A DNA stretch of 64,000 bases from Butyricicoccus faecihominis. Its GTDB lineage: Bacteria > Bacillota > Clostridia > Oscillospirales > Butyricicoccaceae. Positions 1-64,000 of this stretch are shown here, piece after piece. The DNA is taken from the NCBI RefSeq assembly GCF_024462775.1, contig NZ_JANGCE010000016.1, positions 1-64,000 of the forward strand, given 5' to 3'. The position numbers were made by a program, and so were the translations under genes. The stretch's first letter is position 1, and each line of letters opens with the position of its first letter. The notes under the pieces were generated by a model that saw only the letters and a list, made by a program, of their open reading frames with translations, searched no databases and had not been told where the DNA came from.

Positions 1-54
1 TCGCTTTGCAACAGTTTTCTATTCATTTGTGAGAACTTATTTTCAGCCCCTTTT
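1..54. repeat. Right end of a MITE-like repeat, cut by the window edge
   Basis: These bases match 43556-43610, the right end of the full-length repeat at 43391-43610, with a single-base deletion near the terminal TTTTACAGCCCC. The repeat ends four bases before the stop codon of the SLH gene, so its palindromic sequence may also serve as the 3' end of that transcript. The remainder of the copy lies outside the window. Confidence 0.85.
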
Positions 55-58
55 TGAT

Positions 59-811
59 TTACTTGGTAATCAATTTCAGGCCTTCGTAGGCTTTGGCCAC
101 AAAGCGCTGTTCCATATTAAACGCGATCCGCGCCATTTCCGCGCGGGTCACGTTGCCCTTGGGGTTAAAGGAGCCGTTTGCGTTGCCGCGCAGCAGATCG
201 TTCGCAATGCAGAAGCGCACGGGCTCTACCGCAAACTTGCTGATCGAAGCGGCGTCCGTAAACTCTTCTATCGCCATGCCGGAGGATGCGTCCGCCGAGG
301 TCGGCACCAGATACTTATAGTAGCGCTCTAACACAGCGGCCAGCTCTTCCCGGGTGATATTGGCGTTCGGGTTGATCTTGTGCTGCTCGTCGCCCTTCAT
401 AATATCGGAATAATAGCAGAAGGAAACGCCCTGCAGGAAGGGTGCGCTGATCTCATTGTAATCCGCCATTTCTTTCAGCGCGTTGCCCGCGTTCTCCACG
501 TCGCTCACGTTGCGCAGTTTCGCGTCGCGGAAGATTGTTTCCGCAACTTCCTCACGGGTAATGGCAACCTCGGGTTCAAAGTTGACCTTGCCGCCCATAG
601 CGGCGGACAGATCGATCAGATTGTATTTCAGCACATAGTCTACCGCCGCCTTGTACCATGCGGTATCAGCCACATCATCCGGAACGCCGGAAGAAACGGG
701 CGCGGTCTGGTTGGGCGCAATGTCCATCTGGTCATCGGCGGCAAGCGCGGTGGCGCCCATGGACAATGCCATGACAGCGGACAGGCCGGCGGCAAGAATT
801 CTTTTTTTCAT
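59..811 (-). CDS. Secreted S-layer homology (SLH) domain protein
   Basis: The 250-residue product has a signal peptide (KKR start, hydrophobic core about residues 5-20, cleavage near ALAA-DDQ). Three SLH-type modules follow at about residues 45-105, 115-170 and 180-240; each has the typical aromatic start and a NxxITREE/NVTRAEM end. SLH modules bind secondary cell-wall polymers, so the protein should sit on the wall surface. It is almost all SLH, with no separate effector domain, so it may be structural. The start is supported by AAAGGAG eight bases upstream. It reads away from the M18 gene in the same direction but has its own promoter (867-895). Confidence 0.9.
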   Translation of the reverse strand: MKKRILAAGLSAVMALSMGATALAADDQMDIAPNQTAPVSSGVPDDVADTAWYKAAVDYVLKYNLIDLSAAMGGKVNFEPEVAITREEVAETIFRDAKLRNVSDVENAGNALKEMADYNEISAPFLQGVSFCYYSDIMKGDEQHKINPNANITREELAAVLERYYKYLVPTSADASSGMAIEEFTDAASISKFAVEPVRFCIANDLLRGNANGSFNPKGNVTRAEMARIAFNMEQRFVAKAYEGLKLITK

Positions 812-866
812 CGGTATCGATCTCCTTTTTTGTCAGAGGGAATGAGTTCCCCCATACTTCGACACC

Positions 867-895
867 ATTATACTCTTTTTCAGCCTTGCTGACGA
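867..895 (-). promoter_or_regulatory. Sigma-A-type promoter of the SLH gene
   Basis: On the minus strand there is TCGTCA, 17 bp, then a perfect TATAAT. It lies about 56 bp before the SLH start codon and downstream of the M18 stop, so the SLH gene can be transcribed independently. The -35 matches the consensus at four of six positions. Confidence 0.6.
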
Positions 896-939
896 GTAGA
901 CCGTACAGAAATATCAGTTTATCACATAAAAAGCAGACT

Positions 940-2334
940 TTAATCCTTATAAAACGCTCCAAAGCCCTTATATGCCATATAAAGGTCCAGCTTGGCGATT
1001 AGCTCGAACGGCGCGTGCATGGAGAGAACGGGCACGCCTGCGTCCACCGTATCGATGTTGCGATTGGCCAGATACATGGCGACCGTGCCGCCGCCGCCCT
1101 GATCGACGCGGCCAAGCTGGCCGGTCTGCCAGATGATATCGGACTTATCAAAAATGCAGCGGATACGGGCCATCAGCTCGGCCGTCGCATCCGATGTGCC
1201 GGATTTACCGCGCGCGCCCGTGTATTTTACCAGCGCGAAGCCGCAGTTGGCGCGCGCGTCGTTCCGTTTTTCCGAAACTTCCGGGAAATTCGGATCGAAG
1301 GCGTTGCACACATCCGCCGAAAGGCAGATAGAGTTTTCATAGCATTCCTCGGGCAATACCTCTTGCGCGCGGCAAAGATCGGCCATAAAGGTGTCAAACG
1401 CGCGGGACTGCATGCCCGTTACGCCGTCCGAGCCGGTTTCTTCCTTATCCACCAGCAGCGCGACGCAGGTGTGCGCGGGCGTGCCCTTGAGATCGAGCAG
1501 CGCTGTCGCCGCCGTATAAGAGCAAACGCGGTCGTCATGACCGTAAGCGCCGATGAACGAACGGTCGAAACCGATATCGCAGGCTTGGAAGGCGGGTACA
1601 CAGCACAGCTCCGCCGAAAGGAAATCGGCTTCCGTCATGCCGTATTCATGGTTCAAATGCTCCATCACCGCGAGCTTTACCTTTTCGGTCACCTTTTCAT
1701 CCTCGGTTTCGGACGGGACAGAGCCGATCAGAATGTTCAATCCCTCGCCCTTAACGATCTCGGTGGCCTTTTTGGCCATTTGCTCGCTGGCAAGATGGGG
1801 CAGCAGATCGGTAATGACGAATTTCGGATCGTTCGGCCCGCTGCCGACGCGGATATTGACCGTTTTGACGCGGCCATTGTGGCAAACGCAGACAACGCCG
1901 CGCAGCTCCAGCGGGATGGCGGTCCACTGGTACTTTTTGATGCCGCCGTAATAATGGGTTTTGAAATAGGCCATGCCGCTGTCTTCATAGAGCGGCACGG
2001 TGCGGATATCGACCCGGGGCGCGTCCAAATGCGCGGCAGTCAGCCGCACGCCGTCCTTTAGGCTCTTTTTGCCGATTACGGCAAGCGTTACGCCCTTATT
2101 GCGGTTGACGCGGTACAGGCGGTCGCCCGCGGCAACGGCTTCGCCGCGCGTATAGGCGCGAAAGCCCTTGCTTTCCGCCATGCGGACAAGCTCCGTCACA
2201 GCGTCGCGTTCGGTTTTGCCTTCGTCCAAAAAGGCTTTGTAACCCTCGGCATAGGTCTGCATGGCGGTCTTGTCGCTTCGGGTCAGGCGGTCAAAACCGG
2301 CTTTTTTGTCGTAGAACAGGTCTTCTGCTTTCAT
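940..2334 (-). CDS. M18 family aminopeptidase (aspartyl aminopeptidase-like)
   Basis: Cytosolic zinc aminopeptidase of 464 residues, the normal length for the M18 (ApeB/DAP) family, which removes N-terminal residues from peptides. Metal-ligand motifs appear in order: AHLDAPR (first His, about residue 102), YGHDDRVCS (bridging Asp), DKEETGSDG (general base and ligand Glu pair) and a C-terminal SMHAPFE (last His). The ATG overlaps the coaE stop by four bases, so translation is probably coupled. It is the last gene of the run that begins with ppk1. The substrate preference, acidic or broader, cannot be read from sequence alone. Confidence 0.92.
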   Translation of the reverse strand: MKAEDLFYDKKAGFDRLTRSDKTAMQTYAEGYKAFLDEGKTERDAVTELVRMAESKGFRAYTRGEAVAAGDRLYRVNRNKGVTLAVIGKKSLKDGVRLTAAHLDAPRVDIRTVPLYEDSGMAYFKTHYYGGIKKYQWTAIPLELRGVVCVCHNGRVKTVNIRVGSGPNDPKFVITDLLPHLASEQMAKKATEIVKGEGLNILIGSVPSETEDEKVTEKVKLAVMEHLNHEYGMTEADFLSAELCCVPAFQACDIGFDRSFIGAYGHDDRVCSYTAATALLDLKGTPAHTCVALLVDKEETGSDGVTGMQSRAFDTFMADLCRAQEVLPEECYENSICLSADVCNAFDPNFPEVSEKRNDARANCGFALVKYTGARGKSGTSDATAELMARIRCIFDKSDIIWQTGQLGRVDQGGGGTVAMYLANRNIDTVDAGVPVLSMHAPFELIAKLDLYMAYKGFGAFYKD

Positions 2335-2927
2335 ATTGCATTCTCCTTTAGTAAGGTGTCGTATAGCTGCTTTGTTTGGCGGCGCAGGTTTTCCAGATCG
2401 CCGCTGTTATCGATCAGATAGTCGCAGCGCGCGCGGTAATATGCATCATCCGGCTGGGCGTCGATGCGGGCGCGGGCGGCTGTTTCGGATAATCCGTCGC
2501 GCGCCATGATGCGTTCCACGCGGGTTTCCCGCCCTGCGATCACACCGATCACGCGCTCGCACAGTACTTCCGCGCCGGTCTCAAACAGGGTCGGCGCGTC
2601 GTACAGCACAATGGGATGGTCGGAAAAGGACTCCAGCGCTTGGATCGAAGCGGCGCGGATATAGGGCGTGGTAATATCGTTGAGCAACGCCAACTGATCC
2701 GGGTCGGCAAAGACGATACGCGCGAGAGCGGGGCGGTCGAGCGCGCCGTTTGGCAACAAAATATCGCCAAAGGCGGATTGCAGCGCGTCCAGCATGGCGG
2801 TATCCGATTCACACAGACGGCGGTAAACCGCGTCCGCGTCCACCGAGGCGGCGCCCAGCTCGCAGAGCAGACCGGCAACCGTGCCCTTTCCCGTACCGCT
2901 TCCGCCTGTTAATCCTATTATTTTCAT
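2331..2927 (-). CDS. coaE: Dephospho-CoA kinase
   Basis: Catalyses the last step of coenzyme A synthesis, ATP-dependent 3'-phosphorylation of dephospho-CoA. The 198-residue product starts MKIIGLTGGSGTGKGTV, with the P-loop GGSGTGKG at residues 8-15, then the DADAVYR motif (about residues 30-36) and a lid-like region with paired arginines (ETRVERIMARDGLS). Length is normal for the family. The open frame extends 96 codons upstream, but that part lies over the tsaC/sua5 3' end and has no family similarity, so I place the start at the internal ATG. Confidence 0.93.
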   Translation of the reverse strand: MKIIGLTGGSGTGKGTVAGLLCELGAASVDADAVYRRLCESDTAMLDALQSAFGDILLPNGALDRPALARIVFADPDQLALLNDITTPYIRAASIQALESFSDHPIVLYDAPTLFETGAEVLCERVIGVIAGRETRVERIMARDGLSETAARARIDAQPDDAYYRARCDYLIDNSGDLENLRRQTKQLYDTLLKENAI

Positions 2928-2964
2928 TGTAACCAGTCCTTTTAGGGATATGCGGAACAAAAAT

Positions 2965-3990
2965 TTAAAGCTCGATGATATGGAAGCCGGCGGCTTTTTT
3001 GATGCGGTTGGAAACCGCGAGTCCCAAGCCCTCGTCCGATGGGCACTGTGCCCAAATCGTATGTACATCGGTTTCATCAAACGCGCGCAGCGCGTCAAAA
3101 ACCTCGCGCGCCTGCGTGGGAAGATCGTCCGACCGGCCGAAGGAAACAACGAAAAGCCCTGCAAATGCGGCCGCGCATTCGTCAAAGCATAATACGCCGT
3201 CCGCCCGCGCCGCATGCGCGAGAATATAGGCGGCGCTTTCCGCCGGCGCGCCGCGCACAGCGGTCACAGGCGCTTTGGGCGCGTAATGACGGTATTTCAT
3301 GCCAGGCGCGGAAACGCGCGTATCATCGCTTATTTTTTCGTAAAGCGCGCGGTCCACTTCCACTTCGCCCAGCACGGTATCCAACTGTTCAAGCGTTATG
3401 CCGCCCGGACGGAGCAAGCGCGGCTTTTCTCCAGCGAGCGAAACAACGGTCGATTCCACGCCGACGCCGCAAGCGCCGCCGTCCAAAATAGCGGCAATCT
3501 TTCCGTCCATATCGTTCAAAACATGCTCCGCCGTTGTGGTGGAGGGCCGCCCCGAGGTATTGGCGCTGGGCGCGGCCAGCGGAACGCCCGCCGCGCGGAT
3601 CAATTCGCGCGCCACTGGGTGCGAGGGCAGGCGGATACCCACCGTGTCCAGCCCGCAGGAGACCTCGTTCGGGATACAATCCCCCTTGGGCACGATCATG
3701 GTCAGCGGGCCGGGCCAAAAGGCCTCCGCCAAACGGGCCGCGCTATCTGGCACATGGGGGCACAGATCGTAGATCTGCTGAAAATCCGCGATATGGACGA
3801 TCAGCGGATTATCCTGCGGCCGGCCTTTGGCACGGAAGATTTTTTCCACTGCCGCGCCATTCAGCGCGTTTGCCGCCAGTCCATACACCGTTTCTGTGGG
3901 CATACCCACCACTTCGCCCGCTTTTATCAGAGTAGCGGCGGTTTGCATTGCGGTTTTATCGGATTGTGGGGAAAGTATAACGGTTTTCAT
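2965..3990 (-). CDS. L-threonylcarbamoyladenylate synthase (Sua5/YwlC type)
   Basis: Makes threonylcarbamoyl-AMP from threonine, bicarbonate and ATP for the t6A37 modification of ANN-decoding tRNAs. Residues 10-205 form the YrdC/TsaC domain, with the conserved PTETVYGLAANA and KGRPQDNPLIVHI segments, LTMIVPKG and the SANTSGRPS loop. Residues 230-341 form the Sua5-specific C-terminal domain, so this is the long two-domain type. The product is 341 residues. In Bacillus and many clostridia this gene lies just downstream of prfA, as here, with one small ORF in between. Confidence 0.93.
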   Translation of the reverse strand: MKTVILSPQSDKTAMQTAATLIKAGEVVGMPTETVYGLAANALNGAAVEKIFRAKGRPQDNPLIVHIADFQQIYDLCPHVPDSAARLAEAFWPGPLTMIVPKGDCIPNEVSCGLDTVGIRLPSHPVARELIRAAGVPLAAPSANTSGRPSTTTAEHVLNDMDGKIAAILDGGACGVGVESTVVSLAGEKPRLLRPGGITLEQLDTVLGEVEVDRALYEKISDDTRVSAPGMKYRHYAPKAPVTAVRGAPAESAAYILAHAARADGVLCFDECAAAFAGLFVVSFGRSDDLPTQAREVFDALRAFDETDVHTIWAQCPSDEGLGLAVSNRIKKAAGFHIIEL

Positions 3991-4014
3991 TAAATTTACA
4001 CTTCCAAATAATAA

Positions 4015-4485
4015 TTAATGCTCTGGAATGATTTCGTAAGTGGTGATAATTCCCTGATTTAAATGAAAATCAAGTGTGGATTCATCGAAGGGCTGATCAA
4101 TGATGTAGCTGAGCAGATCGTCGGTATGAATATAATCAGGCGTGCCAAGCAAAGCAAGCGCATCTTCCTCGGTCAAACCAATGATGTTTGTTGATTGGAG
4201 TAGATCGTCCACCATAAAGTGTCGTTCAACGGCTTCCGTTTTGGCCCAGTTTTCTGCTGAAAATTTTCGCGGAATGCCAATGCCCAGATCAAAAAAGTTA
4301 TTGGACTGATAAATTGCGATAGCAAAAAGAGCGACACTGATCAACATCCAAGATTTATGGCGCATTTTTTTCTTGGAAAGACAGTAAAAACAAAAGATCG
4401 CAAAGGCGACGCTCGCGAAAATGAAAAGGATACCGGTATCCACCAACAAAAATCGAGCCAAAATGAGAAAATTTACGATGATCAT
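4015..4485 (-). CDS. Small membrane protein of unknown function
   Basis: Predicted 156 residues. Two hydrophobic helices lie near the N-terminus (about residues 2-28 and 42-60), separated by a KKKMRHK basic turn. A soluble C-terminal part follows, with LTEEDALALLGTPDYI, a short helix-turn resembling the packing motif seen in small lipoprotein/BamE-like domains; that resemblance is weak. I chose the internal ATG (MIIVNF) because the upstream extension is arginine/proline-rich and overlaps the prfA end, while AGGAGG sits just before it. It is 19 bp after prfA and 24 bp before tsaC/sua5, so it is part of the operon. No function is assigned. Confidence 0.7.
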   Translation of the reverse strand: MIIVNFLILARFLLVDTGILFIFASVAFAIFCFYCLSKKKMRHKSWMLISVALFAIAIYQSNNFFDLGIGIPRKFSAENWAKTEAVERHFMVDDLLQSTNIIGLTEEDALALLGTPDYIHTDDLLSYIIDQPFDESTLDFHLNQGIITTYEIIPEH

Positions 4486-4504
4486 CCGCCTCCTATTTCT
4501 GTAT

Positions 4505-5569
4505 TTACATTTCGCCCTGCGCGCGCAGCTTTTCGGCGGTGTCGGCGGCAATCAGCGCGTCCAGCACCTCGTCCATGTCGCCGTTCAAAAACTGATCGAG
4601 CTTATAAAGCGTCAGTTTGATGCGGTGATCGCTCACGCGATTCTCCGGGAAATTATAGGTACGGATACGCTCAGACCGGTCGCCCGTGCCGACCTGACTT
4701 TTGCGGTCAGCCGCGATGGCGGCGTTTTGCTTTTCCACCTCGGCTTCATACAGCCGGGAACGGAGCACGCGCATGGCCTTGTCCCGGTTTTTATGCTGGC
4801 TGCGCTCATCCTGACATTCGACCACGGTGTTGGTCGGGATGTGGGTGATGCGGATGGCCGAGCTTGTTTTATTGATATGCTGGCCGCCCGCGCCGCTGGA
4901 ACGGAAGGTATCGACGCGCAGATCGCCCGGATCGAGATAAAAGTCCACCTCTTCGGCTTCGGGCAGCACGGCCACCGTCGTGGTGGAGGTGTGCACGCGG
5001 CCTTGGCTTTCGGTTTCGGGCACGCGCTGCACACGGTGCACGCCGGATTCAAATTTAAGCCGCGAATAGACTTTTTCACCCGCGACCCGGAATATGATCT
5101 CCTTATAGCCGCCAAGCTCGGTCTCGTTCGCGCTCATGATCTCGGTTTCCCAGCCGCGCCGCGCCGCGTACATGGTGTACATGCGGTACAGGTCGCCCGC
5201 GAACAGGGCGGATTCCTCACCGCCCGCGCCGCCGCGGATCTCAACGAAAATATTCTTTTCATCGTTCGGGTCGCGCGGCAATAACAGCAGTTTCAGCTCG
5301 TTTTCCAGCAGGGCCACGTCGTTTTTCGCGGTAGCCAGTTCTTCCTGAGCCAGCTCCCTCATATCGGGGTCGTTCAGCAGCTCGGTCGCTTCCTCTATGG
5401 CTGTGTGCGCGGCCTGATATTTTCGGTACGCGGTCACGATGGGTTCCAGATCGCCGCGTTCCTTGAGGAGCTTCGCGGCCCGCGCCGGGTCGTCGTACAG
5501 GTCAGGCGCGGAAAGGCGCGCCTCGAGCTCGTCGAGTCGCGCCGCAAGGGCTTCTATTTTTTCAAACAT
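4505..5569 (-). CDS. prfA: Peptide chain release factor 1
   Basis: Decodes UAA and UAG stop codons and triggers peptidyl-tRNA hydrolysis. The 354-residue product has the GGQ motif in GAGGQHINKTSSA and, in the anticodon-like position, RVPETESQGRVHTS. The P-x-T tripeptide there (PET) is the release factor 1 type and not the SPF of release factor 2. Start is the internal ATG at MFEKIEAL, where the family begins; the upstream 62 codons run into the end of ppk1 and are not homologous. It lies 49 bp after ppk1. Confidence 0.96.
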   Translation of the reverse strand: MFEKIEALAARLDELEARLSAPDLYDDPARAAKLLKERGDLEPIVTAYRKYQAAHTAIEEATELLNDPDMRELAQEELATAKNDVALLENELKLLLLPRDPNDEKNIFVEIRGGAGGEESALFAGDLYRMYTMYAARRGWETEIMSANETELGGYKEIIFRVAGEKVYSRLKFESGVHRVQRVPETESQGRVHTSTTTVAVLPEAEEVDFYLDPGDLRVDTFRSSGAGGQHINKTSSAIRITHIPTNTVVECQDERSQHKNRDKAMRVLRSRLYEAEVEKQNAAIAADRKSQVGTGDRSERIRTYNFPENRVSDHRIKLTLYKLDQFLNGDMDEVLDALIAADTAEKLRAQGEM

Positions 5570-5618
5570 GGTTGTTTCCTCTCTAAAAAGGGGATATGAG
5601 CCGCCGGAGGGGAAGCGT

Positions 5619-7757
5619 TTACTCCTCCACCTTGCCCAGCAGCTTATTGAAGAATTTACGCCATCCGGCGGGTTCGGGTGCGCTTCGTTCGGGCTGGTTG
5701 TGCGCGTTTTCCATGGCTTCACGCATGAGTTGGACCTGCGCGCTCGTCGGACCAAGGGAAGTGGCGGGCTTTTTGATATAGCCGCCGTCCGGCTGGAGCA
5801 GGCGGGCCTTGACGGTGTCCTCGCGCATGGCGCGCAGAACGCCGTGCAGACGGGCGCGCACCTCGGGCGAATCGATGGGGCAGGCGATCTCGACGCGGCG
5901 CTCAGTGTTGCGAGTCATCAAATCGGCGGAGGAAATATACATTTTCTCCGCGTCGTCGCGGCCGAATACAAAGATGCGCGAATGCTCCAAATAACGGCCC
6001 ACGATGCTGGTCACGGTGATGCGGTCGGTCTTGCCGGGCACGCCGGGCAGCAGACAGCAGATGCCGCGCACGATCATTTCCACGGTTACGCCCGCGCACG
6101 AGGCTTCCCGCAGCTTGGCGATGATGTCGATATCGGTCAGCGAATTGAACTTTAAGAGAATATAGCCGTCGCCGCCGCGCGCGATCTGTTCGTCGATCAG
6201 CCCCAGTATGCGCGGTTTAAAGCCGTTCGGCGCGACAAGCAGGCGGTCGTACCGCCCTTCCAGATTGCCGAGCGCCATATTGTTGAAAAACGTGTTCGCA
6301 TCCACGCCGATGGATTCGGACGAGGTGACGAGGGACACATCGGTATAGAGCGTCGCGGTTTTTTCGTTGTAGTTGCCCGTGCCGACCTGCGTGATATAAC
6401 GGACCGCGCCTTTTTCGCGCCGGGTGATCAGGCATATTTTAGAGTGTACCTTGTAATCCTCAAAGCCGTAGATGATTTTGCAGCCGGCTTCCTCCAAGCG
6501 CTCGGACCAGTCAATATTGTTCTGTTCGTCAAACCGGGCGCGCAGCTCGATCAGCGCGGTCACGTCCTTGCCGTTTTCGGCGGCGGCGCACAGGTATTCG
6601 ACCAGCTTTGCCTTGCGCGCGATGCGGTAGATCGTAATGCGGATGGAAACAACGGCGGGGTCGTTCGCGGCCTCGCGGATCATCTGCAAAAACGGCTCCA
6701 TCGATTCATAGGGATAGGAAAGCAGGATATCGCGCCGGAGCGCCTGCTTTAAAAGGCTTTGGCCCGCGGGCAGCATGGCGGGCTGCTGGGGCGAAAACGG
6801 CGGATCGGACAGGGCGGCGCGGCGCGTGGAGGAAAGGCAGTCGCCCAGCGTATCGGCATAATCCATTTTCAGCGGCGCGGTGCGCGAAATGAAGATCTGG
6901 TTATCCGTCACATCCAACCGGCGGCGGAAATACTCGGTAAAATGGTCGCTGATGGGACGTGAAATCTCGACCCGGACCACCGCAAGGCGGCGGCGCTGGC
7001 GCAGCAGCTTCTCCATTTTTTTGCGAAAATCCGTTTCGTATTCAAAGGCTTCGTCGTCCGGGTTGATATCTGCGTTGCGGGTGACGCAGAACACGGTTTT
7101 TTCCAGCACATCGTACATTTCAAACACATGGCCGGCGTATTCAAGCAAAATAGCTTCGATCGGCACGTAACGGGTCTTGCTGTCCGGCATAAACACCAGC
7201 GTGGGCAGCGAGGCGGGCACGGGCAGCAGGCCAAGCACCTCGTTCTTTTTACGGCTGAGCAGCGCGCCGATATGCAGCACCTTGCCTTCCAGATGGGGGA
7301 AGGGATGGTGCCCGTCGACGATCTGCGGGGACAGAACGGGCGCGACCACATTTTTAAAGTACTGCTTGATAAACTTCTGCTCGTGCGGCACAAGGTCGGC
7401 GATATCAAGGCGTTCCAGCCCTTCGTCCCTCAAACGTGTCTCAACGTCGGCAAACGCGCGGTCGCGCCGTTCGTACAGCGGGGGTACGGCGGCGTAAATA
7501 CGGCGCAGCTGCTCCTTGGCGGTCATACCGGATTTGTTATCGATCCCGTTTTTGTCCACAGCGGCCATGTCGCATAGGCTGCCGACGCGGATCATAAAAA
7601 ATTCATCCAGATTGCTGGTGAAAATCGCAAGAAATTTGACCCGCTCAAGCAGCGGCACGGTCTCATCCTCCGCCTCGGCGAGTACGCGCGCGTTGAACTG
7701 CAGCCAAGAGAGCTCGCGGTTCTGCGTGAAGCCCTGATCCCATATCACATCCGGCAT
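5619..7757 (-). CDS. ppk1: Polyphosphate kinase 1
   Basis: Reversibly polymerises the gamma-phosphate of ATP into polyphosphate. The 712-residue product shows the PPK1 order of domains: N-terminal helical domain with NRELSWLQFN, middle domain, and two PLD-like catalytic domains. The autophosphorylated histidine is in YKVHSKICLI (about residue 429), and the second catalytic His is in YLEHSRIFVFG. The start MPDVIWDQG is preceded by GAGGGG at correct spacing; the longer frame starts 17 codons earlier without a ribosome binding site. The PPase gene diverges from it, which fits coupled phosphate metabolism. Confidence 0.94.
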   Translation of the reverse strand: MPDVIWDQGFTQNRELSWLQFNARVLAEAEDETVPLLERVKFLAIFTSNLDEFFMIRVGSLCDMAAVDKNGIDNKSGMTAKEQLRRIYAAVPPLYERRDRAFADVETRLRDEGLERLDIADLVPHEQKFIKQYFKNVVAPVLSPQIVDGHHPFPHLEGKVLHIGALLSRKKNEVLGLLPVPASLPTLVFMPDSKTRYVPIEAILLEYAGHVFEMYDVLEKTVFCVTRNADINPDDEAFEYETDFRKKMEKLLRQRRRLAVVRVEISRPISDHFTEYFRRRLDVTDNQIFISRTAPLKMDYADTLGDCLSSTRRAALSDPPFSPQQPAMLPAGQSLLKQALRRDILLSYPYESMEPFLQMIREAANDPAVVSIRITIYRIARKAKLVEYLCAAAENGKDVTALIELRARFDEQNNIDWSERLEEAGCKIIYGFEDYKVHSKICLITRREKGAVRYITQVGTGNYNEKTATLYTDVSLVTSSESIGVDANTFFNNMALGNLEGRYDRLLVAPNGFKPRILGLIDEQIARGGDGYILLKFNSLTDIDIIAKLREASCAGVTVEMIVRGICCLLPGVPGKTDRITVTSIVGRYLEHSRIFVFGRDDAEKMYISSADLMTRNTERRVEIACPIDSPEVRARLHGVLRAMREDTVKARLLQPDGGYIKKPATSLGPTSAQVQLMREAMENAHNQPERSAPEPAGWRKFFNKLLGKVEE

Positions 7758-7868
7758 GTCTGATCCCCCTCTATGCAGCGGTATATCTTTATTATACCAC
7801 AGCGGCAAGCATTTTCGAAGTGTTAAAACACGCTTATGCGCCGCTGATGGTATAATGAATTTGATCCG

Positions 7869-7899
7869 GGTATAATAGCCGTTTTACGGCTATTATACC
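7869..7899. repeat. Perfect hairpin in the ppk1-ppa intergenic gap
   Basis: The 361-bp gap between the divergent ppk1 and ppa genes has no plausible gene. Its main element is this perfect inverted repeat, 14-bp arms around a 3-nt loop, reading GGTATAATAGCCG outward. The arms contain TATAAT, so either strand could present a -10 box. ACCACAGCGGC occurs at both 7796-7806 and next to the hairpin, and a decayed second hairpin lies near 7970-8002. This suggests a short repeat or overlapping divergent promoters. Confidence 0.6.
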
Positions 7900-8118
7900 A
7901 CAGCGGCTGAGAAAAAAAAGGTCCCATCAGCCCATTGGGCGCCGCTGGTTGTAAAATTTTATACGCCATCATAATAGCTGTCTTACGGATATTATATCGC
8001 ATTTCTCCATGGTAACAATGAGTTTTTTGTAAAAAGAACGGAAAAACCTTTTTGCCAGCTCTATTGCGGCGGCAGTTAGAATCTGCTAAACTAGGCTTAC
8101 CAGAGAAAGAAGAAGGGA

Positions 8119-8679
8119 ATGAAACGCATGCGAAACATTTGGCACGACATCGATCCCCGCTATGTGACGCCCGATAAATTCGTGGCCGTCATCGAGATCC
8201 CCGCATACAGCAAAAAGAAGTATGAGCTGGATAAGGAAACCGGGCTGCTGCGGCTCGACCGTATCCTCTATACCTCGACCCATTATCCTGCCAATTACGG
8301 CTTTATTCCCCGCACCTACGCGGACGACGGCGATCCGCTCGATGTGCTGGTGCTCTGTTCGGAAACGCTCGATCCGCTGATCGAAGTGACCTGTTACCCC
8401 ATCGGGGTCATTCGCATGATCGATTCCGACGAGGTGGACGATAAGATCATCGCCATCCCCTGTGAAGACCCAAACTGGAACTATTACCATGATATCGATC
8501 AGCTGCCGCCCCATTACGCCAACGAGATCGCGCACTTTTTCGAGGTGTACAAGGGTCTGGAGCACAAGCAGACCACCACCTCGGACGCGCTGCCCCGCGA
8601 CGACGCGGTCAAGGTGATCGAGGATTGCCTTGAGCGCTATCAGGTGCATTTTTGCGGCAAGCGCCCGGAAAGAGACTGA
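8119..8679 (+). CDS. ppa: Inorganic pyrophosphatase, family I
   Basis: Hydrolyses pyrophosphate and so pulls biosynthetic reactions forward. The 186-residue product shows the soluble family I core: NYGFIPRTYADDGDPLDVLVL (catalytic Asp cluster DDGDPLD at about residues 74-80), followed by IGVIRMIDSDEVDDKIIAIP. The start is slightly uncertain: the first ATG is only one or two bases from AAGAAGGG, and the ATG at codon 4 (8128) is about ten bases away. A possible promoter, TTGCGG-17-TAAACT, lies just upstream (about 8063-8091). Confidence 0.95.
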   Translation: MKRMRNIWHDIDPRYVTPDKFVAVIEIPAYSKKKYELDKETGLLRLDRILYTSTHYPANYGFIPRTYADDGDPLDVLVLCSETLDPLIEVTCYPIGVIRMIDSDEVDDKIIAIPCEDPNWNYYHDIDQLPPHYANEIAHFFEVYKGLEHKQTTTSDALPRDDAVKVIEDCLERYQVHFCGKRPERD

Positions 8680-8681
8680 AA

Positions 8682-8718
8682 AAGAGCCTATCGCTTGTAA
8701 AAAGGCGATAGGTTCTTT
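8682..8718 (+). terminator. Intrinsic terminator after ppa
   Basis: A stem of GAGCCTATCGC against GCGATAGGTTC closes an A-rich loop and is followed by TTTGTTT, immediately after the ppa stop codon. Confidence 0.85.
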
Positions 8719-8794
8719 GTTTGCAAAATTTTTTTGGATTGCGTGGGAAATATCGGGCCTGTCAAACGTGTTGTAGGTGAAAGGAGTTGAGCAT

Positions 8795-9268
8795 GTGTGT
8801 TCGTCCGGTACCAATGAATACATTTGCCGCATCGTCGACCGGTATAGCCGTATGCTGCATAAGCTGGCCCTTACGCGGCTTTCACCCACGGATGCGGAGG
8901 ACGTTGTGCAAGAAGTTCTGATCAAGCTGATGACAACGCTTCCCAAGTTCCGCGATGAGGAGCATGAAAAGGCATGGCTGATCCGTGCGACGATGAACCG
9001 CGCCTGCGATTTTCGCCGCGCGGCGGCCAAAGCCACCGTTCCGATCGACCAGCTTGAACTGCCGGCCCGGGAAGACGAAGCCCAGCTTCTTTCCGCTGTG
9101 CGCACCTTGCCCGGCAAATACAGCGCTGTCATCCATCTGTACTATTACGAAGGCTATTCCATTAAGGAAATAGCGAAATTATTGAGACTGCCTGCATCAA
9201 CCGTGGGGTCCCGCTTGGCACGAGGCCGGGCCAGACTGAAAGAAATCATAAAGGAGGACTTCGAATGA
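8795..9268 (+). CDS. ECF-type RNA polymerase sigma factor
   Basis: About 157 residues with sigma region 2 (SRMLHKLALTRLSPTDAEDVVQEVLIKL) and region 4 (ALRTLPGKYSAV-like, then YEGYSIKEIAKLLRLPASTVGSRLARGRARL, a clear helix-turn-helix). There is no good ATG in frame. I place the start at the GTG at 8795, eight bases after AAAGGAG; a GTG at 8777 in the same frame would overlap that ribosome binding site. Its stop overlaps the next gene's ATG (ATGA), the arrangement typical of ECF sigma/anti-sigma pairs. Confidence 0.88.
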   Translation: MCSSGTNEYICRIVDRYSRMLHKLALTRLSPTDAEDVVQEVLIKLMTTLPKFRDEEHEKAWLIRATMNRACDFRRAAAKATVPIDQLELPAREDEAQLLSAVRTLPGKYSAVIHLYYYEGYSIKEIAKLLRLPASTVGSRLARGRARLKEIIKEDFE

Positions 9269-10062
9269 ACCGCGAAAAATACCGCGCCGCCCTGAACGCC
9301 ACAGAGCTGAGGGAGGACTTTCGTAAGGAAACCATTGAGAAGCTCACACGTGTGACAGGCGGGCGAACGGAAAAGGAGATCGAATTGATGAAAACCAGAC
9401 GTTCTTTAAAGCATACCATCGCGGCCACCGCGGCGGCGGCCGCCCTAATCGTTTCGGCAGCGGCGGCGGCGACGCTGCTCAGTCCGAATCAGGTAGCGGG
9501 GGAGCTGTCCGATTCCACGCTGCAATCGGCCTTTGATAGCGTGGGCGCGACCCGGATCGACCAAAGCGTGCAATCAGAAGGATATACCTTTACGCTTGCC
9601 GGCATGGTGAGCGGCGCGGGACTATCGGATTATGCACAGGAAGTGGACGAGGAGCGCACGTATGTGGTCGCCTCGATCGCGCGTACGGACGGCGCGGCGA
9701 TGGGCGATCCTGCAAATAATCTGAACACGGTATTCACGCCGCTGGTCTCGGGCTATTTACCGTGGCAGGTCAACGCATGGACGCTGGGCGGCTCCGCCGC
9801 GTCCTTTACAAAGGACGGCGTGGCGTATTATCTGTTTGACTGCGCAAATCTGGAGGTTTTTGCCGACCACACCGTGTATCTGGCCGCATATGAGGGTGAT
9901 GCGCCCTCCAACAAGGAATTTCAAATGCATGAGGACGGGACCATTTCGTTCACAAACGATATCAAGGGCCCGCACGCCCTGTTCACGATCCCGCTGGACC
10001 CGGCCAAAGCCGACCCGGCGGCGGCCGAGCAAATGCTGCGCGAGATTGGACTCGTGGAATAA
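9265..10062 (+). CDS. Putative anti-sigma factor / membrane-anchored regulator
   Basis: The 265-residue product has a short cytosolic N-terminal segment (about residues 1-48, MNREKYRAALNATELREDF), one membrane helix (about residues 52-70, alanine-rich) and a 190-residue external domain. The topology and the four-base overlap with the ECF sigma gene suggest an anti-sigma factor whose N-terminal peptide holds the sigma factor. There is no zinc-binding HxxxCxxC motif, so it is not a ZAS-type protein. The outer domain resembles the DUF4179-like ectodomains found in clostridial anti-sigma proteins, but I cannot confirm this. Confidence 0.7.
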   Translation: MNREKYRAALNATELREDFRKETIEKLTRVTGGRTEKEIELMKTRRSLKHTIAATAAAAALIVSAAAAATLLSPNQVAGELSDSTLQSAFDSVGATRIDQSVQSEGYTFTLAGMVSGAGLSDYAQEVDEERTYVVASIARTDGAAMGDPANNLNTVFTPLVSGYLPWQVNAWTLGGSAASFTKDGVAYYLFDCANLEVFADHTVYLAAYEGDAPSNKEFQMHEDGTISFTNDIKGPHALFTIPLDPAKADPAAAEQMLREIGLVE

Positions 10063-10072
10063 GCACGTGATA

Positions 10073-10116
10073 AAAAAAGCGCCTATTGCTTATTGGAAGC
10101 AATAGGCGCTTTTTTA
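10073..10116. terminator. Bidirectional intrinsic terminator
   Basis: A long stem, AAAAAGCGCCTATTGCT against AGCAATAGGCGCTTTTT, separates the convergent anti-sigma gene and cysS. It has runs of A on one side and T on the other, so it can terminate both transcripts. Confidence 0.9.
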
Positions 10117-10118
10117 TA

Positions 10119-11537
10119 TTATTCCCTCGTCCACTGCGTGCCTTGGCGGGTGTCCTTAATGGTAACGCCCATATCGGACAGTTCGCCGCGGATGCGGTCG
10201 GCTTCGGCAAAATCCTTATTTTTCTTTGCTTCCGCGCGCGCGGCGATCAGCGCTTCGATCTTCTCCGCGTCCGGGTCGGCGGCGGCGTCCTCGCGCTTTT
10301 GCGCAATGTTCAGTACGCCGGTCAGTTCCATAAACAGGGCGTGCGCGGCCTGCAAAAACGCGCGGGTGGCGTCCTGATGCGCGCCCGTGTAGGCGTTGAT
10401 CTCGCGCGTGAGCTCAAATACGGCGGAAAGCGCGTCGGCCGTGTTCAGGTCGTCGTCCATCGCGTCGATAAACTTTTGCTTGTAGGCGGAAAGCGCGGTC
10501 AGCTTTTCGGTTTCATCGGCGGTCATGGCGTCTCCGGCGGCTTTTTGGATGCGGAACTCCAAATTATTCCGCGCCTCGTACAGGCGGGCGAGCGAGGCCT
10601 TGTTCATATTCAGCGAATCGACCGAATAGTTCAGCGGCGTACGGTAGTGGGCGGAAAGCATGAACATGCGGATGGTCTCATAGCCAAATTCCTTCGCGGC
10701 GTCGCGCACCATAAAGAAGTTGCCCTTGGATTTGGACATTTTCTCATTATCGATGGTCAGGAAGCCGTTGTGCAGCCAGTAGCGCGCAAAATCGCAGCCG
10801 TTGGCGCATTCGGACTGGGCGATCTCGTTTTCATGGTGCGGGAAGATCAGGTCAAGCCCGCCGGAGTGGATGTCGATCGTCGGGCCGAGGTACTTGGTCG
10901 CCATGGCCGAGCATTCGATATGCCAGCCCGGACGGCCCTTGGAGCCCCACGGCGTGTCCCACGCGGGCTCGCCGGGCTTGGCGGCCTTCCAGACCGCGAA
11001 ATCCATGGGGTCTTCCTTGGTTTCGCCAACCGAGATACGCGCGCCGGCCTGTAAGTCCTCCATCGGCTGGTGGCACAGCTTGCCGTAGCCGGGATCGGAT
11101 TTCACGCGGAAGTATACATCGCCGTTATCGGCCAGATAGGCGTGGCCGTTATCTAGCAGTTTCTGTACGATGTCGATGATCGCGTCCATGGTCTCGGTCG
11201 CGCGCGGGTGGTAGGTCGCGCGGCCAATGCCGAGGCCCTCCGCGTCGACGTAGTATTCCTTGATATACCGCTCCGCGATGGTGTTGAAATCAACGCCTTC
11301 CTCATTGGCCTTATTGATAACCTTGTCGTCGATATCGGTAAAATTCTGCACAAAATCCACCTTGTAGCCGCGGTATTCAAAATAGCGGCGCAGGATATCG
11401 AACACAATGAACGGTCTGGCGTTGCCGACATGGAAATAGTTGTACACCGTCGGTCCGCAGGAGTACATTTTAACCTCGCCCGGGGTAAGCGGCACAAACT
11501 CCTCCTTTTGGCGCGTCAGGGTATTGAATAGTTTCAT
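10119..11537 (-). CDS. cysS: Cysteinyl-tRNA synthetase
   Basis: Charges tRNA-Cys. The 472-residue class I synthetase has the HIGH-type motif YFHVGNARPF (about residues 35-44), zinc ligands including CGPTVYN near residue 27 and the SGGLDLIFPHHENEIAQSE block, and the signature loop KMSKSKGN. The C-terminal DALR-like domain ends in a short basic tail. AAGGAG precedes the ATG. Expression should be set by the T-box leader upstream (11587-11840). Confidence 0.97.
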   Translation of the reverse strand: MKLFNTLTRQKEEFVPLTPGEVKMYSCGPTVYNYFHVGNARPFIVFDILRRYFEYRGYKVDFVQNFTDIDDKVINKANEEGVDFNTIAERYIKEYYVDAEGLGIGRATYHPRATETMDAIIDIVQKLLDNGHAYLADNGDVYFRVKSDPGYGKLCHQPMEDLQAGARISVGETKEDPMDFAVWKAAKPGEPAWDTPWGSKGRPGWHIECSAMATKYLGPTIDIHSGGLDLIFPHHENEIAQSECANGCDFARYWLHNGFLTIDNEKMSKSKGNFFMVRDAAKEFGYETIRMFMLSAHYRTPLNYSVDSLNMNKASLARLYEARNNLEFRIQKAAGDAMTADETEKLTALSAYKQKFIDAMDDDLNTADALSAVFELTREINAYTGAHQDATRAFLQAAHALFMELTGVLNIAQKREDAAADPDAEKIEALIAARAEAKKNKDFAEADRIRGELSDMGVTIKDTRQGTQWTRE

Positions 11538-11586
11538 AGCAGTTCTCCTTACTTGATTCTTTATTTTATATCAATTTTTACAGTTT

Positions 11587-11840
11587 AATAAACATGCCGC
11601 CTCTCAAGGTTTCCCTTAAGAGGCGGCAAACATCCGTTTTCCGCGGTTCCACTCTAAGTTTCTCGCTTTTTGCCCGCTGTAACGGGCGAGACCCGCGGGG
11701 CATTGCCCCCGATGCTCGGGGACGCACGTTCGCCGTTCCCCCGCAGGGCCTTTGCAGCAAGACGGCCCCTCTCTGAAGCGGGCGAAAACGGGTACTCTTT
11801 CCCTTCTTCGCAACGATACGCTATTTTTTATTGTGAAACC
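11587..11840 (-). promoter_or_regulatory. T-box riboswitch leader for cysteine
   Basis: The minus-strand leader holds the conserved T-box sequence AGAGTGGAACCGCGG at 11641-11655, which includes the bases that pair with an uncharged tRNA acceptor end. Upstream is a Stem I region with AGAGTA and CAGAGAGG elements. On its 3' side lies GAACGTGCGTC, with TGC (a Cys codon) at 11724-11726, in the expected specifier loop. It is followed by a terminator (11596-11627). When uncharged tRNA-Cys binds, the antiterminator should form and cysS be transcribed. The specifier assignment is inferred from position and from the downstream gene. Confidence 0.9.
11596..11627 (-). terminator. cysS: Regulatory terminator of the cysS T-box
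   Basis: In the minus-strand transcript GCCGCCTCTTAAGG pairs with CCTTGAGAGGCGGC around a 4-nt loop, followed by a moderately U-rich stretch. It lies just 3' of the T-box sequence, where the mutually exclusive terminator and antiterminator of a T-box leader are expected. Confidence 0.85.
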
Positions 11841-11869
11841 AGTATAGCAAGCGCGAAGCGCAAAGTCAA
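11841..11869 (-). promoter_or_regulatory. Promoter of the cysS T-box transcript
   Basis: TTGACT, 17 bp, TATACT on the minus strand, five of six consensus bases in each box. The -35 box overlaps the last codons of the upstream GGDEF-EAL gene. Confidence 0.85.
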
Positions 11870-14800
11870 GTGCGCCCATTGCCGTTAGTAGGCAGGCCGC
11901 TTTGCGCGCTGATCGAACGGACGAGCCGCACGAGCTCCTCCGGCACCAAGGGCGGCTCGAACGCCGGGCGCGCAAGAAAATAGCCCTGCACATAATCCAC
12001 GCCCATGCGGATGACCGTTTCCAGCTCGGCCTTCGTTTCCACGCCCTCCGCCACCAGACGGATGCCGCGCTCACTGGCGTAGGAGATCAGGTTGCCGACG
12101 ATTTTTTGTTTATCGCGGTCGATATCGATATCGCGCACAAGCGACATATCGATCTTGACGTATTCTGGCGCGAGCGTCAGCAGCACATATTCGCTGTTGT
12201 ATCCGCTGCCGTAATCATCCAGCGCGAATGCGGCGTTCCAGCGCCGGTTCCAGCGGCGCTTTTCCTCCAACACGCCCTCGCGCACGCGCTCGTTTTCCGT
12301 GATCTCCACCACAAAGCGGGGCAGATAATCGGCAAAGCGCGTTTCAAACTGCTCGGAATCCTCCTGCGTGAGCAGTTGGTTGGGGATGGAGTTGATAAAG
12401 GCGCGCACGCCCGGCGCGATGCGCCCGTTTTCACAGTGCGAAACAAAGCTGCCCATGGCGCTGAACAGCGTCATGGATTCAATGCGGTTGAGCTGGCTTT
12501 CCTGCTGCGCGATCTCCAAAATGTCCTTGGGCATTTTCAGCGTTTCAAGGTCGGAGCGCATCAGCGCTTCATACGCAAAGATATCGCCGGTGCGGGTGCT
12601 GATAATCGGCTGCCAGTAATAAATCAAATGATCGCCGCCAAGCAGCAGGTTGAATTCCTCCCGGCACTTCTGCAGCCGGGTGGCCGAGCGGTAGGAAAGC
12701 ATGTCGAAATCATAAAGGTCGCCCTTGCCGTTGCGTTTTACCTCGTACATGGCAAAGTCGGCATATCGCACCAGCTCGGTAAAGTCGGTCGTGTTGCGCG
12801 GATACCAGGCGATGCCGCCCGACGCGCTGATCGGGAATTTACCGCCGTCCGGCAAGGGCACGCTCTGCGTATTCAGGTTTTGCTTGAGCGCGCGGATGAG
12901 GTTGCGGATCTTTTGCTCGGAATCATAGCCGTAGAAGAAAACGAACATTTCATCGCCCGACTGGCGGCAGACCAGCGTGCCGGGCGGCGCGGAATGGATT
13001 AGGCTGTCCGCCAGACAGCGGATGTACTTATCGCCGTAATCATGGCCGTAGGTATCGTTGATGAACTTGAGATTGTCCAGATCGACCATCAAAAGCGCGG
13101 CGATGCCGAGCGATTCCGGATGGAATGTGAACAAATCGTTCATGACGCGGTGGAACGCGCGGCGGCTGAGCAGCCCGGTCAGCAAATCGTGGTCGCGTTC
13201 ATGCTCCACCTTTTGCCGTTCCAGCGTGGCGGCGGTGATATCCTCGGCCAGACCGATGACGCGTTCCTCCGATTCAATGCAGCGCAGGCGCACATACACG
13301 CTGCGCGGCGTGCCCGGCATACAGAAAACGCTTTCCGTGGCGCCGTCCGACAAGGTTTCGTGCTGCTCGACATAATCGCGCAGCGAATCGAGCTTATCTC
13401 CAAATTCGTTGACGGAAAACGTGTGCGCGTCGATGTTCGGCAGGCCGAACACCATGAAGAAATCATCCGTCACGAAAAGCGCGCCGGTCTTTTTGTTGAC
13501 CTCAAACCCGCCGATGCGGATACTGGCCATTTCAAGGATCTTGGTGAATTTCAGCGAGGTTTCAAACACATCGTCGCTGAGCGACTCGATCTTGCTGGTC
13601 AGCAGGTCGATCTCCTTGATATGGGTCTTTTGAAAGCGAAGGGGCTTATCCTTCGCCGCGCGTTCCAGATCGCGCGTCAGCGTGGTGACGGGTTCGGAGA
13701 TCGCATAGCTGACCACGCAGACCACGGAAAGGCCCAAAACGAGCAGGATCACGCCGAGCGACAGCACGGTGCGCTGCACCGAACGGGAAAACTGGAAAAT
13801 ATGGTGGCTGTCCGCTATGCCGATCAAGGCCCAGCGCGTGCCGGAAAACGGCGCGTTGGAGTTATAAAGGGATAAGTACTGCACGGCCGCGTAAAGCTTT
13901 TCCGAATCGCTTTCCACACGGAACGTGTTGTTTTTGCTTTCGCCGTAAAGCGTGAGCGCGGCCGCCGCGCCGTTGACGCCTTGCGACTGGTAGGGGCCGC
14001 TCGCAAACACTGTGCGGAAATGCTCGCCGTCCTCGGTCACGGCCAGCAGATAAGAGCCGTTGGAACCGTCCAGCAGTTCGCGGTTGGGGATGACCTTGCT
14101 CAAATAGTCGAGCGTCAGCTCGATGCCGACGACCCCGTACAGGGTACCGTCCGCAAGGCGAAGCGGGACCGAATAGGAGATCGCGGAACGGCTGTCGTCC
14201 GGCAGGCGGTAGGCTTCGCTCCAATAGCCAAGATCGGACCAGCCAAGCTCCGGGTGGGAAACGGCGGTGCGGTAGGGCAGGTAAAACAGGTCGTCGTATT
14301 TATTTTGCTGCTCAAAGGTGAATTTTGTTCGCCAATCGCTGTCCGTCGCGATACCGAGCTTGTCCACCAGCGCGGTCGGCGCGCGCTTGAGCAGCAGGTC
14401 GCGATTATCGTCCGAAGCGCTCGACACGGGGTCCAGATCGCGCAGATACAGGCCGCATTTGTCCTGTACGTCGTCCTCCGAAAGGTCGTCTGTGTTTAAA
14501 ATCAGAAAAGCGCCCGTGACCGAGTTTTTGCGGATCACGCTGATCAGATCCTCCGCTACCGCGCCGAGCATGACGTTATAGCTGGCTTCATCCGTGCCGA
14601 TATGGGCAAGGTCTATCTGCTTGCCGTCCCGCAGCTGCTCTACCTTGCCGTTGATGGAATCAATGGTAAGGCCCAGATCGGTCCAGCCGGAGACCATTTC
14701 ATTTTCCAGATACCCCTTGCGGTTTTTGACCTGCTCGCCCAAAATATCGAGCGCGTTTTGGTCAAGCTGGCGCAGCACGCCCCCAAAGAAAAGCACGCTG

Positions 14801-14901
14801 ACCATGGCGACGATCAGAACGAGCAACAGGATACTGAGCGGGCGAAACAGCTTTTGCACAATCGAGCCGCTGCGCCGGACACGCTGTTTATGGTTGTTCA
14901 T
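11866..14901 (-). CDS. Membrane sensor with GGDEF and EAL domains
   Basis: A 1011-residue protein predicted to control cyclic di-GMP. It has a membrane helix at about residues 17-38, an external dCache-like sensor to about 372, a second helix at about 375-398, a HAMP/linker, a PAS-like domain (about 455-560), a GGDEF domain (about 570-730) and an EAL domain (about 745-990). The GGDEF signature is RQSGDEMFVFF, so its first and last positions are altered and cyclase activity is uncertain. The EAL domain keeps YEALMR, DDYGSGYNS, KIDMSL and VAEGVET, so it should be an active phosphodiesterase. It lies 36 bp after the solute-binding lipoprotein gene in the same transcript. Confidence 0.92.
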   Translation of the reverse strand: MNNHKQRVRRSGSIVQKLFRPLSILLLVLIVAMVSVLFFGGVLRQLDQNALDILGEQVKNRKGYLENEMVSGWTDLGLTIDSINGKVEQLRDGKQIDLAHIGTDEASYNVMLGAVAEDLISVIRKNSVTGAFLILNTDDLSEDDVQDKCGLYLRDLDPVSSASDDNRDLLLKRAPTALVDKLGIATDSDWRTKFTFEQQNKYDDLFYLPYRTAVSHPELGWSDLGYWSEAYRLPDDSRSAISYSVPLRLADGTLYGVVGIELTLDYLSKVIPNRELLDGSNGSYLLAVTEDGEHFRTVFASGPYQSQGVNGAAAALTLYGESKNNTFRVESDSEKLYAAVQYLSLYNSNAPFSGTRWALIGIADSHHIFQFSRSVQRTVLSLGVILLVLGLSVVCVVSYAISEPVTTLTRDLERAAKDKPLRFQKTHIKEIDLLTSKIESLSDDVFETSLKFTKILEMASIRIGGFEVNKKTGALFVTDDFFMVFGLPNIDAHTFSVNEFGDKLDSLRDYVEQHETLSDGATESVFCMPGTPRSVYVRLRCIESEERVIGLAEDITAATLERQKVEHERDHDLLTGLLSRRAFHRVMNDLFTFHPESLGIAALLMVDLDNLKFINDTYGHDYGDKYIRCLADSLIHSAPPGTLVCRQSGDEMFVFFYGYDSEQKIRNLIRALKQNLNTQSVPLPDGGKFPISASGGIAWYPRNTTDFTELVRYADFAMYEVKRNGKGDLYDFDMLSYRSATRLQKCREEFNLLLGGDHLIYYWQPIISTRTGDIFAYEALMRSDLETLKMPKDILEIAQQESQLNRIESMTLFSAMGSFVSHCENGRIAPGVRAFINSIPNQLLTQEDSEQFETRFADYLPRFVVEITENERVREGVLEEKRRWNRRWNAAFALDDYGSGYNSEYVLLTLAPEYVKIDMSLVRDIDIDRDKQKIVGNLISYASERGIRLVAEGVETKAELETVIRMGVDYVQGYFLARPAFEPPLVPEELVRLVRSISAQSGLPTNGNGRT

Positions 14902-14937
14902 GGGAGCTGTCTCACCTGTCTTTCCCGGGGAAATACG

Positions 14938-16389
14938 TTATTGCACCAACGCTTCCAGCTCGGTTTTGGTGGCCTGATACCATTCTTCAAAGCGTTCATC
15001 CGTGGTAAAGCGGGCGGCGGCCTGCGCGCGCGGCGTACCCGCGTCCACCAGCTTTTGTACCTCGGCGGCGTCGGCCGCGGCGGCGTCCGTTATGGCGTAT
15101 TCCAGTACATTGCGCGCTTCGGTGCCGTTTGCAAATGCCTTGGGGGTATATAGCTTATTTCCGTTTACCGTGTCGATCGCGACCGATACGATGCGGTCGA
15201 CGATATCGCCGTCGCTTGTCGCACCCTGTTCGCGTATGTATTCGATGTCGTTTGCTTCCTTTTTGACCGGCAAATAGCCGGATTCGATCGAAAATTTACT
15301 GTTTCGCTGTTTATCGGTAAACCACTTGAGGAAAAGGACGGAGGCGTATTCCTCGCTCTCCTCCGCCTGCGTGACGACCATGCCCGCGCCCTGCTGCACC
15401 GCGGTGGGCTGTCCGCCCTCGAACTGCGGCGCGGGGAGCACCTCTACCTCGATCGGATACTGGTGATCGTCGTCTATGATGACGCTGCTGGGGAAAAAGG
15501 TCGCGCCGGAGGACGAACCCACAAACGAAATGACCTTGCCGGTCTTGACGTCGTCCGAGCGGAAGCGTCCGTTTGCTGCGAAATAGCCGCGCACAAACGG
15601 CACGTAGTAGTTATCCCACAGCTTGCGCACGATGTCTTCGTCAAAATGCAGGGCGGGCTTGCCGTCCTTCTGCGCGAAGATCTCCATGCCGAGCTGTTCC
15701 GCGCCGATCAGGAAGTAGTTGGCGATCGCGTCGCGGCCGAAAAAGGCCTTGCCGTCGTCCGGCTTTTCGGTCTGGCTGTCGGTCCAGTTGTAATACTGCT
15801 CCGCCAGCTCGGTCACGCCCTCGATGGTCTCGCACTGGCTCAGTTCGGCGTCGGTGGCCTTGGCGAACGCGTCCCAATCGGTCTTGTTGAGCATGAAAAT
15901 TTCCGTGGATTTTGCAATCGGAAAAATCTTCAGGCTGTCGTCCGTGCTGAAACGCCCTTCCTCGATGTAGCCGTCCACATATTCGTTCAGCTCATCCTTG
16001 GTAAAATAGGGGTTCAGGTCGGCCGCGAGGCCAAGGCCGTCCACCGCGTAGGCGGTATCGGCGTAGGCCGCGAAAATATTGGGCATTTCGGCGGCGCCCA
16101 CCTTTTTATTGGCGGAATCCAGCACGCTCGTTTGCAGATCGACAACGGAACCAAGGCTGGACGCTTCGACGATAATGCCTTGGTCGAGCCCTTCGGTATG
16201 GTTGAATTCCGTCACCAGCTGGTCGAACGCTTCCTGTTGGGTGCCGTTATAATAGTGCCACACGGTAACGGTGACCGGATTGTTCGGATCGAGCCGCGCG
16301 GTTTTAACCTTGTCCTTGCCGCAGCCGCTCAGCAGCAGCCCCGCGCAAAGGAGCGCGGCCAAAGCCCGTATTTTAAAACGATGAGTCAT
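14938..16389 (-). CDS. Extracellular solute-binding lipoprotein (family 1)
   Basis: The 483-residue product has a lipoprotein signal with lipobox LLLSGC (Cys near residue 22) and a family 1 ABC-type binding-protein fold beginning VTVTVWHYYNGTQQEAFDQLVTEF. There are no ABC permease or ATPase genes nearby. It is followed directly by the GGDEF-EAL sensor gene, so it may act as the ligand-binding partner of that sensor and not in transport. The start MTHRFK is chosen because GAGGAGG lies six bases upstream; the ATG five codons earlier sits inside that ribosome binding site. Confidence 0.88.
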   Translation of the reverse strand: MTHRFKIRALAALLCAGLLLSGCGKDKVKTARLDPNNPVTVTVWHYYNGTQQEAFDQLVTEFNHTEGLDQGIIVEASSLGSVVDLQTSVLDSANKKVGAAEMPNIFAAYADTAYAVDGLGLAADLNPYFTKDELNEYVDGYIEEGRFSTDDSLKIFPIAKSTEIFMLNKTDWDAFAKATDAELSQCETIEGVTELAEQYYNWTDSQTEKPDDGKAFFGRDAIANYFLIGAEQLGMEIFAQKDGKPALHFDEDIVRKLWDNYYVPFVRGYFAANGRFRSDDVKTGKVISFVGSSSGATFFPSSVIIDDDHQYPIEVEVLPAPQFEGGQPTAVQQGAGMVVTQAEESEEYASVLFLKWFTDKQRNSKFSIESGYLPVKKEANDIEYIREQGATSDGDIVDRIVSVAIDTVNGNKLYTPKAFANGTEARNVLEYAITDAAAADAAEVQKLVDAGTPRAQAAARFTTDERFEEWYQATKTELEALVQ

Positions 16390-16601
16390 ACCCTTCCTCC
16401 TCAAGAATCACCGATGGCCTTAAGAATCGATGATGATATTTTTCGATCGAAACAAAGCCCCATTTCGATCGAGCATTCCGGTTTCGGAGCGCGCCTTTCA
16501 GGCACGCGTCGAAGCCGGTTTTTCGTCAAATTGAAGCTTTGCTTCAATTCCCCATTTAATGGCGCGCTCCGGCGCGGGAGTTCTCCAATTATAGATGATA
16601 C
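16390..16601 (-). promoter_or_regulatory. Long structured 5' leader, possible cis-regulatory RNA
   Basis: About 210 nt lie between the promoter and the lipoprotein start. The predicted RNA has a 10-bp perfect long-range stem (16561-16570 with 16486-16495, GGAGCGCGCC/GGCGCGCTCC). This encloses a 9-bp hairpin at 16529-16549 with an AAA loop. A separate 10-bp stem follows at 16443-16472 (TCGATCGAAA/TTTCGATCGA). I do not see the conserved cores of the cyclic di-GMP type I or II riboswitches, a T-box or other leaders I know. Its function is unassigned. Confidence 0.55.
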
Positions 16602-16607
16602 CTTATC

Positions 16608-16636
16608 ATTATAACATGCTCATGGGTGGTGGGCAA
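16608..16636 (-). promoter_or_regulatory. Promoter of the lipoprotein/GGDEF-EAL operon
   Basis: TTGCCC, 17 bp and a perfect TATAAT on the minus strand. Its position just after the mfd stop (16660) gives the lipoprotein operon its own start. Confidence 0.75.
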
Positions 16637-16659
16637 ATCTTTCCACGTGATTTTGGTTA

Positions 16660-19600
16660 TCAGGTGTGTATGGAAACGGCCTTCTCGGCTGTTTCGGCAT
16701 AGCGTTCGACCAGTTCGCCCGCCATTTCGATCGGCACCTCGCCCTTTTCCAGACGCAGGGAGACATAGGGGGTCGACCCCGCGTTGAGCAGCAGCCGCCC
16801 GCGATAGGTCTTATCGCCGCACAGGGCGGACAGGCGGCGGAAATCCGCGTCCGCAAAGGTCATGAGCAGCCGTCCGTCCGCCTGCTTGATCTCGGAAATG
16901 CCCTGCTCCGAAGCCTTGGCGCGCAATAGCGCGATATCGAGCAACGCGACCGCTTGCTCCGGCGGTTCGCCAAAGCGGTCGATCATTTCGTCCAGCATGT
17001 CGCTCTTCTGTTCCTCGGTGCGGATAAGCGCGATGCGGCGGTACAGGTCGACACGCTGGCCCGCGTCCGGCACATAGTCCGCGGGAAGGTTTGCCGAAAG
17101 CAGCAGCTCCGCCGCGCAGTCGACGCGGGCGCGCGGGGTCTCGCCCTTTTCCTCGGTCACGGCTTCTTCCAGCAGCTTGAGGTACAGGTCGTAGCCCACG
17201 CTCATCATGTGGCCCGATTGCTCCGGCCCCAGTACGTTGCCCGCGCCGCGTATCTCCAGATCGCGCATGGCGATCTTGAAGCCCGAGCCAAAGGCCGCGT
17301 ATTCGCGAATGGCGGAAAGGCGTTTCTGCGCGATCTCGCTGAGGGCCTTGCCGCGCCGGTATGTCAGGTAGGCATAGGCGTGGCGGCTGGAACGGCCGAC
17401 GCGGCCGCGGATCTGGTGCAGCTGCGCCAGACCCATGGCGTCCGCGTTTTCAATGATCAGCGTGTTGGCGTTGGGAATGTCGATGCCGGTCTCGATGATC
17501 GTGGTGCAGACAAGGATGTCGGTCTCGCCGTCCGCCATGGCGTTCATGGCCGAGGCGATTTCCTTTTGCGTCATTTTGCCGTGCACGATACCGACCTCGG
17601 CGTCCGGCAGGTGCTGCTTTAGGCGCAGCGCGCACCGCGCGATGGATTCAACATGGTTGTGCAGATAATACACCTGCCCGCCGCGCGAAAGCTCGCGGCG
17701 CATCGCGTCCAGCAGCACGCCTTCGTTCTGTTCCAAAACAAAGGTTTGCACGGGGTGGCGGTTTAAAGGCGGCTCTTCGATGGCCGACATATCGCGGATG
17801 CCGGAAAGCGCCATATTGAGCGTGCGCGGAATGGGCGTGGCCGAAAGCGTTAGCACGTCCACCTGCTTGGACATTTCCTTGAGCGTTTCCTTATGGCTCA
17901 CGCCGAAGCGCTGCTCCTCATCCACGACCAGCAGGCCAAGGTCTTTGAATTTCAGATCCTTGCGGAACAGCTTATGCGTGCCGATGACCAGATCGATCGA
18001 ACCGGCTTCCAGCTTTTGCAGAATCTTTTTCTGTTCGGAGGTCGTTTTATACCGCGTCAGCAGTTCGATGGTGATCGGATGCCCCTGAAAGCGCTGCAAA
18101 GCGGTCAGAAAATGCTGGCGGGCCAGTACGGTGGTAGGCACCAAGATCGCGGCCTGCTTGCCCGCGAGGATGCACTTCATCACCGCGCGCAGCGCGACCT
18201 CGGTCTTGCCAAAGCCAACGTCGCCGCAGAGCAGGCGGTCCATCGGCCGGTCGGATTCCATATCGCTTTTAATCTCCGCGATGCAGCGCAGCTGGTCCTC
18301 GGTCTCCTCGTAGGGGAAGGCGTCCTCAAATTCGCGCTGCCACTCGTCGTCCGGCGGGAAGGAGAACCCCTTTAGCTTGGCGCGCGCGGCGTATAGCTGG
18401 ATCAGCCCCTCGGCCAGTTCCTTGGCGGCGGCCTTGGCCCGCGCCTTGGCGCGCGACCAATCCGCGCCGCCCAGCTTGTTCAGCCGGGTGCGCTCGGAAT
18501 CGCCGCCGCCGATATATTTGGAGATCAGGTCTAGGCTGGTCGCGGGCACATAGAGAAAATCCGTGCCCGCGAAAGCGATCTTGATAAAATCGCGGTCGGC
18601 TCCGTCCACCTCCATGCGCTCCATGCCGACAAAGCGGCCGATGCCGTGGTGCTCGTGCACGACAAGGTCGCCCGGCGTCAAATCGGTATAGCTTTTTACC
18701 CTGTCGCGGCCCCCGCGACGGGGCGCCACCTTTTTGCGGCGGGCCAATACCTGCCCTTCGGTCATGACGACAAGGCCGGTTTCCGGGTATTCAAAGCCGG
18801 CGGATAGCGTGCCCTCTAAAATAGCGACTTGCTTGGGCTTGGGCAACAGATCGCTCAGCGCCGCCTTGACGCCCGCGCCGGAAAGCGCGTCCAGCATGTT
18901 TTTGCACCGAAGCTCGCTGCCGCACACAACGGCGACCGCTTTGCCCTGCTGGATAAAGCCCGCGATATCGGCCGCGGCCAGATCGAGGTTGCCGCCGTAG
19001 GCGTTCATTTGGCTGGCCGTAAAATTTTGCAGAACGGCCGGGGCCAGCTCGGGCACCGTGTTTAAAAAGCTGTCCAGCCGCACGATGGGGCGGCGCAGAC
19101 GGCACAGACCCGCGAAATCAAGCGTGAAATCGCCGGGGTCGGGCGGCATTTCGCCGCGCTCCAAAAGGGCCGTGATATCGTCGCCCACGCGCGCGTCAAA
19201 ATCCCGCGCGGCTTCATGCAGGCGGGGCGTGTCCTCAATCAGCAAAACCGCGTTTTCGGGCAGATAATCGAGCGCGGTCGTCATTTCCGGGTAAATAAGC
19301 GGCAGATATTTATCCGCGCTGGGCAGCGAGCCGGTCTCGCGCAGGCGTTCGGCGTCCCGCGCGATATGAGCGGCCAGATCGGGGTGCTTTTTGCGGCGCG
19401 TTTTCAGCAGCTGCTCGATCGCGTCCGCCAGCCCGTTCGCGCCGCCCGGGGCCAGATGCACCAGCGTTTCCATGCGCGGCAGGCAGGTAAGAGAGGAAAC
19501 GTTGTCCAACCGCCGCTGGCTGCCCACGTCGAAGGTGGAGATCGAATCGATCTCGTCGTCCCAAAATTCAACGCGGAAGGGGTGCTCGGCGTTTGCCGGG

Positions 19601-20142
19601 AATACGTCCAAAATACCGCCGCGCACGGAGAATTGGCCCGTGCCCTCCACCTGAATGCAGCGCTCGTAGCCCGCCTCGGTCAGGCGGGCGGTCAGGCCTT
19701 CCAAAGGCGCGGTTTGCCCGGCCTCCAGCGTGAGCGTTGCGCGGCGCAGGATATCGGGCGGCAGCGTGCGCTGCAACGCAGCCGGCGCGGAGAGCACCGA
19801 CAGCGGCGCATCGGCTAGGCGGCAGAGCGCCGCGATCCGTTTTTGCTCATAGCCGCGCGAAACGCCCGCCACGTTTACCATCACGAGGTCGCGGTAGGAA
19901 ACGGTAAGCACGTCCCGTTCGGCAAAACCCGCGATATCCGCGGCCATGCGCGTCGCGCCCGATTCGTCCGCAGTCAGCACGGCCACCGGGCGGTTCAGGT
20001 CGAGCTGTAGGGCCGCCGCGATATGCGCCTTATGGATCGGCGAAAGACCCACCGCGAGCACCGGCGTTTGCCCGGCCTTGATCGCCGCGCGGACCTCGCG
20101 GTATTCGGCAAGCGCCGATATGCTTTTTGTTATTTCGATCAT
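16660..20142 (-). CDS. mfd: Transcription-repair coupling factor
   Basis: ATP-dependent translocase that removes RNA polymerase stalled at DNA lesions and recruits UvrA. The 1160-residue product has the N-terminal UvrB-like region, the RNA polymerase-interaction domain (DLTPGDLVVHEHHGIGRF, about residue 495), and the RecG-type helicase core. In the core are Walker A LLCGDVGFGKTEVAL (about 635), DEEQ box VVDEEQRFG, motif III TLSATPIPRTL and motif VI HQIRGRVGRS. The C-terminal D7 domain follows. Length and order are normal. The intergenic region upstream also carries the divergent lipoprotein gene at 20254. Confidence 0.97.
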   Translation of the reverse strand: MIEITKSISALAEYREVRAAIKAGQTPVLAVGLSPIHKAHIAAALQLDLNRPVAVLTADESGATRMAADIAGFAERDVLTVSYRDLVMVNVAGVSRGYEQKRIAALCRLADAPLSVLSAPAALQRTLPPDILRRATLTLEAGQTAPLEGLTARLTEAGYERCIQVEGTGQFSVRGGILDVFPANAEHPFRVEFWDDEIDSISTFDVGSQRRLDNVSSLTCLPRMETLVHLAPGGANGLADAIEQLLKTRRKKHPDLAAHIARDAERLRETGSLPSADKYLPLIYPEMTTALDYLPENAVLLIEDTPRLHEAARDFDARVGDDITALLERGEMPPDPGDFTLDFAGLCRLRRPIVRLDSFLNTVPELAPAVLQNFTASQMNAYGGNLDLAAADIAGFIQQGKAVAVVCGSELRCKNMLDALSGAGVKAALSDLLPKPKQVAILEGTLSAGFEYPETGLVVMTEGQVLARRKKVAPRRGGRDRVKSYTDLTPGDLVVHEHHGIGRFVGMERMEVDGADRDFIKIAFAGTDFLYVPATSLDLISKYIGGGDSERTRLNKLGGADWSRAKARAKAAAKELAEGLIQLYAARAKLKGFSFPPDDEWQREFEDAFPYEETEDQLRCIAEIKSDMESDRPMDRLLCGDVGFGKTEVALRAVMKCILAGKQAAILVPTTVLARQHFLTALQRFQGHPITIELLTRYKTTSEQKKILQKLEAGSIDLVIGTHKLFRKDLKFKDLGLLVVDEEQRFGVSHKETLKEMSKQVDVLTLSATPIPRTLNMALSGIRDMSAIEEPPLNRHPVQTFVLEQNEGVLLDAMRRELSRGGQVYYLHNHVESIARCALRLKQHLPDAEVGIVHGKMTQKEIASAMNAMADGETDILVCTTIIETGIDIPNANTLIIENADAMGLAQLHQIRGRVGRSSRHAYAYLTYRRGKALSEIAQKRLSAIREYAAFGSGFKIAMRDLEIRGAGNVLGPEQSGHMMSVGYDLYLKLLEEAVTEEKGETPRARVDCAAELLLSANLPADYVPDAGQRVDLYRRIALIRTEEQKSDMLDEMIDRFGEPPEQAVALLDIALLRAKASEQGISEIKQADGRLLMTFADADFRRLSALCGDKTYRGRLLLNAGSTPYVSLRLEKGEVPIEMAGELVERYAETAEKAVSIHT

Positions 20143-20253
20143 GTGTTCACCATCCCTACTGTGCGATAAGAAATAATTTGAAATATTTACTAATTCATGC
20201 TATACTGTGTTTGCCCGTTTGGGAAATTGAAAGGAACGAAGGAGATCATAACT

Positions 20254-20832
20254 ATGCAGAAAACCATGAAGCGGCTGGCTGCCGCACTCACCGCCGCACT
20301 TCTCACCCTGAGCCTTGCCGCGTGCGGCGGCGACGCCTCAAGCAGCGCTTCGGACGCGCCGGACGTCGCCGCGCTGACCGCCTATGACGCGCCGAGCGGT
20401 ACATTTTCGGTATCCATGCCCGAGATCGAGGGCGGCTGGACCACGACCGACGGCGGCAATGAGTACCATCTGGTGCTGGACAACAGTGATCGGAGCTTTA
20501 CCGTGATGATCCAAGCGCTGCCGATGGAGCAGGCGCAAACCACGATCAAAGATTTGGACGGCCTGATCGATCTGTACCGTCAAACCACGCTCGGCTCGTT
20601 TGGAGACCCGACCGCCGCGGAGGTCGTGATCGGCGATCCCGCGATCGAGGGCGTCAAGTCGGACGCTTATGAAGTGGAGCAGAGCGGCCAGAAGGCCAAG
20701 GCGCTTGTCAGCTATTTCGGCACGGATAAGGCCTACTACGTGTGCATCCTGACCGGTACGGCGGACGCGTATGATGCAAACGTCAGCGCCGTACAGGCCG
20801 CGTTGACCACCTTCACCGAAAAGCAAGCATAA
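20254..20832 (+). CDS. Lipoprotein of unknown function
   Basis: The 192-residue product has a lipoprotein signal with lipobox LSLAAC (Cys near residue 24), a Ser/Ala-rich linker (GGDASSSASDAPD) and a compact outer domain of about 150 residues. That domain has a PSGTFSVSMPE...W motif and a C-terminal AYYVCILTGTADAY segment, similar in pattern to PsbP/LpqN-like lipoproteins. The start MQKTMKRL is favoured by AAGGAG upstream; an earlier in-frame ATG lacks one. A terminator follows. Confidence 0.82.
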   Translation: MQKTMKRLAAALTAALLTLSLAACGGDASSSASDAPDVAALTAYDAPSGTFSVSMPEIEGGWTTTDGGNEYHLVLDNSDRSFTVMIQALPMEQAQTTIKDLDGLIDLYRQTTLGSFGDPTAAEVVIGDPAIEGVKSDAYEVEQSGQKAKALVSYFGTDKAYYVCILTGTADAYDANVSAVQAALTTFTEKQA

Positions 20833-20856
20833 ACCTTCCCCCATCCACGCGCTGCA

Positions 20857-20885
20857 AAAGACAGGCTTCGGCCTGTCTTTTTTTA
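20857..20885 (+). terminator. Intrinsic terminator after the lipoprotein gene
   Basis: AAAGACAGGC and GCCTGTCTTT pair around a TTCG tetraloop and are followed by more T residues. Confidence 0.92.
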
Positions 20886-20900
20886 TGGGCGCATGCCAAA

Positions 20901-20924
20901 AGGGCAGATTTTGCAATCTGCCCT
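20901..20924 (-). terminator. Intrinsic terminator after iscU
   Basis: On the minus strand AGGGCAGATT and AATCTGCCCT pair around a short loop and are followed by TTTT. It lies 26 bp after the iscU stop. Confidence 0.75.
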
Positions 20925-20949
20925 ACTGGTATATGAATTTTTCTTGGAT

Positions 20950-21396
20950 TTAATGCTCGTGATGATCATGCGCGTGGCACGCGGCACAGTCCATGCTGCA
21001 GCCGAGCAGCTCGGTCGGGTCCTTGCCCTGCCGCTTATAGTAGTCCGCGATCGCGGAGCGAAGCGCTTCCTCGGCCAATACCGAGCAGTGCATTTTGACC
21101 GGCGGCAGGCCGTCGAGCGCTTCGGCGACCGCCTTGTTGGTCAGCTTCAGCGCTTCCTCAAGCGTCTTGCCCTTGACCATTTCGGTCGCCATGGAGCTGG
21201 TGGCGATTGCCGCGCCGCAGCCGAAGGTCTTGAACTTGACGTCCTCGATCACGCCGTCGTCCGATACCTTGAGGTAGATCTTCATGATGTCGCCGCACTT
21301 GGCGTTGCCGACCTCGCCCACACCGTTGGCGTTTTCAATTTCACCCACGTTGCGCGGGTTGGTGAAATGGTCGAGTACCTTTTCGCTGTATTGCAT
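20950..21396 (-). CDS. iscU: Iron-sulfur cluster scaffold protein IscU/NifU type
   Basis: Scaffold on which [Fe-S] clusters are assembled from sulfur supplied by the neighbouring cysteine desulfurase. The 148-residue product keeps the three cluster cysteines in GNAKCGD, TFGCGAA and KMHCSVLA. After the normal scaffold ends (near residue 130) there is an extra tail, CSMDCAACHAHDHHEH, with three Cys and five His that could bind metal. It lies 19 bp after iscS, so the two form an operon. No IscR regulator is next to them. Confidence 0.93.
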   Translation of the reverse strand: MQYSEKVLDHFTNPRNVGEIENANGVGEVGNAKCGDIMKIYLKVSDDGVIEDVKFKTFGCGAAIATSSMATEMVKGKTLEEALKLTNKAVAEALDGLPPVKMHCSVLAEEALRSAIADYYKRQGKDPTELLGCSMDCAACHAHDHHEH

Positions 21397-21415
21397 ACTT
21401 TTCTATCTCCTTTAA

Positions 21416-22651
21416 TCAGTGCGCGTGCAAATCGCTTGCCGCGGTGAGATTGGGTTTGCCGTTTTCCCAAACCGGACTCATCGAACGCAGCGTGGCAATG
21501 ACCTTTGTGACAGCCGCGATGATATAGTCGACGTCCTCTTCGGTGTTCTGCTCGCCAAGGGTCAGGCGCAGCGAGCCGTGGGCGATCTCGTGCTTCAGGC
21601 CGATTGCCATCAGCACGTGGCTGGGGTCCAAGGAGCCGGTCGAGCAGGCCGAGCCGGTCGAGCCGCACACGCCCTCGTTATCCAGCAGCAGAATCAGGCC
21701 TTCGCCCTCAATCGCCTCGAACACGAACGAAGCCGTGCCCGGCAGACGGTTCACCGGGTCGCCGGTAAAGTGGGTATAGGGGATTTTCATGATGCCGTCC
21801 TTCAGCCGGTCGGTCAGCCCGCGGACGTAGCGCATCTTTTCTTCCATGCCGTCTATCGCGTCGGTAATCGCGGCGGCAAGGCCGATGCAGCCCGCCGTGT
21901 TTTCCGTGCCCGATACAAGGCCGCGCTCCTGTCCGCCGCCATAGACCAGCGGCTCCAAGGCGATGCCCTTTTTCAGGTACAGCGCGCCCACGCCGCGCGG
22001 TCCGCGGAACTTATGCGCCGAAAGAGAGAGCATGTCGATGCCCATCTCCTGCACGTCGATCTTCATATGGCCAACGGCCTGCACCGCGTCCGTATGGAAC
22101 ACAGCGCCCGCCGCGTGCGTCAGCTCGGCGATCTCGCGCAAGGGCTGGATCGTGCCGATCTCATTGTTTGCCGCCATAATGGTGACAAGCGCGGTATCCT
22201 TGGAAAGCGCGTTTTTCAGCTGCTCCAAATCGATATGGCCCTCGTTATCCACATCGAGGTAGGTCACGGTGAAGCCTTCCTTTTCAAGCGCCTCGCAGGT
22301 GTATAAAACGGCGTGATGCTCGATCTTGGAGGTGATCAGGTGTTTTCTTCCCTTGGCGCCGGGGCCGTGCATGAAGCCGCGGATGGCGAGGTTGTCCGCC
22401 TGCGAACCGCCGCCGGTGAAGATGATCTCGCCGGGGGCGAAATCATTTTGCTCATTGACCGGGAAGGCCGCGTTCAGCGCCCGGCCGACCTGTATGCGCG
22501 CTTCGTTCAGCGCTTCCTTGGCCGCGCGGCCGATGCGGTAAAGCGAAGAGGGGTTGCCGTAATATTCGGTCAGCCACGGCTTCATCGCTTCAAAGGCGTG
22601 CGTGGAGAGCGGCGTGGTTGCCGCGTTATCTGCATAAACAAATTTTTTCAT
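21416..22651 (-). CDS. iscS: Cysteine desulfurase (NifS/IscS family)
   Basis: PLP enzyme that removes sulfur from cysteine and passes it to IscU. The 411-residue product starts KKFVYADNAATTPLS, has the HTDAVQAVGH aspartate/histidine segment, the PLP lysine in LSAHKFRGPRGVG and the catalytic cysteine on a flexible loop in GSTGSACSTGSLDPSHVL. Its N-terminal form is the NifS-like class I type that pairs with IscU. The C-terminal tail ends ASDLHAH. Confidence 0.93.
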   Translation of the reverse strand: MKKFVYADNAATTPLSTHAFEAMKPWLTEYYGNPSSLYRIGRAAKEALNEARIQVGRALNAAFPVNEQNDFAPGEIIFTGGGSQADNLAIRGFMHGPGAKGRKHLITSKIEHHAVLYTCEALEKEGFTVTYLDVDNEGHIDLEQLKNALSKDTALVTIMAANNEIGTIQPLREIAELTHAAGAVFHTDAVQAVGHMKIDVQEMGIDMLSLSAHKFRGPRGVGALYLKKGIALEPLVYGGGQERGLVSGTENTAGCIGLAAAITDAIDGMEEKMRYVRGLTDRLKDGIMKIPYTHFTGDPVNRLPGTASFVFEAIEGEGLILLLDNEGVCGSTGSACSTGSLDPSHVLMAIGLKHEIAHGSLRLTLGEQNTEEDVDYIIAAVTKVIATLRSMSPVWENGKPNLTAASDLHAH

Positions 22652-22800
22652 GGCGTTTCTGCCTTTCTAACACTAAAAAAGCTTGGTTTTTTACCTCTTT
22701 AAATATACACCCGGAGCGGGCAGTTTAGCAAGCGAAAAACTGCCAAAACGGATGGGCTCAAATATATTCTTTTCCATCATTTTGTGCATTTTATGTGTAT

Positions 22801-23661
22801 TTAACCGCGCTTCTTCGTTTGTACGTGTTTTTTCAGCTTTTGAAGCACGTCGTCATACTGCGCCGAACGGGCCGTCGGGTTGCCGCGCAGCAGGCTTTTC
22901 CGGGTGCGTTTCAGGCCTTCCGCGCGTTCGTCAAAGCGGGCGCGCACCTCGTCCAGCCGGGCAAGGATCTCTTCTTTGGCGTCCGTGGCTTTTTCCATCG
23001 CGTCGTCTAGGCGCTCGTTCAGCTCGCCGCGCGCTTCGTCCACGCGGTAGGATAGGTTGGTCAGCTTGACCATAGCGGTTTCGGAAAGCTGCTCACGCAG
23101 CTCTTCGCCCTGCTGACGCAGCTTGTCGAGCTCTTCCAGCACCTTGGCCAGATCGAGCGCGGTGCGCACGGAAACAGCCACATCGGAAGCAAACATCGCG
23201 GTCAGCGCCACACAGACCAAGATCAGCGTCAGCTGCGGCAGCCAAATGACGAGGGTCTCGATCGGCGGGTGGATGAACCGGGCGAGAATAAGCCCCATAA
23301 AGCCCCAGCAGATCGAGCTTTGCAGACAAATGCGTCCCTGAAACTGGAACCGGTGCTCGGAATAATCCCAGTACTTTACCTTAAACATGGTCTCCATCAG
23401 CCAGCCGACAAGGTATTCAAAAATCGTCGCGGCGATCATGCTCCAAAGGAAAAGCGCGATCGGGCGGTCATGCAGCGGCAGCGAGATATGCAGAAGCATG
23501 GTCGCGCCAAAGCCGTAGATCGGCAGCATGGGCCCCCGCAAAAAGCCGCGGTTGACCGCGTGCCGCTGCTGGACCGAAACAACCGTCGATTCAAAGCACC
23601 AGCCGAGGAAACAATAAATATAAAATATCAAAAGCCATTGCAAAAAGGAATACTCGTACAC
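22801..23661 (-). CDS. CmpB-like membrane protein (putative ABC-transporter type IV family)
   Basis: About 286 residues with five hydrophobic segments in the first 150, including FYIYCFLGWCFEST and RGFLRGPMLPIYGFGA, the hallmarks of the small PF06541-type membrane family. A long charged coiled-coil tail follows (about residues 165-260). No ATG is available at the natural start; GTG at 23661 or TTG at 23670 is likely. The longer open frame extending upstream to 24318 is antisense to the alcohol dehydrogenase gene and was discarded. It is not known to transport anything despite the family label. Confidence 0.8.
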   Translation of the reverse strand: MYEYSFLQWLLIFYIYCFLGWCFESTVVSVQQRHAVNRGFLRGPMLPIYGFGATMLLHISLPLHDRPIALFLWSMIAATIFEYLVGWLMETMFKVKYWDYSEHRFQFQGRICLQSSICWGFMGLILARFIHPPIETLVIWLPQLTLILVCVALTAMFASDVAVSVRTALDLAKVLEELDKLRQQGEELREQLSETAMVKLTNLSYRVDEARGELNERLDDAMEKATDAKEEILARLDEVRARFDERAEGLKRTRKSLLRGNPTARSAQYDDVLQKLKKHVQTKKRG

Positions 23662-23800
23662 AGTAATCAATGCCCGCTCTTTCTTTGAAAATAGTGCCTC
23701 TTTATTGTATCGGATATTTTGACTTTTGGCAAGTACATGGGTATAATACAAAGTAATACAGAAGCTATTGGCGACGAAAGATGAAGGGGTGGAACATAAC

Positions 23801-24982
23801 ATGCAAAATTTTACGCTTAAGCTGCCGACTGAGATCGTGTTTGGCCGGGCAATCGAGGACCAGATTGGAGAAAAGCTGGGGGCGCTTGGCGCGCGGCGCG
23901 TCATGGTGCACTTTGGCGGTTCCAGCGCGCGCGGAAGCGGCCTGCTGGGCCGCGTCGAGGAAAGCCTTGGCCGCGCAGGCTTGACGTTTATTGAGCTTGG
24001 CGGCGTTTCACCCAACCCGAAGCTTTCGCTTGTGCGCGAGGGGATCGAAATGGCAAAGCGCGAAGGGGTCGATTTTATTCTGGCCGTGGGCGGCGGCTCG
24101 GTCATCGACTCGGCGAAGGGCATCGGCATGGGCGTCGCCACCGGGCGCGACCCGTGGGAATTTGCCTGCGCCGGCACCGCGCCCGATTCCACCCTGCCCA
24201 TCGGCACCGTGCTTACGCTTGCGGCAGCGGGCAGCGAAATGAGCAACTCCTGCGTTCTCACCAATGAGGAAACCATGGAGAAGCGCGGCATCACCAGCCA
24301 GACCAACCGTCCGTGCATCAGCTTTTTAAATCCGGAGAATACCTACACCGTATCCAAGTTCCAGACCGGCTGCGGCGTGGTCGATATTATGATGCATACG
24401 TTCGAGCGTTATTTTATGCCGGGCAACGCGGATACCGATCTGACCGACCGTCTGGCCGAAGGACTGCTCATCGCCGTGCGCGACGCGGGCCGCCGCGCCA
24501 TCGCGAACCCGCGCGATTATGAAGCGCGCGCCACATTGATGTGGGCGGGCAGCCTATCCCACAACAACCTGACCGAGCTGGGCCGCGTCAATAAGTTCTT
24601 CCCGGTTCACAAGATCGAACATGAATTTTCCGCCCTGCACGATGAGATCGCGCACGGCGCGGGCCTGTCGGTACTATTCCCCGCGTGGGCTAAATTCGTC
24701 ATGCCGCATGATGTGAACCGGTTTGCGCAGCTTGCGAACCGTGTTTTCGGCGTGGAAATGGATTTTGACCGCCCGGAACGCACCGCGGCCGAAGGCATCG
24801 AAACGATCAAGCGCTTTTTTGAAGAGATCGACATGCCGGTGCACATGTCCCAGCTTGGAATTGTTCCCGGGGAATATGAGAAGTTGGCTGAAAACGCCAT
24901 GCATACCGTGGGTGGTCCGGTCAAAAGCCATATCCCGCTAGGCAAGGACGAACTGACCCAAATCTTCAAGCTTGCGGAATAA
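23801..24982 (+). CDS. Iron-containing alcohol dehydrogenase (YqhD/butanol dehydrogenase type)
   Basis: NAD(P)H-dependent reduction of aldehydes to alcohols, typical of fermentative clostridia. The 393-residue product shows the nucleotide-binding VGGGSVIDSAKGI (about residues 92-104), the DIMMHTFERYF His and the HEFSALHDEIAHGAGLSVLFP metal-binding region of group III dehydrogenases. The start MQNFTLKLP is supported by AAGGGGTGG upstream; the eleven codons before it do not align with the family. A second member of the superfamily is at 41723-42913. Confidence 0.92.
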   Translation: MQNFTLKLPTEIVFGRAIEDQIGEKLGALGARRVMVHFGGSSARGSGLLGRVEESLGRAGLTFIELGGVSPNPKLSLVREGIEMAKREGVDFILAVGGGSVIDSAKGIGMGVATGRDPWEFACAGTAPDSTLPIGTVLTLAAAGSEMSNSCVLTNEETMEKRGITSQTNRPCISFLNPENTYTVSKFQTGCGVVDIMMHTFERYFMPGNADTDLTDRLAEGLLIAVRDAGRRAIANPRDYEARATLMWAGSLSHNNLTELGRVNKFFPVHKIEHEFSALHDEIAHGAGLSVLFPAWAKFVMPHDVNRFAQLANRVFGVEMDFDRPERTAAEGIETIKRFFEEIDMPVHMSQLGIVPGEYEKLAENAMHTVGGPVKSHIPLGKDELTQIFKLAE

Positions 24983-24986
24983 TGGA

Positions 24987-25035
24987 AACAAACAGCCGCG
25001 CGGTGAATACAAGATTCGCCGCGCGGCTGTTTGTT
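24987..25035. terminator. Bidirectional terminator
   Basis: A 17-bp perfect stem, reading AACAAACAGCCGCGCGG on the left arm, lies between the convergent dehydrogenase gene and the small membrane-protein gene. Confidence 0.9.
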
Positions 25036-25040
25036 CACTC

Positions 25041-25328
25041 TCACTGTCCCGGTAAAAAACTCCAGTCTAGAACATTTTGGCCAAACAATACAAACAAACC
25101 CAGTGCAAAAAATAACAGATAAAGCAGCAGCATAACATATCCCTGCCCTTGTCGAATCTCGTAGATGCTTTCCACCACTGCGTCGGCTGTAATGATAATA
25201 AGCACGGGGATACGGATCCAAAACGGAAGCGGCCAATGTGCCTGAAATAGGTTGATGAGCAATATTATCACGATCAAACAGATACTGACCGCGGCCAGCC
25301 AACGCGGCTTTTTTTCCGGCAGCTTCAT
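25041..25328 (-). CDS. Small three-helix membrane protein, unknown
   Basis: 95 residues with a basic start (KLPEKKPRW) and three hydrophobic helices at about residues 10-27, 34-50 and 66-86. The start is set by AGAGGT six bases before the second of two close ATGs. I recognise no family. It stands alone between a terminator and the divergent coiled-coil gene. Confidence 0.65.
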   Translation of the reverse strand: MKLPEKKPRWLAAVSICLIVIILLINLFQAHWPLPFWIRIPVLIIITADAVVESIYEIRQGQGYVMLLLYLLFFALGLFVLFGQNVLDWSFLPGQ

Positions 25329-25506
25329 GTACATACCTCTTTTTAAAGGGTCGAGCGTGGATGATTTTTCACCTACAGTATACACCCGCAAACAAAAAGG
25401 AACAAGGCGATCCGAGAAAATGAGGGGCTGTCTACACAATATATTTCTTTAGTGGCGGCAGGGGTTATGCTATAATAAGGGCAGTGAAAGCGGGAGGTAC
25501 ATAGAG

Positions 25507-26442
25507 ATGACCGAATTTGATCAGCAGCTCCATCTATTAAGCGGGCAGATCGCGCGGCAAAAGAAACTGCGCGCCATGCTGCAGGATCTTTACAGCCAAC
25601 AGCGCGAGCTGGAAGCGCGGGAAACCGAGCTTGCGGCCCGCCGGGCCGAGGAACAGAAGGATGTGGACCGTTTAGAGGGCCGCAGTCTGGCTGCGTTTTT
25701 TTACGGTATGCTGGGCAAGAAGGAGGAAAAGCTCGATCAGGAGCAGCGGGAAGCTTATGCGGCTGCCGTCAAGCACGACAGCGTGGTGCGGGAGCTTGCG
25801 GCGGTAAAGCAGGATATCCGTTCGTGGGAGAATGAGCTTGCCGCGCTGAACGGTTGTGAAAAGCAGTATCAGGACGTGCTGGCTGCAAAGACCGAAGCGC
25901 TGAAACACAGCGACCCGGTGCGCGGGGAACAGATCTTGCAGCTGGAACGGCGCATTGCGGCGTGCAGCAGCCAACTGAAAGAGATTCGCGAAGCGGCCGA
26001 CGCCGGGCAGAACGCGCTTTCCACCGCAAACGGCATTGCGTCCAGCCTGAACAGCGCCGAAAGCTGGGGCACTTGGGATATACTGGGCGGCGGCCTTGTT
26101 ACCGACATGGTCAAGCACAGCCATTTGGACGAAGCGCAAACAAAGGTGGAAGAACTGCAAATGCAGCTTCGCCGCTTCAAAACCGAGCTGAGCGATGTGA
26201 CGATTTACGCGGATATGCAGATACAGATCGACGGTTTTCTGCGCTTTGCCGATTACTTTTTCGATAATCTGTTTACCGATTGGGCGGTGTTGGACCACAT
26301 ACATAACTCGCAGGAGCAGGTAAACAGCGTGACCGCCCAGATCCAAACCGTGCTCAATCAACTGAACGAAATGAAAAGCGCCTGCGAAGCATCCCGAGAG
26401 CAGGCCCAAACCGAGCTGGACGCGTTTATCGTTCAAGCGTAA
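25507..26442 (+). CDS. Coiled-coil protein of unknown function
   Basis: The 311-residue product is nearly all helical. Charged heptad-type stretches at about residues 1-60, 70-165, 210-235 and 280-310 are broken by a conserved-looking ESWGTWDILGGGLVTDMVKHSHLDEA segment. There is no signal peptide or membrane helix, so it should be cytosolic. The same glycine-rich interruption occurs in a widespread but uncharacterised Firmicute family. AGGAGG-like GGGAGG precedes the ATG and a strong terminator follows, so it is a single-gene transcript. Confidence 0.8.
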   Translation: MTEFDQQLHLLSGQIARQKKLRAMLQDLYSQQRELEARETELAARRAEEQKDVDRLEGRSLAAFFYGMLGKKEEKLDQEQREAYAAAVKHDSVVRELAAVKQDIRSWENELAALNGCEKQYQDVLAAKTEALKHSDPVRGEQILQLERRIAACSSQLKEIREAADAGQNALSTANGIASSLNSAESWGTWDILGGGLVTDMVKHSHLDEAQTKVEELQMQLRRFKTELSDVTIYADMQIQIDGFLRFADYFFDNLFTDWAVLDHIHNSQEQVNSVTAQIQTVLNQLNEMKSACEASREQAQTELDAFIVQA

Positions 26443-26449
26443 ATACAAG

Positions 26450-26493
26450 GACCCGTGTTCCTGCCACCAAAGCAGGAACACGGGTCTGTTTGA
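26450..26493 (+). terminator. Intrinsic terminator after the coiled-coil gene
   Basis: GACCCGTGTTCCTGC and GCAGGAACACGGGTC form a 15-bp perfect stem with a 7-nt loop, followed by TGTTT. Confidence 0.9.
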
Positions 26494-26497
26494 TATA

Positions 26498-26523
26498 ACA
26501 CAAAAGGGACGGTTCTTTTGTGT
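26498..26523. repeat. Solo RAYT-type palindrome
   Basis: ACACAAAAGGGACGGTTCTTTTGTGT is a variant of the palindrome at the ends of the transposase element at 32226-33087, sharing GGGACGGTTCTT. No transposase sequence adjoins it. It marks the left edge of the AT-rich island. Confidence 0.75.
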
Positions 26524-26644
26524 GAAGGAATACATTTTTTAAGTGCCTAAGGAAAAAACAGAAGAACTATTCGTTAGGCGCTTCTTGGAACTCTTTTCCT
26601 AATGTGCTATAATAGCTTTATATTTCAATAATGGAGAGTTTGCA

Positions 26645-28180
26645 ATGCAACAACATAACGACTTGCACAATCGGTGCAAATACCGATGCGCGATAGCGAT
26701 GGGGATCGTAATATTGCTCTCGATTTTACCGCTATATTTGATTTCCCGCTATGCCTACCTTTCCGCTGATGACTTCTCATATCTGGCCACGACCGCACCC
26801 GTATGGGATGCCACACATTCCATCGGTGAAGTTGTGCATGCGTCAGCCAGTGCCACGGTACAGCGGTATTTTGAGTGGCAGGGTAATTTTTCTTTTATTT
26901 TTCTTACCTTTTTACATCCGGCTGCGTTTGGACAAGCGCTTTATGGCGTAACGCCGGTGTTCGTTCTCACGATTTTTTGCGCGGCATTTTTATTCTTCTG
27001 TAAAGTGGTGCTTCGTAACTACATGGGCGCTTCAAAGGTTGATTTTTGGCTCGTTAGTTTGCCGCTGCTGTTTTTATCCGTACAGTATATGTACTCTCCG
27101 GTTGAGGGGCTCTATTGGCATCCCGGCGCGATTTCATATACTTTCTTCTATGCTCTGGGTCTGGTGCTGCTCGCCTTGCTTTTACTGCTGATAAAAGCAG
27201 AGCGAGCCGGTATGCAGATCGTGATCTTTGCTCTTGCTGTTTTTCTTTCCATAGCCGTTGGCGGAAGCAATTATTCAACTGTTCTACTTTGTGTTTTGGT
27301 CAGCCTGTTGCTTGCTATATATTGTGGATTACAACGCCAACGCAAACAGACCGTTTTCCTTTCGATTATTTTTGCCATTCTGGCCATTTGTTTGTTAATC
27401 AGCATGATGGCGCCTGGAAATGCGCTGCGGCAATCGCAGGTTGGCGCGTCGAGTATTCCGCGCGGCATTATACTTGCCCTTGTGTACGGTGCTTACAGCT
27501 TTGCAAATGCAACTACCCTGCCTGCCGTGGTCTGCTTCCTCTTTTTGATCCCGCTTCTGTATCGTCTTGCGCAGGGCAGTAGTTTCCGCTTTTCACATCC
27601 GCTTTGGGCAATGCTGCTTTTATTTGGACTTTATTCGTCGCTTGGCGCCCCTTGTTTTTATGCGCTAGGGTTCTCTATTCCAGAGCGAAATATCAATTTG
27701 ATTTATTTTAGCTATTATCTTGTTGTACTGTTGGCGCTGTTCTATTGTTTAGGCTATCTCTCACGACAAAGCGCACGATTGCCGCGTTTATTGAACGCAC
27801 TGGATGAACTCTGCAACTTTTATAAGCGCCGGTTTGACACAGTATTCATCGCATTTTGTCTCATTTTCACTGCTTCTTGCGTGGGGGTATGTACGATTAC
27901 AAAAGGTGTGGATGGCAGTCCGGCGGTTGCCCATTTGCCGGCTGGTGTGAGCGCGGCGCAATCATTGCTCAACGGCGAAGCAAAAGCATTTTATACAGAA
28001 ATGCTGGAACGCGATCAACTTTGTCGGTCAAGTGAAGAACGCGATATTGTTTTGTCTCCTCTTTCTGCGGCGCCTTATGTATTGGCCTATATGGATATTA
28101 CTGAGGACCCAAATGATTGGAAGAATCTCTGTATGGCGCAGTATTATGAGAAAAATAGCATTACACTTCAGCAAAAATAA
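26645..28180 (+). CDS. Polytopic membrane protein, GT-C glycosyltransferase-like (DUF6056-like)
   Basis: The 511-residue product has about ten to twelve membrane helices. After the first helix comes LSADDFSYLA; the paired acidic residues in the first external loop are the GT-C catalytic-site pattern. The C-terminal quarter is an external soluble domain. GT-C enzymes move sugars from lipid carriers on the outer face of the membrane, so a role in surface glycan decoration is plausible but unproven. No other glycan gene adjoins it. AT content is higher than in the backbone genes. Confidence 0.75.
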   Translation: MQQHNDLHNRCKYRCAIAMGIVILLSILPLYLISRYAYLSADDFSYLATTAPVWDATHSIGEVVHASASATVQRYFEWQGNFSFIFLTFLHPAAFGQALYGVTPVFVLTIFCAAFLFFCKVVLRNYMGASKVDFWLVSLPLLFLSVQYMYSPVEGLYWHPGAISYTFFYALGLVLLALLLLLIKAERAGMQIVIFALAVFLSIAVGGSNYSTVLLCVLVSLLLAIYCGLQRQRKQTVFLSIIFAILAICLLISMMAPGNALRQSQVGASSIPRGIILALVYGAYSFANATTLPAVVCFLFLIPLLYRLAQGSSFRFSHPLWAMLLLFGLYSSLGAPCFYALGFSIPERNINLIYFSYYLVVLLALFYCLGYLSRQSARLPRLLNALDELCNFYKRRFDTVFIAFCLIFTASCVGVCTITKGVDGSPAVAHLPAGVSAAQSLLNGEAKAFYTEMLERDQLCRSSEERDIVLSPLSAAPYVLAYMDITEDPNDWKNLCMAQYYEKNSITLQQK

Positions 28181-28182
28181 AA

Positions 28183-28271
28183 AAGCAAGGCTATTGGTAA
28201 CCGGATGCCGGTGCAGCATACAATGTTTGAACCGGCCAAATGAATCCGTGCGCCAATGGCCTTGTTTTTTT
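28183..28271 (+). terminator. Terminator-like structure with a long branched loop
   Basis: AAGCAAGGCTATTGG directly after the stop pairs with CCAATGGCCTTG followed by seven T. The loop of about 55 nt contains a further small hairpin (ATGC/GCAT). Confidence 0.6.
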
Positions 28272-28330
28272 ATACGCGAAATGCTGATAAACTCGACGGC
28301 TTTTCTAATAAATTGCCGTCCAAACGTGAC

Positions 28331-28783
28331 TTAATTTCCAACCGCAGAACGGTGTTTGATCATATAAATTCCAATCAAACAACAAATAAACAATACTCCG
28401 GCGTAAATTGTCAAAGCAATCCCCACTACCATTGCATGATCGAAGTACCCCAAAGGTATAAACTGTCCAATCACTGGAAGAAGAATAAGCATTAATTCAA
28501 GTGAAATCGTATAGAACGAATCGTGAAACGCCAACATAAAAACTGAAATTGCAAATACGGTTAGCCAATGTAAAGCGGCATAGACCAGCGATTCAGCTTT
28601 TTTGCTTTGAAAAAGATAGGGAATCAGCATAGCATTTAAGACTGCATATGCTATGGTCAACAGAATGTGAAACCATGTTATTCCGTAATAGGGTAGTAAC
28701 GCATACCATAGGTTTATGGGAAGCAATATCACCCCAAATAAACAAGGAATTTTCGGAAGCCAAAACGATTTTCTAAAACTCAT
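28331..28783 (-). CDS. Small membrane protein, unknown
   Basis: 150 residues with four hydrophobic helices (about 11-33, 36-57, 66-87 and 95-140, the last double). AAAGGAG precedes the ATG at good spacing, which supports a real gene. No conserved family motif is recognised. It lies in the AT-rich island next to decayed mobile sequences. Confidence 0.65.
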   Translation of the reverse strand: MSFRKSFWLPKIPCLFGVILLPINLWYALLPYYGITWFHILLTIAYAVLNAMLIPYLFQSKKAESLVYAALHWLTVFAISVFMLAFHDSFYTISLELMLILLPVIGQFIPLGYFDHAMVVGIALTIYAGVLFICCLIGIYMIKHRSAVGN

Positions 28784-28827
28784 TTATACTCCTTTTATGA
28801 ACAGGAGGCCGATTACTCGGCCTTTCG

Positions 28828-29007
28828 TTATCTGTGTAAATGTTGACAGCCAGTGTCCGGTTTGAAACGATATACTATTTTCAATAAAGTGACTTGCTTG
28901 ATAAGATTTTCGTACATACCATCTTCACTGATTATATATTGTAGTCCGTTCATATTAGGACCATATACGATAAATGATGGCCGTCCATCACTAAAAAGAT
29001 ATATGCT
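28828..29007 (-). pseudogene. C-terminal remnant of a paralogue of the 31739-32194 protein
   Basis: The encoded YLFSDGRPSFIVYGPNMNGL...EDGMYENLIKQVTL matches the C-terminal half of the protein at 31739-32194 (YLFSEGQSSFIVNGPNMNGL...EDGMYNKLLDQVTL). The N-terminal half is missing, and at 29007/29008 the sequence joins a transposase remnant. It has no start codon of its own. Confidence 0.8.
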
Positions 29008-29147
29008 GCCTAATGCCGCGCAGCATGACAGGATAGTTGCCGCTTTCGCGTTTTTGTCTAGTCCCTTTGGGCATAAAATCACCCCACTCGCACCATAGCA
29101 TACGAATGGGGGGATTGTCAACACGGAGGAACCGTTCCTGTGTGCAT
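29008..29147 (-). pseudogene. N-terminal remnant of a RAYT transposase with its terminal repeat
   Basis: Sequence corresponds to about 32967-33089 of the intact element. It encodes MPKGTRQKRESGNYPVMLRG (start 29074) and then stops after about 26 codons where it meets the paralogue remnant. The terminal palindrome (AGGAACCGTTCCTGTGT) is still recognisable at about 29119-29143. Confidence 0.85.
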
Positions 29148-29154
29148 AAGTAAT

Positions 29155-29646
29155 TTAATTGGCATAATTCACTTTTATACACTCCGTAAATCCAGACGGA
29201 TCACCCGACTTTGCTTTGTCGATATTATCACGAAGATATTGACGGGTTGCATCGTCACAGCGATCTGCGCCCATATAGGGCATGTCAAACGCTTTTTCCA
29301 ATTCTTCCAATGCTTTTTCTGCACGTTTTGGATCAGTGTTATAGGTGTCCAGCCATTCTTTCATCCAGTAGTATTCCCAAAGGTTTGAAGCGCTTGTATC
29401 GCCATAGCCAATCTGGAAAGACGCGCCGGTATCTTCTCCTTCCAGTTTTTCCGGCAAAGTGACACCTTTAGGCCAGTTCAAATTGTCGATGGATTGCAGA
29501 TATTCGGCTTCTATATGTTCAAAGTCGGTAAAATCTTTCGCATCCGAGTTGGAATGGGAACACCCTGCCATCACCAGACAGGCAAGCAGCATGATACCCA
29601 TAAGAATTTGTTTTACACCATTGGCTTTCTTACTCATTTTTTTCAT
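29155..29646 (-). CDS. Lipoprotein of unknown function
   Basis: 163 residues with a basic N-terminus, a hydrophobic segment and lipobox LVMAGC (Cys at about residue 29), then a charged outer domain rich in Trp, Tyr and Asp (NLWEYYWMKEWLDTYN). AAGGAGG precedes the ATG. Two cysteines in the outer domain (DRCDD and TECIK) could form a disulfide. Its ATG overlaps the stop of a 33-codon hydrophobic remnant (29643-29744). No family is recognised. It lies downstream of the VanRS-type genes but behind a terminator. Confidence 0.75.
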   Translation of the reverse strand: MKKMSKKANGVKQILMGIMLLACLVMAGCSHSNSDAKDFTDFEHIEAEYLQSIDNLNWPKGVTLPEKLEGEDTGASFQIGYGDTSASNLWEYYWMKEWLDTYNTDPKRAEKALEELEKAFDMPYMGADRCDDATRQYLRDNIDKAKSGDPSGFTECIKVNYAN

Positions 29647-29744
29647 GTTATAAATCCTCCTTGAATGATACTGATAAGTGCTAGGGCCGGCAATGACCCG
29701 CCGAGCAGTGCCGTGGCGGCGAATGCCGCAATCGTAAATGGTTG
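29643..29744 (-). pseudogene. Possible C-terminal fragment of a membrane protein
   Basis: Thirty-three codons without an ATG, opening right after an in-frame TAG, encode a hydrophobic stretch (TIAAFAATALLGGSLPALAL) ending GGFIT. The stop overlaps the lipoprotein ATG (ATGA), which would normally indicate coupled genes. The fragment is much more GC-rich than its surroundings. I read it as the tail of a deleted membrane-protein gene; chance is not excluded. Confidence 0.35.
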
Positions 29745-29776
29745 CTACGAATTTTATATTTGAAAAAGTAGAAATA

Positions 29777-29828
29777 AAAAGGCTCCTACTCTGATGTTTT
29801 CATTGTATCAGAATAGGAGTCTTTATTT
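29777..29828 (-). terminator. Intrinsic terminator of the VanR/VanS-type operon
   Basis: GACTCCTATTCTGAT pairs with ATCAGAGTAGGAGCC, with T-rich sequence on both sides (TTTTTATTTCT on the minus strand). It sits about 57 bp after the kinase stop. Confidence 0.85.
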
Positions 29829-29884
29829 CTTTGTTTGTACACAAGAGAATCCTCTTTTATACTACGGAATTTCTTACGATTTTC

Positions 29885-30967
29885 CTACGAAAGAGGGAGG
29901 GTAACGGTAAATCTGATTTTTTCATTCTCGCTTTCTGCAATAATGGTTCCTTTGTGAAGGTCTACAATTTGTTTGGCAATGGCAAGGCCCAAACCAGCGC
30001 CGCCGCTTGTGCTCCTTGCTGTATCAAGGCGATAAAACTGTTCAAATACCTGCGACAGCTTTTCCTTTGGGATCGTATTACCGCAATTTTCAAATGCAAT
30101 GCTCATCCTGTCTTCCTGCTGCGCCGCTGTAATCGTAATGGTTGTATCGTGGAAGCTATAAATAACCGCATTGCGAAGAAGATTATCAAACACACGTTGT
30201 ATTTTATCTGCGTCACAGCGAAGGGTTACACTTTTCGGGGCACAAAGATCACATTGCAGGTTTTTATCTTTAAACATGGGATTGAATTCGTATATAAGCT
30301 GCTCAAGCAAGCGCGTCAAGTCTATTTCCGTATATTGTAAAGTAATATTAGATAAATTGAATCTTGTAATTTCAAAAAATTCATTGATTAGGTCTTCAAG
30401 CCGTTCCGCTTTATTGAGAGAGATAGAAAGATATTTCGTCCTAAGTTCTTCTGAAATTTGCGGTTCATCGCGCAATAGCATTAAATAGCCCATTACAGAA
30501 GAAAGCGGGGTTTTTAGATCGTGTGCAAGGTACATGATCAAATCGTTTTTTCGTTGTTCGTTCTCTTTTGCCAGTCTTGCATTATTTTCAGACTCTTGTT
30601 TTAAGTGGTTGATCTTTAACGCGATCTCGCTAAGCTCCGGCGATAGTTCAATGTAATCTACGTTTTTATCAAATAATTTGCCAGTGGCCTGCTGCAATTC
30701 ATCCACATAAGCGACCACTTTCTTTAGTAGCCGGTATGTAAGAATGATGATGCACACAGCCCATAGTATAGTAGCCGCGGCTCCTAAATAGAGGGAACGG
30801 TAAACCATATAATACTGCGGAACATATTTGCTAAGCACCCATTGTAAACCCATGCCCAACAAATTAGAAGCGATTAGGATAATTGCAGATATAATTCCGC
30901 ACTGGATGATATAGCTTTTGAAAAGGGTTTTCAGCAGATTATTTTTCTCCCCTTTATTCGATTTCAT
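29885..30967 (-). CDS. VanS-type sensor histidine kinase
   Basis: The 360-residue kinase has two membrane helices (about residues 12-35 and 45-66) with only a short external loop (KYVPQYYMVYRS), a linker/HAMP-like region, and a dimerisation domain with phospho-acceptor His in LAHDLKTPLSSVMGYL (about residue 149). The ATPase domain has N-box NLLRNAVIYSF and G-box GGAGLGLAIAKQIVDLHKG. The pattern is that of the VanS B/D/G-like kinases. Its start overlaps the regulator's stop by 14 bases. No vanH, vanA/B or vanX ligase cassette is present in the window. Confidence 0.88.
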   Translation of the reverse strand: MKSNKGEKNNLLKTLFKSYIIQCGIISAIILIASNLLGMGLQWVLSKYVPQYYMVYRSLYLGAAATILWAVCIIILTYRLLKKVVAYVDELQQATGKLFDKNVDYIELSPELSEIALKINHLKQESENNARLAKENEQRKNDLIMYLAHDLKTPLSSVMGYLMLLRDEPQISEELRTKYLSISLNKAERLEDLINEFFEITRFNLSNITLQYTEIDLTRLLEQLIYEFNPMFKDKNLQCDLCAPKSVTLRCDADKIQRVFDNLLRNAVIYSFHDTTITITAAQQEDRMSIAFENCGNTIPKEKLSQVFEQFYRLDTARSTSGGAGLGLAIAKQIVDLHKGTIIAESENEKIRFTVTLPLS

Positions 30968-31652
30968 AGCCTACACCCCAAACCGTTTTTATAAATCTTG
31001 GCTTTTTTGGTGGTTCGTTCAGCTTTTCTCTAAGGCGGCCAATGTGCGCCATTACGGTGCTGTTATTGTTCAGATATTTTTCTTTCCATACGGCTTCAAA
31101 CAATTCTTCTGAAGGTATGACTTTACCCTGATGTTCGCACAGATACCAAAGAATCGAAAACTCAATGGGAGTCAGCGACAATTCCTTTCCATACAAAAAG
31201 CATTTGTGGCTATCTTTATTGATCACAAGACCTCTGATGTCAAATTCCGTCTTTTCAACAGATTGTCTTAAAACAGAGGTATTATATTTGGAACAACGTC
31301 TTAATTGTGTTTTTACCCTTGCAACAACCTCCAATGGGTTAAACGGCTTGGTCATATAATCGTCTGCCCCAATGGTTAATCCCATGATCTTATCGCTGTC
31401 CTCAATTTTAGCGGTTAGCATAATAACAGGAAAATAGAAATTTTCCCTTATTTTTTGGCAGATACGAAACCCGTCCGTATCCGGTAACATAACGTCTATT
31501 ATCGCCAAATCAATTTCCGTTTCTTGCATACATTGTAAAGCATCAGTCCCATTATAAAACTTGTATACGGTATAATTGTCATTCGTCAAATAGACTTCAA
31601 GCAGATCGGCAATCTCTTTTTCATCATCTACAACAAGAATTTTCTCATTCAT
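30954..31652 (-). CDS. VanR-type OmpR-family response regulator
   Basis: The 232-residue product has a receiver domain with acidic pair DDEKE (about residues 8-12), phospho-acceptor Asp in IIDVMLPDTDGF, Thr in MLTAK and Lys in MTKPFNPLEVVARVK, then a winged-helix domain ending RFIKTVWGVGYEIE. It closely follows VanR of glycopeptide-resistance operons (EKILVVDDEKEIADLLEVYL; LSLTPIEFSILWYLCEH). The second ATG is chosen because AAGGAG is eight bases upstream of it. With no resistance genes beside it, its targets are unknown. Confidence 0.9.
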   Translation of the reverse strand: MNEKILVVDDEKEIADLLEVYLTNDNYTVYKFYNGTDALQCMQETEIDLAIIDVMLPDTDGFRICQKIRENFYFPVIMLTAKIEDSDKIMGLTIGADDYMTKPFNPLEVVARVKTQLRRCSKYNTSVLRQSVEKTEFDIRGLVINKDSHKCFLYGKELSLTPIEFSILWYLCEHQGKVIPSEELFEAVWKEKYLNNNSTVMAHIGRLREKLNEPPKKPRFIKTVWGVGYEIE

Positions 31653-31680
31653 CGTCATTGCTCCTTATATTTAAACACAA

Positions 31681-31752
31681 CACACAGGGACGGTTCTTCT
31701 GTGTTATTTATTTCTGACGATACCAAGCGACCAGCCGGTTAAACGGACGATC
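31681..31752 (-). repeat. RAYT element 3'-end fragment
   Basis: About 72 bp match 32228-32300 of the intact element with one obvious mismatch. They include the terminal palindrome and the last codons of the transposase (RLTGWSLGIVRNK, with Arg altered). Together with the intact copy it brackets the gene at 31739-32194, whose last codons run into this fragment. Confidence 0.9.
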
Positions 31753-32194
31753 GTTCTGCCGATATGAATAACGTGACTTGATCTAATAGTTTATTGTACA
31801 TACCATCCTCACGAATAATAAGCTGTAGCCCGTTCATATTAGGCCCGTTTACTATAAAAGAAGACTGTCCTTCACTAAATAGGTATATGCTGACATGAAT
31901 AGGTGAAGTAGAACTAGAGAGACGGATTTCTTGAACAGAATTATCCTTATAAGAAGAGTTAAAATTAAAAAGAGGGAATCGTCGACGTACATTTAAATGG
32001 TTGATACTTGCACAAAAATTTTTACTCTGAGCTTCAGAAAGATCATAAAACTGACCAGAAGAATAGACAGAAATTTTAACATCTTCTTCTATGGGAAGCG
32101 AGTACTTAAATGTAATGCAAGAAAAAATATAATATCCTACTAACAATACTAATACTGCTACTATAAAAAAACGAAATTTACGTGTAGTTCTCAC
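31739..32194 (-). CDS. Membrane-anchored protein of unknown function
   Basis: About 151 residues from GTG (32194) with an N-terminal membrane helix (FFIVAVLVLLVGYYIFSCI) and an external domain. Toward the C-terminus is YLFSEGQSSFIVNGPNMNGL...EDGMYNKLLDQVTLF, a pattern also present in the remnant at 28828-29007. An ATG at 32230 lies inside the transposase terminal repeat, so I prefer the GTG preceded by AGGTGAAG. The last five or so codons come from the RAYT fragment at 31681-31752, so the natural C-terminus may have been lost. No function is recognised. Confidence 0.6.
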   Translation of the reverse strand: MRTTRKFRFFIVAVLVLLVGYYIFSCITFKYSLPIEEDVKISVYSSGQFYDLSEAQSKNFCASINHLNVRRRFPLFNFNSSYKDNSVQEIRLSSSTSPIHVSIYLFSEGQSSFIVNGPNMNGLQLIIREDGMYNKLLDQVTLFISAERSSV

Positions 32195-32225
32195 AAAGGC
32201 TTCACCTGCTTTTTCTCTGCACACA

Positions 32226-33087
32226 TGCACACAGGGACGGTTCTTCTGTGTTATTTATTTCTGACGATACCAAGGGACCAGCCGGTTAAACGGACGATCT
32301 GCCGAAGGGATGCGCCATTTTGTTTGAGCGCGGCGATTGCGCATTTGCGCGTATCAGTGGACAAACCTTGCAGTGTAGCGGGTTCGTCCGTGCCGCAAAG
32401 AGTTTTTAGCAGCTTTTTTGCATCACTATCCGAATACCGATGTGTGTCGCTGATATCCATACAGGTGGTTTCAACCGGTTTTGCATGTAGCTTTTTCAAA
32501 ACTTTAATGCTGCGCGCATGGTCATAATCCAGCATGGTTAATACCTGCGCAGTGTCGCAGAATGTGTCCGCACCTAGGTAGCCGGAGTAACTGCTCCATC
32601 GGTAATCCGTTGGATGACTGCACAGCTTGGCTTGGACCGGATTCTGGTGGATATACCGCAGGACGGAAAGGAAATAAGCGTCGTCATCGACTGGCTCACT
32701 GCGAAAACGGTCTTGGAACAAATGTCCGGAACGGATATATTTGTAATTATACCACGAAACATAGCGCACACCAATGCGCTTGAAAATCTGTTCAAGTGAT
32801 TCAGCGTTCGGCATGGTTTGCAGAAGTAGATGAATGTGGTTGCTCATCAGACAATAGGCATATAAATGAAAACCGCTGATCGCTTTGCAATCACAGAGTA
32901 TTTGCAGAAATTTTTCGCGATCTTCATCGGTTTCAAAAATGTTTTGCTGATTCACGCCGCGCAGCATGATATGGTAGTTGCCGCTTTCACTTTTTTGTCT
33001 AGGTCCTCTAGGCATAAAATCACCCCACTCGCACCATAACATACGAGTGGGGTGATTGTCAACACAGAAGAACCGTCCCTGTGTGCA
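32226..33087 (-). mobile_element. RAYT (IS200-like tyrosine transposase) element with 27-bp inverted ends
   Basis: Perfect 27-bp inverted repeats bound the element at 32226-32252 and 33061-33087. Each contains an inner palindrome ACACAG...CTGTGT around GGACGGTTCTT. A second hairpin, ATCACCCCACTCG against CGAGTGGGGTGAT, lies at 33019-33055 just before the gene. An extra partial end (ACCGTCCCTGTGTGCATTA) follows at about 33099-33118. Decayed copies are at 29008-29147, 31681-31752 and 37744-37935, and a solo palindrome at 26498-26523. Confidence 0.9.
32251..33015 (-). CDS. REP-associated tyrosine transposase (RAYT)
   Basis: 254 residues of the Y1/IS200-type single-strand transposase fold, which cuts and joins DNA at palindromic hairpins. 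The HUH pair is in LMSNHIHLLLQ (about residue 58) and the catalytic tyrosine in VLRYIHQNPVQAKL (about residue 126), with YRWSSYSGYLG after it. The C-terminal 60 residues form a helix-turn-helix-like extension (ASLRQIVRLTGWSLGIVRNK). All catalytic positions are present, so this copy may be active. Start MPRGPRQKSE is the RAYT start; nine upstream codons lie in the hairpin. Confidence 0.92.
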   Translation of the reverse strand: MPRGPRQKSESGNYHIMLRGVNQQNIFETDEDREKFLQILCDCKAISGFHLYAYCLMSNHIHLLLQTMPNAESLEQIFKRIGVRYVSWYNYKYIRSGHLFQDRFRSEPVDDDAYFLSVLRYIHQNPVQAKLCSHPTDYRWSSYSGYLGADTFCDTAQVLTMLDYDHARSIKVLKKLHAKPVETTCMDISDTHRYSDSDAKKLLKTLCGTDEPATLQGLSTDTRKCAIAALKQNGASLRQIVRLTGWSLGIVRNK

Positions 33088-33117
33088 TTGGGGACACGTT
33101 AACCGTCCCTGTGTGCA

Positions 33118-33867
33118 TTAAGTAGATTCACTCCAAAACGGAATATGGATTTTGCATATCCAATTCGACAGATTATGTTCATTTTCGGTGATAAGTAAGT
33201 CAAAGTCTAATGTCTGAAAATTTTCATGGGGAGTAAAATCAAGTGTAATATGACTCTTATTTGTTTCATTTTCATCTTGTTCTATTGAGTATGTAACATA
33301 TGGAGTAAGTTCATCTGGAAAAACAACATCATAATACAGAGTTTGCGCTATATCCATTTCATCAGTGCTTAAAGATAATGTTATGACAAATTGATTGTTA
33401 TATGATGTAGCATTTATCTCTGGCGACGTCTTTAAAGTTTCACTTGACTCTAGTATGTCGGGTATCAAATAAAAATTGTATTCGCCTGCATACAGGTCGA
33501 TGTATTCGCCATTTTTGTTATTAAATCGAATAGAATTAAAGGCTTCAATATACTTTTTAATATTAATTTTTATACAGTCTTGCTTAGACTCCAAAACAGA
33601 AATGTTTGAATATACAATCTCTTTATCATTAAGCAAATCAATTGTTGAAAATGGAATTTGTTCTATTTCATCACCAAATAGTAGTGTTATGTCTGTTCCT
33701 ACGCCGGATCTGTAATAATAATACGAGTGTTTATTTATATTAATGGATTCTAATAATTCTTTGTTAATCTGAGGGCTATGGCTAAATGAAAGTAATGCAA
33801 TAATAAGCAAAGAAATTGTACTGAGAATAATTAGTGAACAGCGTCTATATTTAAGAAGACGTATCAT
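33118..33867 (-). CDS. Membrane-anchored protein of unknown function
   Basis: 249 residues: a basic start (RLLKYRRC), one membrane helix (about residues 11-30), then an external region of beta-type alternation with many Asn, Ser and Glu. AAGGAG seven bases upstream fixes the start. The stop codon lies at the edge of the RAYT end repeats. It follows the agr-regulated secreted-protein gene, but a strong hairpin (33884-33921) lies between them, so cotranscription would need readthrough. No family recognised. Confidence 0.65.
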   Translation of the reverse strand: MIRLLKYRRCSLIILSTISLLIIALLSFSHSPQINKELLESININKHSYYYYRSGVGTDITLLFGDEIEQIPFSTIDLLNDKEIVYSNISVLESKQDCIKINIKKYIEAFNSIRFNNKNGEYIDLYAGEYNFYLIPDILESSETLKTSPEINATSYNNQFVITLSLSTDEMDIAQTLYYDVVFPDELTPYVTYSIEQDENETNKSHITLDFTPHENFQTLDFDLLITENEHNLSNWICKIHIPFWSEST

Positions 33868-33883
33868 ATAATTGCTCCTTACA

Positions 33884-33921
33884 AGATCAGCATGTGTTTT
33901 ATTAAAACACATGCTGATCTT
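33884..33921 (-). terminator. Strong hairpin between two secreted/anchored-protein genes
   Basis: An almost perfect palindrome of 17- to 18-bp arms (AAGATCAGCATGTGTTTTA on one side) lies 10 bp after the stop of 33931-34578. The T-run is short, so it may act as a terminator or as an mRNA 3'-end processing/attenuation structure. Confidence 0.75.
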
Positions 33922-33930
33922 AAATATTAT

Positions 33931-34578
33931 TTACAAAGCAACTTTATAAATATCGTAGTCAGTGCCATAGGGTTCTGTAGTAGATGCCCTATAAATAGTA
34001 TAACCATTGCCAATAGCTTTAGGTTTTAAATAGATATAGTATTTGGTCTGCATATTTACCCATGATTTTAAGCAATGTTTATAACCAACGGCCGGATTTT
34101 TAAGAACAATTGATACAGTTTTTTTGTATGTTTCACCTTTTCCGTATGACATATTAGCATTTGCAAAATCTTCAAAACCAAATTCAACGCTCCCAGAAAT
34201 GCTAGCGGTTACAGAATGCGCATTTTCAAGATTAATTGTACTAACTGCGGTTCGCACGCTATAAGTATCCTCTTGTTCATTAGTATGATACCGATAAACA
34301 CCATTTGTGCCCTTATCAGTTTCAAGGCACCATTGCTTTGGAACATAAATTCCATCACGAAGAATAGGGAGATCCATATCTTCAGGTTCAGCGCTTACCT
34401 GAGGAGCTGAATCGCTGTAAGGAAGATCATCTATTGCGATAAGATTCCCGTTTTCATAGGTAAAGCTATGATTGGTGCCTTGCTGGATTTCAATTTCATT
34501 GGTAGCACTAGCCGCAAAAGCACCTGCCGTAGTTAAGCACAGCGTTAGCATAAAAATGCAGAATCGCTTAAATTTCAT
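33931..34578 (-). CDS. Secreted protein of unknown function, predicted agr-regulated output
   Basis: 215 residues with a signal peptide (KFKRFCIFMLTLCLTTAGAFAASA; cleavage near residue 24). The mature part has an acidic N-terminal region and then, from about residue 105, a Ser/Thr-rich alternating segment (TASISGSVEFGFEDFANANM) and YKKTVSIVL, resembling amphipathic beta-hairpins of pore-forming proteins in pattern only. Two Cys are in the mature chain (QWCLET and KHCLKS). It is expressed from a promoter that duplicates the agrBD promoter architecture (34786-34853). The start is set by AGAGGT. No family is recognised. Confidence 0.75.
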   Translation of the reverse strand: MKFKRFCIFMLTLCLTTAGAFAASATNEIEIQQGTNHSFTYENGNLIAIDDLPYSDSAPQVSAEPEDMDLPILRDGIYVPKQWCLETDKGTNGVYRYHTNEQEDTYSVRTAVSTINLENAHSVTASISGSVEFGFEDFANANMSYGKGETYKKTVSIVLKNPAVGYKHCLKSWVNMQTKYYIYLKPKAIGNGYTIYRASTTEPYGTDYDIYKVAL

Positions 34579-34785
34579 GTTTTTACCTCTTTTCGCCAAG
34601 TTTTTAAGATTTTTATTCTTTTGTATTTTCGTTAGAAATACCCTATGCCCGCAAAGTAATTTTTAAATGAGTTTATAAGCATGGCGCAAACATTTGCATA
34701 CATCTTTTATTATAACTGCATCGGACTCCCTCCTCATCCATTCAACCCGTTCGACTAAAATTTTGTATTTTCCTTGTTGCCTCAC

Positions 34786-34853
34786 AGTCTAACAGCTTCC
34801 CAATCCGCTTGCAATAGATTTGCAATAACCGGTCGGTTTTCTGCAATAACTGG
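34786..34853 (-). promoter_or_regulatory. LytTR/AgrA-type promoter upstream of the secreted-protein gene
   Basis: Minus-strand repeats CCAGTTATTGCA (34842-34853) and CCGGTTATTGCA (34821-34832) are 21 bp apart, and the second ends 29 nt before a TAGACT -10 box (34786-34791) with TTGCAA 17 bp upstream. The repeats, their spacing and their distance to the -10 box match the agrBD promoter exactly. The start codon is about 207 bp downstream of the -10 box, so the transcript has a long leader. The rest of the 344-bp gap holds only this leader and the agrC terminator. Confidence 0.88.
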
Positions 34854-34869
34854 TAGGCATAGTTGAAAA

Positions 34870-34910
34870 GAGGGCAGGCTCCACACGGAAAACATGTGGA
34901 GCCTGCCCTC
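34870..34910 (-). terminator. Intrinsic terminator after agrC
   Basis: GAGGGCAGGCTCCACA and TGTGGAGCCTGCCCTC form a 16-bp stem followed on the minus strand by TTTTC. It ends the agrA-agrC transcript just upstream of the LytTR promoter. Confidence 0.92.
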
Positions 34911-34922
34911 TAACAATACTGC

Positions 34923-36182
34923 CTAGACATTCAGTGTGATAGAGACAGTGTAAACGCCGTTCTCCTTTGTTGCATTGTAAATACCGCTGTTTTTTTCAAC
35001 GCAATATTGCACATTTTTCAGACCATAGCCATGTATGGAAGGGTCTCGATGTGGTACGAACAGGGGATCGTAAGTATTTGAAATTTCATAAAGCAGCAAG
35101 CTGCCGTTTTGCCGAAACAGAATAGAGACCCACTTTTCTGCTTTCGGGTCCTTGATATTTTCACATGCCTGAATCGCGTTATCCAGCGTATTACCTATGA
35201 TGACGCTTAAATCCAGAGGGGAGATATTTAAATCCGCAGCGGTAGAGCCTTCCAGCTTTATTTTGATCCCTTTGGATTTTGCTTCGCGGATACCGCGATC
35301 AAGGATCGCGCTGATTACCGCGTTATCCAGCCGCACAAAATCGCCAAGGCCGGAAAACTGATGGTTTAGCTCATTCAGGCTGGCCGCGGCCTGCGGCTGA
35401 TCAGCACTGACCAGCGCGGAAACGGCGTTGATCTGCTTTTTGATATCGTGCCACATGGAACGGGTGCGTTCCTGCTCTTCCAGCATGATTTTGTAATACT
35501 CGATTTGCGTTTGCAGTTGTTGCTCCGCTATCGCTTTCTTTTGTGCGGCGTCATATCCAGCCTTCATATAAACCAGATAAGCATAAAGAATAATGTTGAT
35601 ATACAACAGGCCTATAAGCGAAACGGTTAAGAAAATGGGATGTGGAGAAGAAAGCTGCATTGCAGTTCGCCATAGCAAGGCACAGGCAAAGATACTAAAC
35701 ACCTGACAGAGCAGAAGGGGCAGGATACGGAAAAACGGCATTTCAAACAACCCGTGTTTGCCACGGGAAGCCGATAACAGAATGATGCTCAACTGCACGG
35801 TTTTTGCTAAAATAATGAAGATTGCGCGGTGCTGAGGGCTTGTCATAAGCTGTGCATTATCCAAATGAAACAAGTAAAGCAGCCCCATACTAAGCAGGTC
35901 TACCACGATTGCGATAGATGAAAAAAGAACAGCAAAGCCCACTGCTTGCCAGACCTTACTCAAATAGAAACGGAAAACGAACAACGTAAGCAAACCGGTC
36001 AATAAGATAAGCCGTATGGTTGAGCTGGAAACAAACAGGCTAAGAAGCAGATTGCACAGGAAAAATCCGCCGTAGTAAAATGGGCGGTAAAGAATCGGTT
36101 TACTTTCAAATAAGCCTTGCGCCAGTATGTAAACAAGAATAGTTTCAAAAAAAGCGGCTGCTATTTCAATGATAAGAAGCAT
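34923..36182 (-). CDS. agrC: AgrC-type sensor histidine kinase
   Basis: The 419-residue receptor kinase has about six membrane helices in residues 1-205, the peptide-sensing domain of AgrC proteins. A helical linker leads to the H-box SMWHDIKKQINAVSALV (His about residue 243). The ATPase domain is the GHKL type: VIIGNTLDNAIQACENI (N-box) and GYGLKNVQYCVEKNSGIY (G-box). It overlaps the agrA stop by one base and should phosphorylate AgrA on binding the peptide from agrD. Confidence 0.9.
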   Translation of the reverse strand: MLLIIEIAAAFFETILVYILAQGLFESKPILYRPFYYGGFFLCNLLLSLFVSSSTIRLILLTGLLTLFVFRFYLSKVWQAVGFAVLFSSIAIVVDLLSMGLLYLFHLDNAQLMTSPQHRAIFIILAKTVQLSIILLSASRGKHGLFEMPFFRILPLLLCQVFSIFACALLWRTAMQLSSPHPIFLTVSLIGLLYINIILYAYLVYMKAGYDAAQKKAIAEQQLQTQIEYYKIMLEEQERTRSMWHDIKKQINAVSALVSADQPQAAASLNELNHQFSGLGDFVRLDNAVISAILDRGIREAKSKGIKIKLEGSTAADLNISPLDLSVIIGNTLDNAIQACENIKDPKAEKWVSILFRQNGSLLLYEISNTYDPLFVPHRDPSIHGYGLKNVQYCVEKNSGIYNATKENGVYTVSITLNV

Positions 36183-36865
36183 TAGTGTGACCTCAAATAT
36201 TTTTGTAGTGTGTCCTGAAAGTCTTTTTTCCTTGCACGGCTAATTGGTATTTCTGTACCATCGATCAAAACGGTGGTGAACAAAGAAATACGGCTGACAT
36301 ACTGCAAATTGACTAAATAGCTGTTATGGATGCGGCAAAAGCCTGCCGCTGCCAGCTCCCGCTCCGCTTGCTTCAGTGTAAGGCGTGTTTCGTAGGTTTC
36401 ATCCTTACTGTGGATTATAGCGGTAAACTTAAAAGTTTCGATGTAGTAAATATCCTTTGTCGGTAGAATAACCAATTCCCCATCCTGCGTAAAGGAGAGT
36501 GTTGCCGGGGCGATAGCGCAAAGCGCTGCATCCATCACCGTGCAAAATTCTTGAAACTGAATAGGCTTGACCAGAAAGCGAAAAGCCACACCGTAGCCGG
36601 AAACCGCAAAACCCGTATTTTTAGTAGTAAATATAACAAGCGGAGGTTTGGCGCGTCGACTAAGCTGCTCCGCTGCCTGATAGCCCGTGGGTTCTGGCAT
36701 TTCAATATCCAGAAGTACCAAGTCATAGAAGCTATTTTCAAATGCCTGTAGAAGATCTGCGGCTGCATAAAAAACATCGGCTTGCAGTGTAGGATCGTAT
36801 TGGGCCAGCAGGGCTTGTATGTGTTGTAATTCCTGTTTCTCGTCATCACAAATAGCAATATTCAT
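36182..36865 (-). CDS. agrA: AgrA-type LytTR response regulator
   Basis: The 227-residue product has a receiver domain (acidic pair CDDEKQ about residues 7-8; phospho-acceptor in VLLDIEMPEPTGYQ, about residue 55; Lys in FLVKPIQF) and a C-terminal LytTR DNA-binding domain (about 125-225; YYIETFKFTAIIH, FCRIHNSYLVNLQYV). LytTR proteins bind direct repeats one or two helical turns apart, which fits the 21-bp repeats found here. The second Met is preferred as start because GAGGG lies just upstream of it. Confidence 0.9.
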   Translation of the reverse strand: MNIAICDDEKQELQHIQALLAQYDPTLQADVFYAAADLLQAFENSFYDLVLLDIEMPEPTGYQAAEQLSRRAKPPLVIFTTKNTGFAVSGYGVAFRFLVKPIQFQEFCTVMDAALCAIAPATLSFTQDGELVILPTKDIYYIETFKFTAIIHSKDETYETRLTLKQAERELAAAGFCRIHNSYLVNLQYVSRISLFTTVLIDGTEIPISRARKKDFQDTLQKYLRSH

Positions 36866-36917
36866 AATAACCCTCTTCATTCTTACTTGTTATAGCCTCA
36901 CTTTACTGCGGTGGCAC

Positions 36918-36985
36918 CCAGTTGTTGCAAAATAACAACCAGTTATTGCAAAACGATAGACAAAGATTCCCAATATAGCTATAAT
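36918..36985 (+). promoter_or_regulatory. LytTR/AgrA-type promoter of agrBD
   Basis: Direct repeats CCAGTTGTTGCA (36918-36929) and CCAGTTATTGCA (36939-36950) are 21 bp apart. Twenty-nine bases later comes TATAAT (36980-36985), with TAGACA as a weak -35 box 17 bp upstream of it. This is the divergent intergenic region, so AgrA could also affect its own agrAC promoter (a TATAAC box lies at about 36893-36898 on the other strand). Confidence 0.9.
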
Positions 36986-37006
36986 CTATTGAAAAGAGAT
37001 AGGAAG

Positions 37007-37612
37007 ATGGCGCCGAAATTGATAAAGAGTTTTTCTGACCGAATATCGGATTTTTTTATCAGGCAAAAAATTATTACAGACGACCGGCGGGCAGTGTATT
37101 CCTATGGCCTTGAGTTGCTGCTTTCAACGCTGATTTCCCTTTTGGGCGTTGGTATCGCTTCGCTGCTGCTAAAGGATTTTTTAGGATACCTTTGTTTTTT
37201 GGCCGCGTTTATTCCCTTTCGCCTTTGGGCAGGTGGGTATCATGCGGATTCTCACTTTAGCTGTTTTTTCTGTTTTCTCGGTATTTTCGGTGCGGCATTC
37301 GCTGTTACACTGCTGCTGCCGCAAACCATCTGGAAAGTGGCGGCTATTGCAGCGGCGGTAATCAGCTTGTGCCTGATCCTTCCATTGGCCCCATTAGCGC
37401 ATCCAAACAAAAGGGTGAATGAGCAAAAGAGACAAAGGAATAAAAAACGAAGTTTCATTCTAGCCATACTTTATTTAATACTTGCAATCACTTGGCTGTT
37501 ATTGCCCGCTGCTTCTTTTAAATGGCTATTCCATTTGTTTTTAGGCGAGTTTTTTGCCGCTCTTTCGCTTGCGGCAGGAAAAATAAAAAATTTAAGGAGG
37601 TCTTCCCCATGA
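37007..37612 (+). CDS. agrB: AgrB-type peptide-processing membrane protease
   Basis: The 201-residue integral membrane cysteine protease cuts the C-terminal tail from the AgrD precursor and forms the thiolactone ring. The catalytic pair is in GGYHADSHFSC (His79 and Cys86), spaced seven residues apart as in known AgrB proteins. About six membrane helices follow the N-terminal amphipathic segment, and a basic loop NKRVNEQKRQRNKKR lies between helices 4 and 5. The start is the internal ATG after GATAGGAAG; the earlier part of the frame covers the promoter. It overlaps agrD by four bases. Confidence 0.92.
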   Translation: MAPKLIKSFSDRISDFFIRQKIITDDRRAVYSYGLELLLSTLISLLGVGIASLLLKDFLGYLCFLAAFIPFRLWAGGYHADSHFSCFFCFLGIFGAAFAVTLLLPQTIWKVAAIAAAVISLCLILPLAPLAHPNKRVNEQKRQRNKKRSFILAILYLILAITWLLLPAASFKWLFHLFLGEFFAALSLAAGKIKNLRRSSP

Positions 37613-37743
37613 AAAAGCTTTACGGATTCTTTTTGAAAAGCGCAAGTGCGCTAGCCGCGCTGACACTGGTTATTGCCACGGTAGCAAATGGCTCCACCTG
37701 CTGGTTTACTTCTTATCAGCCGGAAGAGCCTGATATGGATTGA
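37609..37743 (+). CDS. agrD: AgrD-type cyclic autoinducing peptide precursor
   Basis: 44 residues in the order typical of AgrD: amphipathic leader (KKLYGFFLKSASALAALTLVI), core with Cys31, and acidic tail YQPEEPDMD. The core GSTCWFTSYQPEEP aligns with the Clostridium perfringens AgrD core (TSACLWFTHQPEEP, from memory), placing the ring at C31-W-F-T-S35 with a short N-terminal tail. AAGGAGG precedes the ATG, which overlaps the agrB stop. The cleavage sites are predictions. Confidence 0.92.
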   Translation: MKKLYGFFLKSASALAALTLVIATVANGSTCWFTSYQPEEPDMD

Positions 37744-37935
37744 CACAACACACACGGTTCTTCTGTGTGATATGTTTCTGACAGTGCCAAGGGACAAATC
37801 TTAAACAATGCGGTGGAATTTCCCATGACGCAGAGTGTTTCCGGCAATTCGCCTGCAATGAAAGCCGCTGACCGCCTTGCAATCGCAGAGTATTTGCAGG
37901 AGCTTTTCGCGATTTTCATCCGGCTCTTTCTGATC
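37744..37935 (-). pseudogene. Decayed RAYT copy with internal deletions
   Basis: The first 55 bases resemble 32227-32283 of the intact element (terminal palindrome and 3' end of the gene). Then 37857-37925 resemble 32867-32935 (coding for the segment ADRFAITEYLQ in the antisense reading). The middle of the gene is missing. It directly follows the agrD stop codon. Confidence 0.75.
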
Positions 37936-38013
37936 ACTGGGCAATCGATAATTCAGACCAAAAAGTTCATTCGCTTTAGCTTGACTTTTGTTTCCATTTT
38001 TGATAATATTAAA

Positions 38014-38086
38014 TTAATCCACAAAAACCCGAGTTGCCGCTCTGCGGCAAGGTGTCCAGCCTTTCGGTTTTATGTGGATTTTTTAA
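38014..38086 (+). ncRNA. Candidate structured RNA or branched terminator downstream of agrD
   Basis: Outer arms AATCCACA...AAAACC and GGTTTT.TGTGGATT close a stem; inside is a perfect hairpin TTGCCGC-TCT-GCGGCAA (38034-38050) and a short unpaired GGTGTCCAGCC region, with TTTTTT at the 3' end. It lies in the 764-bp gap after agrD. The gap otherwise holds the transposase remnant, about 280 bp in which I see nothing, a repeat remnant (38371-38410) and the pgcA terminator. It could be a small RNA, an agrBD transcript end or a palindromic repeat. Confidence 0.45.
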
Positions 38087-38370
38087 TGCAATTATACATA
38101 ATCCCCTTTCTTAAAATGAAATAAAGTAAATGATTCCAGTTAGACGCCGTAGGAAGTCGCATAGAATCCTTACGTTTATTAGAGCGTCAAGTCAAGGGAT
38201 GAATTTTTCTGACTTTGTATGTTTTGCTAAAAAATAATCCGTTAACCTTAAAGGTGTTTTGATGTTAACTTTATTTTATATGCAGCATCGCTACTTGTCA
38301 ATTAAATATTTTTGTCTCAATCTGTCGGCTGCTTTTAAGAATCTGGCAATAAAAAAGGAATCAAATTTTT

Positions 38371-38410
38371 GTTATTCTGAGGAGCAAAACGACGCAGGAT
38401 CTCGCGCGAC
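38371..38410. repeat. Remnant of the MITE-like repeat core
   Basis: GTTATTCTGAGGAGCAAAAC and the following 20 bases resemble the inverted right half of the core of the repeat at 43391-43610 (read in reverse: GTCATTCTGAGGAGCGAAGC). No terminal arms are seen. Confidence 0.7.
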
Positions 38411-38445
38411 CACACGGCAACAAGAGGATGGTTCGTAAACCGCTA

Positions 38446-38497
38446 AATAACCCCGCCCCCGGATTCGGCTGTCAGCCGTTCCGAGGGCGGGGTTATT
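38446..38497 (-). terminator. Intrinsic terminator after the phosphosugar mutase gene
   Basis: AATAACCCCGCCC and GGGCGGGGTTATT pair in a 13-bp stem; the loop holds a second small hairpin (CGGCTG/CAGCCG). It lies 10 bp beyond the stop codon. Confidence 0.9.
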
Positions 38498-38507
38498 GTG
38501 TATCTAT

Positions 38508-40235
38508 TTACTTCACGATTTCCTTAGCGGCGGAAACGAGGGCGGCGACCTTATCGGCGGCGTCGGCCTTGCTCGCGCCCTTGGCCATGATGTAGACCTT
38601 TACCTTGGGCTCTGTGCCGGAGGGGCGGATGATGAAGATCGTGCCGCCCGAAAGCTCGTAGTACAGCACGTTTTGGCCTTGCAGTTCCATGGGTTCGGTC
38701 TTGCCGTCCGCAAGAGAAGTACGGGTGCCGGGCTGATAGTCGCGGATGAATTCGACCTTGTCCGGGCCGACCTGCTGCAGCGGGGTCTGTCGCAGCTCCT
38801 CCATCAGCTCCTGCATGCGCTGCAAACCGGATACGCCGGGCATGGTGATGGAGATGGTCTGTTCGCAATAATAGCCGTACTTTTCGTACATTTCCTCCAT
38901 CGCGTCATACAGGGTCTTGCCCTGCGTGCGGTAGTAGGCCGCCATTTCGGCGATCAGCATGGAGGCGGTGACAGCGTCCTTGTCGCGCGCATAGTCGCCG
39001 CACAGGTAGCCGTAGGATTCCTCGAACGCGAAGATATACTCGTGCGAACCGGTGGTTTCAAATTCCTTGATCTTTTCGGCCAGAAACTTGAAGCCGGTGA
39101 AGGTCTCAAAGCAGGCAACGCCGTTCTGTTCGGCGGCGGCGCGCGCCATTTCGGTGGTGACGATGCTCTTGAGCACCGCCGGGTGGCGCGGCATGGTGCC
39201 GGTCAGCTTCTTGGCGGTGATGATGTAATCCGTCAGCAGTACGCCGACCTGATTGCCCGATAGGGAAATATATTCACCGGTCTTATCCTTTAATACGATG
39301 CCGGTGCGGTCGGCGTCCGGGTCGGTGCCGATGATCAGATCAACGCCGTTTTCCTTCGCCAGCTCGATCGCAAGGTTGAAGCCTTCCTTGTTTTCCGGAT
39401 TGGGGCTCTTGACCGTCGGGAAATCACCGTCGATCACCATTTGGTGCGGCTCGCAGATGATATGCTTGTAGCCAAGGCGCTGCAAAATTTCGGGCACCAG
39501 ACGGTAGCCCGCGCCGTGGAACGGGGTGTAAACAAGCTTGAATTCGTCCGCAACCTGCTTCACGCAGTCCGGATTAACCGCTACCTTAAGCACTTCGCTG
39601 AGGTAAGCCTCGTCCGTTTCCTTGCTGAGGATGCGGATCATGCCGCTCTTGACGAATTCGTCATAATCGCCGGTGCGCACGCCGGTGAACAGATCGGTCG
39701 CGGCCATTTCGCGGGCGACCATGTCGGCTTCCTGCGGGGGCAGCTGCGCGCCGTCCTCCCAGTAGACCTTATAGCCGTTGTATTCCTTGGGGTTATGGCT
39801 GGCCGTGATATTGATGCCCGCGATGCAGCCATAGTGCCGGATGGCAAAGGACAGCTCGGGCGTGGGGCGCAGTTCATCGAACAGCAGGGTCTTGATGCCG
39901 CTTGCCGCGAGAATGCAGGCGGATTGCTGCGCAAATTCGGGCGAGAAGTGGCGGCTGTCGAACGCAATGGCGACGCCGCGCTCCATCTGCTGTTTGCCGC
40001 CCGCGACGACCAGATTGGCAAGGCCCTGCGTTGCCTGACCGACGGTAAAGCGGTTCATGCGGTATAGGCCCACGCCAAGTACGCCGCGCAAACCGGCGGT
40101 GCCGAACGAAAGCGGCGCGAAGAACCTGCTTTCGATCTCTTCCTTATTATCTTTGATGGCCGTGAGCTCAGCGCGTTCCTCCGCCGTCAGCTCCGGACGG
40201 CTCAGCCAGCGGCTGTATTCCGACATATAATCCAT
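38508..40235 (-). CDS. pgcA: Alpha-phosphoglucomutase / phosphosugar mutase
   Basis: Interconverts hexose 1- and 6-phosphates, feeding UDP-glucose and surface glycans. The 575-residue product has the four-domain alpha-D-phosphohexomutase order: active serine in TASHNPKEYNGYKVYW (about residue 145), metal loop GTDPDADRTGI (about 308), sugar-specificity loop GFKFLAEKI...FAFEESYGYL, and phosphate-binding RPSGTEPKVKVY near the end. GEESxG-type FEESYG suggests the PgcA/PGM2-like class with glucose-phosphate preference. Confidence 0.93.
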   Translation of the reverse strand: MDYMSEYSRWLSRPELTAEERAELTAIKDNKEEIESRFFAPLSFGTAGLRGVLGVGLYRMNRFTVGQATQGLANLVVAGGKQQMERGVAIAFDSRHFSPEFAQQSACILAASGIKTLLFDELRPTPELSFAIRHYGCIAGINITASHNPKEYNGYKVYWEDGAQLPPQEADMVAREMAATDLFTGVRTGDYDEFVKSGMIRILSKETDEAYLSEVLKVAVNPDCVKQVADEFKLVYTPFHGAGYRLVPEILQRLGYKHIICEPHQMVIDGDFPTVKSPNPENKEGFNLAIELAKENGVDLIIGTDPDADRTGIVLKDKTGEYISLSGNQVGVLLTDYIITAKKLTGTMPRHPAVLKSIVTTEMARAAAEQNGVACFETFTGFKFLAEKIKEFETTGSHEYIFAFEESYGYLCGDYARDKDAVTASMLIAEMAAYYRTQGKTLYDAMEEMYEKYGYYCEQTISITMPGVSGLQRMQELMEELRQTPLQQVGPDKVEFIRDYQPGTRTSLADGKTEPMELQGQNVLYYELSGGTIFIIRPSGTEPKVKVYIMAKGASKADAADKVAALVSAAKEIVK

Positions 40236-40456
40236 GTGCTGTTCACCTCATCCATTTATTTGGCGCAATGCCACTATGTAAATTATACAATATCTGTGTG
40301 TCAATGCAAGGGGTTTTGCGCGAGTTTGTGAGATTGACCGAACAGAAGCGGAATATTGCATAAATAGGACCAGCGTTTTTTGGGCAGTAAGTAAAAATGC
40401 CAATAGAGACGCTGAAAAAATACCTTTGTCCGTGCGATAAATTAGGCTATTTATGC

Positions 40457-40485
40457 TACAATTAATTTTGTCACGTTCGACAAAA
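40457..40485 (+). promoter_or_regulatory. Integrase promoter with overlapping dyad
   Basis: An extended -10 box TGCTACAAT (TACAAT at 40457-40462) is followed after three bases by TTTTGTC-6 nt-GACAAAA (40466-40485). The dyad covers the expected transcription start, the usual place for an operator. A role as recombinase binding arms is also possible. Confidence 0.5.
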
Positions 40486-40514
40486 AACAACATAAAGTGA
40501 GGTAAAATGACAAC

Positions 40515-41552
40515 ATGGACAAAGTAAAAATTTATGAGGAGGATGGCTGTATCCACTTCGTTCTGCGCCCTGAGGAGCTGATGCGTTTGCGGTATTCCGA
40601 GGAATCAAGCACGATGCTGGTCACTTTTTTTGACCGGTGGCTGACGCTGATGGAAACGCAGGTGCGCGAAAATACGATGGATGGGTACCGTTATATTTAT
40701 CAAAAACACATTCTACCGTTTTTCGGCGCGCGTAAGGTGACGCTTGCCACCGCGCGGCCGGCGGATTTTCAGGAATTCGTCAACCAGAAATTCGCGGAGG
40801 GGCTTTCGCCGACCTCCATCGTCAAGTTTCATTCGATTCTGCACAAGTGTATGAAATATGCGGTATCGCTTCAGATTATCCCGCTGAACCCGGCGGATAA
40901 CGTGATGCTGCCCAAGCGCCGCGCGTTCCGGGGGCAGGTGTATAACCGCACGCAGATCAACGTGTTTATCGCGGCGGCGCTGCATTCCCCGGCGGAGGCG
41001 GCGTTTGTTCTTGCCGCAACCTATGGACTGCGGCGAAGCGAAGCCGCGGGTTTGCGGTGGAGCGCGGTCGACCTGCGCGCGCGCACGATGATCATCAACC
41101 ACACGGCGGTGCAGTCGGGCGGGCGCGTGATCTATGCCGATAATGTAAAGACCAAATCAAGCTACCGCACCCTGCCGCTTTCGGATTCGCTCAAGCGGTA
41201 TTTGAGCGACCTGCGGCGGCGGCAGAACGAAAACCGGCGCAGGCTGGGCAAGGCTTACCACAAAAGCGATTACGTTTGCTGCCACGAAAACGGCGTGCCG
41301 CTCCGGCCCGATTATATCACCCGGGAATTTGAGCGGGTGTGCCGCGGGGCCGCGCTGCCGCGCATTCGCTTTCACGATTTGCGTCATTCGGTGGCGACCA
41401 TTTTGCTGCAACAGGGCTTTTCGCTGAAACAAATACAAGATTGGCTGGGGCATTCGGATATTTCCACCACGGCAAACGTATACGCCCACGTGCCCTATAT
41501 CGAAAAGGTATCCATTGCCAAGGGGGCCACGCCGGTCATCGGCGTGATGTGA
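40515..41552 (+). CDS. Tyrosine recombinase / integrase
   Basis: The 345-residue product has an N-terminal SAM-like core-binding domain (about residues 35-125, FDRWLTLMETQVRENTMDGYRYIYQKHI) and a catalytic domain with RLRRSEAAGLRW-type first Arg (YGLRRSEA, about residue 176), HDLRHSVATILLQQGFSLKQIQDWLGHS (His-x-x-Arg and third His) and the nucleophile Tyr in TTANVYAHV. All catalytic residues are present. No excisionase, repressor or other phage/ICE gene adjoins it, so it is either a domesticated recombinase or the last piece of a lost element. Confidence 0.88.
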   Translation: MDKVKIYEEDGCIHFVLRPEELMRLRYSEESSTMLVTFFDRWLTLMETQVRENTMDGYRYIYQKHILPFFGARKVTLATARPADFQEFVNQKFAEGLSPTSIVKFHSILHKCMKYAVSLQIIPLNPADNVMLPKRRAFRGQVYNRTQINVFIAAALHSPAEAAFVLAATYGLRRSEAAGLRWSAVDLRARTMIINHTAVQSGGRVIYADNVKTKSSYRTLPLSDSLKRYLSDLRRRQNENRRRLGKAYHKSDYVCCHENGVPLRPDYITREFERVCRGAALPRIRFHDLRHSVATILLQQGFSLKQIQDWLGHSDISTTANVYAHVPYIEKVSIAKGATPVIGVM

Positions 41553-41722
41553 ACAGAGCGCGGAACGGGGCGGCCCACACACTGAATTTGTGAACAAACA
41601 ATTAAATTTATTGGACATTAAAATAATGGATTGAAAATGCTTTTGAAATATGTTAGTGTTAGATCGTTAGTTAATTAACAATTAAACCGATGGACCGAAC
41701 GACTGAATAGGAGTGTAAAAGT

Positions 41723-42913
41723 ATGGCGAGATTTACATTACCGAGAGACCTGTATCACGGCAAAGACGCGCTGGAAGCGCTGAAGACGCTTTCCGGCAAA
41801 AAGGCGATCGTCGTAGTGGGCGGCGGCTCTATGAAGCGCTTTGGATTTCTGCAAAAGGTAGAGGATTACTTAAAAGAAGCCGGTATGGAAGTAAAGCTGT
41901 TTGAGGGCGTGGAGCCCGATCCTTCCGTGGAAACCGTGATGAAGGGCGCGGCCGCGATGCGCGCGTTCGAGCCGGATTGGATCGTTTCCATCGGCGGCGG
42001 CTCTCCGATCGACGCGGCCAAGGCCATGTGGGCGTTTTACGAGTATCCGGACGTAACGTTCGAGGATCTTTGCATCCCCTTCAACTTCCCGACGCTTCGC
42101 ACCAAGGCAAAGTTCTGCGCGATCTCGTCCACCTCCGGCACAGCGACCGAGGTGACCGCGTTCTCCGTCATCACCGATTACCAGAAGGGCATCAAGTACC
42201 CGCTGGCCGACTTTAATATCACGCCCGACGTTGCCATCGTCGATCCTTCGCTGGCCGAGACCATGCCCAAAAAGCTGACCGCGCACACCGGCATGGACGC
42301 AATGACGCACGCGATCGAAGCCTATGTATCCACGCTGCACTGTGATTTTACCGATCCGCTGGCGCTGCACGCCATCGAAATGGTGAGCGACGATCTAGTT
42401 GCCTCCTTTAACGGCGATATGGAAGCCAGAGACCGCATGCATAACGCACAGTGCTTGGCCGGTATGGCGTTCTCTAACGCGCTGCTCGGCATTGTGCATT
42501 CAATGGCGCACAAGACCGGCGCGGCCTACTCGGGCGGCCATATCGTGCACGGCTGCGCAAACGCGATGTACCTGCCCAAGGTGATCAAGTTCAACGCCAA
42601 GGAGCCCGCCGCGGCCGAACGCTATGCGAAGATCGCAAAGTTTTTAGGCCTTGCCGGTGGTTCGACGGATGAACTGGTGGACGCGCTGATCGCGCACCTG
42701 AAAAAGATGAATCAGGCGCTTGAAATTCCGTCCTGCATCCGCGATTATGAGGGCGGCATCATCGACGAGAAGGAATTTCTCGACAAGCTGCCCACCGTGG
42801 CGCAGCTCGCCGTGGACGATGCGTGCACCGGTTCCAACCCGCGCGGCATCGATGCGGAGCAGATGGCAAAGCTGCTCAAGTGCTGCTTCTACGATGAAGA
42901 AGTAGACTTCTAA
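41723..42913 (+). CDS. Iron-containing alcohol dehydrogenase
   Basis: The 396-residue group III dehydrogenase, probably for butanol/ethanol or 1,3-propanediol-type reactions, has the nucleotide motif IGGGSPIDAAKAMW (about residues 92-105), STSGTATEVTAFSVI, and metal ligands in GMDAMTHAIEAYVS and SMAHKTGAAYSGGHIVHGCANAMYLP. A CCCY-like C-terminal FYDEEVDF is unusual but minor. AGGAGTG precedes the ATG. AT-rich sequence upstream has TTGTGAAC and GTTAATTAAC motifs that could be Rex/NADH-responsive sites; this is weak. Confidence 0.93.
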   Translation: MARFTLPRDLYHGKDALEALKTLSGKKAIVVVGGGSMKRFGFLQKVEDYLKEAGMEVKLFEGVEPDPSVETVMKGAAAMRAFEPDWIVSIGGGSPIDAAKAMWAFYEYPDVTFEDLCIPFNFPTLRTKAKFCAISSTSGTATEVTAFSVITDYQKGIKYPLADFNITPDVAIVDPSLAETMPKKLTAHTGMDAMTHAIEAYVSTLHCDFTDPLALHAIEMVSDDLVASFNGDMEARDRMHNAQCLAGMAFSNALLGIVHSMAHKTGAAYSGGHIVHGCANAMYLPKVIKFNAKEPAAAERYAKIAKFLGLAGGSTDELVDALIAHLKKMNQALEIPSCIRDYEGGIIDEKEFLDKLPTVAQLAVDDACTGSNPRGIDAEQMAKLLKCCFYDEEVDF

Positions 42914-42929
42914 AGTTCAATAAATAGCC

Positions 42930-42964
42930 AAAGCGCTCCTCAAGTTTTTTGAGGAGCGCTTTTT
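42930..42964 (+). terminator. Intrinsic terminator after the dehydrogenase gene
   Basis: AAAGCGCTCCTCAA pairs with TTGAGGAGCGCTTT, followed by TT, 16 bp after the stop codon. Confidence 0.93.
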
Positions 42965-43035
42965 GGCAAACGGTTGGCGCGCACGAAGCAATATGTTAGA
43001 ATGGGCTTAGGAAAAAAACCAAAGGAGAAGCTTTG

Positions 43036-43386
43036 ATGAAAAAACGCTGTGTATTGGTAATGGCCTTAGGGCTGCTGCTCCTTTGCGCGGGCTGCACCAA
43101 GGAACAAAAGCAGAAAAGTGATGTGTTGACGCTGGACCGGGTGACCGAACTGGCTGAAAAGGGAAGCAACCTTTCGTGGGACGATTTCGCGGCATATGAA
43201 AGCGAAGAGATTGGCAGCGGGCTTTACATCCTGCATTATGCGATCGATGATGATTTCTACTTGCTGATCGGCGGCGGCAGTCAAACAGAGGCGCCCATGT
43301 ACATTCGTTTGGTGCGTACGAGCGATAATGAAAGCTACATCGATATCCGAACGGATGACGTGCAGGCATTTCTCAATGAAGCATAA
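43036..43386 (+). CDS. Small lipoprotein of unknown function
   Basis: 116 residues with lipobox LLCAGC (Cys at about residue 19) and a compact acidic outer domain. AAAGGAG precedes the ATG at 43036; a TTG one codon earlier is an unlikely start. No family is recognised. The MITE-like repeat begins five bases after its stop and may end the transcript. Confidence 0.75.
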   Translation: MKKRCVLVMALGLLLLCAGCTKEQKQKSDVLTLDRVTELAEKGSNLSWDDFAAYESEEIGSGLYILHYAIDDDFYLLIGGGSQTEAPMYIRLVRTSDNESYIDIRTDDVQAFLNEA

Positions 43387-43390
43387 CGCC

Positions 43391-43610
43391 AAAAGGGGCT
43401 GTAAAAAACTGTTGCAAAATAGAAGAGTACCCAAATGTCATTCTGAACGAAGTGAAGAATCTCGCGCGAACGCGCGTTCCCAGCGTAACTTCCGCGCGTT
43501 GGCACGAGATTCTTCGTCGCTTCGCTCCTCAGAATGACAAAATTGGTAGCATTCTTCGCTTTGCAACAGTTTTCTATTCATTTGTGAGAACTTATTTTAC
43601 AGCCCCTTTT
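43391..43610. repeat. MITE-like palindromic repeat, full copy
   Basis: 220 bp with 16-bp perfect terminal inverted repeats (AAAAGGGGCTGTAAAA at 43391-43406; TTTTACAGCCCCTTTT at 43595-43610). Subterminal ACTGTTGCAAA/TTTGCAACAGT repeats and a large imperfect core palindrome (GTCATTCTGAACGAAG...CTCAGAATGAC) lie inside. It encodes nothing. Related copies are at 1-54 and 38371-38410. No target duplication is obvious. Confidence 0.9.
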
Positions 43611-43629
43611 GTGTTTGACGACATAAAAT

Positions 43630-45057
43630 TTAGCAGTTGACCGGCTTTGTATAGTCAGCGGCATGGCCGGATCTTTGCGCGGCCACCCCTTCGGGCGTAT
43701 GGTTGTTCAGGTGGCGCACGATATACACGGAAAGCGCCGCCGCGGCGATAAAGGAAACGATATCCGCCACCGGCGCGGAGTAGAGCGTGCCATAAACGCC
43801 GAAAACGCGCGGCAGCAACAGCACGAGGGGCACGCTTAAAACAAAATCGCGCAGCAGGGAAAGGCCCATGGACAGCAGCGGCTTGCCCAGCGATTGCAGA
43901 AAGATGCTGATCGATTTTTGAATGCAGCACAGAACGATGGTGCACAGGTAAACGCGGAACGCCAGCACGGCGAATTCGTTATACAATCCATCCTCGCTGC
44001 CGAAAATGCCGATGATCTGCATCGGGAAGCATTCAAAACACAGCATGGCGACCGCGCCGACAATGATCTCGGCCGCCAGCATGGTGCGGAACAACTGCTT
44101 GACGCGCTTGCCGTAGCCCGCGCCGTAGTTATAGCCCACGATCGGCTGGCAACCCGCCGCGATGCCGACCACGATGGCGATCACGATTTGGAAGATCTTC
44201 ATCACAATACCTACCACGGTGAGCGGGATATCCGCGCCGTACTTGGACTGCGCGCCGTAAATGACCAGCATGTTGTTCATCGCCGCCATGATTATGACAA
44301 TGGAAATCTGCGTGAGCAGACTGCTGATGCCGAGGGGCAGGAAATGCCCCATCATACGGCCGGAGGGACGGAAGCTGGATCTTTTCAGCCGGAACGCCTT
44401 GGTGTGGCGCAAATAGTAGACCGCCAGCAACGCGGAAACGATCTGCCCCGCGACCGTGGCAAGCGCCGCGCCCCGCATGCCCCAATGCAATACGAAAATA
44501 GCGATCGGGTCCAAAACGACGTTGATTAAACAGCCCGCCAACGTGGACAGCATGGCAAAGCGCGGGCTGCCATCCGAACGGATGAGCGAGTTCATGGCAT
44601 TGCCGAACATGAAAAAGGGAATGCCGATTAAAATATAATCGTAGTACTCGCTTGCATAGGCAAGATTGTTTTCTGTGGCGCCGAAGCTTTGCAGCACGCC
44701 CTGCTTGCAAACAGCCAGCAACACCGTGAGCAGCACACTGGCCGCGACGATAACGACCACCGCGTTGCCCGCGCATTTATGCGCGCCCTCCGCGTCCTGC
44801 CTGCCTTGGCAGATGCTGAGAAAGGCCGCGCAGCCGTCGCCCACCAGCAGGGCAAGCGCCAGCGCGATGACCGTGACCGGGAAAACGACGTTGGTAGCGC
44901 CGTTGCCCAGATAGCCCACGCCCCAGCCGATGAAGATCTGATCGACGATGTTGTAAAGCGACGAGACCAGCAGCGACAGAATGCAGGGAATGGAAAACCG
45001 AAGCATTAGCTTGCCGATCCGTTCGGTTGCCAAATAGCCATTGGTATTTTGATTCAT
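43630..45057 (-). CDS. MATE-family multidrug efflux transporter
   Basis: 475 residues with 12 predicted membrane helices in two halves, as in MATE (NorM/MepA-like) cation-coupled exporters. The N-terminal half has the LYNIVDQIFIGWGVGYLGNGATNVVFPV segment and the second half the GIAAGCQPIVGYNYGAGYGKRVKQL signature. The divergent LysR gene (45196) shares its 138-bp upstream region and may control it. A GC-rich hairpin (about 45073-45094) lies in the leader. Confidence 0.92.
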   Translation of the reverse strand: MNQNTNGYLATERIGKLMLRFSIPCILSLLVSSLYNIVDQIFIGWGVGYLGNGATNVVFPVTVIALALALLVGDGCAAFLSICQGRQDAEGAHKCAGNAVVVIVAASVLLTVLLAVCKQGVLQSFGATENNLAYASEYYDYILIGIPFFMFGNAMNSLIRSDGSPRFAMLSTLAGCLINVVLDPIAIFVLHWGMRGAALATVAGQIVSALLAVYYLRHTKAFRLKRSSFRPSGRMMGHFLPLGISSLLTQISIVIIMAAMNNMLVIYGAQSKYGADIPLTVVGIVMKIFQIVIAIVVGIAAGCQPIVGYNYGAGYGKRVKQLFRTMLAAEIIVGAVAMLCFECFPMQIIGIFGSEDGLYNEFAVLAFRVYLCTIVLCCIQKSISIFLQSLGKPLLSMGLSLLRDFVLSVPLVLLLPRVFGVYGTLYSAPVADIVSFIAAAALSVYIVRHLNNHTPEGVAAQRSGHAADYTKPVNC

Positions 45058-45150
45058 TTGTACCTCCTAAAAGTGCCGGGCATAGCGCCCGGGCGATATC
45101 CTCTCTTCTATATTTTACCGCGCTTTTTCTTGCAAGGGAAATTCAAATGC

Positions 45151-45182
45151 GTTATCATTAATAAAGAAAATAAATTAATAAC
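45151..45182. promoter_or_regulatory. Dyad in the LysR/MATE divergent region
   Basis: GTTATCATTAAT and ATTAATAAC form an inverted repeat around an A-rich centre, 14 bp before the LysR start. LysR regulators usually bind such dyads in divergent promoters, so it is a candidate autoregulatory site. Confidence 0.5.
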
Positions 45183-45195
45183 AGGAGGGCCGACA

Positions 45196-46080
45196 ATGAA
45201 TACCGTTCAGTTGGAATGCTTTTTGGCCGTGGCCGAGCATTTGAATTTTGCGCGCGCAGCGGAAGCGCTGCATATCACACAGCCTGCTGTGACGCACCAG
45301 ATCCGTTCGCTGGAAAGCGAGCTGGGAGCCGAACTTTTCCACCGCACGACCCGCAGCGTCGAACTGACGGAAGAGGGGTATCTGTTCATTGGCGACGCCA
45401 GAAGCATTCTGGGCATATCGCAGGCGGCGAGAATGCGGCTGAGGCACCGGTCCGAAAAAGAGACGCTGCCTTTTATCCTCGGTTGCCGTACGCCGGGGGA
45501 AACGCGGTTTTTACCCGCGGTATTGCGGCGGCTGATGCGGGCGTATCCCAACCTGCACCCGGTGCTGAAAAATGATCCCGTATCGGTCATGCGCAGCCAT
45601 TTGGAGGACGGTTCGGTGGATGCGGTGCTGGGCTGGAAGGAAAAGAACGCCGCGTGCCGTTTTAGCGAATTAGCCCGGGCCGAAGCGGCGCTGGTCGTAT
45701 CGCCGGAGCACCCGCTCGCGGAACGTGCGCAAGCCACGTTTGCGGATATCCATGAAGGTTGCGTGATCCTGTTCGATCCGCGCCGCAATCCGCAGGCCAT
45801 GTCCGCTTTGCAGCACGAAGCCGCCGGGGCGCGTCCCGCTTCGCAGGTCTACTTTTGCGAGGATAATGAGTGCGCCATGACGTTGGTAAAGGCGGGCGTT
45901 GGATGCACGCTCCTGCCCGATCTGCCGCAGCTGCGCGATCCCGCGCTGCGTTATATTCCGTTTGAAAAGAAAAACCCGGTCTCCTTTGGCGTATATTACA
46001 AAAGCTTGGGACAGCACCCGGCGCTTAAATCGTTTATCGAATTCGCCCGCGAAGCGCTCGCGCCGGGCGGAAAAATCTAA
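45196..46080 (+). CDS. LysR-family transcriptional regulator
   Basis: 294 residues with the N-terminal winged helix-turn-helix (MNTVQLECFLAVAEHLNFARAAEALHITQPAVTHQIRSLESELGAELF) and a periplasmic-binding-type effector domain (about 90-290). AGGAGGG precedes the internal ATG; the 49 codons before it cover the divergent promoter. The effector is unknown. The neighbour is the MATE gene. Confidence 0.93.
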   Translation: MNTVQLECFLAVAEHLNFARAAEALHITQPAVTHQIRSLESELGAELFHRTTRSVELTEEGYLFIGDARSILGISQAARMRLRHRSEKETLPFILGCRTPGETRFLPAVLRRLMRAYPNLHPVLKNDPVSVMRSHLEDGSVDAVLGWKEKNAACRFSELARAEAALVVSPEHPLAERAQATFADIHEGCVILFDPRRNPQAMSALQHEAAGARPASQVYFCEDNECAMTLVKAGVGCTLLPDLPQLRDPALRYIPFEKKNPVSFGVYYKSLGQHPALKSFIEFAREALAPGGKI

Positions 46081-46313
46081 TATAAATATAATTACTATGG
46101 TAAAATTTATTATATCGGACATTTCAATGCTGGTACTACTATAATAACAGTACTTAAATGTTCTATGACTAATAAACATTCCTTATAATTTGTAACCTAT
46201 TTTTTGTAATGTTACGCACTATTCTTTTGGGTGGTGTTGCGCATAATTGTCATCCACTACTAACCAAAGGTCATTGTATACAGAGAGACAGATTATGTTG
46301 CACCTAACAAAAT

Positions 46314-46350
46314 AACACCACTGGCACTGCTGCACCGGTGGTGTTGTTTA
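46314..46350 (-). terminator. Terminator at the end of the second island
   Basis: AACACCACTGG and CCGGTGGTGTT pair; the minus-strand 3' side reads ATTTTGTT. It lies 29 bp after the stop of 46379-47026. The rest of the 298-bp gap after the LysR gene shows no gene. Confidence 0.75.
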
Positions 46351-46378
46351 TGAGATGGATCGAACTTTTGTGTTTTTA

Positions 46379-47026
46379 CTATATGCTAATAGTTTGCTTT
46401 CTTGCATCTAAAATTTTAAGCAATATCAAATTTAAACAATATCCAATTACTGTGCCGCATATCCAGAGCATTATTTGATCCAGAAACAGTCCACCGGAGT
46501 GGGATAAAAATCTTAATACAGCAATAATTATTGAACCGACTATAGCAACTATTAAGAAATTTTTCAGTTTAGATAGGTATTGAAAATTTTTAGATAATAA
46601 AAAACTCGGTAAAATAAAAATAATTACATTTTTAATTATATTTGAGCTAAGTTCTTGGTTTGTAAACCAAGAAAGAATGATTTTGCCAGGTTGAAGATTA
46701 ATATAGTACATTGCATACTGAGAGAACGATAGTTCAGAACTATTTACTCTCAGAGTTACGGCAGATGCATCTGTAAATAACTGATCAAAGACAAACATAA
46801 AACTGATAACGATCCATATAATAATGGAAACTTTTTTTAGTTTATCATTATAAATATCTTTATCGGCTATATACATCAACATATTTGTTGCCAGAAGCAC
46901 TATAATTAGCAAGCAAAAACCGAATATTGAAAAGAAGAAGGTAGGCAAAATTGACAAATAGCAGATATAACAGGCTACTGCAATAAAAGCAGTTGTCCAA
47001 ATTCCTTGTAATAATTTTTTTATCAT
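46379..47026 (-). CDS. VanZ-like membrane protein (weak)
   Basis: 215 residues with five to six membrane helices. The C-terminal part, NVIIFILPSFLLS...RFLSHSGGLFLDQIMLWICGTVIGY, follows the layout of VanZ proteins (N-x-x-x-F-x-P, then a D-x-I-x-N-x-x-G helix), but the key Asn and Gly are altered (LWICGTVIG). The internal ATG MIKKLLQG is chosen because the first 41 codons overlap the upstream gene in another frame. Probably last gene of the transcript starting at 48410. Confidence 0.6.
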   Translation of the reverse strand: MIKKLLQGIWTTAFIAVACYICYLSILPTFFFSIFGFCLLIIVLLATNMLMYIADKDIYNDKLKKVSIIIWIVISFMFVFDQLFTDASAVTLRVNSSELSFSQYAMYYINLQPGKIILSWFTNQELSSNIIKNVIIFILPSFLLSKNFQYLSKLKNFLIVAIVGSIIIAVLRFLSHSGGLFLDQIMLWICGTVIGYCLNLILLKILDARKQTISI

Positions 47027-47039
47027 TAATATATCTTGA

Positions 47040-47627
47040 TTATGAGACGGTGAGAGTTCCACTGGTATAGCAACCATCTTTGGCCTTTTCCAAAGCCACA
47101 AAATACCGATCAGATTTATTGACACTGAAACTGCCAGTTGACGATCCATCTCTCTTGCTCTTAAAGGAGCCGACCGTAGAACTTCCCAGCAGAGTTCTCT
47201 TATACAATGTTGTTGTAAAAGTAGAAGAGGTCATAAGATCGGTTTCGGTTGTGCTAGCATTGGTGGAAATAGAGATTTTGCTTACATTGGTGAAGTTTTT
47301 ATTTGAGTATGTATAATAAGAAAAATTAAAACTTCCAACATATTTGCCATCGCTACTTAAATCCCAGATTGACGAGTAGGATGGTATATCACTAGATCTC
47401 GCTTTGCTATCTGCTGTCATGTAATCATCTATTTCTAACTGATTATCTGACGGGTTATAGTCGCCATAACTTATATCAAGCAATTTTTCTTTTGATACGT
47501 TGGATATCGTGTCGTCTCTAGTCGCCTCGGAAAGCACAACAGGGTTTTCCGATTCAAGTGCAGATGCAAAGCATGTGAAAGCAAATAACATACAGGCGAC
47601 TAAAGTTAGGCTTGATAATTTTTTCAT
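47040..47627 (-). CDS. Secreted protein of unknown function
   Basis: 195 residues with a signal peptide (KKLSSLTLVACMLFAFTCFASA, cleavage near residue 23). The mature chain is Ser/Thr/Tyr-rich with alternating polar/hydrophobic residues (VSKISISTNASTTETDLMTS; SFKSKRDGSSTGSFSV), consistent with a beta-sandwich. It lies 18 bp after the TraX-like gene and 13 bp before the VanZ-like gene. No family recognised. Confidence 0.7.
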   Translation of the reverse strand: MKKLSSLTLVACMLFAFTCFASALESENPVVLSEATRDDTISNVSKEKLLDISYGDYNPSDNQLEIDDYMTADSKARSSDIPSYSSIWDLSSDGKYVGSFNFSYYTYSNKNFTNVSKISISTNASTTETDLMTSSTFTTTLYKRTLLGSSTVGSFKSKRDGSSTGSFSVNKSDRYFVALEKAKDGCYTSGTLTVS

Positions 47628-47645
47628 TTTAAAATCCCTTCAATC

Positions 47646-48410
47646 TTAAAAGATTTTTGTTTTTAATAGCTGTGCAATCCAAAATAGAATTAGTAAATGT
47701 ACAGGATAAAAGATGTAACAAGCTATCTGGAAAAAACGACTGGGCTTTTGAGCAGTTTGTGTGATACTTTGTAAAATTGGAATAGTAAAAAAGTAGGATA
47801 GACAATAAACGAAAGTATCGTTTATAAGATTAGGTGATACCGCTTTAAATCCCAGTATATAAAATTCGCATATAGCATGAATTAACCTATAGCAAGATAT
47901 AAAAAAGGGTACTATATAAATTGCCTGTTTTTTTTGGTGGAAACAATAATACAAAAAAGTAACTCCGATACCGATAACGCCCCAATCGGATAGAGCAGTA
48001 ACGAGAGCGAATACTATAACAATGAAAAAGTAATTGATCTTGTTTGTAGTTTTGCCTAACAACCCCAGCATTAGCAATGAACAAAACAATGTAAAAAGAA
48101 CATTGTTGAAAATAGATGTCCAATCTAATCCTAATGGATATGTCAATACCGCATTAGAGGCAAGATGAAACGGTATTATAGATATTAACCAAAACAACGC
48201 TAAGCGAAGCAGATATCGGTTAAAATTTCTGGTTCGATAAAATCCCTCCACCAAAAGATAGGCGAACAACGGAAAGGCTAAACCACCAATAAACTCGCCG
48301 CTCGATACAATCCATTTTGGTAGCACTGTAGAAAAAACGCTTGCAGTGTGATCAATGATCATACTAATCAGTGCGATTCCCTTGACTTGAGTGGTCGTAA
48401 GCTTTATCAT
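47646..48410 (-). CDS. TraX-family membrane protein
   Basis: 254 residues with about eight helices. The N-terminal KGIALISMIIDHTASVF, the following GGLAFPLFAYLLVEGFYRTRNFNRYLLRL and the DWGVIGIGVTFLYY segments are hallmarks of the TraX family, named for F-pilin acetylation but related to acyltransferase-3 proteins and common in Firmicutes. The likely role is acyl transfer across the membrane, substrate unknown. The ribosome binding site is poor. Confidence 0.85.
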   Translation of the reverse strand: MIKLTTTQVKGIALISMIIDHTASVFSTVLPKWIVSSGEFIGGLAFPLFAYLLVEGFYRTRNFNRYLLRLALFWLISIIPFHLASNAVLTYPLGLDWTSIFNNVLFTLFCSLLMLGLLGKTTNKINYFFIVIVFALVTALSDWGVIGIGVTFLYYCFHQKKQAIYIVPFFISCYRLIHAICEFYILGFKAVSPNLINDTFVYCLSYFFTIPILQSITQTAQKPSRFFQIACYIFYPVHLLILFWIAQLLKTKIF

Positions 48411-48425
48411 CAGCTGAGTTTATCC

Positions 48426-48451
48426 AAAGGCGCTACATTTGTAGCGCCTTT
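48426..48451 (-). terminator. Terminator after the SH3-domain gene
   Basis: AAAGGCGCTACA and TGTAGCGCCTTT form a 12-bp stem with a minimal loop, 23 bp after the stop. On the minus strand the T-run is short, so readthrough into the TraX-like gene is possible. Confidence 0.8.
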
Positions 48452-48473
48452 GTAGTCTATGAGATTAGTTTTA

Positions 48474-48887
48474 TCAGGCTTCCTGAATATAATCTGAGGA
48501 TACATAACAATAGACACCGTCATACTTAAACTTGGCCCAGCCATTATCAATAGACTTTACTTTTATGATATCACCTCTCTGGAGTGTACCAACAATTTTG
48601 TAATTTGTTCCCGCTCCAGATCTAACATTAACGTCACTACCGGTCACTTCGTATTTCTTCGTGAGCAACCATCGAGGTTCAATACTACTATCAGCAGTAT
48701 CCGTGTTCTCGCTAACAACAAAATCAAACTTGCTATTATCAGTATTTGCTACGTTGCTTTCTGCAATATATGCAGCAGGCGATTCAGCCTCATTGGTAGG
48801 TAGTGCTTCATTTGCGGCAAAGGCCGTGGGAACAAGAAGAGAGGTCCCCAATGCAATAGCGCCTAGTCGTACAATGTTTTTGTTCAT
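48474..48887 (-). CDS. Secreted bacterial SH3-domain protein
   Basis: 137 residues: signal peptide (cleavage near AFA-ANE), an acidic spacer, and from about residue 72 a single bacterial SH3 domain (KYEVTGSDVNVRSGAGTNYKIVGTLQRGDIIKVKSIDNGWAKFKYDGVYCYVSSDYI), the type that binds cell-wall peptides. There is no catalytic domain. A BlaI-type dyad lies 26 bp upstream of the start (48913-48939), so it is probably repressed by the neighbouring BlaI-like regulator. Confidence 0.88.
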   Translation of the reverse strand: MNKNIVRLGAIALGTSLLVPTAFAANEALPTNEAESPAAYIAESNVANTDNSKFDFVVSENTDTADSSIEPRWLLTKKYEVTGSDVNVRSGAGTNYKIVGTLQRGDIIKVKSIDNGWAKFKYDGVYCYVSSDYIQEA

Positions 48888-48912
48888 AGTTTTTCTCCTT
48901 TTATTTTTATAT

Positions 48913-48939
48913 ATCTAATATACTTTTTATACATTAGAT
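48913..48939 (-). promoter_or_regulatory. Candidate BlaI-type operator of the SH3 gene
   Basis: ATCTAATATAC-TTTTT-ATACATTAGAT is a 27-bp dyad with ATCTAAT/ATTAGAT ends. It shares ATCTAATATA and its overall length with the dyad upstream of the BlaI-like gene (50892-50918). Position just before the ribosome binding site fits repression. Confidence 0.75.
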
Positions 48940-49047
48940 ATACTTATTATAACGCCAATTTCGTGAATGTCAACTCTTATTTTATAGAAGCAATAAATTA
49001 ACGCTCGAGATATTATCATCTCGAGCGTTAATTTTAGATATTCTAAA

Positions 49048-49299
49048 TTATATATCGATCCAACTTGAATCGACCCAATACCCCATAGTCCTATTCCAGC
49101 GTCTATACTGCTGTTTTCCATTGTGAACTCTATATTTTGTTATAATAACATCGGCACGTGTTTGAATATCGTTATTTTCCTCATAACATACACGCACAGA
49201 ATTGGAGATATCTATAGCGGTCGCTTGCGGGATAAAGATAAGGTTCCCCATCATAACACCTAATAACAAAATAAGAACTTTTTTTTTCAAAATCATCAT
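49048..49299 (-). CDS. Small secreted protein coupled to blaR1
   Basis: 83 residues with a signal peptide (KKKVLILLLGVMMGNLIFIPQATA) and a 55-residue mature part ending in a Trp/Arg-rich YRRWNRTMGYWVDSSWIDI. The ATG overlaps the blaR1-like stop (ATGA) and AAAGGAG is immediately upstream; a second ATG follows directly. No family is recognised. Co-translation with the sensor suggests a secreted ligand, inhibitor or wall-active peptide. Confidence 0.7.
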   Translation of the reverse strand: MMILKKKVLILLLGVMMGNLIFIPQATAIDISNSVRVCYEENNDIQTRADVIITKYRVHNGKQQYRRWNRTMGYWVDSSWIDI

Positions 49300-50480
49300 G
49301 CTCCTTTATGTACTACTTTAAAACCTTGGTTTATCATATCATATATGATATTCAAATTATCTGTCTTGGCATGGTCGTTTCCATCAAGCTCTGAAAAAAT
49401 ACTATACGTTCCATCCTCATTATCAACGAGAAAAGTATTGCTTGGAGTCATTTCATTTTCTTCTGAAATTTCATTATCCGGTGGTGTAAAGCTCGATTGT
49501 ATCTGAAATGAGTATGACAGCAAAATTATTAAACTTAATACAGTGATACCGCTCAAATGCGAGAATCTAGACTTTTGGCCTTTTGATTGACTTGCAGCAA
49601 CAATTTTAAATCTTTCTAAGATTTCTGCTTGATTATTCCGGTTAAATAGTTGTGTTGCGACGAGCTCCAATGGTTGCTTATAATTACCGTCAGCATACTG
49701 CATTGTATTAACGATAGTTTGTAAATATTGTGCTGTTTCGCTTTTGCTCAAGCCTTCAGTTACTGATAAATCACATTTTATTTCTAATGCTTGATCTAAA
49801 TCTCTTTTGAGTAAACCTACTATTGGATTCCACCAAAAAAGATTGCAAAATAATTGTATTAATAGTTTTACAATAATATCTCGGTTTTGAAAGTGTGTAT
49901 ATTCATGTAATATAATAAAATGCAGCTCGGAATCGGAATAGTGAAATCTAGGTAGAAGTATAGTCTTTTTTAAAATGCCAATGCCCATAGGAATAGTTAT
50001 ACTTGGATTTCTACACACAGTTACTTTTAGCTTTCTGTTAAATTGTTGAGCAATTTGTGAAAGTGTGTCAAAGTCTCGCTTGCTATAGTTATTATTACAA
50101 GATAATAGTCTTTTCTTTGCGTGCAAATATTGGTTTATCCATCTCACAGAAGAAAATACGCTTCCAAATACCCATATAAAAAGAAAAATATGGGCTATAG
50201 GTATATCAAAACCTAATATACTAACACTATCTTGAAATAGCATTTTACAAAGTCTATTGACTCCCCATGAGATTTCTACAATTCTTGTAAAAGGCAGCTC
50301 AATGGGTATTAGTAGCCGAACGGTGCAGAACCAATATAATGCTAATAGTGTTGAAATACCAAAACTTTTTATTAAGAGTCGTTTTTTTCGACTAATATAT
50401 AACAAAATAATGATAAGGCTGCTCCAAATAACTGCCATTAAAAATGAGAAATATGTTAGTGTCACTTTGTCTCCTTGCAC
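49296..50480 (-). CDS. BlaR1/MecR1-type membrane metalloprotease without a penicillin-binding domain
   Basis: 394 residues: four membrane helices with the M56 peptidase domain between helices 3 and 4. The zinc motif is HEYTH in FIILHEYTHFQNRD (about residue 197), followed by WWNPIVGLLKRDLDQALEIKCD, typical of BlaR1. After the last helix (about residues 308-326) only about 65 external residues remain, whereas BlaR1 has about 250 forming the beta-lactam sensor. It should cleave the BlaI partner on an unknown cue. It overlaps the repressor stop by one base. Confidence 0.88.
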   Translation of the reverse strand: MQGDKVTLTYFSFLMAVIWSSLIIILLYISRKKRLLIKSFGISTLLALYWFCTVRLLIPIELPFTRIVEISWGVNRLCKMLFQDSVSILGFDIPIAHIFLFIWVFGSVFSSVRWINQYLHAKKRLLSCNNNYSKRDFDTLSQIAQQFNRKLKVTVCRNPSITIPMGIGILKKTILLPRFHYSDSELHFIILHEYTHFQNRDIIVKLLIQLFCNLFWWNPIVGLLKRDLDQALEIKCDLSVTEGLSKSETAQYLQTIVNTMQYADGNYKQPLELVATQLFNRNNQAEILERFKIVAASQSKGQKSRFSHLSGITVLSLIILLSYSFQIQSSFTPPDNEISEENEMTPSNTFLVDNEDGTYSIFSELDGNDHAKTDNLNIIYDMINQGFKVVHKGA

Positions 50481-50872
50481 TATTGTTCCTTTAGCTTATC
50501 AACAATGCATTCTAATTCTTGCACAAGAGCCTTGATATCATTATCTTCCGACTTATTTACCATTGCAACCGCAACTTTAGCAAGCGCCTTCTGATCTCTA
50601 ATTCCTAACGAATACATCACACGTGCAGCATATTCTTCTTTTGATAAAATGGGAGTAAATGCTCTAGCATATTGCTTACCTGAGCTAACAAGTCCGTCGA
50701 CTTTAATGATTTTTTTAGCTAATAAGGATTTTAGTAATTTGTGAATATAGCTATCATTGAATTCATCTGTCATTTCTGCGACTTGCATGCTTGTTAATGA
50801 TTTTTCAGCTGACCAGAATAATTCCATCAAACTTTCTTCACCTTTGGTTAACAACTCAGTTTTCTTTCGCAC
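50480..50872 (-). CDS. BlaI/MecI-type transcriptional repressor
   Basis: 130 residues with the winged helix (LTKGEESLMELFWSAEKSLTSMQVAEMTD, IHKLLKSLLAKKIIKVDG) and C-terminal dimerisation helices. The usual proteolysis site region (about residues 100-105) cannot be assigned with confidence. It is first of a three-gene operon with the M56 sensor and the small secreted protein, and has a dyad at its own promoter. Confidence 0.9.
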   Translation of the reverse strand: MRKKTELLTKGEESLMELFWSAEKSLTSMQVAEMTDEFNDSYIHKLLKSLLAKKIIKVDGLVSSGKQYARAFTPILSKEEYAARVMYSLGIRDQKALAKVAVAMVNKSEDNDIKALVQELECIVDKLKEQ

Positions 50873-50891
50873 AGTATTTCACCTCTTTGGA

Positions 50892-50918
50892 ATCTAATAT
50901 AGTAATTATATATTAAAT
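50892..50918 (-). promoter_or_regulatory. Candidate BlaI-type operator of the blaI-like operon
   Basis: ATCTAATATAG-TAATT-ATATATTAAAT is a 27-bp dyad, with one mismatch between the arms at the ends, 20 bp upstream of the repressor start. It matches the SH3-gene dyad in length and left arm, which supports autoregulation. Confidence 0.72.
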
Positions 50919-51082
50919 GCAATAAAAGATCAACTGTTTTCTTAAATGCCTATTACATGCTATATTTTCGGGTTATGACATGCTACTCATTTCCCGTTTT
51001 TATAAATTGGTTTTCAGTTTGAGGATCTAGTGAAGGATGCGCATGAAAAAGGTATTTTTTGCATCCATAGTTTGGGGTACGC

Positions 51083-51496
51083 TTACCGTGCTTCCTTCTC
51101 CCGGAACGCGAAAAAACGCTGGCCGAGGTAGTTGAAGCCGGTGAACAGGCACATGCCCACGAACATGGAAACATTATCGCGCACGGCGGTGCCGGCCCCG
51201 GCGAGCAGGTACAGGGTAAGCGGCTTGGCAATGCCATAGGCGAGCACATAGCAGACCGCGATATTGAGCGCAAAGCGCACAACCTGAGACACGCTGTTTT
51301 CCCGGTTGCCAAAGGTAAAATACTTATTGAGGAAAAAGCTTAAAATACTGGTCAGGATATAATTGGCGGCGGAAGAGACCCAGTAGGAGCAGTGCGCCAG
51401 ATTATAAAGCCCAAACATGATTGCCGTGCCGACCAGCGTATTGACCACGCCGACGAGCAGGAATTTCAAAAGCTTTTTGTCGATCAGTTTGTTCAT
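51083..51496 (-). CDS. GtrA-family membrane protein
   Basis: 137 residues with four membrane helices and the GtrA signature start (KFLLVGVVNTLVGTAIMFGLYNL) and FLNKYFTFG in the middle loop. GtrA-type proteins are thought to help move lipid-linked sugars across the membrane. The ATG overlaps the stop of the GT2 gene by four bases, forming a three-gene unit. Confidence 0.88.
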   Translation of the reverse strand: MNKLIDKKLLKFLLVGVVNTLVGTAIMFGLYNLAHCSYWVSSAANYILTSILSFFLNKYFTFGNRENSVSQVVRFALNIAVCYVLAYGIAKPLTLYLLAGAGTAVRDNVSMFVGMCLFTGFNYLGQRFFAFREKEAR

Positions 51497-52443
51497 TTCA
51501 CGCCCTCTTCTGTTTCACGCACCAGATAGACCGGACGCTTTTTGGTTTCCAAATAGGTTTTTGCCAGATATTGTCCCAGAATGCCCATGCAGAAAAGCTG
51601 AATGCCGCCCAAAAACAGGATAATGCAAATCATGCTGGGCCAGCCGCCCACCGGGTCGCCCCAAAGCATCGTGCGGATGACGATGAACACAATGAGCACG
51701 AACGCGATCAAGCACATCAGAAAGCCCGCGACCGAGGCAATGGCCAACGGAGCGGTGGAAAAAGCGATGATCCCTTCCAGCGAATAAAGAAACAGCTTCC
51801 AGAACGACCACTTGGTTTCGCCCGCCACACGTTCGACATTGACAAAGGGGATCCACTTGGTTTTAAAACCCACCCAGCCGAATATTCCCTTGGAAAAGCG
51901 GTTGTATTCGCGCATGGAGAGGATCGCGTCCACCACGGTGCGGCGCATCATCCGGTAATCGCGCGCGCCGTCCACAATGTCCGCGTCAGAGATCTTATTG
52001 ATGAGCTTATAAAACCGACGCGCGAAAAACGAGCGGATAGGCGGCTCGCCCTTGCGGGTGGTGCGCCGGGTGGCGGCGCAGTCGTACCCTTCCTCGCGCA
52101 CCGCTTTTAGCAGGGCGGGCAGCAGGGCGGGCGGGTCTTGCAGATCGGCGTCCATCAGGGCGACATAGTCGCCCTTTGCCGCTTCCAAACCGGCCAGCAT
52201 GCCCGCTTCCTTGCCGAAGTTGCGTGAAAAAGAAACGAAGCGCACGCGCGAATCCTGCGCCGCGAGCGCACGAAGGATGGATAGGGTATCGTCCTTCGAG
52301 CCGTCGTCGATAAAGACGAATTCAAAATCAGCCTCGCTCATATCATGGGTGACGCGGCTGGTTTCCTGATAAAAAAGCGGCAGCGCGTCCTGCTCGTTAT
52401 AACAGGGGACGACAAGCGAGATCAAGGGCTTTTTTTCATCCAT
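51493..52443 (-). CDS. Family 2 glycosyltransferase, polyprenyl-phosphate sugar type
   Basis: 316 residues: GT2 domain (about 1-225) with LVVPCYNEQDALP at the N-terminus, the DADLQD DxD-type motif (about residue 98) and FSRNFGKEAGMLAGL; then two membrane helices (about 232-258 and 268-292). This is the GtrB/DPM1-like layout that transfers a sugar from UDP- or GDP-donor to undecaprenyl phosphate on the inner face. It overlaps the GT-C gene by eight bases. Confidence 0.92.
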   Translation of the reverse strand: MDEKKPLISLVVPCYNEQDALPLFYQETSRVTHDMSEADFEFVFIDDGSKDDTLSILRALAAQDSRVRFVSFSRNFGKEAGMLAGLEAAKGDYVALMDADLQDPPALLPALLKAVREEGYDCAATRRTTRKGEPPIRSFFARRFYKLINKISDADIVDGARDYRMMRRTVVDAILSMREYNRFSKGIFGWVGFKTKWIPFVNVERVAGETKWSFWKLFLYSLEGIIAFSTAPLAIASVAGFLMCLIAFVLIVFIVIRTMLWGDPVGGWPSMICIILFLGGIQLFCMGILGQYLAKTYLETKKRPVYLVRETEEGVK

Positions 52444-53824
52444 GTTTTTTCACACCTTTCATGAGTGCGTCCAGACCGCCCGCCGCCGCGAGGAAGAGAA
52501 ACAACTGCGGCAGATACGCGTAGCGCGGCTGGATCTCGACCAGCAACAGCGCCGAAAACGCGGCGAAAACGATAAAATAGGGTAAAAGCTCGTCCGCCGA
52601 GCGCCGCCCCCGGCGCAGCAGACCGATAAGCGACAGGGTGAAGGCGAGATAAAACAGCGCCCGATCCGCCTGCCGGGTCAAGATCGCCGCCGGATGCTGA
52701 TACCATGTGAGCTGCGGCTGGGTGAGAAACGGCCCAAGCATCCAAACCAGACCGTCGCCTACCCAAAGGCGATTGATCTTATGATAGACAAGCTTGATCA
52801 GCGTTTTGGGCGAAGCGGTGAGCCGGTCGTAGATCAACTGCTTTTCCAGCCGCTCGGTTTCCTCGGTGGGTGCGCCTTCCTGCATCGTGCCTTCGAGCAG
52901 GGCCCAGTCGCTGTCGGAATAGGCGCCGTCTGTTTCCGGGTTGAGACCCGTTACCACCTTCCATAGGGGATTGCCGTTGTGCAGGCCATTGCGGTTGAGC
53001 CCGCTTTCACGGATCGCGGCGTCAGCCGCCGCGTGCGCCGCGCCATAAACGGCCAGCAGCGCGAGCATGCCGCAAAGGATTTGTTTGGTCAGTTCCGCAC
53101 GGTTTCGCGTGAGCAGCCGAAACACCGCCCAAGCAAGCACCGCGACAAGCAGGATCATGCCTTCCGGCCGGAGCAGATTGCCGCATTGCAGCGCGAGCCC
53201 GGCGAGCGGGTAGCGCCAAAAGCCAAGGCGCGTGCAGTCCCGCCCGGTCAGCAGCCAAGCGGCAAGCACAAGGAAAAAGGCGGATGCGATTTGGTTGGTC
53301 AGTACGGTGGGCAGCAGCAGCGCGCCGGGAAACAGCGTGAGCAGCAGGGCCGCCGCGCGCGCCGCTTCCGCGCGCACCCGATCGAGCGCCAGCCGGTAGA
53401 GGAATACCACGGTACCGGCGGAAAGCACACAGTTGACCAGCTTGATACACATTGGATCGTTCCACAGGCGCAGAAAAAGGGACTGCCACGCGACAAAGCC
53501 GCTTTGATACGCCCACATGGAAAAATACGGCTGGGTCTGGAACGAAAAATCGCCCGCCGCCGCCTGCGATGCGGCGGCGTAGAGCGCTGAAAAATCCGAT
53601 TCGATCGGCGGGCGCAGCAGCAGCACGATGCAAACGCGAAGCAGAACGCCGCCGCCAAGCAAAAACAGCGTAAAATGCGGGATCTCCCATTTGCGGCAGG
53701 CATAGAAAAGCCCAACAGCCGCCGCCAACGCGAGCACCGCGCCGTTTTGCAGAATAATGGACGCCGCCGCCAGCGTAAACAGCACGAGAAATAGCCGCCT
53801 GAGCGTTTTTTCTGTCTTTTCCAT
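52436..53824 (-). CDS. Polytopic mannosyltransferase-like GT-C protein
   Basis: 462 residues with about ten to eleven membrane helices. External loop 1 has PPIESDFSALYAAA, with the E-x-D acidic pair expected at a GT-C active site. With the GT2 and GtrA genes it forms a three-step module: charge the lipid carrier, flip it, transfer the sugar outside. The acceptor (teichoic acid, S-layer or wall glycan) is unknown. The internal ATG is chosen after GGAGGGGAGG; the first 16 codons of the open frame are not membrane-like. Confidence 0.82.
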   Translation of the reverse strand: MEKTEKTLRRLFLVLFTLAAASIILQNGAVLALAAAVGLFYACRKWEIPHFTLFLLGGGVLLRVCIVLLLRPPIESDFSALYAAASQAAAGDFSFQTQPYFSMWAYQSGFVAWQSLFLRLWNDPMCIKLVNCVLSAGTVVFLYRLALDRVRAEAARAAALLLTLFPGALLLPTVLTNQIASAFFLVLAAWLLTGRDCTRLGFWRYPLAGLALQCGNLLRPEGMILLVAVLAWAVFRLLTRNRAELTKQILCGMLALLAVYGAAHAAADAAIRESGLNRNGLHNGNPLWKVVTGLNPETDGAYSDSDWALLEGTMQEGAPTEETERLEKQLIYDRLTASPKTLIKLVYHKINRLWVGDGLVWMLGPFLTQPQLTWYQHPAAILTRQADRALFYLAFTLSLIGLLRRGRRSADELLPYFIVFAAFSALLLVEIQPRYAYLPQLFLFLAAAGGLDALMKGVKKHG

Positions 53825-53954
53825 GCGGCCCGCCTCCCCTCCATCGGCCTGATAGTCAATATATTCTAGCACAGTATTCTGGTAAAGTAAAGCCGGGCAA
53901 AGTCCTTAAAAGGGCGCTGCATGTGTCACCATTGTTACACTTTTTGCAATTCTA

Positions 53955-53983
53955 TTGTAGCCGGACGGGCGAAAGGATATAAT
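53955..53983 (+). promoter_or_regulatory. Promoter of the WG/SLH protein gene
   Basis: TTGTAG, 17 bp and a perfect TATAAT, about 50 bp before the start codon. Confidence 0.65.
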
Positions 53984-54033
53984 TTTGATATACATACAAG
54001 ATATACAATATTGACCCAAGGATGGATACGGAA

Positions 54034-56313
54034 ATGTTGAAGAAATTAGTTGCCGCCTGCGCGGCAATGCTGACGATGGTCGTTTGCGCGTCGGCCGCGG
54101 GGTCGGTCTTTCCCGCCGCCCGCACGGATATGGACGGCGTTACGCGTTACGGCTATCTGGACGAAGCCGGGCAAACGGTGCTGCCCTTTGCCTACAACGC
54201 GGCGGGGGATTTCGCGGAATGCGGCCTAGCCGCCGTAGAGGACAACAAATGGCAGACCGCGCTGATCGACCGCACGGGCCGTCTGGTCGTGCCCTACACC
54301 GCGTCGCCGGTATCGGTGGAGTTTTCGGCGGACGCCGCCGCCTACCGTTATAGCGACCGCAGCGTCTATTACACCGTGGAGGGCAAGGAGATCGGCACCT
54401 ATGTAGGCGCGGAGGGCTTCTTTGCCGACGGCCTATTAAAATGCAAGAGCCCGGCTTCCGGCCTTTACCGTTATGTGAAGGAAGATGGGGAAGAAGCGTT
54501 TGAGGGCGCTTACAAGAAGGCGGGCGTCTTTTCAGAGGGCCGCGCGCTGGTGCAAACAGAGGACAACGCCTATATCGTGATCGACACGACCGGCGCGGAG
54601 ATCGCCCGCCTGCCCGCCGAGATCATGCCGACCTATATGTCGATCTACGGAACCGATACGATCGTGGTATCCGGCGGCACAACATACGCGCTCTACTCGC
54701 TTTCCAAAGGATATTTGACCGATTTCCTGTACGCTGAAATTTCCGAGTTTCACGAGGGCGCGGCCATGGTGCGCCAGATCAACCGCTGGGGCATGATCGA
54801 CGTGAACGGCAAGCTCAAGACTGAGCCCACCTATTACTACCTATCCTATATGGGCGAGGGCCTGTACGCCGCCCGCAGTCAGGACGGCTCCGCCGCCGCG
54901 GTGGACGCGGACGGCAATGTGGCGTACCGCACCGCGTCCTATGTGGGCGGGTTCAAGGAACTGCGCTACGGCTTATCGTGGCACGGTATGGCGGATGGCG
55001 GCCTGATCTTTTTCCGTAAAAGCGGCGGCTACTTTGCAAGCCTGAAAAACGCGGAGGACCCGCTTTTGCTTTCCGACAAGGTCGTCCGCGTAACGCAGGA
55101 CGGCGAAGTGCGCTACATCAATTTGGAGACCGAGCAAGTGCTGTTTACACCGCCCACCTCGTTTGAACTGGGGCAGGGTTTGGTGGCCAAGACCGTGCAC
55201 TATGAGAAATTCATGGGCTATCAGGCGGACGGCAGCGAGCACGGCTGGAATGTTTCCTTCCCGGAAATAGACGGCCTGCCCGATGCGGCTATGCAGAAAA
55301 AGATTAACACCGCCATACGCGATTTCTTCCTCAAGGGCCCTTCGGTGACGGCGGAATATGACGCGCTGGAAGGCACCTACGGCGTTTCGCTGGAAGGAAC
55401 CGTGCTGGTCGTTTCGGCCAACTGCGTCAGCGGCAAGGGCGAAGGCTCCTCGATCTGGAACAACTCCCTTGCGTTTGACCTGAACACCGGCGAGCAGTAC
55501 AAAATTTCCGACTTGCTGATCGGTGATTATAGCGACATGGTGCGCGATCTGCTGCCGGATGATCACCCGATCTACCTATACAGCTATCCGCGAATGAGCG
55601 CCAAGGGCGTGACCTACTATTATAATGAATACCAAAGCGACACGCGCCGCGCTTACACGGAAACCTACTTGCTTACCTTTGAACAGCTTGCGGACGTGGT
55701 CGACCGCGAGGGCGAATGCTGGATGGCCCTGCAAACGCCTTACCGCCGGCCGGATCAGCCGCGCTTCTCCGACGTGCCAAAGACCCACTGGGCATCCGCT
55801 GTTGTGGACGAGGTGGTGGACCGCGGCCTGATGCAGGGCGCGAACGGAACGTTCAAGCCGGATCAGCCGCTCACTTACGCGGAGATGTGCGCGACGGTCG
55901 TGCGGCTGGAGAAGTTGGAAGCGCCGAAGGAACTGCTGCCCACGCTGAAAGCCGATGCGTGGTATGCGGACGAAGTGACCGCGGTATCGAACGCGGGCCT
56001 GCTTACTGGACTGGAAGAGGGCTTTACGCCGGACGCTTCGGTTACCCGGGCGGACGCGATGCAGATGTTTGCAAACCTGCTGCTCAAAAGAGAAATTAAG
56101 GCGCCCGAGGCGAACGAGGTCGATGCGATTCTCACGCCGTTTACGGACGCGGCCGACCTTTCCGCGGAGCGCCGCGCGGCTGCCGCGCTCTGTGTCCGGG
56201 AGGAGCTGATCGCGGGTTCCGGCGGCAAGCTGACGCCGAACGCCGTGCTCACCCGCGCCGAGTTCGCCAAGCTGTTGCTGGGGACCGCGGATAAAGGGCA
56301 AACCACTGAATAA
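54034..56313 (+). CDS. Surface protein with WG repeats, DUF3298-like domain and SLH modules
   Basis: 759 residues. A signal peptide (KKLVAACAAMLTMVVCASAAG) is followed by WG/KWG-type repeats (about 30-330: YGYLDEAGQTVLPFAYNAAGDF, ALIDRTGRLVVPY, WGMIDVNGKLKTEPTYYYLSYMGEGLYAA). A RsiV/DUF3298-like domain follows (about 400-560, WNVSFPEIDGLPDAAMQKKINTAIR and VVSANCVSGKGEGSS), then three SLH modules (about 575-750). SLH modules anchor it to the wall. The start is uncertain: an ATG four codons earlier directly follows AAGG. The outward domains suggest a sensor or ligand-binding role. Confidence 0.87.
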   Translation: MLKKLVAACAAMLTMVVCASAAGSVFPAARTDMDGVTRYGYLDEAGQTVLPFAYNAAGDFAECGLAAVEDNKWQTALIDRTGRLVVPYTASPVSVEFSADAAAYRYSDRSVYYTVEGKEIGTYVGAEGFFADGLLKCKSPASGLYRYVKEDGEEAFEGAYKKAGVFSEGRALVQTEDNAYIVIDTTGAEIARLPAEIMPTYMSIYGTDTIVVSGGTTYALYSLSKGYLTDFLYAEISEFHEGAAMVRQINRWGMIDVNGKLKTEPTYYYLSYMGEGLYAARSQDGSAAAVDADGNVAYRTASYVGGFKELRYGLSWHGMADGGLIFFRKSGGYFASLKNAEDPLLLSDKVVRVTQDGEVRYINLETEQVLFTPPTSFELGQGLVAKTVHYEKFMGYQADGSEHGWNVSFPEIDGLPDAAMQKKINTAIRDFFLKGPSVTAEYDALEGTYGVSLEGTVLVVSANCVSGKGEGSSIWNNSLAFDLNTGEQYKISDLLIGDYSDMVRDLLPDDHPIYLYSYPRMSAKGVTYYYNEYQSDTRRAYTETYLLTFEQLADVVDREGECWMALQTPYRRPDQPRFSDVPKTHWASAVVDEVVDRGLMQGANGTFKPDQPLTYAEMCATVVRLEKLEAPKELLPTLKADAWYADEVTAVSNAGLLTGLEEGFTPDASVTRADAMQMFANLLLKREIKAPEANEVDAILTPFTDAADLSAERRAAAALCVREELIAGSGGKLTPNAVLTRAEFAKLLLGTADKGQTTE

Positions 56314-56337
56314 GCACAAATCACTTTTCACTACAAT

Positions 56338-56375
56338 GCCGGAGCCGCTGAAGCGTAACGTTTCAGCGGCTCCGG
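56338..56375. terminator. Bidirectional terminator
   Basis: GCCGGAGCCGCTGAA pairs with TTCAGCGGCTCCGGT around an 8-nt loop between the convergent WG/SLH and PAP2 genes; TATTTATT follows on the plus strand. Confidence 0.88.
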
Positions 56376-56378
56376 TAT

Positions 56379-57065
56379 TTATTCTTGCGGATCGGTTGGG
56401 GTATCCGCGCGTTCCTCTATGTATTGCAGCGCGGCGCGGTAGAGCGCGAGCAAGGCGACCGAGAGCAGAACGCCCGCCGCAATATCGGTAAACCAGTGCA
56501 CGCCGGACAGCAGCCTGCCCACGACCGTTATGACGATCACCAACGCGGAAACGGTCTCCGCGGCCAAGAGCCATCCTTTCCTGTTGCGCAGAACATGCTG
56601 GAATTGCAGCATGGCCGCGCCCATCAAACAAACGACGACCATGGTGTGGGAGGATGGATAAGAAGCCTCAAGCGCTTGCGACAGCAGGACCGGCCGGTAA
56701 TTGACGACGCAAAGCTCAAAAAACACATAGAACGCCAGCACGGCAACATAAAACGCGCCGAGCAGCAAAATGCGGGGATCGACTTTTTTGATGCTTTTGC
56801 GCCGGATGAGCTGCGCCAGCCCGCCTATCGCAAAGCCAAGCGCGGTGGCGATGGCCGCGATACCCAGATAGTCGGTCGCGTCATACCACAGTCGGTTCAC
56901 ACCGAAAAACGTAAACACGGCTTGATTGACTGTGGCAAGCCCTACCGTGGACTGCTGCGGGCCGATTGGCTGTACGTCGACCGTGGCGACGATCACGGTA
57001 AATAGGGCGAAGCACAAAAATAGTACGCTGGCAAGGATGAAATATTTTGTAGATCTCTTTTGCAT
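56379..57065 (-). CDS. PAP2-family membrane phosphatase
   Basis: 228 residues with six membrane helices. The acid-phosphatase motifs are reduced but present: NYRPVL (motif 1), YPSSHTMVVV (motif 2, PSGH-like) and RLLSGVHWFTDIAAGVLL (motif 3, SR/SG-x-x-H-x-x-x-D). Such enzymes recycle undecaprenyl pyrophosphate or dephosphorylate lipids on the outer face of the membrane. The C-terminal tail is short and charged. Confidence 0.88.
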   Translation of the reverse strand: MQKRSTKYFILASVLFLCFALFTVIVATVDVQPIGPQQSTVGLATVNQAVFTFFGVNRLWYDATDYLGIAAIATALGFAIGGLAQLIRRKSIKKVDPRILLLGAFYVAVLAFYVFFELCVVNYRPVLLSQALEASYPSSHTMVVVCLMGAAMLQFQHVLRNRKGWLLAAETVSALVIVITVVGRLLSGVHWFTDIAAGVLLSVALLALYRAALQYIEERADTPTDPQE

Positions 57066-57170
57066 AATGGATATTCCTTTCTTTTAGCGGCATGAAACGA
57101 CTTGCAAGTACTGCTCCCATTATGGTGGCACGGCAGGGGAAAAGGCAAGAAACGTGCCGTCACAATCCTC

Positions 57171-57205
57171 AAAAGGCCCTGACACGTTTTGTGTCAGGGC
57201 CTTTT
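57171..57205 (-). terminator. Intrinsic terminator after the XRE regulator gene
   Basis: AAAAGGCCCTGACAC and GTGTCAGGGCCTTTT form a 15-bp stem around GTTTT, ten bases after the stop. Confidence 0.92.
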
Positions 57206-57214
57206 GACAGGAAT

Positions 57215-57835
57215 TCAGGATAATTTGATTTGGGTTTGCTTCCACAATATCCATGCCTTTGCGGCAAAAAACGCGAACAGCAGAAGGGTGACATAGGGTT
57301 CCCGGGTCGCGGCAAAAAGACAGATGGCCACGGCGTGAAAAACGATGGAGCATTTGGCCGCGCGCCCCCGCCAAACGGGCCGGTCCCAATAGGCAAAGGC
57401 CAACTGCGCCAGCCCAAGGCCGATCAGGATGAAAAAGACGGCCCAATAAGTGACCAGAAATGTGCCCGTGGTTCCGGTGAAGGAAAGCAGATTGACGGCG
57501 TAAATATAGCCGCCGTACGGCTTGCCGTAGAGCGGCAGAAAAATAAAGCAAAGCGCCATGATGTCGAATATGCCTCGGATCAAGCCATATACTTTTTCAA
57601 GGTTCGATCGGTTTTCACGAACGGCAAGTGTGATTAGCTCGTCGCCCGAAAGCAGCTCGTCGATGGTAACGGAGAACAGCTTGGAGATGCACTTGAGCGA
57701 TTCGATATTCGGGCAGCCCTTTCCGCTTTCCCATTTGGAGACAGCCGTGCGGGAAACATAGAGCTGCTCGGCGAGCTGTTCCTGCGTCAAGCCTCGCTGC
57801 TTTCTAAGCTGTTGCAGCTTTTCGTTAAACTCCAT
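57215..57835 (-). CDS. XRE-family regulator with membrane domain
   Basis: 206 residues: a Cro/C1-type helix-turn-helix at residues 5-62 (LQQLRKQRGLTQEQLAEQLYVSRTAVSKWESGKGCPN) and, from about residue 83, four hydrophobic helices. HTH fused to membrane helices is common in clostridial regulators that sense membrane or envelope cues. It is 12 bp after the MBL hydrolase gene and probably in its operon. Confidence 0.9.
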   Translation of the reverse strand: MEFNEKLQQLRKQRGLTQEQLAEQLYVSRTAVSKWESGKGCPNIESLKCISKLFSVTIDELLSGDELITLAVRENRSNLEKVYGLIRGIFDIMALCFIFLPLYGKPYGGYIYAVNLLSFTGTTGTFLVTYWAVFFILIGLGLAQLAFAYWDRPVWRGRAAKCSIVFHAVAICLFAATREPYVTLLLFAFFAAKAWILWKQTQIKLS

Positions 57836-57847
57836 TGCAACGACTCC

Positions 57848-58729
57848 TTACGCGGATGCATGCCATAACAGCATATTGCTTTGGAACGAGGCGGAGAGCC
57901 GTCCGCTGTCCTTCAGCCACGTGAGGAAGGAGCGCACGGTGCTGCCCACGAGCGCGTACTGTTCAAAATTCATGGTGAGACCGTAGTGCGCAAACGCCTG
58001 CTGCAAAATTTCTTCAAAGCAGAGCGGCGTGCCGCAGATCGATCGCAGCGTCTCGCCGATCTCCAGCACCTTGGCGCGGTTGTAGCGGACAAGCTCCCTG
58101 ACATCGCTGGTCGCCTCCGCGTGGGCGGGCACGAATAGAGGGGCCTCCAGCGCTTCCACTTGGTCGAGCGTTTGCAGATAGGCGGCCACGTCGTAAATAA
58201 ACGGGACGCCGTATTTGTCCAGCGTGTCGCGGCCGCTGATGCAATCCGCCAGAAAGACCGTGCCGTCCGGCGTGCGAAAACCGACCATGTCAAAGAAATG
58301 ACCGGGAAGGGGAAGGGTCTCGAAGCCCTGCGGCAGATGGGCTTCCGCAAGATCGGTCACGTCGCTTTCCTGTGCAAGCAGGAACTTATGGCGCAGCTCC
58401 TTGCAGGGAAAGCCGCCGTACAGAAAGGATGGTTCGAGAATGGGGAATCGGGTAAAGGCCGCTTCGATACCCGGCGCGTAAACGTTGCAATGCGTCTGCG
58501 CCTGCAAATAATGGTTGCCGCCGATGTGATCGGCATTGGAGTGTGTATTGAGTATGGCCTGCAAGCGCCAGCCCTGCCGTTCCATGATTTGGCGCACCTT
58601 GCGCCCGGCGTCCTTATCGCTGCCGCTGTCGATCAAATAGACCGCGTCCGGATCGGCCGCGTAAACGCCGATCTTGGCGGGGCAGTTGATATAGTAGCTA
58701 TGCGCGCCGGCCTGTATCAGTTCATACAT
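57848..58729 (-). CDS. MBL-fold metallo-hydrolase
   Basis: 293 residues. The metallo-beta-lactamase fold is seen in the first 200, with THSNADHIGGN (about residue 65), PGHFFDMVGF, DCISG and PAHAEATSDV at the metal-ligand positions. The first motif is HSNADH where most family members have HxHxDH, so the second His is Asn. This is found in a Firmicute subfamily and does not itself show loss of activity. The start MYELIQ follows GAGGAAG; the 28 earlier codons do not align with the family. Confidence 0.87.
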   Translation of the reverse strand: MYELIQAGAHSYYINCPAKIGVYAADPDAVYLIDSGSDKDAGRKVRQIMERQGWRLQAILNTHSNADHIGGNHYLQAQTHCNVYAPGIEAAFTRFPILEPSFLYGGFPCKELRHKFLLAQESDVTDLAEAHLPQGFETLPLPGHFFDMVGFRTPDGTVFLADCISGRDTLDKYGVPFIYDVAAYLQTLDQVEALEAPLFVPAHAEATSDVRELVRYNRAKVLEIGETLRSICGTPLCFEEILQQAFAHYGLTMNFEQYALVGSTVRSFLTWLKDSGRLSASFQSNMLLWHASA

Positions 58730-58952
58730 GATTGCTTCCTCGCTTTCGATGGAGAGATAGGGATATTGTACACCCGGAGCGGCGCTCTGTCGAGTGCGCA
58801 CGCTTTTTCGCAAACAATTTACATTTAGTAATGGAAATACAAGATGTTATATTTTGTCCGAAAATGTGTGGGAATGTGAGATATAGCGCTGAAAATAGCA
58901 GATATACGTCGAAAAAGGCGAATCGTGCGGTCGATTTTTCTTTACATTATGG

Positions 58953-58975
58953 TATAAAATGGTAATCTATTACCA
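58953..58975 (+). promoter_or_regulatory. noc promoter with overlapping dyad
   Basis: An extended -10 box TGGTATAAA (TATAAA at 58953-58958) is followed by TGGTAA-TCTA-TTACCA (58960-58975), a perfect 6-bp dyad over the predicted start of transcription. This may be an operator. No clear -35 box is present, consistent with an extended -10 promoter. Confidence 0.45.
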
Positions 58976-58999
58976 GAAGGAAATATAGGAGGGAATTAC

Positions 59000-59824
59000 A
59001 TGATGTCTGTTTTGACTTTAGTAACCGGCAAGGAAGACCGTACGCTCCGCCGTGTGCGCATCAGCGATATCGCACGCAACCCGAACCAACCGCGCAAATA
59101 CTTTGATCCCGAAGCCATTGCACAGCTGGCCGAAAGCATCCGGCAGTATGGCGTACTTAATCCGCTCACCGTGCGGCGCGGACCCAACGGCGGCTATGAA
59201 TTGGTGGCGGGGGAGCGCCGGTTGCGCGCAGCCCGTGTCGCGGGACTGAACGACGTACCCTGCCTTGTCATTTCCGCGGATTCCAAGGACTCCTCGGCGA
59301 TCGCGCTGGTGGAGAATTTGCAGCGGCGCGATCTGGACTTTTTTGAAGAGGCGAGCGGTTTTAAGCGTTTGATTGAGCAATATGGCTTGACACAGGAGGA
59401 GGCTGCCCGCAAGGTGGGCAAGACCCAATCCGCGGTGGCCAACAAGCTGCGGCTGCTGCGCTTGTCGCCGCAGAATGTAGAATTGATTCGCTCCGCAAGC
59501 TTGACCGAGCGCCATGCCAGAAGCCTGCTGCGCTTGGAGAAGGAAGAGGATCGCATCAATGCGACCCATTATATTATTGAGCATGATTTGAACGTAAGCC
59601 GAACCGAGCAGTATATCGATCATCTGCTGACAGAGGAGACCGAAGTGCCGGCGGGGAGCGAAAAGAAAATTGTTCGACTGATTAAGGATGTGCGGTTTTT
59701 CCTGAATACCGTGAACCGGGCCATTGGCGTGATGGTTGATTCCGGCGTGGGCGCTACGGTGGATCAGCAGGAAACGGACGATGGTTTGACGCTGACAATC
59801 AATATCCCCAACGCGCGAAGCTGA
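59000..59824 (+). CDS. noc: Nucleoid occlusion protein, ParB family
   Basis: 274 residues. The ParB N-terminal domain includes RNPNQPRKYFDPEAIAQLAESI (arginine patch side) and the CTP-binding box AGERRLRAARVAG (about residue 73). The helix-turn-helix is LTQEEAARKVGKTQSAVANKLRLLRLS, followed by the C-terminal dimerisation domain. It lies two genes from parB and is the Noc paralogue in Bacillus-type origin regions, which blocks division over the chromosome. Start follows AGGAGGG. Confidence 0.88.
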   Translation: MMSVLTLVTGKEDRTLRRVRISDIARNPNQPRKYFDPEAIAQLAESIRQYGVLNPLTVRRGPNGGYELVAGERRLRAARVAGLNDVPCLVISADSKDSSAIALVENLQRRDLDFFEEASGFKRLIEQYGLTQEEAARKVGKTQSAVANKLRLLRLSPQNVELIRSASLTERHARSLLRLEKEEDRINATHYIIEHDLNVSRTEQYIDHLLTEETEVPAGSEKKIVRLIKDVRFFLNTVNRAIGVMVDSGVGATVDQQETDDGLTLTINIPNARS

Positions 59825-59843
59825 GGAATGGACACCCCTTCAA

Positions 59844-59859
59844 TGTTTCACGTGAAACA
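59844..59859. promoter_or_regulatory. parS site 1
   Basis: TGTTTCACGTGAAACA, a perfect 16-bp palindrome identical to the ParB/Spo0J parS consensus, 19 bp after the noc stop codon. Confidence 0.97.
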
Positions 59860-59871
59860 AACTTTTTCGTT

Positions 59872-59887
59872 TGTTTCACGTGAAACA
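59872..59887. promoter_or_regulatory. parS site 2
   Basis: A second identical TGTTTCACGTGAAACA. The two sites and flanking AAAC/GTTT form one larger inverted repeat with a TTTTTC-like loop (59844-59887), which could also be the noc terminator. Confidence 0.97.
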
Positions 59888-59910
59888 TTTTCTTTTTGTC
59901 CCAAACTTCT

Positions 59911-59938
59911 TTGCATTTATCAAACGGTATGCTATAAT
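59911..59938 (+). promoter_or_regulatory. Promoter of the parAB operon
   Basis: TTGCAT, 16 bp and TATAAT with a TGC extension before the -10 box, 24 bp after parS site 2. ParB bound and spread at parS could repress it. Confidence 0.75.
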
Positions 59939-60058
59939 AAGTCTGGTAAATAAAACGCTTTCGTACGGAACCAAGGCAGAAGCCCTTCAAAAGGGCAATT
60001 CTGTCGAGATAAAAGGAATACGAAAACGAAAGCTTAACAGAAAAGAAGGGAAGAATAC

Positions 60059-60835
60059 ATGGGGAAGATCATTGCGTTCGCCAATCAAAAGGGCGGCGTC
60101 GGCAAAACGACGACCGCGATCAATCTGGCGGCGGCGCTCAGCGACCGCGGCAAGCGTGTGCTGCTTTGCGATTTTGACCCGCAGGGCAACGCGACAAGCG
60201 GCTTCGGCATCGACCCGCGTGAGCTAAAGACTTCGATCTACGACCTAGTCGTCGCGGATGAGCCGGATGTAAAGAGCGCTATCGTTTCCACGAAGTGGGT
60301 CGACCTGATCGGCGCCAATGTCAATTTGGCCGGCGCGGAGCTAGACCTCATCGTGATGGAGAATCGTGAATTTCGCCTGAAAAACGTATTGCAGAAGGTG
60401 AGCGACCAGTACGATTATGTGTTTATCGACTGCCCGCCGTCGCTCGGTCTGCTTACGCTGAACTGCCTGTGCGCGTCGGACAGCTTTTTGGTACCGCTGC
60501 AGTGCGAATACTATGCGCTGGAGGGCCTGTCCCAGCTGATGACCACCGTGCGCATGGTTAAGAAAAATATGAACCCCGCGCTGACGCTGGAAGGCGTGCT
60601 GCTGACCATGTTCGATGGACGCACCAACCTTTCCATTCAGGTGGTGGAAGAGGTGAAAAAGCACTTCCCCGGCGAGGTGTTCAGCTCGGTCGTGCCGCGC
60701 AACGTGCGTCTCAGCGAGGCGCCCAGCCATGGCAAGCCCATTACCGATTACGACCGCTTCTGCCGCGGCGCCGAAGCCTATTTGGCCCTCGCGGATGAGA
60801 TCCTGAAGAAAAACAAACGCGGAAAGGGGAAGTAA
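60059..60835 (+). CDS. parA: Chromosome-partitioning ATPase ParA (Soj)
   Basis: 258 residues with deviant Walker A KGGVGKTTTAINLAAAL (about residues 11-18), Walker A' DFDPQGNATSG and Walker B FIDCPPSLGLLTLN. It is the Soj type without an N-terminal HTH. It cooperates with ParB at the nearby parS sites to segregate origins and regulate DnaA. It is three bases from parB. Confidence 0.96.
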   Translation: MGKIIAFANQKGGVGKTTTAINLAAALSDRGKRVLLCDFDPQGNATSGFGIDPRELKTSIYDLVVADEPDVKSAIVSTKWVDLIGANVNLAGAELDLIVMENREFRLKNVLQKVSDQYDYVFIDCPPSLGLLTLNCLCASDSFLVPLQCEYYALEGLSQLMTTVRMVKKNMNPALTLEGVLLTMFDGRTNLSIQVVEEVKKHFPGEVFSSVVPRNVRLSEAPSHGKPITDYDRFCRGAEAYLALADEILKKNKRGKGK

Positions 60836-60838
60836 CGC

Positions 60839-61711
60839 ATGCCCACATCCAAAAAAGGGCTGGGCGGCGGCCTGTCCAATCTTTTCGGCGGCGATGTGGC
60901 CGATCTATCGGCCGCGGGCGCGGCCGATGGCGTATCGTCGATCGACCTGTCCAAAGTAGAGCCTAACCCGGGGCAGCCGCGCAAAAATTTTGACGCGGAA
61001 GCGCTGGAAGCGCTGGCGGAAAGCATTCGTCAGCACGGCGTGATCACGCCGATCACGGTACGGCATGGCATAAAAACCGGATATTACCAGATAATCGCGG
61101 GCGAGCGCCGGTGGCGCGCCGCCCGTTTGGCTGGGCTCAAAAAAATACCCGCCATGGTGATCGAAGCGGACGAGGGCAAGGTCATGGAGATGGCCTTGAT
61201 CGAGAACCTGCAGCGGCAGGACCTGAATCCGATCGAAGAAGCCGAAGGCTATGATCTTTTGATGCGGGAATTCGGTCTGACGCAGGACGAAGTGTCTAAG
61301 CGCGTCGTTAAATCCCGTCCCGCCGTTGCAAACGCGCTGCGCCTGCTGGCGTTGCCGGACGAAGTGCGCGGCATGGTCGCGGCAGGCAAGCTTTCCGGCG
61401 GACACGCCCGGGCCGTGCTCGCCGTGGCGGATGAAGAGCAGCGCGGCGCGGCGGCCGAGCAGATGGTCGGTCTTTCGGTGCGGCAAGCCGAGGCGCTTGC
61501 CAAACGGCTGAATAAGAAACCCGCACATAAAGAGCAAAAACAAGCCTTTTCCGTGGACTATGTGGCCGAAGTGGAAAAGGAACTGGAAAGCACGCTTGGC
61601 CGCAAGGTCACCATTGCGCAAGGCAAAACAAGCGGCACGCTCTCACTGGAATATTACGGGGCGGATGACCTCGAACGATTGCTCGACGCGCTGCGCGGGC
61701 TTCGTGTATAA
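60839..61711 (+). CDS. parB: Chromosome-partitioning protein ParB (Spo0J)
   Basis: 290 residues. It has an N-terminal KKGLGGGLSNLFGG ParA-stimulating tail, the CTPase/clamp domain with IAGERRWRAARLAG (about residue 84), ENLQRQDLNPIEEAEGYDLL, the helix-turn-helix LTQDEVSKRVVKSRPAVANALRLLAL and a C-terminal dimer domain. It binds the two parS sites. It lies 3 bp after parA and 11 bp before the next gene. Confidence 0.96.
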   Translation: MPTSKKGLGGGLSNLFGGDVADLSAAGAADGVSSIDLSKVEPNPGQPRKNFDAEALEALAESIRQHGVITPITVRHGIKTGYYQIIAGERRWRAARLAGLKKIPAMVIEADEGKVMEMALIENLQRQDLNPIEEAEGYDLLMREFGLTQDEVSKRVVKSRPAVANALRLLALPDEVRGMVAAGKLSGGHARAVLAVADEEQRGAAAEQMVGLSVRQAEALAKRLNKKPAHKEQKQAFSVDYVAEVEKELESTLGRKVTIAQGKTSGTLSLEYYGADDLERLLDALRGLRV

Positions 61712-61722
61712 GGGAGGTACGC

Positions 61723-62295
61723 ATGGAAGACAATAAAACGCCGCAGGGCGAGGAAAACGAAGCACAGCTGCCTGTGGAGGGCGACGGACACGAAATGCAG
61801 CCGGAAAAAAAGCTAAGCCGCACAACGCTTACCTTTTATATCATCGGTCTGTTTTTGGTCGCCATCGCGCTGATCTTGGTCAGCTATATCTCACAGGTGC
61901 GCAGCAATAAACAGCTGCAAAACCTGAATACGCAGCTCAGCGATCAGCAAAAGGTGGCGCAGGGCGCGACCCAAAAAATGGAAGATTTGCAAAAGCAGCT
62001 CACAGCGCAGTCGGAGGAACTTTCCGCCGTGCGTAAGGCGCTCGGCATAGAGGGCACGGAGATCGATACCGCGAAGGCCGTACAGGCCCAGCAGCAAGCG
62101 CTGGACGCCGTTTATCAGCTGCTGCGCGCCGAGGACGCGCTGCGCGCGGGCGACCGCACGGCAGCAAAGGCCCAAATCGATAAGCTGACCGGCGCCTACG
62201 GGGCCGACCGGCTGGGCGCCACGGATGATAAGGCGCTGCTCAGCGCGGAAGGCGCCGCGATTTATAAAAAACTGACGCAGGAACTGGCTGAATAA
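61723..62295 (+). CDS. Single-pass membrane coiled-coil protein, unknown
   Basis: 190 residues: acidic cytosolic N-terminus (about 1-33), one helix (about 36-56), then a coiled coil (about 60-105, QLQNLNTQLSDQQKVAQGATQKMEDLQKQL) and a small helical C-terminal domain. GGGAGG precedes the start. The position between parB and serS is occupied by similar small membrane proteins in related genomes, but no function is assigned. Confidence 0.75.
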   Translation: MEDNKTPQGEENEAQLPVEGDGHEMQPEKKLSRTTLTFYIIGLFLVAIALILVSYISQVRSNKQLQNLNTQLSDQQKVAQGATQKMEDLQKQLTAQSEELSAVRKALGIEGTEIDTAKAVQAQQQALDAVYQLLRAEDALRAGDRTAAKAQIDKLTGAYGADRLGATDDKALLSAEGAAIYKKLTQELAE

Positions 62296-62321
62296 AGAAA
62301 CATCTGGAGGAGAAGAAAAAC

Positions 62322-63605
62322 ATGCTCGATATCAAATTTGTCCGCGCGAATCCGGACGCGGTAAAGGAAAACATCAAAAAGAAGTTTCAGGACGAAAAGC
62401 TCGTTCTGGTGGACGAGGTGCTGGAATTTGACGCCAAATACCGCGCGGCGCGCACCCGCGCCGACGAGCTGCGCAGCCAGCGCAACCAGAAATCCAAGCA
62501 GATCGGCATGCTGATGGGGCAGGGCAAGAAGGACGAAGCCGAGGCGGTCAAGGCCGAAGTCAAGGCCATGGCCGATGAGATGGAGCAGCTTTCCGAGGAT
62601 GAGAAGACCTATCAGGAGGAAGTCCGCACCCGTATGATGGTCATTCCGAACATCATCGATCCCTCGGTGCCGATCGGCAAGGACGATTCCGAAAACGTAG
62701 AGATCCAAAAGTACGGCGACCCGGTCGTGCCGGACTACGAGATCCCGTACCACGTGGACATCATGGAAAAGCTCGCCGGTATCGATCTGGACGCGGCGCG
62801 CCGCACCTCGGGCAACGGCTTCTATTATTTGAAGGGCAACATCGCCCGCCTGCATTCGTCCATTCTGAGCTACGCGCGCGATTTCATGATCGACCGCGGC
62901 TTCACCTACTATATCCCGCCCTATATGATCCACGGCGACGTGGTCAAGGGCGTCATGTCCTTCAAGGAAATGGAGAACATGATGTACAAGATCGAGGGCG
63001 AGGACCTGTACCTGATCGGCACCTCCGAGCACTCGATGATCGGCAAGTTCATCGACACTATCAACGATGAAGACGATATGCCGCAGACGCTGACCAGCTA
63101 TTCGCCCTGCTTCCGCAAGGAAGTCGGCGCGCACGGCATCGAGGAGCGCGGCGTTTACCGCATCCACCAGTTTGAAAAGCAGGAAATGGTCGTCGTCTGC
63201 AAGCCGGAGGAAAGCCCCCTGTGGTACGAGAAGCTGTGGCAGAACACGGTGGACTTTTTCCGCACGCTGGATGTTCCGGTGCGCACGCTGGAATGCTGCT
63301 CGGGCGATCTGGCCGATCTGAAGGTCAAGTCCTGCGACGTGGAGGCGTGGTCGCCGCGCCAAAAGAAGTATTTTGAAGTCGGCTCGTGCTCCAATTTGGG
63401 CGACGCGCAGGCGCGCCGTCTGGGCATCCGCATCCGCCCGAAAGAGGGCAAGGAGCTGTACTTTGCCCACACGCTCAATAACACCGTGGTCGCGCCGCCG
63501 CGCATGCTGATCGCCTTTTTGGAAAACAACCTGCGTCAGGACGGCTCGGTCGCGATCCCGAAGCCGTTGCAGCCTTACATGGGCGGCATGACAGAGATCA
63601 GATAA
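62322..63605 (+). CDS. serS: Seryl-tRNA synthetase
   Basis: 427 residues, class II synthetase: N-terminal coiled-coil tRNA-binding arm (about 1-110, MLDIKFVRANPDAVKENIKKK), active-site motif 2 SPCFRKEVGAHGIEERGVYRIHQFEKQEM and motif 3 LNNTVVAPPRMLIAFLENN, with LQPYMGG at the end. Motif 3 reads APPRML where the common bacterial form reads AVGRTL, so it belongs to a less usual branch. GGAGG precedes the ATG. No T-box leader is seen upstream. Confidence 0.95.
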   Translation: MLDIKFVRANPDAVKENIKKKFQDEKLVLVDEVLEFDAKYRAARTRADELRSQRNQKSKQIGMLMGQGKKDEAEAVKAEVKAMADEMEQLSEDEKTYQEEVRTRMMVIPNIIDPSVPIGKDDSENVEIQKYGDPVVPDYEIPYHVDIMEKLAGIDLDAARRTSGNGFYYLKGNIARLHSSILSYARDFMIDRGFTYYIPPYMIHGDVVKGVMSFKEMENMMYKIEGEDLYLIGTSEHSMIGKFIDTINDEDDMPQTLTSYSPCFRKEVGAHGIEERGVYRIHQFEKQEMVVVCKPEESPLWYEKLWQNTVDFFRTLDVPVRTLECCSGDLADLKVKSCDVEAWSPRQKKYFEVGSCSNLGDAQARRLGIRIRPKEGKELYFAHTLNNTVVAPPRMLIAFLENNLRQDGSVAIPKPLQPYMGGMTEIR

Positions 63606-63617
63606 GGAGTGCTCAAT

Positions 63618-64000
63618 ATGGAAATCGGAATCAAGGGCGAGCGCCGCTTTACGGTGACCGAAGCGCAGCTCGCGTCAAATGTTGGCAGCGGCCTTGTCGC
63701 GGTGTTCGCCACCCCCATGATGATCGCCGCGATCGAAGGTACGGCGGCGGGCAGCGTTGCGCCTGAACTGGCCGAAGGCAAGACCACGGTCGGCACGCAG
63801 ATCAACGTCAGCCATGTGGCCGCCACGCCGGAGGGCATGGAAGTGCGTATCGAGACCGAGCTGGTCGAGATCAGCCCGAACGGTAAAATGTTCACCTTTA
63901 AGGTCGCGGCCTATGATGAAGCCGGCCTGATCGGCGAGGGCACGCACCAGCGCGCCGTGGTGGACAAGGCGCGGTTCGAGCAAAAGGCGATTGCGAAAAA
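63618..64000 (+). CDS. Hotdog-fold thioesterase, 3' end cut by the window
   Basis: The first 127 codons of a hotdog-fold protein like FlK (fluoroacetyl-CoA thioesterase). It has Thr and Glu in FATPMMIAAIEGTA (about residues 32-40) and His in GTHQRAVVD at matching positions. It should hydrolyse an acyl-CoA; the substrate is unknown. GGAG precedes the ATG. The C-terminus lies beyond base 64000. Confidence 0.82.
   Translation, partial: MEIGIKGERRFTVTEAQLASNVGSGLVAVFATPMMIAAIEGTAAGSVAPELAEGKTTVGTQINVSHVAATPEGMEVRIETELVEISPNGKMFTFKVAAYDEAGLIGEGTHQRAVVDKARFEQKAIAK

Follow-up and report, generated by a model that had tools for sequence, protein, structure and literature searches.

A quorum-sensing locus in Butyricicoccus faecihominis raises the question of what an agr system controls when two promoters of the same design lie beside its own genes, one ahead of the signal genes and one ahead of a gene for a predicted secreted protein. 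The window, meaning the whole stretch of DNA analysed here, covers 64,000 nucleotides of one contig (NZ_JANGCE010000016.1). Our answer, which we hold to be very probable, is a self-contained Agr cassette that forms an autoregulatory loop and has a single operon dedicated to output, with AgrA acting at two promoters only.

The agr genes and the two promoters

The agr set of the window is complete. On the plus strand (37007-37743), agrB (37007-37612; Pfam AgrB at 5e-36, 124.2 bits against a cut-off of 23) is adjoined by agrD (37609-37743), a 44-aa precursor that scores 38.5 bits with TIGR04223 against a cut-off of 19. On the minus strand (36865-34923), a LytTR regulator is paired with a GHKL kinase: agrA (36182-36865) combines a receiver (Response_reg, 2.3e-14) with a LytTR DNA-binding domain (2.5e-21, 76.1 bits), and agrC (34923-36182), in the AgrC position, encodes a GHKL sensor kinase (Pfam HATPase_c_5, 6.4e-16, 58.6 bits). 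This AgrC is not of the staphylococcal type, since the Staphylococcus AgrC equivalog model gives it 14.6 bits, far under the cut-off of 500. The signal core of AgrD probably lies around STCWFTS, ahead of YQPEEP, and the pattern C-x4-YQPxxP is common to the AgrD of the window and those of its relatives.

Both promoters carry paired 12-bp boxes of the AgrA type. At the agrBD promoter, on the plus strand, box 1 (CCAGTTGTTGCA, 36918-36929) and box 2 (CCAGTTATTGCA, 36939-36950, starting 21 bp past the start of box 1) precede a promoter at 36957-36985, made up of a -35 element TAGACA, 17 nt and a -10 element TATAAT (36980-36985). At the output promoter, on the minus strand, box 1 (CCAGTTATTGCA, 34842-34853) and box 2 (CCGGTTATTGCA, 34821-34832) precede a -35-like TTGCAA, 17 nt and a -10 element TAGACT (34791-34786), together spanning 34786-34814. 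A first-pass annotation had claimed that both repeat pairs stand 21 bp apart and 29 nt before a -10 box, and all four boxes were found where it had placed them, with a start-to-start spacing of 21 bp and 29 nt from box 2 to the -10 element at each promoter. Beyond that annotation, both promoters also have a -35-like hexamer that starts 6 nt past box 2 and stands 17 nt before the -10 element. The common layout is thus a 12-bp box, 9 bp, a 12-bp box, 6 bp, the -35 hexamer, 17 bp and the -10 hexamer (12-9-12-6-6-17-6); both targets have direct repeats at the same position upstream of the -35, with two helical turns from one to the next. Both pairs are intergenic, 2 kb apart and each directed at a gene, and, counted from the -10 element, the G of CCAGTT within the boxes sits near -50 and -71.

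The two promoters differ in strength of consensus. A promoter scan of the window, which returned 15 sites where 12.0 were expected, listed the agrBD promoter with 11 of 12 matches and did not list the output promoter, whose 8 of 12 fell under the limit of 9. The output -10 is weak, with four of six consensus matches, and we read it, preceded by TG-T, as an extended -10.

In the proposed circuit, the AgrD peptide would be matured into a cyclic form and exported by AgrB and then sensed by AgrC, which would phosphorylate AgrA. Two AgrA molecules could occupy the two boxes on one face of the DNA, two helical turns apart and just upstream of the -35, and recruit RNA polymerase. Activation of the agrBD promoter would feed back on the signal genes, and activation of the output promoter would switch on an operon predicted to encode an orphan secreted protein and a membrane-anchored partner. 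A hairpin behind agrC is expected to end the agrAC transcript, setting the output operon apart.

Uniqueness of the boxes and their geometry in relatives

How much weight can the boxes bear? Single boxes with up to two mismatches occur 16 times in the window against 17.4 expected, a chance frequency, so the evidential weight rests on the pair. The assembly (3,686,344 bases in 56 contigs, 96.87% complete) was scanned for pairs, with the pattern read backwards as the control. The exact pair with a gap of 7-11 nt occurs at two places, and so does the pair with a 9-nt gap and up to three mismatches across these 3.69 Mb; in both scans the control gave none, and in the second a simple expectation is about 0.0015. 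The double match had been judged unlikely by chance, and the whole-genome scan proposed alongside that judgement bears it out by returning exactly the two predicted sites. The further suggestion that AgrA controls a small regulon ending in an extracellular protein is supported by the agr genes and by the finding of two sites only, with AgrA binding, response to the peptide and protein export as its presumed steps.

The same counts bear on which protein reads the boxes. Another LytTR regulator might bind them in place of the adjacent AgrA, which would make the link to the peptide indirect. Such regulators are available, as the genome has at least seven LytTR response regulator matches at E 1e-15 or better (seven of 58 candidates scored), so AgrA is a likely, yet not the sole, candidate binder. 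However, a regulator encoded far away should also have sites in other parts of the genome, yet the two pairs stand at the agr locus alone; in relatives, moreover, the box letters change from genome to genome and the geometry at agr stays. We consider binding by another regulator improbable and take AgrA as the likely reader of both pairs. For the DNA-binding domain of AgrA itself, the sole match at E 0.01 was 3d6w (E 0.0008), from which the DNA-contact residues cannot be mapped.

A second question raised by a pair that occurs just twice in the genome is whether the output site has no function, being a copy of the agrBD promoter that arose by chance or by recent duplication. The two promoters keep the 12-9-12-6-6-17-6 layout but differ in sequence between the boxes and on either side of them, and an extra site behind agrC recurs in two other species (see below). 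We regard a functionless copy as very improbable, and a second working AgrA target remains the preferred reading.

The geometry can also be followed through related genomes. Twelve loci with a closely related AgrA were compared (the window, G002, G038, G120, G203, G227, G298, G810, G894, G958, G987 and G990), using a script that took some 750 bases upstream of and around each agrA and, for every period of 14-30, kept the top-scoring direct-repeat pair with a -10 element 25-32 nt beyond it. Eight weaker AgrA loci (L049-L056, E 3e-33 to 1e-29), of 14 stretches fetched, were left out of this box analysis. Of these 12 orthologous loci, 8 scored at least 14 at period 21 upstream of agrA, where any one of the 16 other periods brought 0 to 2 to that score. 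In those eight loci none of 30 shuffles reached the score observed at period 21. On these scores the 21-bp period does not arise by chance. The four loci with no clear 21-bp pair are L044, L046, L047 and L095; in L046 a pair is plausible by eye, with TTGAAA at the place of the -35, yet its score is at chance (10 of 30 shuffles reach it). In one locus (L043) period 14 outscores period 21, 16 to 15, and in G227 the top-scoring pair used a -10 element on the opposite strand, the reading directed at agrBD having TATACA.

Box letters vary among these genomes and the geometry at agr is kept, a pattern that co-evolution of box and regulator would produce. Relaxed to one mismatch, the box pair of the window was found at four places across the 86 further genomes of the family against four for the reversed control, a chance result from which we take the box code to be private to this locus. 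Relatives with altered box letters offer a natural set for learning how LytTR domains read DNA.

The AgrA searches behind these comparisons scored part of each genome's candidates (at most 7, 11 or 33), so absences apply to the best-looking candidates. At the level of the class, 393 genomes were searched at E up to 1e-45 and 58 matched; beyond the window and G120 none exceeded 188.5 bits, and the loci used here have at least 250. No match to AgrA was found in genome_contigs, and the AgrA profile had one partial match among viral contigs (L103).

The proposed output operon and the place behind agrC

What would the second promoter express? The output gene (33931-34578, minus strand) encodes 215 aa with a signal-like N terminus, and this hydrophobic stretch is the sole sign of export. 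The predicted mature part has two cysteines, at residues 84 and 169. The next gene (33118-33867, minus strand), preceded by AAGGAG before its start, encodes 249 aa with one N-terminal hydrophobic segment, and a perfect hairpin lies between the two genes (33883-33921, minus strand). Neither protein belongs to a known family: no family of Pfam, NCBIfam or PHROGs matched either one above the family cut-off or at an E below 0.005, and none of the toxin, bacteriocin or immunity families in these three collections was matched.

The output protein is an orphan by every search made. Weak Pfam matches to DUF6520 (17.6 bits, under a cut-off of 25.4) and DUF7503 (13.8 bits, under a cut-off of 27) both fall over the end of the signal peptide and were rejected. 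NCBIfam gave no match, the best in PHROGs was one match at E 0.097, and nothing among PDB sequences was better than E 0.6. It had no match in genome_contigs, plasmids, phages or viral_contigs, collections from which the window's own or near-identical records may have been omitted. Among 87 genomes of the family it was found in the window's own genome only, and 394 genomes of the order added three weak matches (L010, L011 and L012, E 0.0015 to 0.009). The first of these overlaps an ORF that we read as MreC-like and the second aligns over the signal peptide, and both were set aside as relatives.

Two hairpins and a leader frame this operon. The strong hairpin behind agrC (34872-34910, minus strand; folding of 34862-34922 gives -40.2 kcal/mol, z -9.26) is probably a terminator that separates agrAC from the output promoter. 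A simple terminator scan did not pick it up. A hairpin behind agrC is present in G002 as well, and in G227 the 22 nt folded behind agrC contain none. The leader of about 200 nt before the output gene suggests another use of the second site, namely that it mainly drives a regulatory RNA, as with RNAIII, VR-RNA and SpoZ in other Agr/VirR systems, with the secreted protein being secondary; small RNAs are described as a general part of Agr regulons in the available excerpts of PMC10602386. Against this, the leader is no more structured than its shuffles (z +0.74), Rfam has no family at gathering score in the window, and the ORF has a signal-like N terminus and what we read as a plausible ribosome site. 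An RNAIII-like RNA is disfavoured by the leader and Rfam results, and a site that serves mainly an RNA is in our judgement hardly likely. Below the gathering score, Rfam gave only five microRNA-type matches, all on the hairpin at 33.9 kb. We return, then, to a promoter that serves a protein operon.

The place behind agrC can be compared among relatives. G002, which belongs to the same genus as the window, has boxes of its own (CTAATTACTGCA and CTAAACTCTGCA), diverged from those of the window. In its genome of about 2.8 Mb, this pattern with up to three mismatches occurs at four places, three of them free of mismatches and one with two, and the control gave none. All three mismatch-free sites are on one contig (C2, 87019-92142), within 5.2 kb at the agr locus: the first precedes the agrB-agrD frame, the second follows agrC by 43 nt and the third lies another 2.6 kb on. 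The last two are alike upstream too, and we read this as if the end of agrC and the promoter segment had been copied together. A site 19 to 70 nt behind agrC was found in three of nine loci tested. With 20 shuffles for each, the best extra site scored 27 in the window (shuffle maximum 21), 26 in G002 (23) and 23 in G227 (21). The other six loci had no clear second site; in one of them (L097) the runner-up, at 23 against a shuffle maximum of 21, overlaps its own first site.

In the case of G227, the distance from agrC to the extra site is 19 nt, and the site stands ahead of a gene for a predicted secreted protein of 145 aa, which is followed by genes that we read as lipoprotein-like and membrane proteins (without a Pfam match) and then by an ABC ATPase. 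In G298, two predicted secreted DUF5626 proteins (PF18540 matches) flank agrD on the agrB strand. The proteins behind the agrC sites have no clear relation to one another by BLASTP within a set of nine proteins. The output protein of the window matched the other eight no better than E 0.8, and the only hints were between the G227 protein and a DUF5626 protein of G298 (E 0.012) and between the G227 protein and a 90-aa frame of G002 (E 0.08). Extra sites in three of nine loci, with proteins of no clear relation, indicate that the slot behind agrC recurs and its content changes.

From the layout, the output protein may be one that acts on competing bacteria, with the anchored neighbour protecting the producer; this is a tentative proposal, well short of an even chance. 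Alternatively, it may be an adhesin, a matrix protein or a protein of host interaction, as would suit the WG-repeat protein and DUF5626 proteins found at or near this place in relatives. Agr systems elsewhere control exoproteins of just these types, and we know of no antibacterial role for WG-repeat or DUF5626 proteins. However, an orphan protein paired with an anchored neighbour suits antagonism somewhat better, and we put the adhesin, matrix or host-interaction reading at a little under an even chance. The output protein is not itself a DUF5626 member, having no PF18540 match, and we found no mention of DUF5626 in the literature, in a search whose coverage excluded most subscription articles. 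Whatever its activity, the proposed circuit points to this orphan secreted protein as what the signal serves.

Relation to known systems and setting of the cassette

Activation through paired repeats by regulators of the AgrA, VirR and RgaR type is already known, as is agr autoinduction. VirR requires two boxes, imperfect direct repeats that together occupy 34 nt and share one face of the helix directly upstream of the -35; function is lost when the boxes are phased apart, and the regulon includes toxin genes (available text of PMC2838878). The window geometry equals that of known LytTR activators, and by this analogy AgrA phosphate activating both promoters would be the simplest reading.

Like Staphylococcus aureus agr, the window has a full agrB, D, C and A set and paired direct repeats upstream of its promoters, and autoinduction is predicted for it. 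In contrast to S. aureus, agrBD and agrAC are divergent, and in place of an RNAIII-like RNA the second target, behind agrC, is an operon of protein genes. The -35/-10 spacing is 17 nt, against 18 and 20 nt reported for P2 and P3 in the accessible part of PMC4227749. The VirR/VirS system of Clostridium perfringens is alike in its LytTR regulator and in its paired repeats on one face near the -35 (PMC2838878, in the same available text), but in the window regulator, signal and output form one cassette. We take the letters of the VirR boxes to resemble those of the window boxes.

A further comparison concerns autoregulation. In the excerpts available from a 2023 study of Clostridioides difficile (PMC10602386), two G residues 21 bp apart, at -51 and -72, are essential to RgaR; the G near -50 and -71 in the window falls in nearly the same place. 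RgaR acts there on agrB1D1, on genes for hypothetical proteins and on a single small RNA, with five promoters named against two in the window. The same excerpts report that the C. difficile peptide does not signal through RgaS-RgaR, so that there is no loop, and that VirR does not activate agrBD in C. perfringens, and they suggest that clostridial Agr is generally non-autoregulatory. In contrast, the window has adjoining receptor, regulator and peptide genes, and the same box at agrBD beside a full receptor pair leads us to predict autoregulation, opposite to that suggestion as it appears in PMC10602386. A two-promoter quorum circuit of this kind would be close to the simplest whole signal-to-output system for testing.

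Lactic acid bacteria and streptococci have quorum-controlled bacteriocin loci in which a peptide, a kinase and a LytTR-type regulator activate nearby secreted products through paired repeats. The window differs from these in having a signal of the AgrD/AgrB type and a 215-aa output that matches no bacteriocin family. New in the window are an orphan secreted-protein target with a membrane-anchored neighbour, a tiny linked regulon, a movable-looking setting and a hint of a reusable slot; no publication on this cassette appeared among the top-ranked matches of a literature search that covered few subscription articles.

The setting of the cassette looks mobile. On its left is a Y1/IS200-type transposase element (32225-33088) bounded by inverted repeats, and a decayed partial copy (37745-37920), which matches parts of this element at 61% and 88% identity, starts 1 nt past the agrD stop. 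A genome labelled as the same species (G004; one contig, 98% complete) has no such AgrA at 1e-56 among 33 of 71 candidates scored, and no output protein. Such an AgrA occurs in 3 of 87 genomes of the window's family and in 8 of 250 of the family of G227, which fits a patchy gain of the cassette. A wider picture can be drawn for the order, in which agr is a movable cassette whose AgrA-box slot behind agrC takes up unrelated secreted or surface-anchored effectors, sometimes duplicated with their promoter, so that each strain would have its own signal, its own DNA code and its own quorum-gated weapon, and in which the cassette moved here with IS200-like elements. We consider this picture conceivable but rather unlikely. 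Per 1-kb bin, GC content is 33-46% at 28-38 kb, against 47-61% at 20-28 kb and 49-59% at 38-46 kb. Further along the window, at 46-48 kb, it is low again, at 33-35%.

Elements and genes adjoining the agr cassette

Positions 32225-33088 of the window hold a transposase element of the Y1/IS200 type that is bounded by terminal inverted repeats, and partial, decayed copies of it are found at 28883-29147 and 37745-37920, the latter (right-hand) copy beginning 1 nt past the agrD stop. Two of this set, the element and its copies, flank the agr cassette on both sides. Also adjoining the cassette, within the low-GC stretch (28 to 38 kb), is a two-component pair (29885-31658) that is highly similar to VanR/VanS of glycopeptide resistance by profile score: the regulator reaches 401.5 bits with VanR_ACDEGLN against a cut-off of 350, and the kinase scores 396.5 with VanS, slightly under its cut-off of 400.

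An intergenic hairpin downstream of the output gene

The gene for the 215-aa output protein is separated from its neighbour by a perfect hairpin of 18-19 bp (33883-33921), with a folding energy of -26.2 kcal/mol (segment 33880-33926); no run of Ts accompanies it on the transcribed strand. This hairpin could perhaps set the ratio of output-gene product to neighbour product.

The agr locus of a congener, G002

In G002 (stretch L043), the agrB frame is short, with some 55-60 AgrB-like residues (a weak match, E 0.003) that continue straight into AgrD as a single fused ORF of 100 aa (10205-10507). The genes agrA and agrC and three AgrA-type promoters are still present, and the signal may be sensed in this genome without being produced. 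In the region 3752-7600, no ORF with a signal peptide was seen after the first output promoter, where a remnant-like 90-aa frame stands alone before the next genes. The first of these encodes a 541-aa protein with a WG repeat and hydrophobic segments at its N and C ends; the gene 3' of the second promoter copy encodes a 382-aa protein that has a hydrophobic segment at its N terminus.

Additional genes at agr loci of relatives

Two DUF5626 secreted proteins, a family of which no mention was found in the searchable literature, are encoded on the agrB strand around agrD in G298 (L048 6896-8601), together with a putative membrane protein of 56 aa. Three relatives carry a small HTH_3 regulator between agrA and the agrBD side (L043 9655-9972, L045 12178-12513 and L097 1331-1678), a gene absent from that position in the window.
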